From Betaproteobacteria bacterium (GTDB taxonomy: Bacteria; Pseudomonadota; Gammaproteobacteria; Burkholderiales; SG8-41), in the NCBI GenBank assembly GCA_016199485.1, contig JACQGO010000170.1, positions 1 through 42,797 on the forward strand: a DNA stretch of 42,797 nucleotides. The letters are read 5' to 3'. Shown piece after piece: positions 1-42,797 of this stretch (position 1 is the stretch's first letter; each line of letters starts with the position of its first letter). Made by a program: the position numbers and the translations under genes. Below the pieces are notes generated by a model, which saw only the letters and a list, made by a program, of their open reading frames with translations, was not told the origin of the DNA and made no database searches.

Positions 1-310
1 ACGTCGAGGCCTGGGAGAGCGCCCACGTCGAGGCCCGGGGGAGCGCCCACGTCGAGGCCCGGGGGAGCGCCCACGTCGAGGCCCGGGGGAGCGCCCACGT
101 CGAGGCCTGGGAGAGCGCCCACGTCGAGGCCTGGGAGAGCGCCCACGTCGAGGCCCGGGGGAGCGCCCACGTCGAGGCCCGGGGGAGCGCCCACGTCGTG
201 GCCCGGGGGAGCGCCCACGTCGAGGCCCGGGAGAGCGCCCACGTCGTGGCCTGGGGGAGCGCCTACGTCGCGGCTCGGGGGAGCGCCTACGTCGAGGCCT
301 CTCAATATGT
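1..310 (+). repeat. 24-bp tandem repeat array (consensus about GGGAGCGCCCACGTCGAGGCCCGG), about 12-13 units, coding for octapeptide repeats
   Basis: Direct reading; period 24 nt; 1..78 is identical to 121..198 (higher-order 120-bp repeat). Confidence 0.97.
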
Positions 311-752
311 TGCCGTGCATCAGCACAGTGAGGCTGCCCAGATTGCCGGCGGTGTGCTCATCAAGGTGCCGAAGCCGACGACACCGCTGGAATGGTGCGC
401 CTTTTACGGTGCAAAAATCGAGGGCGATATGGCGATCCTCTACAAGGCCGTCCGGGATGATTATCGAAGCGCTCGCGGGATGCTCTATGCCCCTGGAACC
501 ATGCCAGAGGCTCCCGATTGGGATGGCGGAACGGCGGAATGTGGCGGAGGGTTACACTTCACCGCTGATCCCATAATCGCAAAAAGTCATTTCGATGCGG
601 ACGCCACGCGATTCGTCGCCTGTCCGGTCGCCCTCGTCGACATCATCGTCCACTCAACTCCCAACTATCCTTTCAAGGTGAAAGCCAAGCGTGTCGCGGG
701 ACCGATCTATGAAGTGGATCGGTACAGCCAGCGCGTGAACGGACAGCCGTGA
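1..752 (+). CDS. C-terminal part (5'-truncated by window) of octapeptide-repeat beta-solenoid-like protein with a C-terminal 'LYKAV..CGGGLHF' domain (DUF7666-like by recollection)
   Basis: Open frame from nt 3 through 752; (V-x-A-x-G/E-S-A-H)n followed by QYVAVHQHSEAAQIAGGVLIKV...LYKAVRDDYRSARGMLYAPGT..CGGGLHF. Confidence 0.85.
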   Translation, partial: VEAWESAHVEARGSAHVEARGSAHVEARGSAHVEAWESAHVEAWESAHVEARGSAHVEARGSAHVVARGSAHVEARESAHVVAWGSAYVAARGSAYVEASQYVAVHQHSEAAQIAGGVLIKVPKPTTPLEWCAFYGAKIEGDMAILYKAVRDDYRSARGMLYAPGTMPEAPDWDGGTAECGGGLHFTADPIIAKSHFDADATRFVACPVALVDIIVHSTPNYPFKVKAKRVAGPIYEVDRYSQRVNGQP

Positions 753-1264
753 AGGAAACTCTCTTCCATGCCGAACTGAGCGCTGCATTCCGCCACCTGG
801 ATTGCTGGATGGCGAAATGGCCCGACGTGACCGTCTCTCACATGCAGGTTGCCAGGGATGGGAAAATGCGCTTCGCGTTGCCAAAGCCCTGCGACCTAAT
901 CGGCATGGCTCCGGGCGGCCGCTTCTTGGCCGTCGAAGCGAAGCTCGCGCGGAGCCCGATCTTCCACGTGGACGCTCGGCTCATCCGGCAGCTCGACACG
1001 CTCCGCGCCTTCCAGGAGCGCGGGGCCTTTGCTGCGCTCGCCCTCAACTTCCGTTTCGTCCGCAAGCGGCCCCCGCTCCGGGTGAATCGAACGCTGCTGT
1101 TCCTGGGGCTGACGGGTGAGGCGTGGACGGAAGGCCGGGCCTTCGTGCTTGGCTTGACGGTGCCCTTCCTGCCAGAACCGAAGCCGGCGGCGCCAATGCC
1201 CCGGTACGTGGAGCTACGGCGGATCGCGGGGGGCTGGGAGATCTCGGAGGAGCTCCTCGTGTGA
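749..1264 (+). CDS. RecU/Hjc-like PD-(D/E)XK nuclease (Holliday junction resolvase-like)
   Basis: ATGA overlap with previous stop; motif CDLIGMAPGGRFLAVEAKLARSPIF (D...ExK). Confidence 0.6.
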   Translation: MKETLFHAELSAAFRHLDCWMAKWPDVTVSHMQVARDGKMRFALPKPCDLIGMAPGGRFLAVEAKLARSPIFHVDARLIRQLDTLRAFQERGAFAALALNFRFVRKRPPLRVNRTLLFLGLTGEAWTEGRAFVLGLTVPFLPEPKPAAPMPRYVELRRIAGGWEISEELLV

Positions 1265-1581
1265 AGCGGATGATACTTGCCTTTCTGGCTGGTCTCGTGA
1301 AGGGGATCAGCTTCTACGAGCTTGCGGGCTGGTGCGCGCCGCGGCGGAAAGATCACGCCGGCGTGAAGATGCTGGGCCGTCGGCTCATCGGGCTGCTGCT
1401 GGCGGGGCTACTGCTGAGCGGCTGCGTAGCGGCCGTCGTCGCCCTCGACGTGGCCTTCGGCGCGGCCGGCCTCTGGCAGCGGGAGCAACACCGGCGCGAG
1501 CTTGAGCAACTGCGGAAACTCCAGGAGCGGCGGCAGGCCGAACACCCCCTCACTCCGATGGAGGGTTCTGATGGCGACTGA
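1261..1581 (+). CDS. Hypothetical protein; internal ATG at 1369 would give a lipoprotein (LLLSGC lipobox)
   Basis: GTG at 1261 overlapping upstream TGA; MLGRRLIGLLLAGLLLSGCVAAVV plus charged coil. Confidence 0.55.
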   Translation: MKRMILAFLAGLVKGISFYELAGWCAPRRKDHAGVKMLGRRLIGLLLAGLLLSGCVAAVVALDVAFGAAGLWQREQHRRELEQLRKLQERRQAEHPLTPMEGSDGD

Positions 1582-1768
1582 GACGGCGATCCCGATCCAC
1601 AAATGGCGACATGGTGCGGCGGGGCCGGTGACGGTCTGCACGGGCGAGGGGATCGCCAGCGAGGCCCGCAACAGCGCCGAGCATAGCTACGCCTGGCCGG
1701 CGGTGACCTGTCCGGCCTGCGTCGAGCGGTGCCCGAAATACGCGCTCCTGCGGCGGATGGGGGCGTAA
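1571..1768 (+). CDS. Small CxxC hypothetical protein
   Basis: MATETAIPIHKWRHGAAGP...CPACVERCPKYALLRRMGA. Confidence 0.55.
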   Translation: MATETAIPIHKWRHGAAGPVTVCTGEGIASEARNSAEHSYAWPAVTCPACVERCPKYALLRRMGA

Positions 1769-1769
1769 C

Positions 1770-1886
1770 ATGATCCCCTGCGCCATCCCCGGCTGGGCCC
1801 TCGCGCTCCAGATCGTGGTAGGGATCGGGATCAACCTGGTGGTCGCCCTCGTGTTCTACCAGGCAGGAAAACAGCATGGGCGATGA
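1770..1886 (+). CDS. 38-aa single-TM peptide
   Basis: MIPCAIPGWALALQIVVGIGINLVVALVFYQAGKQHGR; tightly packed, overlaps the next start. Confidence 0.5.
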   Translation: MIPCAIPGWALALQIVVGIGINLVVALVFYQAGKQHGR

Positions 1887-2211
1887 GATCGCCCTTGTCA
1901 TGGATCTCATCGCTCGCTTGGCCATCGCCCTGAAGGCCGCCCCGATGACGCGCTGGCCGAACGCGTGGCGGCATCAGGTGGACGAGCACTGGACGATCAC
2001 CCTCAACGGGCAGCGAGAAGCGATTCGAGTGCCCATTATGGGTGCCCCTTTTGAGCTTCCACCCTATCATTGCGTGGTTGAATACAACGGGTGGCTGGCG
2101 GGCCTGATCCAGCCCTACGGGGGCGAGCTGGCGGCCGGCGAAGCCGCGAATGAGGCGACGCTATGCGCGGCGTTGTTGCGCGCGCTCGCCCGCCTGGAGG
2201 AGCCGGAGTGA
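1876..2211 (+). CDS. Hypothetical protein
   Basis: 111-aa ORF in the packed + strand array. Confidence 0.6.
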   Translation: MGDEIALVMDLIARLAIALKAAPMTRWPNAWRHQVDEHWTITLNGQREAIRVPIMGAPFELPPYHCVVEYNGWLAGLIQPYGGELAAGEAANEATLCAALLRALARLEEPE

Positions 2212-2456
2212 TCTACGGTGAACGAATCACGATAGCACGAGAGTTGCGGGGTTGGACACTGGAGGATCTTGCGAACGCCCTTCTCGTAAATCCCGATGAT
2301 GTGATTAAATGGGAAGTAAATCAAGAACCGCCGTCAGAGGGGACGCTAAAGCGCATAGGATTCGCGCTCGCATTCCCGACAGCATTTTTCCGACAGCCAC
2401 CGCCAGCCGAGTTAGGCCCCACGACGCTTGATCTACACTGGCCGGTGCCCCGATGA
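2208..2456 (+). CDS. XRE-family HTH protein
   Basis: GTG at 2208; ITIARELRGWTLEDLANALLVNPDDVIKWE helix-turn-helix pattern. Confidence 0.7.
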   Translation: MIYGERITIARELRGWTLEDLANALLVNPDDVIKWEVNQEPPSEGTLKRIGFALAFPTAFFRQPPPAELGPTTLDLHWPVPR

Positions 2457-2481
2457 CCCGGCCGCGCTCGGTGACGCTCTG

Positions 2482-2631
2482 ATGCCTTTCGGAAGAGACC
2501 GCGCGGCCATAGTCGAAGCGGGGCGGAAACATTTGAGAGATGTTCATACTTGCCCACGGTGCAAGCGTGTCATTCGAGGCAATGCGTATTACGCCCATCG
2601 TCCAGTCTGTCGCAAGAAAGGAAAAACATGA
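2482..2631 (+). CDS. Small Zn-finger protein
   Basis: CPRCKRVIRGNAYYAHRPVC motif. Confidence 0.5.
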   Translation: MPFGRDRAAIVEAGRKHLRDVHTCPRCKRVIRGNAYYAHRPVCRKKGKT

Positions 2632-2825
2632 CCCCGCCGCGCGCGGTGCATCGGTGTCCACACGTCTGCCCGGTCTGCCAAGGAGCCGGGCATGTTGAGG
2701 AGACCCTCTACACGCACTTGTCAGTAGCTACAGAGATTAAATTTGTCCCATGTCGAACCTGTCAGGGCACGGGGGTGATCTGGCATGACGCCGAAGCCGC
2801 ACTTGCTGGAGGAGTGTTTGTGTGA
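2628..2825 (+). CDS. DnaJ-type CxxCxGxG zinc-finger small protein
   Basis: CPVCQGAGHV...CRTCQGTGVI. Confidence 0.6.
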   Translation: MTPPRAVHRCPHVCPVCQGAGHVEETLYTHLSVATEIKFVPCRTCQGTGVIWHDAEAALAGGVFV

Positions 2826-3066
2826 AGACTGCGTTCGCGCCTACGTTGCTGAGCAGGTCGCCAAGGCGCGGGTCTGCGAGAAGCACCAACAACCCCTCCA
2901 TGCCTGCCTTGTCTGCATTCAGGAAACGGTTCCGTCCGTAGTCGCCCAGGCGGTCAAGGAGGAGCGAGAGGCGTGCGTGAACATCGTGCAGGAGCATGAA
3001 AATCACGGGGGCCTAAGGTGTTGCTCCCTGATCACCGCCGCCATCCGCCGGAGGGGTGAGGGATGA
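2785..3066 (+). CDS. Hypothetical protein
   Basis: 93-aa ORF, next in array; last bases overlap the following start. Confidence 0.55.
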   Translation: MTPKPHLLEECLCEDCVRAYVAEQVAKARVCEKHQQPLHACLVCIQETVPSVVAQAVKEEREACVNIVQEHENHGGLRCCSLITAAIRRRGEG

Positions 3067-3815
3067 GCGTTGGAACACCCGAACACGCCAAAGGGATGCT
3101 TGACACGGCGAAAAAGTCTACTCACTTTTGGGCGCGGGCTTATATCCAGGAGGTTATGCCGTTGCTTGATCGCCTCGCCGCTCAAGCCGCGCAGATCGTC
3201 GCGCTGGAGGCAGAGGTAGCGGCGTGGAAAGAGACCGCCGCACAGTTCTCTCGGGGTGTGGCCTACTATCAAGGGCTGGTAACGGAAATAGGGGCACAGT
3301 TTGGTCAGGCGGCTTACATCTCCGATGATGGCTCCCGCCAAGAGGAGATACTGTGTGCGAAGGTTCCTGCGCTTGTGGCTGCCCTCAAAACTGACCTAGC
3401 GGAAACCAAGGCGGAGGTGGCGCGGTTGACCTCTGAGTGCGAATTCAATGTGATGGCGTGTCAGAACATGGATGCCGAAATCGCCATCTACCGCACGCAG
3501 CTTGAGAAGGCCGAGGCGGAGGTAGAGCAGTTGAAGGAAATGAACCGCATTCAGCGGATTGCATTGGACTTTGACCCGTTCGTTGAAAACCGTCGCCTCA
3601 AAGCCGACCTCGCCCCCTTCGTCGCGCTGGTGGAGGCCGCGGAACGGTACAAGGAGTCTTTGGCTTCTGGCCTCGTCTGTTTAGCCGGGCAGACGTGTCA
3701 CGATCCTCTTCGGGACCATCGGCACTGGAGTCAACAAGAATGTGAGGCTCTGTACGGGCTAATGGCTGCCTTTGCCCATCCTGCGGTGCAGCGGGCGCTA
3801 AAGGATGGGGAATGA
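3063..3815 (+). CDS. Coiled-coil hypothetical protein
   Basis: 250 aa with long heptad-like region (LERLAAQAAQIVALEAEVAAW..., TRTQLEKAEAEVEQLKEM). Confidence 0.75.
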   Translation: MSVGTPEHAKGMLDTAKKSTHFWARAYIQEVMPLLDRLAAQAAQIVALEAEVAAWKETAAQFSRGVAYYQGLVTEIGAQFGQAAYISDDGSRQEEILCAKVPALVAALKTDLAETKAEVARLTSECEFNVMACQNMDAEIAIYRTQLEKAEAEVEQLKEMNRIQRIALDFDPFVENRRLKADLAPFVALVEAAERYKESLASGLVCLAGQTCHDPLRDHRHWSQQECEALYGLMAAFAHPAVQRALKDGE

Positions 3816-3964
3816 TGCCGAACGTTTCATGGTGCGTAATGTGTCACAAGTCCACCGCCGCCCATTGAACCGGGCGGTGCGTCAAATGGCAGGATCCCCG
3901 CGCTCGGTAGCCAAAGGGGCAATATACTGCTGCTACGATGGCTTGAGTAGTATTCAGGTGTCCC

Positions 3965-4083
3965 GGTAGTGGGCTATTTTGACTTCGGGCGTTTCGCCAC
4001 GATCTCGTCAAGCAAATCGAATGGCTCGTCTCGAAGAACTAGAATCTTCCGATGCGGTTCAATTTTCAAAATAGCCCACTACC
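3965..4083. mobile_element. 119-bp MITE-like element: 18-bp perfect TIRs (GGTAGTGGGCTATTTTGA), 8-bp target duplication GGTGTCCC
   Basis: Left TIR 3965..3982, right TIR 4066..4083, direct repeats 3957..3964 and 4084..4091, all read directly. Confidence 0.85.
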
Positions 4084-4198
4084 GGTGTCCCGAGCCCTCA
4101 TGCCCAGGGGAAACCTATGGAAGGGGTATACTCTGGGCAGTACTTCTGCTGGAGGGTGCTATTGAACTGTCACTGCTCTGAGTTCTCGGGTTTATCCA

Positions 4199-4369
4199 AT
4201 GTTGCCGAAGAAGATAAACGCGCCGCAGCTTCGACAGTTAGCCCGTGCCGCACGCACGGGACTTGCACGCAGGGAACTTGACAGAGCCGTGAGGAAGGAG
4301 CAAAGAGTAGCGCCAGCATGGCAAACGGCTCCTTGTCATAATGCTTCTTATCGGACATTGGGGACGTAA
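4199..4369 (+). CDS. Possible 56-aa basic protein
   Basis: MLPKKINAPQLRQLARAARTGLARRELDRAVRKEQRVAPAWQTAPCHNASYRTLGT; no clear Shine-Dalgarno. Confidence 0.3.
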   Translation: MLPKKINAPQLRQLARAARTGLARRELDRAVRKEQRVAPAWQTAPCHNASYRTLGT

Positions 4370-4754
4370 GTATGCGGAATGATGGAGATGTTGCGCAACT
4401 TCTTCAGCCCAGTTTCAGCCGAATGACGGCCGGAGGCGGCCAGCTCGTGCTGCTCCACGGCTCACGGGGAGCCGGAAGGCCAAGGACTGGCGATTCCGGC
4501 CCGACCCCATCTCCTCTTATGGGCAGAGGCCAGATCGTCTGGCCTGGAGGCTGGGCGTGGCCCAAGCACCGGCCTTGGGGCTCCCCGCAGGGGATGCGGG
4601 TCCAGTTCCTTCAGGATCGGTTGGGCCGGGCGTTGGCCTGGGGGCAGACCAGGGGGGCAGGGGGCAACCCCGCCGGAGGGGTCGGACGCGCCCACGGCAT
4701 CCGCCCCCGACGATACGCCGCCAAAATTTTCCCGATGGGTCAAGGCGGCTAACG

Positions 4755-5141
4755 ATGGCCAAGCGGAGTAAGGCAGAAGACCGGCTCGCGGTGGACGAAT
4801 TGCTCCGGCAGGCCATGACCGGGGTGATCGAACGGCTGGACCCCACGCGGATCGAACAGGGGCTGATCTGGGCGGTGGAGGGGCTGGTGCGGCAGGCCGA
4901 GCAGTTGGCCGTGACGGACTATAGCCAACTGGCGACGAAGCCGCAGCGGACGAGCCGCATTTCCGCCCACACGGCGAAACTGGCCCTGGCGCTGATGGCC
5001 TTACGGGAATCGATCGCTAAGCAGGCGGGCGGGGGGCGGGCCCCGGACGACTGGCTCAAGCGGCTCACGCCAGAGCAATTCGGGCAGTTGCAGGGCTGGC
5101 TGGCCGAGGCGGCGGCCCGAGACGGGGACCGGGCGGAATGA
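4755..5141 (+). CDS. Putative terminase small subunit-like protein
   Basis: Immediately upstream of TerL; MAKRSKAEDRLAVDELLRQAMTGVIERLD...; positional inference. Confidence 0.45.
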   Translation: MAKRSKAEDRLAVDELLRQAMTGVIERLDPTRIEQGLIWAVEGLVRQAEQLAVTDYSQLATKPQRTSRISAHTAKLALALMALRESIAKQAGGGRAPDDWLKRLTPEQFGQLQGWLAEAAARDGDRAE

Positions 5142-5362
5142 GCCAGCCCGAGGCGTGCATTAATTGTGGGCACCCGAAAGAACACTCGTACCTCTGGTTT
5201 TGCTCGTGGTGTACCGCGGCCAAGGAAGGGGCATACGCGGCCTGTCGGGCGCTGGGAATGAACAATGTCCGCGATGTGAGACGGGCACGGGATAGCGCGC
5301 TCGCATGGGCGGGGGGCCGTCCATCGGGATACGAGACCTTGTTTGACGGGGAGCCAACATGA
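5138..5362 (+). CDS. Small Zn-finger-like protein
   Basis: CINCGHPKEHSYLWFCSWC; ATGA overlap. Confidence 0.55.
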   Translation: MSQPEACINCGHPKEHSYLWFCSWCTAAKEGAYAACRALGMNNVRDVRRARDSALAWAGGRPSGYETLFDGEPT

Positions 5363-6090
5363 CTGGGGGGATGCCCGCCCGGCTGGCCGCCGAACGCGCC
5401 CGGCGCGACGCTCACTGGTTCATCTTCGAGTCCAAGCTCCTGCTGACCAAGGACGAGCACGACCCCGCCCGGCCCGTGAAACCGTTCCCGGACGTGCCGT
5501 ATCTGCGGGCGCTCCTGGATTGCCTCCTGCTCGCGGGGCGGCTGGTCGCCGTGGCGGAGGCCCGCTGGGCGCTCGAGGCCGGGATGGCGCCGGCCTGGCT
5601 CGACGCGGTGGCGCGGAGCGGGATCTGCTTCGTCGAGAAGAGCCGGGACGTGATGGCGACCTGGACGGTCTTGGCCTACTGCCACTGGCGGGCGCGGGCG
5701 TATCCCCACCAGCTGATCCTGATCCAGTCCAAGCGCGAGGACGAGGCGGCGTCCTTCGTGTTTATGAAAGACCCGGAGGTCGGGCGCATGAGCTTCATGG
5801 AGGCGCATCTGCCCCCCGCCCTTCGGCAGCTCCGGTTCCCGGTTGCGGGAGCCTATGGGCATCTGTACTATCCCAACGGGTCGCACGTCTGGGCGATTCC
5901 CGAAGGCGGGCACGTCATCCGATCGAACCATCCCTCGGTCGTCTTCGCGGATGAAGCGGCCTTCCAGCCGGAGTTCGGGGCTTCCTACACGGCCGCCCTG
6001 CCGGCGGTGCAGGGCGGGGGCAGTTACATCGCCGTCTCGTCGGCCAATCCGGGGGAGTTTTGCGATCTGGTCGAGGGGGCGGCGGCGTGA
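5359..6090 (+). CDS. Terminase large subunit, ATPase half (split TerL)
   Basis: FVEKSRDVMATWT (Walker-A-like position), SVVFADEAAFQ (Walker B), YIAVSSANPGEF. Confidence 0.85.
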   Translation: MTGGMPARLAAERARRDAHWFIFESKLLLTKDEHDPARPVKPFPDVPYLRALLDCLLLAGRLVAVAEARWALEAGMAPAWLDAVARSGICFVEKSRDVMATWTVLAYCHWRARAYPHQLILIQSKREDEAASFVFMKDPEVGRMSFMEAHLPPALRQLRFPVAGAYGHLYYPNGSHVWAIPEGGHVIRSNHPSVVFADEAAFQPEFGASYTAALPAVQGGGSYIAVSSANPGEFCDLVEGAAA

Positions 6091-6275
6091 ATCCCGACGT
6101 GCTCCTGGCCGTGGCCCAGATGGCCGGGCACCTCTGGACTGATCGGCCCGTCGTGACCATGACCGGCGACGAGTTCCGCCAATGCCATGGGGAGCATCCC
6201 GTCGAAGGCTACCGGCTCGCCGATGGCCGCGCGGCCGTCGCCTGTCTCACCTGCCACGAGGTGTTTGTCCAGTGA
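6087..6275 (+). CDS. 62-aa CxxC protein interposed between the two TerL halves
   Basis: GTGA overlaps on both sides; VNPDVLLAVAQMAGHLWTDRPVV...CLTCHEVFVQ. Confidence 0.6.
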   Translation: MNPDVLLAVAQMAGHLWTDRPVVTMTGDEFRQCHGEHPVEGYRLADGRAAVACLTCHEVFVQ

Positions 6276-7243
6276 GCCTGCCGGGCCTCTCTCACCGCCT
6301 AGCGGCCGGGTCGATCCCGGTCCTGCGCATCCATTACTCCGCCGATCCCGCCAAGCGCCCGGGCACCGCCGCCGGCGATGCCTGGCTGGATGAGGCCCCG
6401 CGCGGCTACCCGGGCGGGCGGCAGAGTCCCCGGTGGCGGAAGGAACAGGAGATCGACTACGGCGCGATGGGGGGTACCCGCCTCTTCCCGAACTGGGAGG
6501 CCTGGGTCGGCCGGGGGCAGATCGTCATCGACCCCTTCCGCCCGACGGGCTATCGCCTCTATGGGTCCTACGACCACGGCTGGCGGAACCCCGCCGCCTT
6601 TCACGTCCATGGGATCAACGGGGACGGCGCGGTGGTGACGCTCTGGGAGTTCTACGCCGCCCATGTCCCCGTGTCGGCCGTGGCGCAGATCATCCTGGGC
6701 CACGAGGGCGCCCCGGTGATCCTCCCAGACGGGCGGCGGTTCGCACCCAACCCCTTTGCGGGCGAATTGACGTGGATGGTGGCCGATCCCTCGATCTGGG
6801 CGGACGACCAGCCGATGGCCGATGAGACCAACAAATCCATCGCCGACCTCTTCCGCCGCTGCGGGGTCGTTTTCGTGCCCGGCGAGCGCGGGGGGGACAC
6901 CATGGTCGCCGAATGGCTGCACGGCCATTACTGGCAGGACCCCGACCGGCCGCTCTACCGGATCACCACCGACTGCCCGAAGCTCCTCTGGGAACTGGGG
7001 CAGCTCCGCCACCGGGAGTTTTCCCCGCGGGTGGCGCTGGCGCGGGAGCAATCGGAAAAGCTCGTGGACAAGGACGACCACGCCTGGGACGGCTTGAAGA
7101 TGTTCCTCCGGCGCTTCCCGCCGCGCCCCGTGGAGGCCCGCGCGGCGGCCACGCCCGCGACGTTTCTCTGGTGGCGGGCGCAGGCCAAGCGCGCGAAAGA
7201 TGGGCAGCCGGTGCGGACCTTCCGGCGGGAGATGGTCGGCTAA
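6272..7243 (+). CDS. Terminase large subunit, nuclease half (split TerL)
   Basis: HYSADPAKRPG...WRKEQEIDYGAMGGTRLFPNW...YGSYDHGW...VADPSIW...DKDDHAWDGLKMFLRR. Confidence 0.85.
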   Translation: MSLPGLSHRLAAGSIPVLRIHYSADPAKRPGTAAGDAWLDEAPRGYPGGRQSPRWRKEQEIDYGAMGGTRLFPNWEAWVGRGQIVIDPFRPTGYRLYGSYDHGWRNPAAFHVHGINGDGAVVTLWEFYAAHVPVSAVAQIILGHEGAPVILPDGRRFAPNPFAGELTWMVADPSIWADDQPMADETNKSIADLFRRCGVVFVPGERGGDTMVAEWLHGHYWQDPDRPLYRITTDCPKLLWELGQLRHREFSPRVALAREQSEKLVDKDDHAWDGLKMFLRRFPPRPVEARAAATPATFLWWRAQAKRAKDGQPVRTFRREMVG

Positions 7244-7246
7244 GCC

Positions 7247-9244
7247 GTGCCGCCGCGCAAACGCCGCCCGCCTGAGCCCCCGAAGCCGCCGGAGCCGCCA
7301 GTCGAGCCATCTGCGGGTGATCGCGCGAAGCTCGCACGCCAGGACCTGCTGCGGAAGTGGCAGGCCCGCGTCAGCCGGGCGCGGGAGGTGCGCGCCACCT
7401 GGGAACGGACCTTCCGCATCGAGCAGGCCGAGAAGTATTTCATCGGCCAGCAGCAGGAACAGAAGGAACATATTCTCAACCGCTTCTGGGCCACGCTCCG
7501 TACCTCTCGACCGACCCTCCTCTACGCCGCTCCGAAATTCTTCGTGCGCCCCGCGCCCGGGCGGACGGAACCCGCGACGGAATCGGTGCTCGCCACCGCC
7601 GAAGGGCTTCTCGATGCGATCGCGCTGCGGGACGAGAACCTGAAGCACGCCGGCAAACTCGCCCTCCTGCAAGCCTATTTTCGCCTGGGCGTCCTGAAGG
7701 TGATCTACGATCCGCGTCTGGAGCCGAACCCAAAGAAGGGCGAGCCGATTTACCGCACGACCGAGCGCGGCGAGCCCGTGAAGGATGATCTCGGGGCCAA
7801 TGTTCCGGTCCGCGATCCCATGACGGGCGCGGTCGTCCTCGAGCCTGATGAGGTGCTGGTGGATGAGGTGTACCGCTGGCAGTGGGTGGACGCGGCCGCC
7901 CTGCTCCTGCCCGATGAAGGCCCCGATCCCGAATCCTGGACCTGGATCGGGGAGGAGATCAGCGTGCCCCTGGCCTCGGCCCAGGACGATCCCCGGTTTC
8001 CGGCGGGAATCCGATCCGGCCTCCGGGCCAACGCGACGGCCACGCGACCCCGGGCGAAGTCGGCCGAGCCTCCTGGCGGGATGGGCGGCGAGGCGGAGGA
8101 GATGTTCCGCTATCTGGAATGCTATGACCTTCGGCAGAAGCGATGGGCCGTGTGGGCGGAGGGGCAGATCGAGGAAGATTTTCTGGTCGAAGAGCCGATG
8201 CCGACATGGATCGAGGCCCATCCCTATGCCCTGCTCATCCTGGGCGACCCGATTTTGGGGCCGGAGTCCATCCCCTGGCCGTTTCCCCTGGTGCATCCCT
8301 GGCTCGACCCGCAACGGGAATACAATATCCGGCGCCAGCAGGTCATGGAAGGGGCCAAGCGCGCGGCGCGGAAGATTCTCTACGAGGAGCAGAGTTTCGC
8401 CGATTTCGACGAGGCGTTCAAGGGCTTGCAGAGCCCGAGTGATCTCGAAGCCGTCAAGGTGACGGACATCAACCGCCCGCCTCGGGTGCTGGAGATCCCG
8501 CCGCTGAACATGGATATTCACCGGGATTTGGGCTATCTGGACGCGGACTGGCGGGTCATCACGGGGCAATCTGGGGCGCGGCTCCAGGACCCCGACAAGG
8601 CCACGGCGACCGAATCGGCCTTCATCGAGCGGTCCGCCGGGGTCCGGGAATCGGAAATGCAGGATTCGGTCAACGATTGGCTGGCCACGGCCGGCCGCAA
8701 GATGCTCCAGGCCGTGAAGGAGACCCTGACCTTGGGGCTCTGGATTCGCCTGCGGGCCTTCGACGACAAGGAGTTCATGGCCTACATGGAGCGGGTCTAC
8801 CGGATTCCGAAAGAGGCCCTGGCCGGCTTCCCGGCGCTCAAGCAGGCCTTCCGGGAGCGGTTCGGGGCGGAAAAGTGGCTCCGGGTCCAGCGCGAAGCCC
8901 TCCAGTTCGAGGCCGACGTGCGGGTCTTTCCGGGCTCGACCCGTCCCCGAAATCTCGATTGGGAGCGGCGACAGTGGTTGGAGTTCCTGCAAATCCTTGG
9001 ACAGTACCCGCAGCTGGCCCTCAACCGGGAGCTCCTGCGCGAGACGGCGGCGAAGTTCGAGGGGATTTCCGAGCGCATCATCGACGAGCTGACGGCGACG
9101 GCCGAGCGCATGGTGGAGATCCAGGCGCGGCAGGCCGGGCGCACCCAGGGTGGCGCGCCGGGCGATGGGGCGGGCGCGGGCGGCAGCGCGGCTTCGCCGA
9201 TCGTGTCGGCCCTGCTGTCGGGGGCGACGGGAGGGGCGCGATGA
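7247..9244 (+). CDS. Portal protein
   Basis: 665 aa following TerL; portal-like organisation, C-terminal helix-rich tail. Confidence 0.75.
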   Translation: MPPRKRRPPEPPKPPEPPVEPSAGDRAKLARQDLLRKWQARVSRAREVRATWERTFRIEQAEKYFIGQQQEQKEHILNRFWATLRTSRPTLLYAAPKFFVRPAPGRTEPATESVLATAEGLLDAIALRDENLKHAGKLALLQAYFRLGVLKVIYDPRLEPNPKKGEPIYRTTERGEPVKDDLGANVPVRDPMTGAVVLEPDEVLVDEVYRWQWVDAAALLLPDEGPDPESWTWIGEEISVPLASAQDDPRFPAGIRSGLRANATATRPRAKSAEPPGGMGGEAEEMFRYLECYDLRQKRWAVWAEGQIEEDFLVEEPMPTWIEAHPYALLILGDPILGPESIPWPFPLVHPWLDPQREYNIRRQQVMEGAKRAARKILYEEQSFADFDEAFKGLQSPSDLEAVKVTDINRPPRVLEIPPLNMDIHRDLGYLDADWRVITGQSGARLQDPDKATATESAFIERSAGVRESEMQDSVNDWLATAGRKMLQAVKETLTLGLWIRLRAFDDKEFMAYMERVYRIPKEALAGFPALKQAFRERFGAEKWLRVQREALQFEADVRVFPGSTRPRNLDWERRQWLEFLQILGQYPQLALNRELLRETAAKFEGISERIIDELTATAERMVEIQARQAGRTQGGAPGDGAGAGGSAASPIVSALLSGATGGAR

Positions 9245-9423
9245 CGATCCAGACCAACGCCACGGAGATTAACGCCGAACAAGGGTCGGTCACCGTCCGG
9301 TACGCCGAACCCGTCGGCACGATGATCCTCAGCCCAGTCCAAGCCCGCGCGATCGCGTTGGCGCTGGTGCGGTATGCCGACGAAGCCGACCGACAGCGGG
9401 CCGTCCTGCAAGGGAAGAACTGA
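9241..9423 (+). CDS. 60-aa hypothetical protein
   Basis: ATGA overlap; MTIQTNATEINAEQGSVTVRYAEPVG.... Confidence 0.6.
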   Translation: MTIQTNATEINAEQGSVTVRYAEPVGTMILSPVQARAIALALVRYADEADRQRAVLQGKN

Positions 9424-9703
9424 GCTGGCGCGCATCGGCCCCGCCGTCTTTACCAAGGTGGGCGACCTGGCGCTCGAACCCGGCCGGATTCACATGATTC
9501 TGTGGGAAGGGGTGACGACGCTCGGCGATACGGCGCGGCTCAACTGCGTCGTGACGGGCGCCCTGATCTGGGCGGGACGGACGGATACGACGCAGACCTA
9601 TCAAGGGGCGAACTTCGGGCCGACGGGCCTGCATGTACCGTTTGGCGTGGAGCTGACGCAGTTGTCGGCGGGGCGGGTGCTCGTGTATTTCTTGGAGGAG
9701 TGA
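9374..9703 (+). CDS. Hypothetical virion-associated protein (start uncertain, may begin near 9425)
   Basis: Open frame; VGDLALEPGRIHMILWEGVTTLGDTARLNC.... Confidence 0.6.
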   Translation: MPTKPTDSGPSCKGRTELARIGPAVFTKVGDLALEPGRIHMILWEGVTTLGDTARLNCVVTGALIWAGRTDTTQTYQGANFGPTGLHVPFGVELTQLSAGRVLVYFLEE

Positions 9704-9706
9704 GGC

Positions 9707-10138
9707 ATGTCGAAAGGCAACACCTTCGAGAATGACCTGTTGGCGCTGATCTTTAACGCCACGGCGATTGCCAACCTCGCGGATAACGCCGCCACAGCGC
9801 CGCTGACCAACCTCGCCGTGGCGCTTCACACGGCGGACCCCGGCGAGGCGGGCACGCAGGCCACAAATGAGACGGCCTATACCGGCTACGCACGCGTCTC
9901 GGTGGCTCGAACCACGGGCGGCTGGACGGTTTCTGGAGGCAGCGTGAGCCCGGTCGCCAACATCGACTTCGGGGAATGCACCGCGTCGCCCGGTGCGGCG
10001 ATCACGTTCTTCAGTGTGGGGCCGACGGGCGGCGGCGCGACAAAGATTTTCTATAGTGGGACAGTCAGTCCCAACATAACGATGGCTGTTGGTGTAATCC
10101 CTCGACTCAAGACGACGAGTTCAATTTCGGAAGACTAG
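9707..10138 (+). CDS. Phage tail fiber/virion protein of the 'FENDLLxLIF...LHTADPGEAGTQxTNE' family
   Basis: Recognisable family signature ALHTADPGEAGTQATNETAYTGYARVSVAR. Confidence 0.8.
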   Translation: MSKGNTFENDLLALIFNATAIANLADNAATAPLTNLAVALHTADPGEAGTQATNETAYTGYARVSVARTTGGWTVSGGSVSPVANIDFGECTASPGAAITFFSVGPTGGGATKIFYSGTVSPNITMAVGVIPRLKTTSSISED

Positions 10139-10148
10139 AGCACAAGTC

Positions 10149-10556
10149 ATGCCCTGGCCCAAAGGCAAGCCGAGAGCGCGCGCGACGCGCGATAAGATCG
10201 CCGCCACAACCACTCTGCGTCACAAGGCTGCGCATACTGCCTACATAAAGGAGTGGCAGGCGCGAAATCCGGGCAAGACCGCCTTCTGGAAGTTGAAAGG
10301 TCAGCGCGACACGCGCCTGCGCACGATCGAGCATCTTGGGAGGAAATGCAGACGCTGCGGATTCGAGGATTGGCGCGCGCTCCAGATAGATCATGTCAAT
10401 GGAGATGGCCGTAAAGACCGGGAGCGTGACGGAAATCGGTACCGACTCTTCAGGTCGATCATCGCCCATCCGGAGAAGTATCAGTTGCTTTGCGCCAACT
10501 GCAACTGGATCAAGCGGTACGAGAACGGCGAGCACAACGTTCGCCACGAAGATTGA
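10149..10556 (+). CDS. HNH homing-type endonuclease
   Basis: CRRCGFEDWRALQIDHVNGDG...YQLLCANCNWIKRYENG. Confidence 0.85.
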   Translation: MPWPKGKPRARATRDKIAATTTLRHKAAHTAYIKEWQARNPGKTAFWKLKGQRDTRLRTIEHLGRKCRRCGFEDWRALQIDHVNGDGRKDRERDGNRYRLFRSIIAHPEKYQLLCANCNWIKRYENGEHNVRHED

Positions 10557-10559
10557 CCG

Positions 10560-11222
10560 ATGACCCTCGCCAACGATAGCATTCTCGTCACGCCGGGCTC
10601 TGGCGCGATTGTCGCCACACACCTGATCGGTGGCAAGGAGCACCAGGTCGTCGTGCAAGCAGATGGCGATGGGCATATCACCAACACGATCCCGACGTAC
10701 TTCTACATGGTGCCAGCAACGGGGGGTGCGGCGAGCAAGCTCTATCTTGATCTGTTCAACGCCGTAGGGTCCGGCAAGATCGTTGATGTTCGCGGCGTCT
10801 GGGCGGTTCCGAAGACCGACGTTGCAACGGGGGTTGCGATCGCGCTGCGGCTCGACCTCTTTCGGACCTCGGCTGTGGGAACAGGTGGTACGGCGGCGGC
10901 CTACAAGTCAGCGACACAGGATGTTGCGGGCGGCAATATTACGCCGAGTGACACGAACAACGCGGCCCTGCCGGCGCAGATCACGGCGCGCCACCTGCCG
11001 ACTGGCGGAGCAACAATCGCAGAGTGGATTTTCTCGACCTACGTGCCGGGGGAAGAAGTCACGACCTCAATGTCCTACATCACGCAGTTCCAGAACTTGA
11101 TGCCAGTACTATTCTTTGGGCAAAAATGGACGTTGCGCGAGGGACAGGGACTACTTTTGAAGAATGGGGCGGTAGCCGCTGCGATCAACATTGCCTTCCT
11201 GATCTGCTTCACGGTGGAATAA
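10560..11222 (+). CDS. Virion structural protein (head/decoration candidate)
   Basis: 220 aa, position and beta-rich composition. Confidence 0.55.
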   Translation: MTLANDSILVTPGSGAIVATHLIGGKEHQVVVQADGDGHITNTIPTYFYMVPATGGAASKLYLDLFNAVGSGKIVDVRGVWAVPKTDVATGVAIALRLDLFRTSAVGTGGTAAAYKSATQDVAGGNITPSDTNNAALPAQITARHLPTGGATIAEWIFSTYVPGEEVTTSMSYITQFQNLMPVLFFGQKWTLREGQGLLLKNGAVAAAINIAFLICFTVE

Positions 11223-11687
11223 ATGAGCCTGCTGCTCTTTTTCCCCAGCGCAGGCGGCAGCCCGACGATCATCGAAGCGGACGCGAGCGCCAGCGGCGTG
11301 GCCGCTGATGCCGTAGTCGGGCGGTCCGTGTTCAGTGGGGTCAGTTCGGCAGCGGGAGTCGCGGCTTCTATCGTGGCGGGCGTGGCCCTCTGGCTCACCG
11401 TCGTGACCTCGGCGGGAGTGGGAACGCCTACGGGAGTAGGCGCGGCGTTCTTCTTAGGCGCTGGATCAAGTGTCGGACTCGCGGCGGATGCCGTTATCGG
11501 AGCGGCGCTCTTCCTCGGAGCGGGTTCTGCCGCTGGGGTAGCGTCGGATGGGGTGATCAGCGCAGCGATTGCCGCCTTCCTGGGGTCGGCAACGGGCCTC
11601 GCGGTCGTCAGCGGCGATGGTCAATCCATTGCGACGACCGCCGGCTCGGCCAAATGGACGCGGCAAACCGCGCTCTTGGTGGGCTAG
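11223..11687 (+). CDS. Low-complexity Ala/Gly/Val repeat protein
   Basis: Imperfect repeats (G-A-G-S-[AS]-[AV]-G-[VL]-A-[AS]-D-[AG]-V-I). Confidence 0.6.
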   Translation: MSLLLFFPSAGGSPTIIEADASASGVAADAVVGRSVFSGVSSAAGVAASIVAGVALWLTVVTSAGVGTPTGVGAAFFLGAGSSVGLAADAVIGAALFLGAGSAAGVASDGVISAAIAAFLGSATGLAVVSGDGQSIATTAGSAKWTRQTALLVG

Positions 11688-11688
11688 G

Positions 11689-11988
11689 ATGCCGCTTTTT
11701 CTGTTCGCCTGCTTGGACGGGCATACGCGAGAGGCGTTTCACCATGTCGGGGAGGATCTGGGGACTATGACCCCGATCTGTGACCGAGAGGGGCACACTA
11801 TGGGGCGCGTCCTGAGCGTCGGGCGGGGATTGACTTGGTTCCGGGAAAATCACCCGCAAGTTATCCACAACATGGGGCATGACCCCGTGGTGGTGCGGAG
11901 TGCTGAGGAACACAAGCAAAAGATGAAAGAGCACGGTGTAGACTGGGCGACGAAGTGGACGAAAGAGAAAACGGGGGGATGGGTGTGA
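11689..11988 (+). CDS. FmdB-like small protein, divergent
   Basis: MPLFLFACLDGHTREAF..., RVLSVGRGLTWFRENHPQV.... Confidence 0.5.
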   Translation: MPLFLFACLDGHTREAFHHVGEDLGTMTPICDREGHTMGRVLSVGRGLTWFRENHPQVIHNMGHDPVVVRSAEEHKQKMKEHGVDWATKWTKEKTGGWV

Positions 11989-11989
11989 G

Positions 11990-12298
11990 ATGGCCTGGCC
12001 GAAAGGACGGCCGCGGAGGATGATGATGGCGCAAGACCAGAAGATCAGTCCAGGATGGGTGAAACTCCGGTGCGATTGCGGAGCGGAACAATTCAGTCGG
12101 CTCTTTTTCCTCCGGTCTAAGCCGGGCAGCGGGCAGGTGGAGGAACCGGCCGGCTGGAAGTGCAGTGGGTGCGGGGCTCAGATCGACACGGCGTACCTCC
12201 AGCGGTTGGTGCAGATCAGCCAGCGGCGGGAAGAGCTGCGGGCCGCCCAGGAGGAGTTGAAGAGCCTCGAAGGCGCTCCGCAACCGACGAAGAAGTAA
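11990..12298 (+). CDS. Zn-ribbon/coiled-coil small protein
   Basis: LRCDCGAEQF...WKCSGCGAQID. Confidence 0.6.
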   Translation: MAWPKGRPRRMMMAQDQKISPGWVKLRCDCGAEQFSRLFFLRSKPGSGQVEEPAGWKCSGCGAQIDTAYLQRLVQISQRREELRAAQEELKSLEGAPQPTKK

Positions 12299-12311
12299 GG
12301 AGGAATCGGTC

Positions 12312-12500
12312 ATGCCGCTGAATCAGCCCGTCCGCTATCGGGTGAAGACCACTTCCGGTGGGAAAAAAGTGCGTCTCGCGTTCGTCAAGGGAACCAATCG
12401 CGTGATTGAGGCGAAATCGCTGTCCAGCGGGAAAACTCACACGCCGGCGGAATTTCGGGCGGATCGGGCGCGGAAACTCAAGCGGCGGATGGTGGGATGA
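12312..12500 (+). CDS. 62-aa basic hypothetical protein
   Basis: AAGGAGGAATCGGTCATG start context. Confidence 0.65.
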   Translation: MPLNQPVRYRVKTTSGGKKVRLAFVKGTNRVIEAKSLSSGKTHTPAEFRADRARKLKRRMVG

Positions 12501-12652
12501 GCGACTCCCAGCCCAAGGTCCGCTGCCCCTGCTGTCACCGCCTGCTCTTCGTCGGGGAACTCCGGGGGGTCATCCGGTGCGGCAAGTGCGGCACGGACCT
12601 CTACATCAACGGCCAGGAAATCAAACTTGACAAGAGCACGTTAAAGGCGTAA
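12497..12652 (+). CDS. Com-like zinc-ribbon protein (51 aa)
   Basis: VRCPCCHRLLFVGELRGVIRCGKCGTDLYINGQ. Confidence 0.65.
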   Translation: MSDSQPKVRCPCCHRLLFVGELRGVIRCGKCGTDLYINGQEIKLDKSTLKA

Positions 12653-12680
12653 CCATCGGGATTCAGTAGAGCCCATCGAG

Positions 12681-12701
12681 GGCCTCCGAGCCTCAGAGGC
12701 C
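12681..12701 (+). promoter_or_regulatory. Hairpin GGCCTC-N9-GAGGCC overlapping the 5' arm of the downstream terminator
   Basis: Perfect 6-bp arms; GGCC 12698..12701 is shared with the terminator stem. Confidence 0.5.
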
Positions 12702-12742
12702 GGGAAGCCGGGCATACCGCCCGGGACTCCCTGGCCTTTTTT
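12698..12742 (+). terminator. Intrinsic terminator, GC-rich two-part stem followed by T6
   Basis: GGCCGGGA-ag-CCGGGC-ATACC-GCCCGG-gac-TCCC-t-GGCC-TTTTTT. Confidence 0.8.
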
Positions 12743-12756
12743 GCGTTCAGGAGGCG

Positions 12757-13623
12757 ATGATGGCAGATGACCCGAGAGACCCGCAGCCGGAGCCGGTCCC
12801 GGCCCCTGAGCCGGCGCCAAGCCCGGAACCCGCGCCCGAACCCACTCCCGCAATCGAATCGTTCATCGACCCGAGCACGCTCCCGGAGGAGATCAAACCG
12901 CACTGGAAGCGGATGCACCGGGCCTATACCAAGGCCCTGGAGCAGACGAAGGGCCGGAAACCAGATCTTGACATGCTCGACCGGTTCCGGTCTGAGCCGG
13001 AGTTCGCTGCCAGTGTGATCCGCCAGGAAGCCGCTCGGCTCGGGATCACCCTGCCTCTTGCTTCTGGCCAGCCCGGCGGGGCGGCTCCCAGCGGGGAGCG
13101 TCCGCCCGCCCAGTTGGTCGAGGCCATTCGGGCCAACCTACCCCCGGAACTCCAGTGGATGGCGGAGGCGCAAGCCGCCGCGTATTGGGCCGCCAACAAA
13201 CTCACCCTGGCCCCGCTGATGCAGCGGACGCAGGCGAGCGACAAGGCCCAGCGTGAGGCCCAGTTCGATGATCTCGCGGAGCAACTCTCCGCGGAGATGC
13301 CCGGGTGGGAGGAACACGAGGACGAGATTTCGGAGCTGCTCGACTTTCTCCAGTCCGACGCGATGACGCACCGGACCTTTGGCTCGAAGCTGAAGCTCCT
13401 GGCTCAGATGGTCATGGGCAACGGGGCGGCCGTCTCCGAGGCGGCCCGGCGGATGAGCGAGGCGGGGCGCAATCGCACGGCGACGGGACAGCCGGGTCGC
13501 GCGACGACGGACAACTTCACCGACCGCATTCGGAAGGCTCCCACGGACCAGGAGGCCTGGAAACTGGCCGCCGACGCGGCCCTGCAGGAACTCAAGGCCC
13601 ATGGGGTCTCCGTGAAGGAGTAA
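12757..13623 (+). CDS. Scaffold protein
   Basis: AGGAGG RBS; Pro/Glu-rich N-terminus then charged helical body, directly upstream of MCP. Confidence 0.75.
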   Translation: MMADDPRDPQPEPVPAPEPAPSPEPAPEPTPAIESFIDPSTLPEEIKPHWKRMHRAYTKALEQTKGRKPDLDMLDRFRSEPEFAASVIRQEAARLGITLPLASGQPGGAAPSGERPPAQLVEAIRANLPPELQWMAEAQAAAYWAANKLTLAPLMQRTQASDKAQREAQFDDLAEQLSAEMPGWEEHEDEISELLDFLQSDAMTHRTFGSKLKLLAQMVMGNGAAVSEAARRMSEAGRNRTATGQPGRATTDNFTDRIRKAPTDQEAWKLAADAALQELKAHGVSVKE

Positions 13624-13630
13624 GAGAACC

Positions 13631-14857
13631 GTGAAAGCCCTACGCTGGCTCCGCACCGTCAATACGGTGCTCTCGCACCATCTCGTCGGCTTCGGCCTGG
13701 CCGTGGCGACGGGGGACTGGTGGTGGGTGCTCCTGCCCGTGCCGATCTTCGGGCAGATCCCCTCCAGTCTCACGGATGACTACGGCGCGCTGCTGACGAC
13801 GACTTTGCGCGCGATGCAACCGCGGCTCCACGACAACATCACCCGCGGCAACAAGTTTCTCTCGTACCTCCGCCTCCGGGGCCGCTGGCGTACCCAGGAC
13901 GGCGGCGAGCGGGTCCAGATCGCGCTGATGCACGCCCAGAACAACACGGCGGACATCTACGCGGGCTACGGCACGCTCGACACCACGCCTCAGGACGGCA
14001 TCACCTCCGCCTTTTACGACTGGGCGCAGATTTCCGTCTCGATCGCCATCAGCCGGAAGGAGGCGCGCCAGAATTCCGGCCGCTCGCGGGCGTTGAACCT
14101 GCTGGAAGCGAAAACCAAGCAGGCCCAGGTCTCGGCCCAGGAACTCCTGAACAACTGCATCGTGGCGGGCCGCATCACGGCCTCCGCCAACGTCGGCCGG
14201 TTCTTCGCCCGGGTCGGCCGGCTGGATTCGGGGGCCTCGGGCCCGCTTCCGCTGGGCGCGCTGATCGACGCGCTGCCTACCCGGTCGGTCGCCATCGGCA
14301 ACATCAACGGCAATACCTATAGCTTCTGGCGCAACCGGCAGACGGACTCCAGCGCCACGACCTACCGGGGCCTCATCCAGGAGATGACCACGATGTATAA
14401 CGACTGCTCGCGGGGTGCGGGCGGGTTCCCCGATCTGCTCCTCGGCGACCAGAACTCCTGGGAGCGGTATTTCAACGCGCTGTCAAACCAAGAGCGGTAC
14501 ATCGTGACCGACAAGCGCGTCCTGGACGTGCTCGGCGGCCCCAACGGGTCGGATGATCTCTTGAAGTTCCGGGGCGCCGTGTTCATCTGGGATGAGGTCG
14601 TGCCCGATACGGAAACCAACGCCGAAGTGGTCGATGCCATCGGCACCTTCACGCTCGGCACGATCTTCTTCATCAACTCCGAGTCGTTCGAATACGTGGT
14701 GGACAGCGAAACGGACTTCATCACCACGCCATTTTTGCGTCCTGAGAACCAGGATGCCAGAGTGGCACAAATCCTCTGGATGGGATGTGTTGGAGTGAAT
14801 CAGCGCAGGAAAAACGGACAGTTACAGGGTATAGCCTATAGCTCGATCTCCAGCTAG
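13631..14857 (+). CDS. Major capsid protein (HK97-fold-like)
   Basis: 408 aa after scaffold; ...PENQDARVAQILWMGCVGVNQRRKNGQLQGIA C-terminus. Confidence 0.75.
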   Translation: MKALRWLRTVNTVLSHHLVGFGLAVATGDWWWVLLPVPIFGQIPSSLTDDYGALLTTTLRAMQPRLHDNITRGNKFLSYLRLRGRWRTQDGGERVQIALMHAQNNTADIYAGYGTLDTTPQDGITSAFYDWAQISVSIAISRKEARQNSGRSRALNLLEAKTKQAQVSAQELLNNCIVAGRITASANVGRFFARVGRLDSGASGPLPLGALIDALPTRSVAIGNINGNTYSFWRNRQTDSSATTYRGLIQEMTTMYNDCSRGAGGFPDLLLGDQNSWERYFNALSNQERYIVTDKRVLDVLGGPNGSDDLLKFRGAVFIWDEVVPDTETNAEVVDAIGTFTLGTIFFINSESFEYVVDSETDFITTPFLRPENQDARVAQILWMGCVGVNQRRKNGQLQGIAYSSISS

Positions 14858-14858
14858 G

Positions 14859-15326
14859 CTAGCTAAACCTGCGGCGAACATGAAATTTCTTCATCAAAAG
14901 GTAGTAGCGATGGCGGCGGGACAAGAGCCATTTTGGCACGGGCCGTCTGTTACGGCCGACTGCCCAACGGTTCTGCGAGGCGACAGTCCGCTGGTAGAAG
15001 GCAATCGCCAGCCGAGTCTCTTCCGGCTTGGCGACCAGATACGGGAGCAACCTTCGCAGGATCACAATACCTCGGCGTCCTCCGACATGAGCCACATGCA
15101 TCCGTCGATGGTTGGCACGGGCGCGCCACCTGGACGAACTGAAGGTTTTCCGCAATCCAAAGTGCGCGCAGAAGGCGTCAACCGGCCGCGGATCGGCCAT
15201 CTCGATGGTCAGGCTGAAGATGTACGACGGCGAGCGCATGGCGTTGCTGGCATGAGTACGCTTAATGCAAATGGAACCCTCGCCGTCCACGAGACCGGCA
15301 AAGTAAGCAAGCTTCGTGTTGGCCAT
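14859..15326 (-). CDS. LAGLIDADG homing endonuclease (frame extends to 15368)
   Basis: MANTKLAYFAGLVDGEGSICI...RRGIVILRRLLPYLVAKPEETRLAIAF. Confidence 0.85.
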   Translation of the reverse strand: MANTKLAYFAGLVDGEGSICIKRTHASNAMRSPSYIFSLTIEMADPRPVDAFCAHFGLRKTFSSSRWRARANHRRMHVAHVGGRRGIVILRRLLPYLVAKPEETRLAIAFYQRTVASQNRWAVGRNRRPVPKWLLSRRHRYYLLMKKFHVRRRFS

Positions 15327-15367
15327 ACCCAAGGGTATCACGAATCCTTGCGTGGCGTGAACTATCA

Positions 15368-15425
15368 ATGCGCTGGTAACACAACGGTCGTTGGCCCGGC
15401 GTCAGTGACAAACACACCAGCGCAT
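15368..15425. repeat. 10-bp inverted repeat ATGCGCTGGT / ACCAGCGCAT with 38-nt spacer
   Basis: Arms 15368..15377 and 15416..15425. Confidence 0.7.
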
Positions 15426-15451
15426 GGAGGCGGCCTACGCTCTTTCAGAGA

Positions 15452-15895
15452 TTGAACCGATCCGATCCGGAACGCGTGTTTATTGTCGTGCAAGCGAACG
15501 AGGCCCTGGCGGTGGACGACTGCTGCCAGTGGGAACTGGCCTCGGCGTCCATCGACGGCGTGAAGGTGCGGCAGCCCGACACTGGCAACCTCTTCGCCTT
15601 CGTCGGCGTGGCGGACGCCGCGATCAGCGCCAACGCCTTCGGGCTGGTGCAGGTCTACGGCTATCGCTCCACGTCGCGGGTCTTCCAGACCGACACCTCC
15701 CAGAATACCGGCGTGGCGCTGGTGCCGACGGCCGCCCAGGTCTACCTCCAGTCGGTGGCCACCACGATCCAGGTGTCCAGCACCATCGCCACGACCGTCA
15801 CTCTCCAGCCGATCTTCGCGGTGCTGGGGGAGACGGTGTCGAACTCGGCCGCGTCGGCCACCACCACGGCCAAGGTGTTTATCCGCGCTCTATGA
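15452..15895 (+). CDS. Virion structural protein (TTG or GTG start)
   Basis: Follows MCP region; VFIVVQANEALAVDDCCQWELASASIDGVKVRQPDTGN. Confidence 0.6.
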   Translation: MNRSDPERVFIVVQANEALAVDDCCQWELASASIDGVKVRQPDTGNLFAFVGVADAAISANAFGLVQVYGYRSTSRVFQTDTSQNTGVALVPTAAQVYLQSVATTIQVSSTIATTVTLQPIFAVLGETVSNSAASATTTAKVFIRAL

Positions 15896-15953
15896 CGTAG
15901 GTGGCAGGGGCGCGGCTGCCGGGCGTCTGCCGAACCAACGCGCACGGGAACCT

Positions 15954-16544
15954 ATGCGGGCGGAGCCTGCGTTCGATAAGTACGAGCAGGCGGGGGACTA
16001 CCACTGGCGGGAGTACCGCCACAACACGCCCTACGCCGCCCACGCCCGGCGGGTGCGGGGCTGGATCACCGAGCGGCGGGTGCTCGATGTCGGCGGCGGG
16101 GATGGCCTGATCGCGTGGCTCTTGCAACGCAAGGGCTGCGAGGTGCAGGTCGTGGACACGTCCCCGCTGGCCGTGGGCTATGCACGGGCGCATGGCGTCC
16201 CGGCAGCGGTCGGGAGCGCCTACCGGGTGCGGGGGCGCTGGGAGGCCGTCTACTGTGGCGACACGCTGGAGCATTTGCGCTGGCCTGGTCTGGCTTTGCG
16301 CCGGTTTCGTCGCGTGGCGCCGATCCTCTACGTGGCGACGCCGCCGAAGGCGTCCGATGGTCAACTCCATGATCCCCGACACCTCACTGAATGGACTCCC
16401 GACGGTCTCCGTGCGTTCGTGGAGCGGCAGGGTTGGCGACAAATCTCTTCTGACGTGGCGCACGCACGCATCCTGGCGAAGTTTACCCGTGCGCCTCTAT
16501 CGTGGGGGCGGCGGTGTCTGACCGCGATCTGGCCGTTTCGCTAG
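15954..16544 (+). CDS. Class I SAM-dependent methyltransferase
   Basis: RVLDVGGGDGLIAWLLQRKGCEVQVVDTSPLAVGYAR...YCGDTLEHL. Confidence 0.85.
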   Translation: MRAEPAFDKYEQAGDYHWREYRHNTPYAAHARRVRGWITERRVLDVGGGDGLIAWLLQRKGCEVQVVDTSPLAVGYARAHGVPAAVGSAYRVRGRWEAVYCGDTLEHLRWPGLALRRFRRVAPILYVATPPKASDGQLHDPRHLTEWTPDGLRAFVERQGWRQISSDVAHARILAKFTRAPLSWGRRCLTAIWPFR

Positions 16545-17071
16545 TCCGGGCCTACGGGTTCCGGCAGGGCGCGGAGCTCGGTGTGTGGCGGGGCGCCCGG
16601 GCGTGGGCGCTGCTCGAGCAGACGGGTCTCGATGGTCTGCTGCTGGTCGATCCCTGGGAGGAACGGTTCAACCGCTTCCCGGCCGTCGGTACCCCGGATC
16701 GGATGCCAGCGGGTCTGTATGACTGCACGATGGGCGAGCCCCACCAGGATCAAGCGGCGCTCGAGGTCATGGCCAAGGCCGTGGAACGCCGGGCGGCGGA
16801 GTACGGGACGCGCTGCCGCGTGCTGCGGATGACCGCCCTGGACGCCGCGTCGTTGAGCGCGGATGGAAGTCTCGACGTGGTGATCTGGGACGCCGTCCAT
16901 CTGTACCAGCTCTGCCGCGATGATCTCCTCGCCTGGAAGCCGAAACTCCGGGCGGGCGGGATGCTCTGTGGCGACGGGTACGAGAGCGCGGGGGTGCGCC
17001 AGGCCGTGGATGAAGTCCTCGGGCGGGAGAAATGGGTGCAGGGCGGCTTTTGGGGGACGATCCTGCCATGA
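16514..17071 (+). CDS. Class I SAM-dependent methyltransferase (second)
   Basis: GAELGVWRGARAWALLEQTGLDGLLLVDPWE...DVVIWDAVHLYQLCRDDLLAWKPKLRAGGMLCGD. Confidence 0.8.
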   Translation: MSDRDLAVSLVRAYGFRQGAELGVWRGARAWALLEQTGLDGLLLVDPWEERFNRFPAVGTPDRMPAGLYDCTMGEPHQDQAALEVMAKAVERRAAEYGTRCRVLRMTALDAASLSADGSLDVVIWDAVHLYQLCRDDLLAWKPKLRAGGMLCGDGYESAGVRQAVDEVLGREKWVQGGFWGTILP

Positions 17072-17862
17072 TGGTCTACACCGTCATCACGGGCGGTGGG
17101 GATCTCCTCCGAGCGACCGGGCGGGCGCCGGACGATCCCCATTTCGTCGCCTTCAGCGACGCGGAGTATCTGCCGTGGAAGCGGAAGCCCTATCGCTATC
17201 TTGGGTGGGAGGTGCGGCCGGCGGAGACCGAGTGGGGTGAGGCGTGGCTGAATGCTCGGCGTCACATGATCTGCCCGCATCGGGATTTCCCGGAGGCGGA
17301 GTACACCCTCTACGTGGACGGGACGCACGTGCCCGCGACCGGATACCGGCTGGAACGCCTAATCGAGGTCTTTCTTCGAGATACCGATCTGGCGACCTTC
17401 GTGCATCCGCACCGGACGTGCCTCTACCGGGAAGCGGCGGCCGTCGTCTATCGCCAGCCGGACTTGCGTGAACCCATTCGCCGGCAGATGCGGGACTATC
17501 GAGCGGCCGGCTACCCGGAGGATCACGGGCTGGCGGGGTTGACCGTGCTCTTGCGCCGGCACACGCCAGCTGTCCGGGTCTTCAACGAGGCCTGGTGGGC
17601 GGAGGTGGAGCACTACCGGAGCCGGCGGGATCAGTTGAGTTTCCCCTATGTGTGCTGGAGATTGGGCATGGAGTGGACGCCAATTCCGGGCCACTGCTAC
17701 TACAATTCGCTGTTTGACTACGTGCCGCACGGCGAGATGATCTCCGAGGGGGGCATTCAAATCGAGGAGGTGGCGATTCAACATGACCGGGCCGTGGAAT
17801 CCGTGGCGGTGGATCGAGCGTTTCTTGATGAAATGGCTGGGCTGGTGGTTTCCCCAGGGTGA
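17068..17862 (+). CDS. Glycosyltransferase-like (TOD1/DUF616-type)
   Basis: MMVYTVITGGGD...FVAFSDAEYLPW...YTLYVDGTHVPATG...FVHPHRTCLYREAAAV. Confidence 0.65.
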   Translation: MMVYTVITGGGDLLRATGRAPDDPHFVAFSDAEYLPWKRKPYRYLGWEVRPAETEWGEAWLNARRHMICPHRDFPEAEYTLYVDGTHVPATGYRLERLIEVFLRDTDLATFVHPHRTCLYREAAAVVYRQPDLREPIRRQMRDYRAAGYPEDHGLAGLTVLLRRHTPAVRVFNEAWWAEVEHYRSRRDQLSFPYVCWRLGMEWTPIPGHCYYNSLFDYVPHGEMISEGGIQIEEVAIQHDRAVESVAVDRAFLDEMAGLVVSPG

Positions 17863-18028
17863 GGCCTGGCAGTATCGGTTTTATCGCTGCCATGGGTGCC
17901 GGCGGATCGTGACCTGGGTGCATATCAAGCGGGGCGGCTGTCCCTGCCGGGAATCCAGTCGGATCTCGCCGGCCATGTTGACGGCCACCGAGAAGGCGCG
18001 GATCGTGTTTTTTCCGTGGACGGTCTAG
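17783..18028 (+). CDS. Small Zn-binding-like protein
   Basis: YRCHGCRRIVTWVHIKRGGCPC. Confidence 0.55.
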   Translation: MTGPWNPWRWIERFLMKWLGWWFPQGEAWQYRFYRCHGCRRIVTWVHIKRGGCPCRESSRISPAMLTATEKARIVFFPWTV

Positions 18029-18037
18029 GAGGACGCG

Positions 18038-18226
18038 ATGCAGCACGGGGACCACATGCCGAGGCTCGGAACGGGGGAGCGGTTCGCGCGCTTGAAAGCC
18101 AAGCTAACGCGGCGGAGGGACGTGCGCGATCCCGGCGCGGTCGCCGCCGCCATCGGTCGAAAGAAATTCGGCGCGAAGACCTTCCAGGCTCTAGCGGTGC
18201 GGGGGCGGATGGCGCATGGGCGATAA
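18038..18226 (+). CDS. 62-aa basic hypothetical protein
   Basis: TAGGAGGACGCGATG start; ends overlapping next gene. Confidence 0.6.
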   Translation: MQHGDHMPRLGTGERFARLKAKLTRRRDVRDPGAVAAAIGRKKFGAKTFQALAVRGRMAHGR

Positions 18227-18920
18227 GCCGAAGATCCTGTGGGGGATGACCGCCTATGGGCCGTTGCCCTACATGCCGGTCTATACCTCGCATCTCCGGG
18301 CGATCGCCTGGGCGTCTCGGTATCTCACGGTAGAACTTGACGGGGAAATCGGCGGGGCGGGAGCCACCGACCGAACCTATACGCATAGCGCCGAAAACGC
18401 GCTGGCGGAGGAACTCCTGCGAAGCGACGCCACGCACCTCTTCCTGACCGAAATGGACATGATCCTCCCCAAGCACACGATCCCGGCGCTCCTGGAAGTG
18501 GGCAAGCCGATCGTCTCCAGCGTCTACTTTCTCCGGGGCGGCAACGGGCAGCCGTGCCTCTACAAAAAAGTCATCACGCCGCCGGAGAATCCCTACGTCC
18601 ACACGCCGGTCTCGGTTTTCCCCCACCAGGGGCCATTTCGGATCGACTGCCCGGGACTCGGGTGCGTCCTGATCGAGCGGCAGGTGTTCGAGAAGGTTCC
18701 GCGTCCCTGGTTTGACCTCTCCGCCGAGAAGTACGGCAGTGACATGTATTTCTACACCAAGGTCAAGCAGGCCGGGATCGAGGTCTGGGCGCATCCGGGC
18801 GTCTTCTGCGACCAGATCGACTACACGGTGGTCGGCTATCGGGATTACCAGAAGCGACTGAAGGACGATCCCGCGTTCGCCAGCCGGGGGTTCATCATCG
18901 GAGCGCCGGATGGGGTCTAA
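18216..18920 (+). CDS. GT-A-like glycosyltransferase
   Basis: ENALAEELLRSDATHLFLTEMDMILPKHTIPALLEVGKPIVSSVYF (DxD-like). Confidence 0.7.
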   Translation: MGDKPKILWGMTAYGPLPYMPVYTSHLRAIAWASRYLTVELDGEIGGAGATDRTYTHSAENALAEELLRSDATHLFLTEMDMILPKHTIPALLEVGKPIVSSVYFLRGGNGQPCLYKKVITPPENPYVHTPVSVFPHQGPFRIDCPGLGCVLIERQVFEKVPRPWFDLSAEKYGSDMYFYTKVKQAGIEVWAHPGVFCDQIDYTVVGYRDYQKRLKDDPAFASRGFIIGAPDGV

Positions 18921-19608
18921 CGGCTCCCTCCGCATCAACATCGGCTGCGGCGGCGGGCGCATCGAGGGGTTCGTCAATTGCGATCTCTATCCTGGCTCCA
19001 ATGTCGATGAAGTCTTCGACTGTCAGGGCAAATGGCCGTTTCCCGACAACTCCGCGCGGGACATCGTCGCCTCGCACGTGCTGGAACATCTGCCCGATCC
19101 CCGAGCGTTTTTCCGGGAAGCCTGGCGGGTGCTGATCCCGAACGGCACGGTGGTTCTGCGGGTCCCCTACGGGGGCCATCGGGCGGCCTGGTGGGACCTC
19201 GAGCACCAGCGGCCGTGGTTCGCCGAGACGTTCACCTTTCTCCAGCCCGGGTATGCCAAGGCGATCGGCAACCCTGAGCACGCCGACTGGACGGCGTTCT
19301 TCGGGGTCGAGCAGGTGGATTATCGCGTCGGCAAGTTTTTGGCCCCGTGGCTGCGGCGCCGCTGGATGCGGAAACTGATCGTGTCCTGGATCAGTTGCGT
19401 GCCGGACTGGTGCGAGGAACTATTCGTCTACGTGTTCGCCATCAAGACCGAGGAGGCGCAGGATCACTTCGCGCGGACGCGGATTGCCAACGTGATCCCC
19501 TGCCGGTACATCGTCTACCGGCACCACATGACGGGGCGGGCGCTGAAACCCGGCGAGCCCTTGGAACTGCTGCCCGTCGCGGAACTCGATGTCGTGAACG
19601 GGTATTAG
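18910..19608 (+). CDS. Class I SAM-dependent methyltransferase (third)
   Basis: LRINIGCGGGRIEGFVNCDLYPGSNVDEVFD...VASHVLEHLPDPRAFFREAWRVLIPNGTVVLRVPY. Confidence 0.85.
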   Translation: MGSNGSLRINIGCGGGRIEGFVNCDLYPGSNVDEVFDCQGKWPFPDNSARDIVASHVLEHLPDPRAFFREAWRVLIPNGTVVLRVPYGGHRAAWWDLEHQRPWFAETFTFLQPGYAKAIGNPEHADWTAFFGVEQVDYRVGKFLAPWLRRRWMRKLIVSWISCVPDWCEELFVYVFAIKTEEAQDHFARTRIANVIPCRYIVYRHHMTGRALKPGEPLELLPVAELDVVNGY

Positions 19609-19618
19609 GAGGAGACAG

Positions 19619-19975
19619 ATGGCCATCACGAGTGAAGGCATCACCAAAGCGGAGTGGACCTTTTGCTACGAGCGGCGGCAGACGCGCCGGAGCACGGGCG
19701 CGATGGCGGACGAATTGCGGCGGCTGCCGTGGGCGTTCGTGGAATTCGCCGACGCGGGCGAGCAGGGCAAACGGTACGTCGTCCCCGTGCCGCCGCAGTA
19801 CATCCCCATCGGCCAGCCCGCAAATGGCGTCGAGGCGGAACTCGGCTGGGTGCCCTATCGGCAATACGCCGAATACATGCAGAACCAGCCCTTTCCCCAC
19901 GAGAACGGCCAGGGGCCGCGCGGCGCAGGGGACAACGCGGGGCGGGTGGCCCTTCATTTCTTCGGGGCCGTCTGA
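19619..19975 (+). CDS. Hypothetical protein
   Basis: TTAGGAGGAGACAGATG start, 118 aa. Confidence 0.65.
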   Translation: MAITSEGITKAEWTFCYERRQTRRSTGAMADELRRLPWAFVEFADAGEQGKRYVVPVPPQYIPIGQPANGVEAELGWVPYRQYAEYMQNQPFPHENGQGPRGAGDNAGRVALHFFGAV

Positions 19976-20248
19976 GTGACGGGCAATGCTGTAACCTGGA
20001 AGTGGCTGGCTGGGATCGCCATGTCGGTGATCCTGGCGGGTGGCGGCGCTTGGATGACGACCATGTACGCCCAGGTCAACAAGGTCCAGGAGGAGCAGAA
20101 ACAGGACCGGCGCACAGTAGGCGAGGTCGAAAAAAAGGTCGGCATCATTGAAGAACAAACGAAGCGCACCCAAGAGGATGTCAAGGAGATTAAGGACTCA
20201 CAGAAGGACACGAATAAGAAACTCGACGAACTCCTCCGACGACGATGA
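19976..20248 (+). CDS. TM plus coiled-coil protein
   Basis: GTG start; WLAGIAMSVILAGGGAWMTTMYA then heptads. Confidence 0.65.
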   Translation: MTGNAVTWKWLAGIAMSVILAGGGAWMTTMYAQVNKVQEEQKQDRRTVGEVEKKVGIIEEQTKRTQEDVKEIKDSQKDTNKKLDELLRRR

Positions 20249-20913
20249 TCCGCTCCGAGATTCGCGCCCGCATTCTTCACGGTCTCAATGAGCCGGACGT
20301 GGCCAATCCGGTCTTCTGGTCCGCGACCGAGCTGAACCAGGTTATCGACGAAGCGATGGAGGTGCTGGCGGAGGAGACCGCAGCGATCAAGCGGACCACC
20401 TACGTCCCTTTGGAAGCGGCTTGGACCTACTACAGCCTCCGGGGATTGGCGCCCGATCTGATGGTGCCCTGGCGGCTCTGGGTGGTCTCCCAGGAGCGGC
20501 GCCTGACGCCGGTGACGATGGAGGAACTGGATCGGTTCCACCGGGAATGGATCACCGTGACGGGTGATCCCTGGCATTGGTTTCCACTGTCCTGGGAGAC
20601 CTTCGGGCTCTTCCCCAAACCGGCCTCCGCCGGCGGCGTGCTGCGGGTAGACTATCTGGCCTGGCCGCGCGCCCTGCTCGACGACGACGACGAACCGGAA
20701 ATGGATCTGGCCGACCATGAGGCGCTGGTCGGGTACGGGATCTACGACGGCCTGGCGAAGCGATGGGATCAATTGCGGATGGTCGAAGCCTGGGCGCTCT
20801 TCCAGCGGCAGGGACTCGGCGCGAAGGGTCGCGCGGGGGCGCGCGCGCAGGCGCGATCCGCTCAACGCGGCGAAGTCCAGGATTTCGAGGAGCCGGGGAT
20901 TGCCGACCGTTAG
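20245..20913 (+). CDS. Head-tail adaptor-like virion protein
   Basis: MIRSEIRARILHGLNEPDVANPVFWSATELNQVIDEAMEVLAEE; positional. Confidence 0.6.
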   Translation: MIRSEIRARILHGLNEPDVANPVFWSATELNQVIDEAMEVLAEETAAIKRTTYVPLEAAWTYYSLRGLAPDLMVPWRLWVVSQERRLTPVTMEELDRFHREWITVTGDPWHWFPLSWETFGLFPKPASAGGVLRVDYLAWPRALLDDDDEPEMDLADHEALVGYGIYDGLAKRWDQLRMVEAWALFQRQGLGAKGRAGARAQARSAQRGEVQDFEEPGIADR

Positions 20914-22498
20914 CGAGGATCTGGACCTGGTGCAGAAAAAGCTCCACGACAGCGGCGCGATCTGGTCGCGGACGGAACTCCTTCGGTTTTATAACGATGG
21001 CTACCGCGAATTCTTGGCTCGCTCGCAGGCCGTTCGTCGACTTCGGCCGCTTGATCTGCCTGGTCGTCATACCTATGCGGTTCTCCACGAATGGGAAGAT
21101 CGGCATGTGAGTCGCGGCACGGTGCGGAAGCCCTCGCGCGCCGCCCGGGCGGCGTCGATGCAAGCGACGGGGCTCTGGGAGATCGAGGCGAGCGTGGGCC
21201 TCACCTCGACGGCCGCCCTCGCCAATTTCACCCAGGAATGGGAGCGAGCGTTTGTCTCGACGGATCGGCATGTGCAGATCACGTTTCCTCGAAACCATGA
21301 GCGGATCGCCCGCCTCGCGTGGAAAGAGCGAAAGCTCGCTCCGGTGTCCGTGCGGGAGCTGGATAACACCGATGACGCCTGGGAGCAGCGCGGCGGCGAT
21401 CCCCGCTGGTGGACGACGGGCGTCGGGCGGGTGCGGAGCGTGGAAATCTACGAGATTCGGACGGACTATCAGCAGGCATATGCGCTAGAGGCGGCCGACG
21501 CGGGGACGCCCCGGAGGTTTTCGGGAGATCGGACCTGGACGGTCGCTCGACTCGACACCGCCCCCGCCAATGCTTATGCCTATCTGACTTTTGGGGACGC
21601 GCAAGCTCTGACCACGCGCGGGGCGGACTTCGCGCCGCAGTGGGCCTATACGCAACTCTGGGAGCGGGCGGAGGTGACGGGGGCCGCATGGGAATTCGTG
21701 ATCGATTACACGATGAACTTCCCCGGCCTGACGTTCACCGTGATCCATCCGTGGGAATTCGGGCTTGTGCAACAGCCGCATCCCGACATTCTGGATGATC
21801 CCGCCACGCCGGGCAAGCGCGGGATGTTCGCCTGGGAGCATCACGATCCCGACGGCAGGTACGCGAGCCGTGTGGCGACGGGCGATCCGCCGATCAGCTT
21901 GCTCGGTCTTGGCGTGCGGATTAGCACGGCGGCGGCGGCGGCGGGCTCTTTCGGCACCCAACCGTGGGAGGCCGACCAGGTGGACGGGGTGACGCTTCGG
22001 GCGGGCCAGGTCACGGGGTGCTTTAGCTGGGAGCCGGCCTTCGGCGCGGTACTTCTGACGCTCGGACTCGGCACGATCCGGCATCTCCGGTCAGACGCCT
22101 TTCAATACCTAGCGCAGGATGAGGACCAAGCCTCCAGTGCCGGGCTTCTCGGTCGAATCATGGACTGGCGATCCTCGACGGATTCCCTCGTGGCGACAGA
22201 GGTCGTGCTGCCGGTTCGGGATCTCCAGGAAACGGAGACGCCGCAGTTGGTCTCGCCCCCGCTCCAGAAGTATCTGCGCTTCTTCGTCCTCTCGATCGCC
22301 TTCGGACGACCCGGCGAAGGCCGTCAGCCGGTGCTCGCGGATCACTATGGCCGGCGATTCCAACGCGGGATCGAGTTCTTCCGTCGGTTCGCGGATGTGG
22401 CCCATCGGGATCGCGTGTGGAGCCGGGAAGGGTTCGTCACGACCGAGCGGGTGGTCCCCAAGGTGCGATTCCCCGCCACCTTCCCCCGGGTCTTCTGA
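20900..22498 (+). CDS. Tail/virion structural protein
   Basis: TTG start in overlap; 532 aa. Confidence 0.65.
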   Translation: MPTVSEDLDLVQKKLHDSGAIWSRTELLRFYNDGYREFLARSQAVRRLRPLDLPGRHTYAVLHEWEDRHVSRGTVRKPSRAARAASMQATGLWEIEASVGLTSTAALANFTQEWERAFVSTDRHVQITFPRNHERIARLAWKERKLAPVSVRELDNTDDAWEQRGGDPRWWTTGVGRVRSVEIYEIRTDYQQAYALEAADAGTPRRFSGDRTWTVARLDTAPANAYAYLTFGDAQALTTRGADFAPQWAYTQLWERAEVTGAAWEFVIDYTMNFPGLTFTVIHPWEFGLVQQPHPDILDDPATPGKRGMFAWEHHDPDGRYASRVATGDPPISLLGLGVRISTAAAAAGSFGTQPWEADQVDGVTLRAGQVTGCFSWEPAFGAVLLTLGLGTIRHLRSDAFQYLAQDEDQASSAGLLGRIMDWRSSTDSLVATEVVLPVRDLQETETPQLVSPPLQKYLRFFVLSIAFGRPGEGRQPVLADHYGRRFQRGIEFFRRFADVAHRDRVWSREGFVTTERVVPKVRFPATFPRVF

Positions 22499-24459
22499 TG
22501 CCCGTCAAGGAACGGGCGGGTCAAGAGATCAAGGGATTCCTCGGGGTGAATCTCCGTCGAGAGCGCCTCGATCTCGCCGATGAGGAACTGGCCAAGGCGA
22601 TCAACGCCGACCTGCATACCCAACCCGGCGCCATCGTGGTTCGGTTGGGCCGGTCCAAACAGTTCTCGACCGCGTTGACGGATCTTGCTATCCGTCGGCT
22701 CGCCAGGATCAACGGTAAACGGTATCAGGTGGCGGGACAGTCACTCTATCGGGATCAAACGCGCATCCTCAACGGCCTGCTCTCCGCGAATCTCTTCACG
22801 ACCTTGATGCCCTTCCGCCCGTTGAACGATACGACCACCTGGGCGTTTATCGCCGACGACGCCATCATGCGAAAGGATAACGGCACGACCGTGCATCTCT
22901 GGGGCATCGCCGTCCCCAGCGTCGCGCCGACCATCCTCATTGGTCTCACGTCCGGGAGCCTGTCCGGTTCCTTCACGGTGCGTGTGACGGGAGTGCGTTT
23001 CGACGGGGCGAAAGTCGCCCACGAGGGCAATCCGACAGTCGCTAGCGCCAGCGTCACGGTGGCCTCGGAAGTCATCGCCATCGGGGATCTGATTCATGCT
23101 GATCCGCAAGTGAACGGGACGGGGATTTACCGGACCGTGAACGGTGGCGCATCTCATCTCCTCGATCTTCGTGCGGCCTATCCGGTGACCTCGCAGACGG
23201 GCGTGACACTTCCGTTGGAGGCGGGTGGGAAAGGGACGGGCCTGCAATTTCAATGGTCAATCCCGTTGGGTTCCATTAGCGTCGGGCGAGCCTGGGGATC
23301 GCAAGATTGGGAACCGACGGGAGAGGGCAACAGCGAGGACGCGGCCGGTCGCCGAGCGACTCATCTCTGGGAGATCACAGATGCCTATGTGACGACCCAA
23401 ACTAAACGCTGGGCCTACGGGTCCATAACGGCCGATTCGGCGCTCGGCGCGGCCGTGGAGACGGATAACGATGTCCCGCCGCTCGCGTCCTGGGTCACGG
23501 CGTTTCAAGAGCACGCCTTTCTCTGCCGGGACGCGGCCAACCCCCATTATCTCTGGTGGTCCAAACGGTTCCGGCCGGAAAGCATGCCGCTGACCCAGTT
23601 TTTGGAGATCGGCAACCCGGACGATCCGCTTCAGTGCGCGTTGCCGTTGGCGGGGATGCTCGGGGCCTTCACCCGCCTGACGAAGTATCGCGTCCTGGGG
23701 AACGCCACGAGCGGGTTCACCTCAATGGAGGCCATTAGCCGACGGGGGACGCCCGCGGCGGCGGCCGCTATCACGACCGAGCACGCCATCTTGTTTCTTG
23801 CCCGCGATGGGATCTTTCGCACCAATTTGCTCTCGCCGGATGACGAACTCTCGGAGCTGATCGCCCCCCTGTTCTTTGGGGAGACGGTCAATGGCATATC
23901 GCCGATCAATTGGGCCGCGATCAGCACCGCCGGCGCCGCCTATTGGAAGGGCCGCTATTACACGAGCCTGCCGCTTGGGACGGCCACGGTGCCGATCCAT
24001 CTGGCCGTCTACAGTTTCGACACGAAGCGATTCTATTTCTTCGACCATCCGTGTCGAAGCCTCTTCACGGAAGAGGCGACGGATACGCTCACGGCAGGAT
24101 TCACGGATGGCTTCGTCTACATCCTCGAAGATGGAGCCGCTGACGGGGACGCGGGCGGCGCGATCATCCTTGACGCGGAAACCAAGAACTACTCGGGCGG
24201 GATGGATACACTTCGGAAAATGCCGCTCTGGCTCCGCGTGGACGCCGACACGCAAGGCGAGACGCTGTCCGTCGAGCTCTATGTCGATGACACGCTGCGG
24301 CGGACGGCCAGCCTCTCGGGCCTCCGTACCAAGGCCCTGATCCCCTTTCCCGACGGATCGCTCGGCTATAGTTGGCGGGCGCGGTTCCGGTATACGGGCA
24401 AAAAGCGGGTGCGGATTTACGGTGTCTCCGCCTTGTGGCTCCCGTTGGAGGCGGCTTGA
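22498..24459 (+). CDS. Tail/virion structural protein
   Basis: ATGA overlap at 22498; 653 aa beta-rich. Confidence 0.7.
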   Translation: MPVKERAGQEIKGFLGVNLRRERLDLADEELAKAINADLHTQPGAIVVRLGRSKQFSTALTDLAIRRLARINGKRYQVAGQSLYRDQTRILNGLLSANLFTTLMPFRPLNDTTTWAFIADDAIMRKDNGTTVHLWGIAVPSVAPTILIGLTSGSLSGSFTVRVTGVRFDGAKVAHEGNPTVASASVTVASEVIAIGDLIHADPQVNGTGIYRTVNGGASHLLDLRAAYPVTSQTGVTLPLEAGGKGTGLQFQWSIPLGSISVGRAWGSQDWEPTGEGNSEDAAGRRATHLWEITDAYVTTQTKRWAYGSITADSALGAAVETDNDVPPLASWVTAFQEHAFLCRDAANPHYLWWSKRFRPESMPLTQFLEIGNPDDPLQCALPLAGMLGAFTRLTKYRVLGNATSGFTSMEAISRRGTPAAAAAITTEHAILFLARDGIFRTNLLSPDDELSELIAPLFFGETVNGISPINWAAISTAGAAYWKGRYYTSLPLGTATVPIHLAVYSFDTKRFYFFDHPCRSLFTEEATDTLTAGFTDGFVYILEDGAADGDAGGAIILDAETKNYSGGMDTLRKMPLWLRVDADTQGETLSVELYVDDTLRRTASLSGLRTKALIPFPDGSLGYSWRARFRYTGKKRVRIYGVSALWLPLEAA

Positions 24460-24776
24460 TGGCTGACAATCTGACGCGCGGTGCCGTGCAGATCATCACC
24501 AACGATCCCCTGGAGATCAATCACGCCCTCATGCGACTGCGCGAGGAGTTGGATGAGATCCAGGGCTTGCGGGGGCGCGCGAAGATATTTGACCGGGCGC
24601 GAGTGGATAACCCCGTGGAAGACCAGGATGCCTTGACCAAGGGGAGCGCGAATCTCGGCACGTTTGTGACGCTTGGAACGGGCCAGACGATCACTGGGGC
24701 GAAAACCTTTCAACAACCGATTCGGATCACGGATAGCAATGGCGATCTTGTCCACGCCCTCGGCACCATCGTCTGA
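24459..24776 (+). CDS. Small virion-associated protein
   Basis: MADNLTRGAVQIITNDPLEINHALMRLREELDEIQGLRGRAKIFD. Confidence 0.6.
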   Translation: MADNLTRGAVQIITNDPLEINHALMRLREELDEIQGLRGRAKIFDRARVDNPVEDQDALTKGSANLGTFVTLGTGQTITGAKTFQQPIRITDSNGDLVHALGTIV

Positions 24777-25335
24777 TGCGGCGAGCCGCCTGGTCGGCGA
24801 GCACGTGCGGCTCTGGCCCTACGTGCGCGGGTATTTTCCGCGCCATGCGCTCTACGTACTCTGGCAGATGATGGAGGCCGAGCGCGCGGCACCACTGCTA
24901 TTTTATGGCCGACCCGGGCGGGCGGATCTGCCGGAAGCCACGCAAGGCGATCTGGTCGATTTCATTCGGTGCTTCGAGCCGCAGGAAGGGCGCCGGGCGC
25001 TTCTGCTGGTGCAAGGTCTACGCTCGGGCGAGACGGAGGGCATGGTGTGGTTCGACGACTTCACGCCCCATCGGTGCGCGATCAACATGTTCTACCGGCG
25101 CCGGGCGTGGGGCACCGTGGCGCGGGAAGGATCACGGTTGGCCTGCGGGTATGCCTTTGAGAATTTCGGCGTGAAATCCATCTGGGGTTATTCCCCCTTC
25201 CCGCTGGCCGTGCGTCACGCGGAGGCGATCGGATTCCGCATCTTGGCGGTACTGCCTCGATACGCCTGGGTGAACGGGAAAGCCCAGGATATGAGCGTTG
25301 GCTGCCTGACGAGGGACGAGTATGAGCTTCGGTAA
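24739..25335 (+). CDS. GNAT-fold acetyltransferase-like protein
   Basis: GTVAREGSRLACGYAFENFGVKSIWGYSPFPLAVRHAEAIGFRILAVLPRY; typical phage GNAT-like. Confidence 0.55.
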   Translation: MAILSTPSAPSSDAASRLVGEHVRLWPYVRGYFPRHALYVLWQMMEAERAAPLLFYGRPGRADLPEATQGDLVDFIRCFEPQEGRRALLLVQGLRSGETEGMVWFDDFTPHRCAINMFYRRRAWGTVAREGSRLACGYAFENFGVKSIWGYSPFPLAVRHAEAIGFRILAVLPRYAWVNGKAQDMSVGCLTRDEYELR

Positions 25336-25855
25336 AGACGACGACGACGAGATCAAGCGGCTGCGGCAAGCTCAGGAACAGCAGGCGGCGCTTACCGCGC
25401 AGGTGGCCCAAGGCCCCATTGCCGCCCAGGAACTCCAGCGGCCCGTGCTCGATATTTTCCAATCCATTCTGCGGGGCGAGCGACCGAGTACCTTGAAGGT
25501 CTTCGCGCCCGAACGGGAGACCCTGGAGGCGCAGTTCGGGCGTGCCCGGGAAAACGTGATTGGGACCACGCCCGCCCGAGGGGGACTCTTGACCCGGATG
25601 CTCGGCGATCTTGAGACGGAGCGAGCCCGCGCCGTGACGGGCTTGGAAAGCGATGTGCGAAAGGCCGCCTTCCCGATGGCGGCGTCGTTGGCCTTCGGGG
25701 CGCCGTTAAGCGCATTGCCAGGCATCTCGGCCGCCGGCGCGCAATTTGGGGATCTTGCGGAGAGACTGGCCCAGGAACAAGCGGGGTTCGGGCGAACCGT
25801 CGGCCAAACGGCCGCGAAGATCGGCATGATGGCGGCGAAGGCCGCCCTGGGGTAA
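25322..25855 (+). CDS. Internal virion/tail-associated protein
   Basis: 177 aa helical; position. Confidence 0.5.
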   Translation: MSFGKDDDDEIKRLRQAQEQQAALTAQVAQGPIAAQELQRPVLDIFQSILRGERPSTLKVFAPERETLEAQFGRARENVIGTTPARGGLLTRMLGDLETERARAVTGLESDVRKAAFPMAASLAFGAPLSALPGISAAGAQFGDLAERLAQEQAGFGRTVGQTAAKIGMMAAKAALG

Positions 25856-25861
25856 GACCCG

Positions 25862-27538
25862 ATGGCCTCTCGATTCGCTAGCGGCTTCGCCGAAGGTTTC
25901 ACCCAAACGAGTCTCAGCGTCTTGCCTTATTTCCTTCAGCGGAAATCGGACCGGGAACGCCTGGAGCTGGAGAAAAAGGCCCTGACCCTCCGGGAGAAGA
26001 TGGCCAAGAGCCAAGACGAACTCTTGCAGCTTCAGATCAAGCAGGCGACGGAGAAACTGGGGGCGGGCGCTGATCTAGCCAGCTTGCTTCAGCAAGGTCC
26101 GTCTCAAGGCGCGATGGTGCCGGGCCAGGAAGCGAGGATTGAGGCGGGGGTGGTGCCGGAGCGGGAGCCGGTTTCCCCCGAGCAACGGGGCGCCTTCCGT
26201 CAGCGACTGATCGGCGGGATTTCCCGACTCGACCCGATAGCGGCGGCCAAACTCGCCCTGGAGCCCGAACCGCAAGATGCGATGGCGATCGTCCGCCAGC
26301 TCTTTGGCGGACAAGGGATTGGGCTGGAAGGGCCTGGGCCGGAAGCGGGCTCGGGTGGCCGACCCGTGCCGGGAATGCCTCCAGGCGGGGCGGGGATGCC
26401 CTCAGGCGGCGTGACGATTCAACCCCCTGGTCCTGAGGTCGGTGCGGTCGGCCGGGCGGTGCCTGGGCCGCCTGGACCGACGATGACGCTGGAGCCCTCC
26501 GTTAGCTTTGACAAGCAAGGGCAGATGTCCGTGAGCGTCAAAGGTCAACGGGTGCAGTTACAATTCCGCGATTTCGATCTGGAGTCTCCACCGGGGTCGG
26601 GCCAGATGGTCAAGTTCGGCCAATGGATCAATCCGGTCTCGGGCCAAGCCTCGAATCCCTTCCAGATGGGGGCGGCGGCGCCCGGAGAAGCCCGCCGGAA
26701 GGCGGCGGCGGCGGCCTCTGGACTCGGCACCGTTGCGGGCTCCCCACTGCATACGTTCGCCACCGAACAGCTGCTCCTGATCGATCAGATTCCCGACGCG
26801 AGCACAAAACAGCAACTGCTGGAGCAATTGCAGCAGACGGTGGCGAAGAGCCGACAGCCTCCAGCCGTCGGCTCGCCAGCTGTCGAAGGCACCGCCCCGG
26901 CGGGCCCGCTTGATATCGGAGCGGCCAGGCGTCAGGGCGAGGTGGTCACGCAGACGAAGATCGAGCAGGAAGCCCGCGCCCGCGAAAAGGCCCAGCGGGA
27001 AGCGGGCAAACTGAGCGAACAGGACCGGCTCGCATTCCAGGTGCAGACCAACATTTTGGCGCAGACGGCGTTCATGCGCCGGACCTTCAGCCGCCAAGAA
27101 ATCGAGCAGTTTGTCGGACTCTTGAACCGACCGAAACAAGAGGCGGAATTAGCCCTCCGAGGCATGTTCGGCAAAGGCGGGAGCGAACGCTTCGCCACCT
27201 TCAAGGCGGCAGGAGAACGGCTGCGGGCGACGGCCTTCGGGGAAGGCGGCAAGCAGTTGACGCCCTTTGAAGCCTCCGTCGTCTTCGGCTACACCCCGAC
27301 GGGACGGGAGGCGGGCGGAGCCGTGGAATTCATGGCGAAGCTCGATGGGCTGGAGCGGTTCACGAAGCTGGCGCGCGCGGTGCGGTTGAAGTTGGCGAAG
27401 GAACCGGCGGAGGCCATCACCGAAGAGCGGTTTGACGCTCTCCTGCAAGAGGAAATGCGGAAGGCGGGACTCTCGGCGATCCCGCCCGGCAGCGCACCGG
27501 GAGAGCTGCAAATCAAGAGCATCAAGCCCATTAAATGA
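25862..27538 (+). CDS. Large helical virion protein (internal/ejection protein candidate)
   Basis: 558 aa, coiled-coil plus Gly/Pro-rich linker. Confidence 0.55.
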   Translation: MASRFASGFAEGFTQTSLSVLPYFLQRKSDRERLELEKKALTLREKMAKSQDELLQLQIKQATEKLGAGADLASLLQQGPSQGAMVPGQEARIEAGVVPEREPVSPEQRGAFRQRLIGGISRLDPIAAAKLALEPEPQDAMAIVRQLFGGQGIGLEGPGPEAGSGGRPVPGMPPGGAGMPSGGVTIQPPGPEVGAVGRAVPGPPGPTMTLEPSVSFDKQGQMSVSVKGQRVQLQFRDFDLESPPGSGQMVKFGQWINPVSGQASNPFQMGAAAPGEARRKAAAAASGLGTVAGSPLHTFATEQLLLIDQIPDASTKQQLLEQLQQTVAKSRQPPAVGSPAVEGTAPAGPLDIGAARRQGEVVTQTKIEQEARAREKAQREAGKLSEQDRLAFQVQTNILAQTAFMRRTFSRQEIEQFVGLLNRPKQEAELALRGMFGKGGSERFATFKAAGERLRATAFGEGGKQLTPFEASVVFGYTPTGREAGGAVEFMAKLDGLERFTKLARAVRLKLAKEPAEAITEERFDALLQEEMRKAGLSAIPPGSAPGELQIKSIKPIK

Positions 27539-29040
27539 GCCAAAAATATCAGGTCGAAACGAACCAGGGAACCTTCGAGGTGGAGCTGGATCGGCCACCG
27601 AAGGACGCCGCTGAGTTGCGGGGCGCGGTCGAACGGGCGCTCGCGGGTCGCGCAGCGACTGGCGAGGCCGCGTCGTTCAATCTCTCGGAGATGCCGATTC
27701 CTGGGGTGATGTTGACGCCCGGAGAACTTGCAGGCGTCGGTCGGGTTGTCAAGCCCATGATCCTTCCGACGGCGGGCGCGGTCGCGGGCGGCCTCGCGGG
27801 AGGCGTCACCGCCCCCTTCACAGGCGGCGTGGTGAACCCGATGACGCTCGGCGCGGCGGGGGCGATGGGGGGCGAAGCCCTCAATCAGGCGCTCGGGATC
27901 ACGGAGAAAAGTCTGATGCAGATTGGCGTGACGGGTGCCGTGCCGATGCCCGCACGTGGGGCCGCCCGCGTCATCAATCCGCTGGCGCAAGGGCTTTTTC
28001 GTCGCGCCCCGGGAGCCTCTGTCACTCTCCACGAGATCGCAGCCGAGCGTCTCGCCCCGTTCATGGCAACCGGGGGGCCGAGCGCCGATCAACTCTATCA
28101 GATCGTGGCGCAGTCTGGAAATCCCGCTATTCCCTTGCGAAGGGTCTTGACTAAGGCCACGGAGTTCAACCAGGTTGAAGGCGTGGCCCGTGAGTTGGCG
28201 GCTGTCCCATTGCCTAAACTAGCGCGAACCACGGCCCGGCTGGAAAAAACGCTCACGACTAGTCCAGAGGTACCGTTTCAAGATGTCCGCGTTATTTTGA
28301 AACGCATCGGCGACAAGATCAGTGAAACGCGCGCGGCGGGCGGGGAGGAATACGGCGCGTGGCGCCAGCTCTGGAAAGCGACCATGGAGGATCTGGAAAC
28401 CGCCGCCACGGCGGGCAATCCAGCGATGCGCTCCGTCCAAGCCCTCAAGGCTGCCAACGCGCAGCAGCGGGCGGAATTCGCCGCGCGCGATCTGGGGGAA
28501 ATTCTGTCCATCGAAAAGGGCGGGATTGTGCCTCGGCCCGATCTCGGGGAAGGCATCGTCCAGGTCAATCCTCGGACGATCCTGAAGGCGATCCAAAAAG
28601 ACCCCCATCTTGAGGAATCGTTCGGTCCCCAGAAATACGCGGCCCTGGTCAAGGAAGTCTCGGAGATCGCGCGGGTGACGCCGGGATTACCCGCTGGTCA
28701 AGGCCTCGATGTGGGATCGAAACGCGCCCTTACCACTGCATTTGGGTCGGCCGGAATGCTGGGACTCCTGGGATTCGGGACGAGCGGCCCCGCCGGGGCG
28801 ACGGTGGGCGGGTTGGCGGGTCTGACGGTGCCGAAGGTCGCCGAACTCATGGGCCGCTATTTCGCCAGCCCCCAGGGGCGCGCGTTCCTGAAACCGATCC
28901 TCATCCAGGGCGGCGGGATCATCTCGCCACAGACGATGAGTTTGCTCGCCGTAGCGGCCACCGCCTCGGAGTCGGGGCGGCAGGCCACCACGCGACTCGG
29001 GGAATTCGGGCGCGAGCCCTTTGGAGGACCACCGCAATGA
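27535..29040 (+). CDS. Large virion protein (internal/ejection protein candidate)
   Basis: 501 aa; MSQKYQVETNQGTFEVELDRPPKDAAELRGAVERAL plus Gly/Ala-rich hydrophobic segments. Confidence 0.55.
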   Translation: MSQKYQVETNQGTFEVELDRPPKDAAELRGAVERALAGRAATGEAASFNLSEMPIPGVMLTPGELAGVGRVVKPMILPTAGAVAGGLAGGVTAPFTGGVVNPMTLGAAGAMGGEALNQALGITEKSLMQIGVTGAVPMPARGAARVINPLAQGLFRRAPGASVTLHEIAAERLAPFMATGGPSADQLYQIVAQSGNPAIPLRRVLTKATEFNQVEGVARELAAVPLPKLARTTARLEKTLTTSPEVPFQDVRVILKRIGDKISETRAAGGEEYGAWRQLWKATMEDLETAATAGNPAMRSVQALKAANAQQRAEFAARDLGEILSIEKGGIVPRPDLGEGIVQVNPRTILKAIQKDPHLEESFGPQKYAALVKEVSEIARVTPGLPAGQGLDVGSKRALTTAFGSAGMLGLLGFGTSGPAGATVGGLAGLTVPKVAELMGRYFASPQGRAFLKPILIQGGGIISPQTMSLLAVAATASESGRQATTRLGEFGREPFGGPPQ

Positions 29041-30860
29041 CCGAGACGATTCGGTACGGGCTCATCGGGAAACAGGACATCCGATTCGGTACAGGCAAAT
29101 TTGAGGTGACGCTCGCCGATGGGCGAGTGGTGACGCTTGATGAATTCAATTTGGTGACACTGCTGGTCGATTCGGGACTGGTGGTGCCATCGTACTCCAA
29201 GGCCGGACTCCCTGCCGCCGGCACCGCCGGTCGGCTGGCGCGGATGACAGATGGGGGCACGCCTGACAACATTGTCGAGGACAACGGCTCCAATTGGCGC
29301 TCAATCTACTCGCGTACCACCGGCGTCATCGTCATCACCGACCCGCAGTTTGGCGCCGACCCCGCTGCAACTGCATCGGCGAATCAAACGGCGATCCAAG
29401 CCGCAATCGATGCCGCTGCCGGCTCTACCGTCCTGGTGCCAGAAGGCACCTTTAATCTTGCTGGAGGACTAACGGTGCCGAGCAATACACGACTCGTCGG
29501 TGTGGGTCGTGACTCAGTCTTGCGTTTCGCTGATACCGTTGGTGCCAACATCGCGATGATCAGAAACGCCGATCAAGCCAATGGGAATAGCAACATCTCC
29601 ATTTTGGATTTACGGCTCGATGGCAACCGCGCCGGGCAGAGCTTCTCCGGCGACAACGGTCAGAACGGGATCGAATTGCATGGCGTCAACAATTTCCTCA
29701 TTCAGAACGTCATTGCCAGCAGCTTCGGGAAGGACAGCTTCTACTTCGGAATCGCCGGGACGAAGATCAGTTCCGATGGACGTGTAATCGGGAACTTCGC
29801 CTCCGACAACAGACGCATCGGTTTTACCGTCGTAGCCGGCGAGGACATTATATTCGCAGGAAATACCGCCGTCGATATGGCCGGTGGCGTCAGCGGCAAC
29901 GGGTTCCATGTTGAATCCAACAATGCTGCGAATGCCACGCGCCGTCTCACGTATGTCGGCAACGTCGCTACCGGGAATGCCCAAGCAGGGTTCGTCCTTG
30001 CCAATGGGAAGCAGGCTGATGTGTCCGGGCTGATCTGGGCCGGGAATGTGGCGAGTGGCAACACGCAGGATGGATTCTTCATCCAGCAAGGCAACAACAA
30101 CCAGGCGATCACGCTCCAGGGGAACACGATCGTTTCGAATAGCCGCGACGGCATCCGCGTGGCAGGCAGCGGGCGGTACGTCAGAATACTTGGCAACACC
30201 ATCAGCAACAATACCGCCATCGGGATTAATAGCACTGTCAACGCCATTGAGCGTTTCCAGATTCAGCAAAATTACGTTGGCCGTAACGGGCAGCATGGAA
30301 TTGTCCTGCTGCGAGGCAGCGGCCACCGCTCTCATCATCTCATCACTGGCAATGTGATCGACGCCAACGGTACATCTGCCTCGAACACGTATGACGGCAT
30401 CAACGTGTCGTCGGATAGCGCGGCGAGCGAATTTCGCCACACGATCATTAACAACAACCAGATCATCGATCTAGAAGCGAGTCCGACGCAACGCTATGGA
30501 CTGAACTTCGGAGCAAATACCGCTAGCAACATCGTTGAAGGAAACCGGTTCCAGGGCAACGTCAGCGGACAGATCAACAATAGTGCTGGAGCCAGCTTCA
30601 TCCGCGCCAACAGCGGCTTCGTGACAGAAAATAGTGGTACGGGGACCATCAACAGCGGCGCGACTTCAGCGACCGTGAGCCACGGACTCGATGTAACGCC
30701 CACCGCCAAGGCTATTGTGGTCAATTTCACGGAGAATCCTACTAACGACCCCGGCAACTTCTGGATCAGCGCCATAACGAGCACGCAGTTTACCGTCAAC
30801 GTACGAAATGATCCGGGCGCGTCGAACCTCGACTTTACGTGGCAGGTAACGGTGTATTGA
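29037..30860 (+). CDS. Tailspike with right-handed beta-helix (pectate-lyase-like)
   Basis: DPQFGADPAATASANQTAIQAAIDAAAGSTVLVPEGTFNLAGGLTVPSNTRLVGVG... and repeated NxxxGNTI strands. Confidence 0.85.
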   Translation: MTETIRYGLIGKQDIRFGTGKFEVTLADGRVVTLDEFNLVTLLVDSGLVVPSYSKAGLPAAGTAGRLARMTDGGTPDNIVEDNGSNWRSIYSRTTGVIVITDPQFGADPAATASANQTAIQAAIDAAAGSTVLVPEGTFNLAGGLTVPSNTRLVGVGRDSVLRFADTVGANIAMIRNADQANGNSNISILDLRLDGNRAGQSFSGDNGQNGIELHGVNNFLIQNVIASSFGKDSFYFGIAGTKISSDGRVIGNFASDNRRIGFTVVAGEDIIFAGNTAVDMAGGVSGNGFHVESNNAANATRRLTYVGNVATGNAQAGFVLANGKQADVSGLIWAGNVASGNTQDGFFIQQGNNNQAITLQGNTIVSNSRDGIRVAGSGRYVRILGNTISNNTAIGINSTVNAIERFQIQQNYVGRNGQHGIVLLRGSGHRSHHLITGNVIDANGTSASNTYDGINVSSDSAASEFRHTIINNNQIIDLEASPTQRYGLNFGANTASNIVEGNRFQGNVSGQINNSAGASFIRANSGFVTENSGTGTINSGATSATVSHGLDVTPTAKAIVVNFTENPTNDPGNFWISAITSTQFTVNVRNDPGASNLDFTWQVTVY

Positions 30861-30994
30861 TCGGGCATAAACATGAGCAGGAGCAATAAATGCGGCAATG
30901 CCCTCGCCGCCCTGGAGCGTACGCGGGGACGGAGGGAAATTGCGTAAATGCCTCCCATTGGGGTCGGGGCAGAAGTTGGCGGAGTCCAATGCTG

Positions 30995-31206
30995 AGATGT
31001 CCAGCACGCGTCTGACGGATCTGGAGCCCCGGCTGGCCGATGCGTGGCTCGAGATACGGGACCGCCTCGAAAAACTGGCCCCCGATCGTTCGCGCAGCAG
31101 GGCATCCAAGCGACGTGCGTTAAGGTGGAGGCCCTGCCGAGCTGGCACACGGCCCCCGGCGGGGTCGCTCCCGGCGGCGTCGTCATCACGCCAGCTCCCG
31201 TGGTGA
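30995..31206 (+). pseudogene. Possible decayed/truncated endolysin-like (M15-type N-terminus) fragment
   Basis: MSSTRLTDLEPRLADAWLEIRDRLEKLAPDRS then loss of family-like sequence. Confidence 0.3.
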
Positions 31207-31237
31207 TCCTTCCCCCGGCCCAGCCGAAACCCTAAAG

Positions 31238-31480
31238 ATGGACGACGAGCGCGAGCTGGGCGAGCTGAGGGCGAGACTTGAGGGTCTCTGCGCTGCCTTC
31301 GACGACTTCCGCGACCAGACGCGGGCCTGGCAGGACAAAATCAGCGACCAGCTCGAGCGGCGACTGAATCAGCACTCGAGCCGTCTCCGCGCGCTGGAGC
31401 TGTGGCGGGCGGGTCTGGCGGGGGGTCTCGCGCTGTTGGGGATTCTCTGGGCGGCCGTCTGGACTTGGATGAAACGGTGA
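31238..31480 (+). CDS. Coiled-coil plus C-terminal TM protein (holin/spanin-like)
   Basis: ...LRALELWRAGLAGGLALLGILWAAVWTWMKR. Confidence 0.65.
   Translation: MDDERELGELRARLEGLCAAFDDFRDQTRAWQDKISDQLERRLNQHSSRLRALELWRAGLAGGLALLGILWAAVWTWMKR
31470..31480 (+). repeat. Direct repeat copy 1 TGAAACGGTGA flanking the EndoVII gene
   Basis: Exact 11-bp match with 32130..32140. Confidence 0.9.
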
Positions 31481-32106
31481 TGATTTCGACGCCTGACTTT
31501 CCGCTCCTTACTGATCCGGGCACATGGGATGACCTCACGCTGACGGCCGGAACCATCCTGCTTGAAACGGAGGGACGACAGCAGCGTCGTAAAAAAGGAA
31601 TCCAGCAAAGCGACTTTGCGCCTTGCCATCCAGGTAAACGATCGTATGCCCATGATCTCTGTCGATCTTGTTATGTGAAAGAACGGCGGAATCATTGGTC
31701 ATCCGCAGTTGGCATTCAGCGTAATGCCTACGGGCTGGCATGGCGGAAAAAGCAGGGAAAACGCATTGCAGGTCTTCAACGAGAATGGCGCAGGAATCGC
31801 CGTTTATTGGATTTGACGACTGAACGACAGAGAGAACGGAGGTGGGTCGTGCGAAGTCGCTATCATGCGATGCCGGAAGAGATTGAAGCTAAACGGATGT
31901 CCCAGGATGACCGATGCGATATCTGCAAACGGAGCGATCGGGAATTAGTCGTGGATCATTGCCACAAGACTAAGCGATTTCGCGCTCTCTTATGTCGTCC
32001 TTGCAACTTGATGCTCGGCTATGCCTATGAAAACCCGGAGATTCTTGCCCGGGCGATCAGTTATCTCGCTCGATGGACTGAGATCGAATATGGAACGGGT
32101 GCCTAA
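31481..32106 (+). CDS. Recombination endonuclease VII-like (HNH superfamily)
   Basis: CDICKRSDRELVVDHCHKTKRFRALLCRPCNLMLGYAYENPEILARAISYL. Confidence 0.85.
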
Positions 32107-32140
32107 CTTTCCTCTTATCGAAGAACCTGTGAAACGGTGA
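32090..32140 (+). pseudogene. 16-codon remnant ORF MERVPNFPLIEEPVKR
   Basis: Resembles STPDFPLLTDP at the N-terminus of the 31481 ORF; abuts lysozyme start. Confidence 0.35.
32130..32140 (+). repeat. Direct repeat copy 2 TGAAACGGTGA flanking the EndoVII gene
   Basis: Exact 11-bp match with 31470..31480. Confidence 0.9.
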
Positions 32141-32655
32141 GAGCCGACGAGCGGTTTGACAGTCTCATCCAGTTCTACTGGCAGGAGGCCGCACGCGCCT
32201 TCGGGTTCGACGCCGCCGCGGACTGGCGGCTCGTCAAAGCGCAGATCCACGCGGAATCCGACTTCGATCCCCAAGCGCGGAGTCCCGTCGGGGCGCTGGG
32301 ACTTATGCAGCTGATGACGGCCGCCGATCTCGAGGATGATAGCCGACGGGACGCCGACAATCCCGAAGAGGCCATCCGCGAAGGGATCAAATATCTCGGT
32401 CGGCTCTGGCGGGAGTGGAAGGCGGAGCAGGGGCTCGAGCGGTGGAAGTTCGCGCTGGCCAGCTACAACGCGGGGCTGGGCAACATCCTGAAGGCGCAGG
32501 CGCTCGCGGAGGCGCGGGGCCGGCCCACTGATCAGTGGGTGGAGCTCGCGCTGGTACTGCCGGAGGTGACCGGCCCGTACGCGGCCGAGACGACGGGCTA
32601 CGTGCGGCGGATCATCGCCGAGTATTTGGCGAGCCGGATAACGGAGGCAATGTGA
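32137..32655 (+). CDS. Lytic transglycosylase (SLT) endolysin
   Basis: VKAQIHAESDFDPQARSPVGALGLMQLM...ALASYNAGLGN. Confidence 0.9.
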   Translation: MRADERFDSLIQFYWQEAARAFGFDAAADWRLVKAQIHAESDFDPQARSPVGALGLMQLMTAADLEDDSRRDADNPEEAIREGIKYLGRLWREWKAEQGLERWKFALASYNAGLGNILKAQALAEARGRPTDQWVELALVLPEVTGPYAAETTGYVRRIIAEYLASRITEAM

Positions 32656-32768
32656 TGGTGGACGTCGAACCGGCGACCTATACCTGCTGCGGGAATGTCG
32701 TGACGGGCAGCACCCAGAGCCCGCCGACTTGCCGAACGTGCGGCCAGAAGATGAAGAGAGTGCGGTGA
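32655..32768 (+). CDS. 37-aa Zn-ribbon peptide
   Basis: YTCCGNVVTGSTQSPPTCRTCGQKMKRVR. Confidence 0.55.
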   Translation: MVDVEPATYTCCGNVVTGSTQSPPTCRTCGQKMKRVR

Positions 32769-32790
32769 ATATTCCAGCGAGGAGGATTCG

Positions 32791-32955
32791 ATGAACAAGG
32801 ATCTGGTGACGACGATCTTCGGGGCCGTGGCAGCCGTGATGGCGGCGCTGCAGACCTTCAACGCGCCAGCGGGCACGTCCAAATGGCTGATCGCCGCCGG
32901 GATGATCGGCGCGGGGGCGACGGCGCTCTGGGCCTACTGGACAAACAAGCGGTAA
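32791..32955 (+). CDS. Holin-like two-TM protein
   Basis: GAGGAGGATTCGATG; MNKDLVTTIFGAVAAVMAALQTFNAPAGTSKWLIAAGMIGAGATALWAYWTNKR. Confidence 0.65.
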   Translation: MNKDLVTTIFGAVAAVMAALQTFNAPAGTSKWLIAAGMIGAGATALWAYWTNKR

Positions 32956-32961
32956 CCCACG

Positions 32962-33183
32962 GTGACGATGTCGCGCTCTCAGCTCCCCGCGTGGGCGCGC
33001 CTGCTCGTGGCCGGGGCGTGCGTCATCCTGAGTTGCGCGGCCGCCTTCGGGGGGCTCGGGGTCCTGGGCCACGTGCCGTACTGGGTGGGCGTGGGATTCG
33101 GCGTCAGCGTCGGCGTGGCGGGGGTCTTAGCGTGGGCGGCGTGGGCGATTTTCACGTGGGGAGAAGGGAAAGGGGGAGGATGA
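32962..33183 (+). CDS. Small membrane protein (holin-like)
   Basis: Two hydrophobic segments. Confidence 0.5.
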   Translation: MTMSRSQLPAWARLLVAGACVILSCAAAFGGLGVLGHVPYWVGVGFGVSVGVAGVLAWAAWAIFTWGEGKGGG

Positions 33184-33380
33184 TGGATAGCGATAGAACC
33201 GGTGTGCAAAGTGTGCAGTGGTCTATGTTCTGGGAGCCATCCCTCGGAACGGCGAGTAACTTCCCTGCCCTCTGCCCAGATTTGTTGCGCTATGAGCAGA
33301 TTGGCGACGCTGATGGATGGCGAGGACGGATTGTACGCGGTTTTTTCTGGTTGATGCGTCTGTGGCCGGTAGCGACGTGA
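33180..33380 (+). CDS. Hypothetical protein
   Basis: GGGGGAGGATGATG start context; 66 aa. Confidence 0.45.
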   Translation: MMDSDRTGVQSVQWSMFWEPSLGTASNFPALCPDLLRYEQIGDADGWRGRIVRGFFWLMRLWPVAT

Positions 33381-33399
33381 GATCACGCAATCGCCTGAT

Positions 33400-33603
33400 A
33401 TGTTCGACATCGAGCTCGAAGCTCCCGCCGTGAGGCGCATGCTTCACGCCGGCGTGATCTTCGCGGTCGCGGTCATCCTGGCCGGCTGCGCCCCGGTGCC
33501 CCCGCCGCCCTACGTGTGCCTTCCCGGCGTGGCCGAGAAGGATGGGCAGCAGTGGCAGGTCTTGATCTGCGAGCTCGTCCCCTCGGCGAGCATCGTCAAA
33601 TGA
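33400..33603 (+). CDS. Rz1-like outer-membrane spanin/lipoprotein
   Basis: VAVILAGCAPVPPPPYVCLPG (lipobox + Pro-rich). Confidence 0.6.
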   Translation: MFDIELEAPAVRRMLHAGVIFAVAVILAGCAPVPPPPYVCLPGVAEKDGQQWQVLICELVPSASIVK

Positions 33604-33809
33604 CGGTCTGGATCTTCGTGCTTTCCCTCATGCTCCCCTCATTCGGGGGCCAAGTGGACATGACCTTCGCCTTCCGGGATCAAGATGGGTGCCAGCGGTT
33701 TCGGCACACGCTGGAGCGCACACTTCGCACAGAGTTTTCCATTGATGTCTCGCCGGGGAACGTGAAGGGGCACGCGATGCGGCCTGAAACGGGATGTGAG
33801 GCCCGGTGA
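33600..33809 (+). CDS. Small secreted-like hypothetical protein
   Basis: ATGA overlap; MTVWIFVLSLMLPSFGGQVDMTF. Confidence 0.5.
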   Translation: MTVWIFVLSLMLPSFGGQVDMTFAFRDQDGCQRFRHTLERTLRTEFSIDVSPGNVKGHAMRPETGCEAR

Positions 33810-34333
33810 TGGGTCGGTTCGTGCCGCCCCATGACCGGCTGCTCCTGGAGGAACTCGGCCAGGATCGCTTCCGACTCTTGGCCCCGCTCTGGTTCGAGGC
33901 CGAGGCGCTCGGCGGGCGGATCGTCAAAGCCGCGTCGGGATTCCTCTTTGATCGGGAGTCCATCCCGCGTTGGCTCCCCTGGATCTATGCTTGGCTGGCG
34001 GGCACGGCGAGTCGGGCCGGGGCTATTCACGACTGGCTGACCCAGGTCCAGAAAGTGGAGGATCTGCAGGTGGATCGACGGACGGCCAACGCCGTCTACT
34101 ACGAAGCGACCAAGGCCGACGGCAACGGCTGGCTCACGCAGTGGATCAAGTGGCTCGGCGTCAGCTTGGGCGGGCGTGTGTCCTGGCGGACCGGCCCCGC
34201 CCGCTTCCAGCGCCTCCGCAATGACCGGCGGCAGCCTGACTCCCTGCCCAAGCGCGGCGGGGCCCGCCGGGAGGATCAGCTCGTGGATCTGGTGCACAAG
34301 GAATGGCGCCGCCGGCATCCCGAGGCCCCGTGA
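33806..34333 (+). CDS. DUF1353-like protein
   Basis: FLFDRESIPRWLPW...AGAIHDWLTQ. Confidence 0.7.
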   Translation: MMGRFVPPHDRLLLEELGQDRFRLLAPLWFEAEALGGRIVKAASGFLFDRESIPRWLPWIYAWLAGTASRAGAIHDWLTQVQKVEDLQVDRRTANAVYYEATKADGNGWLTQWIKWLGVSLGGRVSWRTGPARFQRLRNDRRQPDSLPKRGGARREDQLVDLVHKEWRRRHPEAP

Positions 34334-34608
34334 CGGGCCTGCGTCTCCAGGCCCCCTGCCCCGTCTGCCAGGCCGACACATGGATCGATCCGAACTTCAG
34401 CGCCACCCGCTGGACCTGCGGGATCTGCGGAATCCGCTGCCTCTGGGAAAACGGCGTGATGACCCAGGACAGCGGCGTACCGGATATCCAGGGGGATCTC
34501 GACGGGCTCGCCGCCGCGCGGCTAGGGCCTCGGCGGGAGGCGGACCTAGACATGATCAGCACCTATAACCGTGCCATGTGCGCGCTGCTCCATCGGGGCG
34601 GACCCTGA
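34330..34608 (+). CDS. Zn-ribbon protein, paralog A (…NRAMCALLHRGGP)
   Basis: APCPVCQADTWIDPNFSATRWTCGICGIRCLWE. Confidence 0.6.
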   Translation: MTGLRLQAPCPVCQADTWIDPNFSATRWTCGICGIRCLWENGVMTQDSGVPDIQGDLDGLAAARLGPRREADLDMISTYNRAMCALLHRGGP

Positions 34609-34883
34609 TGCGGCGCTGGCCGCCCTGCCCAGCCTGTAGGGGTCGCCGATTTTCCCCAGATGGCGAGCTCGATCATCGTTGCCTCGAGTGCTCCGCACGC
34701 TGCCGGCTGGACAAAGAGCGGCTTCTCTGGGAACTGAATCCCGAGGCGCTTCCGCTGGCCGGCTCAGAAGATGGGAAAGCCACGTTGGAATCCGTGGGCG
34801 TCACAAGGGAAGCTGGCGGAGAGGAGAATCGAGCCGTGTGCGCGTTGCTCCATCGGGGGGCGGTCACGCCGAGGTCGCTGTGA
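34608..34883 (+). CDS. Zn-ribbon protein, paralog B (…NRAVCALLHRGAV)
   Basis: PPCPACRGRRFSPDGELDHRCLECSARCRLD...LLWE. Confidence 0.6.
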   Translation: MRRWPPCPACRGRRFSPDGELDHRCLECSARCRLDKERLLWELNPEALPLAGSEDGKATLESVGVTREAGGEENRAVCALLHRGAVTPRSL

Positions 34884-35323
34884 TGGACCGCCCCCCGCCG
34901 CTCTGGCTCCTGGTGGCGGAGCTTCTGCTCCTGGGGGTGATCGTGTGGCTCGCCCTGGGCGCGGCTCACGCTGGGCCTTCCGTCGCCGAGGCCGCCCCGG
35001 AGTGCTGGTCGGCCCTCGGCGTGGCCGTGAGAACTATAGATGGAGACAGCTTCATCGCCCGGTTGAAAATCTGGCATGGGCTTGAGGTGACGGAGCGAAT
35101 CAGGCTCCTCGGGGTGGACACTCCGGAGCGCAAGGGCCCGACGATGGCCCAGGCCCTCCAAGCCCGGGCTTTCACGGACCGCTGGCTCGGGCAGGAGCCC
35201 TTTGAGGTGCGGAGCTGCGCACGGGACTCGTTTGGGCGGGCGCTGGCGACCGTGCGGCGGGGCGGGGACGACCTCGCGGACAAGCTCCTTGAGGCGGGCC
35301 TGGCCGTTCCTTTCCGGCGATGA
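34883..35323 (+). CDS. Membrane-anchored/exported SNase-like (thermonuclease) protein
   Basis: N-terminal TM then VRTIDGDSFIARLK...RIRLLGVDTPERK...DSFGRALATV. Confidence 0.85.
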   Translation: MDRPPPLWLLVAELLLLGVIVWLALGAAHAGPSVAEAAPECWSALGVAVRTIDGDSFIARLKIWHGLEVTERIRLLGVDTPERKGPTMAQALQARAFTDRWLGQEPFEVRSCARDSFGRALATVRRGGDDLADKLLEAGLAVPFRR

Positions 35324-35838
35324 GGGCACGACGGTTCTCTGGCCCCGTCCTTTGGCCCCGCGCCTCGCCCCGCAAGGCCATCCAGGCGACTCGGGCGGCG
35401 CTGCAGCCTGGCGATCGGCGAGGAAAGAGGGTCTCTCCCCTGGGACCCCGGCCTTCGCGGGTCCTAGCGCCTGGTATCCGCACGCCAGCGTGCGGGCCGT
35501 TCCGCCCGTGCCGGAGGTGCGGCCGGCCCATCCCGTGGCATAGCCGGCGAGACGCCAAGGGACGCCTGGGACCAGAGGCTCGGTCGAGCTACGCCCGCCG
35601 GGTCTATTGCGGCCAGGCGTGCAATGGCGGCGCGCCCCGGGGCAACCGTCTGGCGCGGGAGTTCGAGGCCGTCCGGAAGGCCGCGCGTCGGCGGAGCTTG
35701 GAAGACGACGGACCGCTGGAGACGCCGCCGCCCTACGGCCACGAGTGCGCGGTGTGCGGGTTTCCGGTCCGCGCCGGCCACCCCCTGCACCGGCAAGAGC
35801 GGCCCGACCGGAGCGGCCCATCGGTCATCACGGTCTAG
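35320..35838 (+). CDS. Zn-finger-like hypothetical protein
   Basis: CRRCGRPIPW...YCGQAC...CAVCGFPV. Confidence 0.55.
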   Translation: MRARRFSGPVLWPRASPRKAIQATRAALQPGDRRGKRVSPLGPRPSRVLAPGIRTPACGPFRPCRRCGRPIPWHSRRDAKGRLGPEARSSYARRVYCGQACNGGAPRGNRLAREFEAVRKAARRRSLEDDGPLETPPPYGHECAVCGFPVRAGHPLHRQERPDRSGPSVITV

Positions 35839-35847
35839 CCTTCTTAA

Positions 35848-36012
35848 TTAGTCCTTCCGGTTTAAACGGTCATTCAGCGCATCTAAGAGTGCCCAGATTC
35901 CAGCGACAAGAAACACTACGGGGAGCCATTCGGATACGTTAATCCACCACGGTGGCAGTTCGACGACCCAATAAGCCACGGCGAGAGCGAGCAGAACTAG
36001 TCCTCCGAACAT
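35848..36012 (-). CDS. 54-aa membrane protein
   Basis: Reverse strand: MFGGLVLLALAVAYWVVELPPWWINVSEWLPVVFLVAGIWALLDALNDRLNRKD. Confidence 0.5.
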   Translation of the reverse strand: MFGGLVLLALAVAYWVVELPPWWINVSEWLPVVFLVAGIWALLDALNDRLNRKD

Positions 36013-36015
36013 TGA

Positions 36016-36324
36016 TCATTGTCCTATGTTCCGCCACCCCCGTAAAAAATGTCGTACCTTGACCAAGCGGGGCAAGGGAGTTGAGCGTATCCCCAACGAG
36101 GGCAGGGGGGCAAGGGGAAATCCCACACGAGAGATCATCGCCGAGTCGAGCCGGTCAGCAGCCATTTTGGACAGGAGCGCCCCCGACACAAACTGGCCCA
36201 CGATCTGACACACCAGGGCTCCCGGCAGGATGCCGACGAGTCGGAGACCCGACCAAACTTCACATTCGCTGGTAGCATCTAGCGGTTGGCGCCACCCTCG
36301 GCGGTAGAAGACGAACTGGAGCAT
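36016..36324 (-). CDS. Hypothetical protein in immunity-region operon
   Basis: 102 aa, reverse strand, adjacent to repressor. Confidence 0.4.
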   Translation of the reverse strand: MLQFVFYRRGWRQPLDATSECEVWSGLRLVGILPGALVCQIVGQFVSGALLSKMAADRLDSAMISRVGFPLAPLPSLGIRSTPLPRLVKVRHFLRGWRNIGQ

Positions 36325-36348
36325 TCGATTCGCCTCTGATCTTCCTCC

Positions 36349-36810
36349 TCATATCCAAGCAAGGACTGGGCCAGGACGGAGCGCCCGAATGATCGCCCAG
36401 AGCCAACGTCCGATAAGGGGGAGAAGGTCTAGCACGTTCCCTACCTGTAGCGGTCTGTCCGACATTCCCTCCCTACGCAATTCCCCGGCGACAGCGGGCG
36501 CGGCCAGCAGGCTCCATCCGGCCAAGAGGCCGGCGAGCCAGAGGAGTAAAGGGTGGGACTCTTTTCCTTCGCCGAAGAGCAGCCAGCCTGCCGAGACATG
36601 TAAGGCCCGCGCGATTTCAATGATCCGCCAGTTCTCGGGGATCGCCCCGCCATTCATCCAGCGACCGACCGTGGCAAGGTCGTATCCATGCTCCAATGCA
36701 AACCGTTTCGCCGCGGGGCGCCGCCCAGTCCAATAGCCCGCTCGTTGAAGGGCTTCCCGGAATCGCGCCGCAAAGCCTAAGCGGAATTCAAGCGGTTGGG
36801 CCTCCCTCAT
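36349..36810 (-). CDS. XRE-family repressor with C-terminal TM segments
   Basis: GYDLATVGRWMNGGAIPENWRIIEIARALHVSAGWLLFGEG then LLLWLAGLLAGWSLLAAPAVA and LDLLPLIGRWLWAIIRAL; GGGGAGGAG SD. Confidence 0.75.
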   Translation of the reverse strand: MREAQPLEFRLGFAARFREALQRAGYWTGRRPAAKRFALEHGYDLATVGRWMNGGAIPENWRIIEIARALHVSAGWLLFGEGKESHPLLLWLAGLLAGWSLLAAPAVAGELRREGMSDRPLQVGNVLDLLPLIGRWLWAIIRALRPGPVLAWI

Positions 36811-36844
36811 GGCTCCTCCCCAAGATATTGTGTATTTTTTCCCC

Positions 36845-36873
36845 TTGACAACCTCTCATGGTGTGCCTACCAT
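36845..36873 (+). promoter_or_regulatory. Sigma70-type promoter TTGACA-17-TACCAT for the cro-like gene
   Basis: -35 36845..36850, -10 36868..36873. Confidence 0.75.
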
Positions 36874-36876
36874 GAG
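36855..36876. promoter_or_regulatory. Operator palindrome CTCATGGT-gtgcct-ACCATGAG
   Basis: Perfect 8-bp arms overlapping the -10 between divergent repressor and cro-like genes. Confidence 0.8.
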
Positions 36877-36882
36877 ACCAGC

Positions 36883-37098
36883 ATGGGAACCAACCTACTC
36901 ACTTCGCCTGCCACGCTACCGAGAAACTTAGCCGTTGTCAAGCGGCGGCTGAAGAAGAAGGGCCTGAGCGCCTGGACTGTCGCACAAAGGGCTGGTGTCA
37001 GCGAAGCGATGGTCTGGATGGTGCTGGCCGGGCGCCGGAAGTCGGCGCGGGTCATGGCCGTCATCGAGCAGATGCTTCAGCGCACGCCGGTCGCCTGA
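36883..37098 (+). CDS. Cro-like HTH protein (likely leaderless)
   Basis: NLAVVKRRLKKKGLSAWTVAQRAGVSEAMVWMVLAGRRKSARV. Confidence 0.7.
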   Translation: MGTNLLTSPATLPRNLAVVKRRLKKKGLSAWTVAQRAGVSEAMVWMVLAGRRKSARVMAVIEQMLQRTPVA

Positions 37099-37217
37099 TG
37101 ACAGTGAAAACCCTCCCCGCCGCTCTGATCCCCAGGCGCGACAGGGAGGGCGACCACCGAACGGCTTGATCCTACTGCCAGGAGGCGGGCCGGGTCAAGC
37201 CAGAAGGAGAACAAGAC

Positions 37218-37568
37218 ATGACGGAACGGCGGTGGCATCCGGTCGGCAGCAGCGGGAATTTCATGAAGTGGATCGAGAAGGGCCAGAAGGTGGAGGGCGC
37301 GTGGGAGGGGAGCACGCCGGGCAAATTTGGCGATCTCGGAATCGTCAAGCAGCCCGACGGCATGAAAGTCACCTTCCCGCTCCATACTGTCTTGGCCGAC
37401 CGCCTTCGTCGTGTCCGCGAAGGGGCGGAGATTCTGATTGAATATCTCGGCAAGGAGACGTCCAAAGGCGGTCGCACATTCAAGAACTTCGAGGTGATGG
37501 TGGGCAACCTCGACGATCTCATCTCGGAGGCAGCCGAGACGGAGGCTGACAAGGAGGTCCCGTTTTGA
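37218..37568 (+). CDS. Early hypothetical protein (possible ssDNA-binding role)
   Basis: AGAAGGAGAACAAGACATG start; precedes exonuclease. Confidence 0.65.
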   Translation: MTERRWHPVGSSGNFMKWIEKGQKVEGAWEGSTPGKFGDLGIVKQPDGMKVTFPLHTVLADRLRRVREGAEILIEYLGKETSKGGRTFKNFEVMVGNLDDLISEAAETEADKEVPF

Positions 37569-38401
37569 AAAAGGAAATTCGGCAGGTTGATGCCTCACGC
37601 GGCATCGTGCAGGTGACCGTGTGCGATGAGAGGTTTTACGCTCGGCCCACGGTGAATCCGGTGACAGGGATTCCGGAAGGGTACGAGTACGTTCCGTCCG
37701 CCACCTGGATCTGCTCCCACTATCCGAAGGGCGTGGGATTTTGGAAATGGTTGGCCTCGACGGGCTGGGACGAGGCCGAGGCGATCAAGCAGGCGGCGGG
37801 CGACAAGGGGTCGAAGGTGCATCAGGCCATCGGCGATCTCCTCGCTGGCAAGACCATTCCTATGGACGCCCCCTATCTCAACCGAACCACCGGCCAGCCC
37901 GAACCGCTGAGTCTGGAGGAATACGAATGCCTTCTCTCCTTCAAGAACTGGTGGGCGACCGCCAAGCCGGAGTTCGTCGCCTCCGAGTTCGTGCTGTGGG
38001 GGGATGGCTACGCGGGCACGGGGGACCTCTTCTGCAAGATCGACGGGCAGCCGTGGCTGATTGACGTCAAAACCAGCCAATACGTCTGGCCAGAGCACGA
38101 ACTCCAGGTGTCGGCCTACCGGCACGCCCTCCCGGAGGAGTGGGATTCCCCGCTGGCGCCCCCGAAGCTCGGCATTCTCCAGGTCGGCTACCGCCGGAAC
38201 GAGCGGCGCTGGAAGCTCACGGAAGTCGCAGATCAATTTGATCTGTTCCTTTCAGCCAAGACGATCTGGGCAAAAGAGACGGCTGGGCAGGAGCCATTCA
38301 AGCGGGACTATCCGCTGGAAATTTCCCTCATCGGGGAGTCAGAAGTTCCGCTCGAAGAGCCCAGCAAGAAATCACGTCGCGTGACGGCGGTGCGCGGATG
38401 A
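37565..38401 (+). CDS. PD-(D/E)XK exonuclease (RecB/Cas4-like fold)
   Basis: GTGDLFCKIDGQPWLIDVKTSQYVWPEHELQVSAYRHAL. Confidence 0.8.
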   Translation: MKKEIRQVDASRGIVQVTVCDERFYARPTVNPVTGIPEGYEYVPSATWICSHYPKGVGFWKWLASTGWDEAEAIKQAAGDKGSKVHQAIGDLLAGKTIPMDAPYLNRTTGQPEPLSLEEYECLLSFKNWWATAKPEFVASEFVLWGDGYAGTGDLFCKIDGQPWLIDVKTSQYVWPEHELQVSAYRHALPEEWDSPLAPPKLGILQVGYRRNERRWKLTEVADQFDLFLSAKTIWAKETAGQEPFKRDYPLEISLIGESEVPLEEPSKKSRRVTAVRG

Positions 38402-38411
38402 GGAGGAACCC

Positions 38412-38600
38412 ATGGGGCATCCCGACCAGGCTCGAGTGACCGAGACGCCCGGCGACGAATCTCTCAGCCGCGTCACCGCCGCCCGGGACCTTCTCCGATT
38501 GGAGCGGCGCATTGCCCGCGTCGAGGCGGCCCTGCGACTCCTGCTGGCGCATCGGGAGCGGTTGGTCAGGCTCCTCGACCAAGAGGGAGGGGCGGCGTGA
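38412..38600 (+). CDS. Small coiled-coil protein
   Basis: GAGGAACCCATG; 62 aa helical. Confidence 0.6.
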   Translation: MGHPDQARVTETPGDESLSRVTAARDLLRLERRIARVEAALRLLLAHRERLVRLLDQEGGAA

Positions 38601-38857
38601 CGTGTCGAAGCGCGGTGACCGAGGGAACTCGCCCGATGGTCGGGCGGGGCGGGCGGCTGGGCTCTGGCGAAACCGGGGGCGAAACGCCCCAGCCGCCCGT
38701 GTCTTATTTCCAGCTCGTCCGCGACTGCAAGCGCCAGCTGATCGAGGCCGCCTTGCGGGAGAGCGGGGGCAATCGGGCTGAGGCCGCGCGCCAGCTGGGG
38801 ATTCAACGGAGTCATCTCTATCGGCTGATTCGCCAGCTGGAGATTCACTCGCCATGA
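38597..38857 (+). CDS. Fis-type (HTH_8) DNA-binding protein
   Basis: RQLIEAALRESGGNRAEAARQLGIQRSHLYRLIRQL. Confidence 0.75.
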   Translation: MTCRSAVTEGTRPMVGRGGRLGSGETGGETPQPPVSYFQLVRDCKRQLIEAALRESGGNRAEAARQLGIQRSHLYRLIRQLEIHSP

Positions 38858-39066
38858 CGATCCCGGCCACCATTCCCCAGGACGCCCAGGCGCGCCGGGT
38901 GCGGCTCTTGTCGCGCCTCGAGCGCCGCATGAGTCGGATGGATGGCACCCTCGGGCGGCTCCAGCGCCTGCGGCAGCTCCTGCGGCCGCTGCTCACGCGG
39001 CTGCGCACCGGAGAAGATCCAGGGGTCGTGGAAGCAGAGCTTCGCCGAATGGGCTGGAAGCGATGA
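38854..39066 (+). CDS. Small helical protein
   Basis: RRVRLLSRLERRMSRMDGTLGRLQRLRQLLRPLL. Confidence 0.55.
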   Translation: MTIPATIPQDAQARRVRLLSRLERRMSRMDGTLGRLQRLRQLLRPLLTRLRTGEDPGVVEAELRRMGWKR

Positions 39067-39299
39067 GGCGTCACGCTGGCGTGCGGGCGGGAGGAACACT
39101 CCATGTCCTCGTGGACGAGCCCCGGCGGCGAGAGGAGGGGCGTGATCTCGCGCCGCTCACGTGGCCGGAAAACCCGGAGGCCCGGCCCTATCTGGATGCG
39201 CACGGCGAGGTGGTCATTCCCTTGGACACGCCCTGGAAATTCCGCTGGTGGGCCGGCGGGCAGAGTGTGCAGCAGACGCGCAAGGAGCTTGCCGGATGA
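39063..39299 (+). CDS. Hypothetical protein
   Basis: Overlapping ATGA starts; 78 aa. Confidence 0.5.
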   Translation: MRRHAGVRAGGTLHVLVDEPRRREEGRDLAPLTWPENPEARPYLDAHGEVVIPLDTPWKFRWWAGGQSVQQTRKELAG

Positions 39300-39568
39300 T
39301 CTGTGCCCTGTCCTCGTGTCAGCTCCCCTTCGAGCCCCGCGACCCCGCGCAGAAGTACCACCGCCGCGCCTGTGGCCAGCGAGCCTCGGCCTTGCGGCGG
39401 GCGGGCGGCTTCCGGCTCCCACGCGGGCGACCGCCGGCCCTCGTGACCGCTGCGCTCAAGATCGTCAAATGGGCGGAGCAGCGGAAGCCGGCGGTTCTTG
39501 AGGCGTGGGGAATTCCACGCCGGCGGGCGGGCAGCGGGCGATTGTACGACGAGGTTGTACATTCCTAA
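39296..39568 (+). CDS. Zn-finger-like hypothetical protein
   Basis: MICALSSCQLPFEPRDPAQKYHRRACGQRA (C-x4-C...H-x3-C). Confidence 0.6.
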   Translation: MICALSSCQLPFEPRDPAQKYHRRACGQRASALRRAGGFRLPRGRPPALVTAALKIVKWAEQRKPAVLEAWGIPRRRAGSGRLYDEVVHS

Positions 39569-39825
39569 TGAACGTCCCCCGTCTCGGCCATCTGACGGAC
39601 TTGCCCCTGGCCCTCCGATATCCGCTGGCGGCCTGGTTCAGCCTGGACCGGACGAGCATCTGGGTCCTGAGTGATGGGCTCGTATCCTGCTCGGCCTGCG
39701 AGACTATGCGGGCGGTATTTCAGCTCACGCGCCGGGCGGGGCGGGTGGAGGCGCGATGCCTCAGCTGTGCGAAAGAACCCCATGAAGCGGACGCCCCTGC
39801 GACGGCGCACGCCACTAAGGACTAA
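39568..39825 (+). CDS. CxxC hypothetical protein
   Basis: VSCSACETMRAVFQLTRRAGRVEARCLSCAKE. Confidence 0.6.
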   Translation: MNVPRLGHLTDLPLALRYPLAAWFSLDRTSIWVLSDGLVSCSACETMRAVFQLTRRAGRVEARCLSCAKEPHEADAPATAHATKD

Positions 39826-40342
39826 CCGCCACGATCCACGCCAGCGCGTGGATCGCCCAGGCGAGACGCACCCCCCTGGCGCGAGATGGCTGGTCCTCTG
39901 CCGGATGATCCGCAGGCGGGATCAGACGTGCCGATATTGCGGGGGCGCGGCGGCGGGCGCGGGGGGCGCGATTGATCATCTGCTGCCGCGCCGGCTCTTC
40001 CCCCACGGACAGGGGGATTTCCCGGACAATCTGGCCTTGCTCTGCGTGGAGCACCATGCCGTCAAGACCTCGATCATCGAACCCGCGCTGTACCGGGGGG
40101 ACTATCTGGCCTTCTCGATGTTTCTGGACCGGATTCGGATCAGTGGTCCGGTGCCCTGCGCGGATGCCATCGGCGACGCCCTCGCCAAGCTGCGGCAGCT
40201 CCTGGAGGGCCAGCCCGTGAGCCGAGGCGGCCGGATGACCCGGCTCGACGGGCGGCTCAGGTATCAGGGCGTGGCCCACAAGTGTCGGAAATGCGGACGC
40301 AACCACAAGACGCGGGCGCACGGGAAGAAGGGGCAGAAGTGA
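39782..40342 (+). CDS. HNH endonuclease (early region)
   Basis: RRRDQTCRYCGG...GAIDHLLPRRLFPHGQGDFPDNLALLCVEHHAVKT. Confidence 0.75.
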   Translation: MKRTPLRRRTPLRTNRHDPRQRVDRPGETHPPGARWLVLCRMIRRRDQTCRYCGGAAAGAGGAIDHLLPRRLFPHGQGDFPDNLALLCVEHHAVKTSIIEPALYRGDYLAFSMFLDRIRISGPVPCADAIGDALAKLRQLLEGQPVSRGGRMTRLDGRLRYQGVAHKCRKCGRNHKTRAHGKKGQK

Positions 40343-40863
40343 TGCCGAAGGGTCGCCGCTCCCTCCCCATCCTCGCCCTGCCCCCGCTGCCCGGCACGCT
40401 GAGAGCGACGAGTTGGACCTTGCCCACCAAGCTCTCCTACGGCGAGTATGAGCGGCTCTGCCGAAGTTTCGGCGGGGGTGCCCGCGGGCTCTCCAACATG
40501 CTCCAGTGGGCGGCGGGCGACCTGATTTGCTACGGAGAGCGCCTGTACGGGGAGAAAACCTACCACGCCCTGGAGTTCTTGGGCTTCGATGAGCGCACGC
40601 TCTCCAACTACGCTCGGGTCGCCTCAGTGTTCCCGCTGGCACGCCGGCGTGCGCTGCCGCTGACCCACGCCCACCACGCCGAAGTGGCGGCGCTGCACCC
40701 CGAGGAGCAGGACGAATGGCTCGACAAGGCCGCAAAAGAGGGCTGGACCCGTGCGGAGCTTAGGCGGGCGATGAAGCGGGAGACCGCGGAGGCCTCGGGG
40801 CCTGATCCGCCCCATCCGCCTCATATCTGCGGCACCTGCGGGGCGACATGGGACGGGCAATGA
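40342..40863 (+). CDS. DNA-binding-like protein (ParB/HTH-like central part) with C-terminal Zn-ribbon half
   Basis: YGERLYGEKTYHALEFLGFDERTLSNYARVASVFP...HHAEVAALHPEEQDEWLDKAAKEGWTRAELRRAMK. Confidence 0.6.
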   Translation: MPKGRRSLPILALPPLPGTLRATSWTLPTKLSYGEYERLCRSFGGGARGLSNMLQWAAGDLICYGERLYGEKTYHALEFLGFDERTLSNYARVASVFPLARRRALPLTHAHHAEVAALHPEEQDEWLDKAAKEGWTRAELRRAMKRETAEASGPDPPHPPHICGTCGATWDGQ

Positions 40864-40885
40864 ACCCTTTTCGGATCGAGAGCCA

Positions 40886-41704
40886 GTGGCGCGATATCAC
40901 CCAATTTACGAAGGCCTCTGGGACGATGGCAAGCTCGAAGGCCTCTCGTTTGAATGCCATGGCTTCTTCGCCTTCCTTTGCTCGAACAAACGGTGCCGAC
41001 CCTCAGGGATCTACCGCGCGACGGACGGACAACTGGCCGAAGATTCCGGGTTGTCCGTCGGGAAGGTCCATACCTATCTGGATGCTCTCGCTACCCGCTC
41101 CCGGATCGTCCGGGATGGGGCTTGGCTGTTCGTTCGCGGCTACCTCGACCGCCAGCCGAAACACGAGCGGCTGATGAAACAGGTTGCCGGGGATCTCAGC
41201 GAATGCACGTCAGAGGCTATCGGATTGGCCTTTTTCCAACGATATCCGCTACTTCTTCAGCCCATGCGAGCACTTGTCGGCAACTTGCCCGCATATACTT
41301 CATCCTCACCCTCATCCTCAGCTTCACCCTCAGCTTCACATACCCCCCCTCCCCCCTTTCAGGAAAAGGGGGGGTCGTTGCCGTTTGAGAAGTTCTGGAT
41401 GGCCTACCCCAGCAAGACCGGCAGAGGCATCGCCGAAGAGGCATGGGGAAAACTCATCGCTGGAAAAGGGCGGCATCAGGGGAAACCGAGACCGAGCATG
41501 GATGAGATCCTGGCGGCGATTGAGAAGCAGCGTGCTGGCCGGAAATGGCGCGAGGGCATTATCCCGAACCCTGCGACGTGGGTGAATCAGCGCCGGTGGC
41601 ATGACGAAGTGGACGCCAGCCCGGTCCTGACGCCGAAGACGCAGGGCAATGTCGAGGCGCTCCGCCGGTTCACCGCGCGCGGGCAGAAGGAGTCCCAGTC
41701 ATGA
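40886..41704 (+). CDS. Lambda-O-like replication initiator (winged helix + linker + C-terminal domain)
   Basis: YRATDGQLAEDSGLSVGKVHTYLDALATRSRIVRDGAWLFVRGYL; Ser/Pro linker; FEKFWMAYPSKTGRG. Confidence 0.7.
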   Translation: MARYHPIYEGLWDDGKLEGLSFECHGFFAFLCSNKRCRPSGIYRATDGQLAEDSGLSVGKVHTYLDALATRSRIVRDGAWLFVRGYLDRQPKHERLMKQVAGDLSECTSEAIGLAFFQRYPLLLQPMRALVGNLPAYTSSSPSSSASPSASHTPPPPFQEKGGSLPFEKFWMAYPSKTGRGIAEEAWGKLIAGKGRHQGKPRPSMDEILAAIEKQRAGRKWREGIIPNPATWVNQRRWHDEVDASPVLTPKTQGNVEALRRFTARGQKESQS

Positions 41705-42279
41705 CGGATGGGGATCGCGCCGCCTTCGCGGGCATCCTGGCTGGACTCGCGGAAGTCTTTGGCGAGGCGGTATCCGATCTTCGCGCTGAGGGATATTTCC
41801 AGGCCCTTCGCGGTTATGACATGGGGGAGATCGAGGCGATGGCGGCGAGCGCGATCAGTCACTGCCGATTTTTCCCCCGGCCAGCCGATCTGATCGAACA
41901 GCTCGAGGGCTCCGAGGCGGATCGGGCGGAGGCGGCCTGGCGGATTGTGGACATGGCCTTCCGCGACATCGGGCAATACCAGAGTGTGCGATTTGCGGAT
42001 GCCGCGATTGCGGAGGCGCTGCTCCAGGTCTGGGGCGGCTGGATCGAGGCGAATGAGGATTATCACGAATTGGAGGAACCCGCTTGGATCGCTAAGCGAA
42101 AAGAATTTCTTTCGGCCTATCGCGCGGCGGATCGACATCGAAACGCGCTGTCTCCTCGCGCACTACCTGGCCTTCATGAACAACGGAATGCCGCCAAGGG
42201 CTTTCAGGAGATTGCTGACCATCAACGGAAGACTGCGGCGCTGGTGGGAATCACCCCGCGCCGAGCTCTGTCATCGTGA
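41701..42279 (+). CDS. Replicative helicase loader/inhibitor-like protein (DUF6475-like by recollection)
   Basis: FAGILAGLAEVFGEAVSDLRAEGYFQALRGYDMGEIEAMAASAISHCRFFPRPADLIEQLEG. Confidence 0.65.
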   Translation: MTDGDRAAFAGILAGLAEVFGEAVSDLRAEGYFQALRGYDMGEIEAMAASAISHCRFFPRPADLIEQLEGSEADRAEAAWRIVDMAFRDIGQYQSVRFADAAIAEALLQVWGGWIEANEDYHELEEPAWIAKRKEFLSAYRAADRHRNALSPRALPGLHEQRNAAKGFQEIADHQRKTAALVGITPRRALSS

Positions 42280-42362
42280 TTGCGGCGGGCTTCGCGGAGG
42301 TCCGGCGGCTTCTGGCGGGGGCGCAGGCGGAGATCGTCCGCGCGAATCAGCGGGCGGCGTGA
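42276..42362 (+). CDS. 28-aa helical peptide
   Basis: GTGA overlap; VIAAGFAEVRRLLAGAQAEIVRANQRAA. Confidence 0.4.
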   Translation: MIAAGFAEVRRLLAGAQAEIVRANQRAA

Positions 42363-42410
42363 GTCGCGGAGTGTGTGGAGCGAAAGAGGCCGTGAAAAAG
42401 GAGAGTATCC

Positions 42411-42797
42411 ATGTCTGATCGGGTTGAAGTCGTCACTCAGGCTGACCTGGATCGTGTCCTAAAAGCGGGCAATTATCCGATTCTCATCGGCGATGGGTGG
42501 TTCCAAATCGCGGGGAGCGCCCACGTCCTGGCCCGGGGGAGCGCCCACGTCGAGGCCCTGGGGAACGCCCACGTCGAGGCCCGGGAGAGCGCCCACGTCG
42601 AGGCCCGGGAGAGCGCCCACGTCCTGGCCTGGGGGAGCGCCCACGTCCTGGCCCGGGGGAGCGCCCACGTCCTGGCCCGGGGGAGCGCCCACGTCGAGGC
42701 CCTGGGGAACGCCCACGTCGAGGCCCTGGGGAGCGCCCACGTCGAGGCCCGGGAGAGCGCCCACGTCGAGGCCCGGGGGAGCGCCCACGTCGAGGCC
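42411..42797 (+). CDS. N-terminal part (3'-truncated by window) of the same octapeptide-repeat protein
   Basis: ATG at 42411 with AAAAAGGAGAG upstream; [49 protein letters not shown]...; open to window end. Confidence 0.85.
42512..42797 (+). repeat. Same 24-bp tandem repeat array continuing at the window end, about 12 units
   Basis: Direct reading. The last 59 nt match the first 59 nt of the window with one mismatch (position 12 T vs C). Confidence 0.97.

Follow-up and report, generated by a model that had tools for sequence, protein, structure and literature searches.

The 3′ end of a phage major capsid gene was probably replaced through homing repair from a donor phage, which would also have brought in the homing endonuclease gene that now lies directly behind it. 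We consider co-acquisition the best reading of the locus because codon usage breaks sharply inside the capsid gene and endonuclease-free relatives of this gene show no such break. The window analyzed here is the whole 42.8-kb contig of a metagenome-type assembly, and its gene content, which includes portal and Mx8-type head genes, suggests a podophage-like genome. Searches by protein and by DNA detected no close relative of the phage among phages or plasmids, nor did the genome contigs that were scanned contain one. Likewise, 74 family-level, 274 class-level and 399 phylum-level genomes contained nothing beyond 20-35% identity to it.

The major capsid (head) protein gene occupies positions 13631..14857 of the plus strand and was assigned on the basis of a match to phrog_9953 (1.2e-40), tblastn hits to nine phages and alignment with relatives. 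A preliminary description of this DNA had reported an antisense LAGLIDADG gene abutting the capsid gene and a capsid C-terminus of normal appearance, and both observations were borne out. The stop codon (14855-14857) is followed by a single spacer base (14858) and then by the end of a minus-strand ORF at 14859, the two genes lying tail to tail. The family alignment revealed a regular C-terminus (NQDA..ILWMG...), and the capsid tail shows no anomaly in its protein identity to relatives. In three annotated capsid relatives, the capsid gene is separated from the following gene by 13-69 bp, versus 594 bp in the window, where the nuclease gene fills the gap. At the other end of the capsid gene, approximately 44 extra N-terminal residues (13631-13765), membrane-like (KALRWLRTVNTVLSHHLVGFGLAVATGDWWWVLLP), are absent from relatives, whose alignment begins at about residue 45. 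The true start may be later than 13631, or this segment may be a fused small protein.

The minus-strand gene (14859..15368) starts at either TTG 15368 (169 aa) or ATG 15326 (155 aa), the latter being more likely. Its product matched phrog_5046 (3.1e-18) and contains the motif YFAGLVDGEG, in which only Y, A, G and DGEG were invariant among 17 aligned sequences, including 16 relatives. An AF2 model of the protein (pLDDT 87.6) had an alpha-beta-beta-alpha-beta-beta-alpha fold, and a Foldseek search against PDB matched it to I-CvuI, I-CreI and I-MsoI (E-values of ~1e-6 to 3e-7, probability 1.00, TM ~0.6-0.7). The motif, the phrog match and the modeled fold thus identify the gene as a single-motif LAGLIDADG homing endonuclease of the I-CreI/I-MsoI type, with predicted activity. 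It is free-standing, located between two ORFs and outside any intron or intein. A group I intron around the nuclease was considered and rejected, as no Rfam match was found in 9000-17000 and the capsid ORF runs uninterrupted up to the stop codon. RNA folding upstream of the nuclease was no better than that of shuffled sequences.

Within the capsid gene, the best change point of GC3 is exactly 14729, with a value of 0.899 before and 0.548 after this position (LLR 14.4). The observed likelihood ratio was never reached in 2,000 codon shuffles (p = 5e-4, the floor for this number of shuffles). The codon-anomalous tail (14729..14857, plus strand) consists of 42 codons and the stop, and it encodes the normal family C-terminus. 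The breakpoint near 14729 that had been proposed earlier from codon endings was therefore recovered, as were the underlying counts of G/C-ending codons, 14/16 directly before it and 23/42 in the tail. A second test, applied to 23 genes, used an amino-acid-conditional codon score, which removes the effect of amino-acid composition, with a change point and a permutation p. The capsid gene ranked first (t 8.31, p 3e-4), with the same breakpoint as by GC3. A gp80-like gene, for which the preliminary description had claimed the same pattern at 10040 with a different nuclease family, ranked second by permutation p (t 4.37, p 0.001), and its break indeed precedes an HNH endonuclease gene. By t alone, the gene at 22417 was marginally above the gp80-like gene (4.43), and its break lies at the 5′ start, in the overlap with the gene at 20717. 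By chance, both nuclease-flanked genes would be the top two of 23 by p with a probability of 1/253. An apparent break at the beginning of the terminase ORF (6272, 5′ end) was dismissed as an artefact of a wrong start, which a small gene overlaps.

One explanation of these data is mosaic recombination of the ordinary kind affecting the 3′ end of the capsid gene, with a nuclease inserted nearby by coincidence. Phage genomes are mosaic, and the window does contain codon-odd patches without a nuclease (29454-29543, 3678-3767 and 11091-11180); the association of nucleases with codon breaks in the window is strong, not exclusive. Nevertheless, we regard coincidence as quite improbable, since the two breaks with the lowest p occurred in exactly the two genes with a nuclease directly 3′, and breaks that run up to a nuclease from within conserved, essential coding sequence would not otherwise be expected. 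The patches 11091-11180 and 3678-3767 are near gene 3′ ends, and may reflect either nucleases that have since been lost or ordinary mosaicism. In addition, three other genes near nuclease relatives were subjected to the break test and none was significant, showing that the association between nucleases and breaks is not universal.

Nuclease-free relatives served as controls. In 13 of 13 capsid relatives without the nuclease, GC3 of the last 42 codons was like that of the body (for example, 0.94/0.95, 0.92/0.98 and 0.85/0.93), the largest drop being 0.14. For the gp80-like gene, six relatives without a nuclease at this place had GC3 pairs of 0.58/0.59, 0.91/0.91, 0.87/0.94, 0.83/0.97, 0.40/0.34 and 0.28/0.28, with no drop such as that in the window (0.83/0.47). 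Because the controls were flat, low 3′ GC3 is not a trait of the capsid or gp80 families.

The tail might instead have changed in place, without transfer, either by drift or by selection for cleavage resistance or for signals serving the convergent antisense gene. The anomaly is synonymous and leaves a normal family peptide, which is what such a process would produce. However, usage changes in a sharp step over 42 codons rather than gradually, no terminator was found at the junction of the capsid tail and the nuclease gene, and the HNH gene at the gp80 locus is co-oriented with its neighbor, so antisense effects cannot explain both loci. In addition, the recognition site of a LAGLIDADG endonuclease is approximately 20 bp, far shorter than the tail. 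Given that 129 bp far exceeds one cleavage site, a copied donor tract is a more economical explanation than selection for immunity, and we consider in-place evolution very improbable.

According to the co-acquisition reading, the LAGLIDADG nuclease would have cleaved a genome lacking it, close to the capsid 3′ end, and a lower-GC3 donor phage would have served as the repair template, from which one contiguous tract would have been copied, presumably in a single event. This tract would comprise the nuclease gene together with approximately the last 129 bp of the donor capsid gene on its left and a short flank on its right. An intact capsid protein would be preserved, with the copied tail encoding the same family C-terminus, and the new 3′ end would now differ from the cleavable allele, which may render the resident allele immune. 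Behind the nuclease 5′ end lies a spacer (15369..15451) with a 13-nt imperfect inverted repeat (15365-15377/15416-15428), followed by the next structural-region gene (15452..15895, plus strand). The first ~15 codons of the latter have low GC3, with a change at 15497 (p 0.011 by GC3 shuffle, not significant by codon score), a possible, albeit weak, candidate for the right edge of the foreign tract. The link between tail and nuclease at the capsid locus is compositional only, and their adjacency points to a common origin; however, GC3 of the nuclease gene is 0.69, less extreme than that of the tail (0.55), and with compositions that differ the two need not have one origin.

The second locus contains the gp80-like/phrog_240 structural gene (9707..10138, plus strand; PF23140, 2e-11), which is 41-66% identical over its full length to proteins of six phages. 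Its codon-anomalous tail (10040..10138, plus strand; change point at 10040) comprises 32 codons and the stop, and is absent in these six relatives. The gene ends 10 bp before the HNH endonuclease gene (10149..10556, plus strand; phrog_2255, 4e-15). This HNH gene ends in GAAGATTGA (E-D-stop), and the next gene follows after a 3-base gap. Relatives of the gp80-like gene end in TED- or SED-stop, and it is suggestive that GAAGATTGA may represent the displaced native gp80 3′ end, a post hoc match of nine bases.

Base-by-base evidence for the exchange of a gene 3′ end along with an endonuclease came from Arthrobacter korraviruses. In 22 records, DNA polymerase I is followed at a distance of 22-29 bp by an HNH gene whose product is 37-40% identical to the window HNH over ~73 residues; other records lack this gene. 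Nuclease-bearing phages include Glenn, Jumboset, Wawa, Pterodactyl and Bodacious, among others, and nuclease-free phages include Kalizoi, Korra, DrRobert and Bennie. The nuclease-free alleles are nearly identical and display the tail swap base by base. When Glenn was compared with Kalizoi or Korra, the final 600 bp of the polymerase gene differed only in the last codons, and the polymerase ends in DAKPWNK-stop without and DAKEWNR-stop with the nuclease. The swapped tail is only ~15 nt. In nine nuclease-bearing phages, the last 18 nt of the polymerase gene track the HNH type (r 0.89, Mantel p 2e-4), versus no correlation with the polymerase body (r -0.02, p 0.45). The insert is ~407-473 bp long and is bounded by GATGCGAA and (C)TGGAACAAGTAG. 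The native end TGGAACAAGTAG recurs at its far side, where it forms the last HNH codons (ACPHWNK-stop) in 7 of 9 phages; counted over all nuclease-bearing korravirus records, the HNH-fused native end occurs in 18 of 22. The flank after the displaced TGGAACAAGTAG is of the Korra type in Jumboset and of the DrRobert type in Bodacious and Pterodactyl.

Read from these alleles, the korravirus HNH gene carries a substitute polymerase 3′ end, and the native end is displaced behind or into the HNH gene. The proposal of the preliminary description that endonuclease genes move with a recoded 3′ end of their neighbor is thus directly visible for this HNH, whereas for the capsid locus it follows from the codon break and the controls. 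Movement of the korravirus element was probably driven by the nuclease. The gp80/HNH locus may, by analogy, be of the same kind. The korravirus elements represent the clearest result of our analysis and a testable one, as laboratory Arthrobacter phages allow a direct test. Glenn has two stacked native tails, the first of the Bennie type (95.6% over 45 nt) and the second of the Korra type (100%), which read as a scar of an earlier nuclease residence. In nuclease-free DrRobert and Bennie, WCKHCRRVH is present just past the polymerase stop, like the start of the HNH gene, and this site may also have held a nuclease before.

The korravirus elements resemble mobile ORFs of fungal mitochondria, such as those in Allomyces atp6 and Glomus atp6, atp9, cox2 and nad3, in which foreign C-termini were described (PMC3630166). 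Both contain a substitute 3′ end and a displaced native end. As in the fungal ORFs, a LAGLIDADG endonuclease (in fungi also GIY-YIG) follows its host gene at the capsid locus; the 3′ end of the host gene is foreign in fungi, taking the place of the original C-terminus, and is putatively so in the capsid gene. The capsid locus differs in that the native C-terminus usually stays downstream of the endonuclease in fungi, and in that those elements reside in mitochondria rather than phages. An element of this kind, composed of a replacement capsid 3′ end and the nuclease, could have been inserted within the capsid coding sequence, with the native end displaced behind the nuclease and later lost. 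The architecture is the same and the tracts are similar in size (129 and 99 bp in the window versus ~51-238 bp for Glomus C-termini; PMC3630166). Korraviruses show such an insertion for a related HNH, which immediately follows an essential gene whose tail has been exchanged, and the window HNH has the E-D-stop ending of native gp80. However, the capsid nuclease is antisense and that of korraviruses is co-oriented, with a far shorter swapped tail and the native tail retained in or behind the HNH gene. A displaced native capsid tail was searched for between the nuclease and the next gene by translation, repeats and alignment against shuffles, and none was detected (score of 24 versus a shuffled mean of 24.9, p 0.61). 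A foreign capsid 3′ end without a displaced native end fits double-strand-break repair (co-conversion) better than insertion, and we consider the inserted element unlikely at this locus. The earlier comparison with integrases that restore tRNA 3′ ends applies to korraviruses, with their displaced native end.

Homing with co-conversion of flanking sequence was documented for several free-standing seg/mob nucleases of T4 in the available part of PMC2988022. According to the same material, segD, like the capsid nuclease in the window, is an antisense free-standing gene directly behind the major capsid gene (23), before gene 24. On the other hand, the T4 seg/mob nucleases are GIY-YIG or HNH rather than LAGLIDADG enzymes, and a swapped coding 3′ end of a neighboring gene is not described in that part of the source. 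HEG islands (Barth 2023, PMC10448857) also have nuclease genes beside capsid and other essential genes that mark edges of exchange; unlike the window loci, they are large nuclease-flanked regions and not short tail swaps within a gene. As far as the available text of PMC7968924 goes, engineered home-and-rescue gene drives likewise combine a cutter with a functional replacement of the cut part of an essential gene, although these are synthetic Cas9 systems and the analogy is one of logic only.

It is possible, and we suggest it tentatively, that phages hold a general class of tail-swapping homing elements drawn from two or more nuclease families, HNH and LAGLIDADG among them, each of which lands in the 3′ end of an essential gene and supplies a substitute for the coding end. 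The capsid and gp80 loci of the window would then be members of this class beside the korravirus polymerase elements. Homing elements usually spare essential genes by splicing (introns and inteins) or by residing outside the gene. Swapping of 3′ ends is a third way, already known from fungal mitochondria; no earlier description of it in phages was found in the open-access literature, a part of the whole literature. If true, such a class would account for mosaic boundaries within conserved phage genes and would constitute a natural home-and-rescue drive, independent of introns and inteins, with the logic of a gene drive.

Other relatives of the LAGLIDADG nuclease occur in different settings, and none of 54 loci with such relatives was beside a capsid gene. 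Ten relatives are located just behind tmRNA genes, and the tmRNA T-loop is interrupted (..GGGTTCGAT|) in most of these. Group I introns in tmRNA, a known kind (PMC11915505), would be expected to cause such an interruption. Two Burkholderiales relatives that matched best over the C-terminal part are both directly upstream of an AAA-type-ATPase-like gene. In the Streptomyces phages Gilson and Anedea, the LAGLIDADG relative is directly upstream of thyX, which it overlaps in Gilson, and thyX in these two phages is a place where the tail swap might have an N-terminal counterpart.
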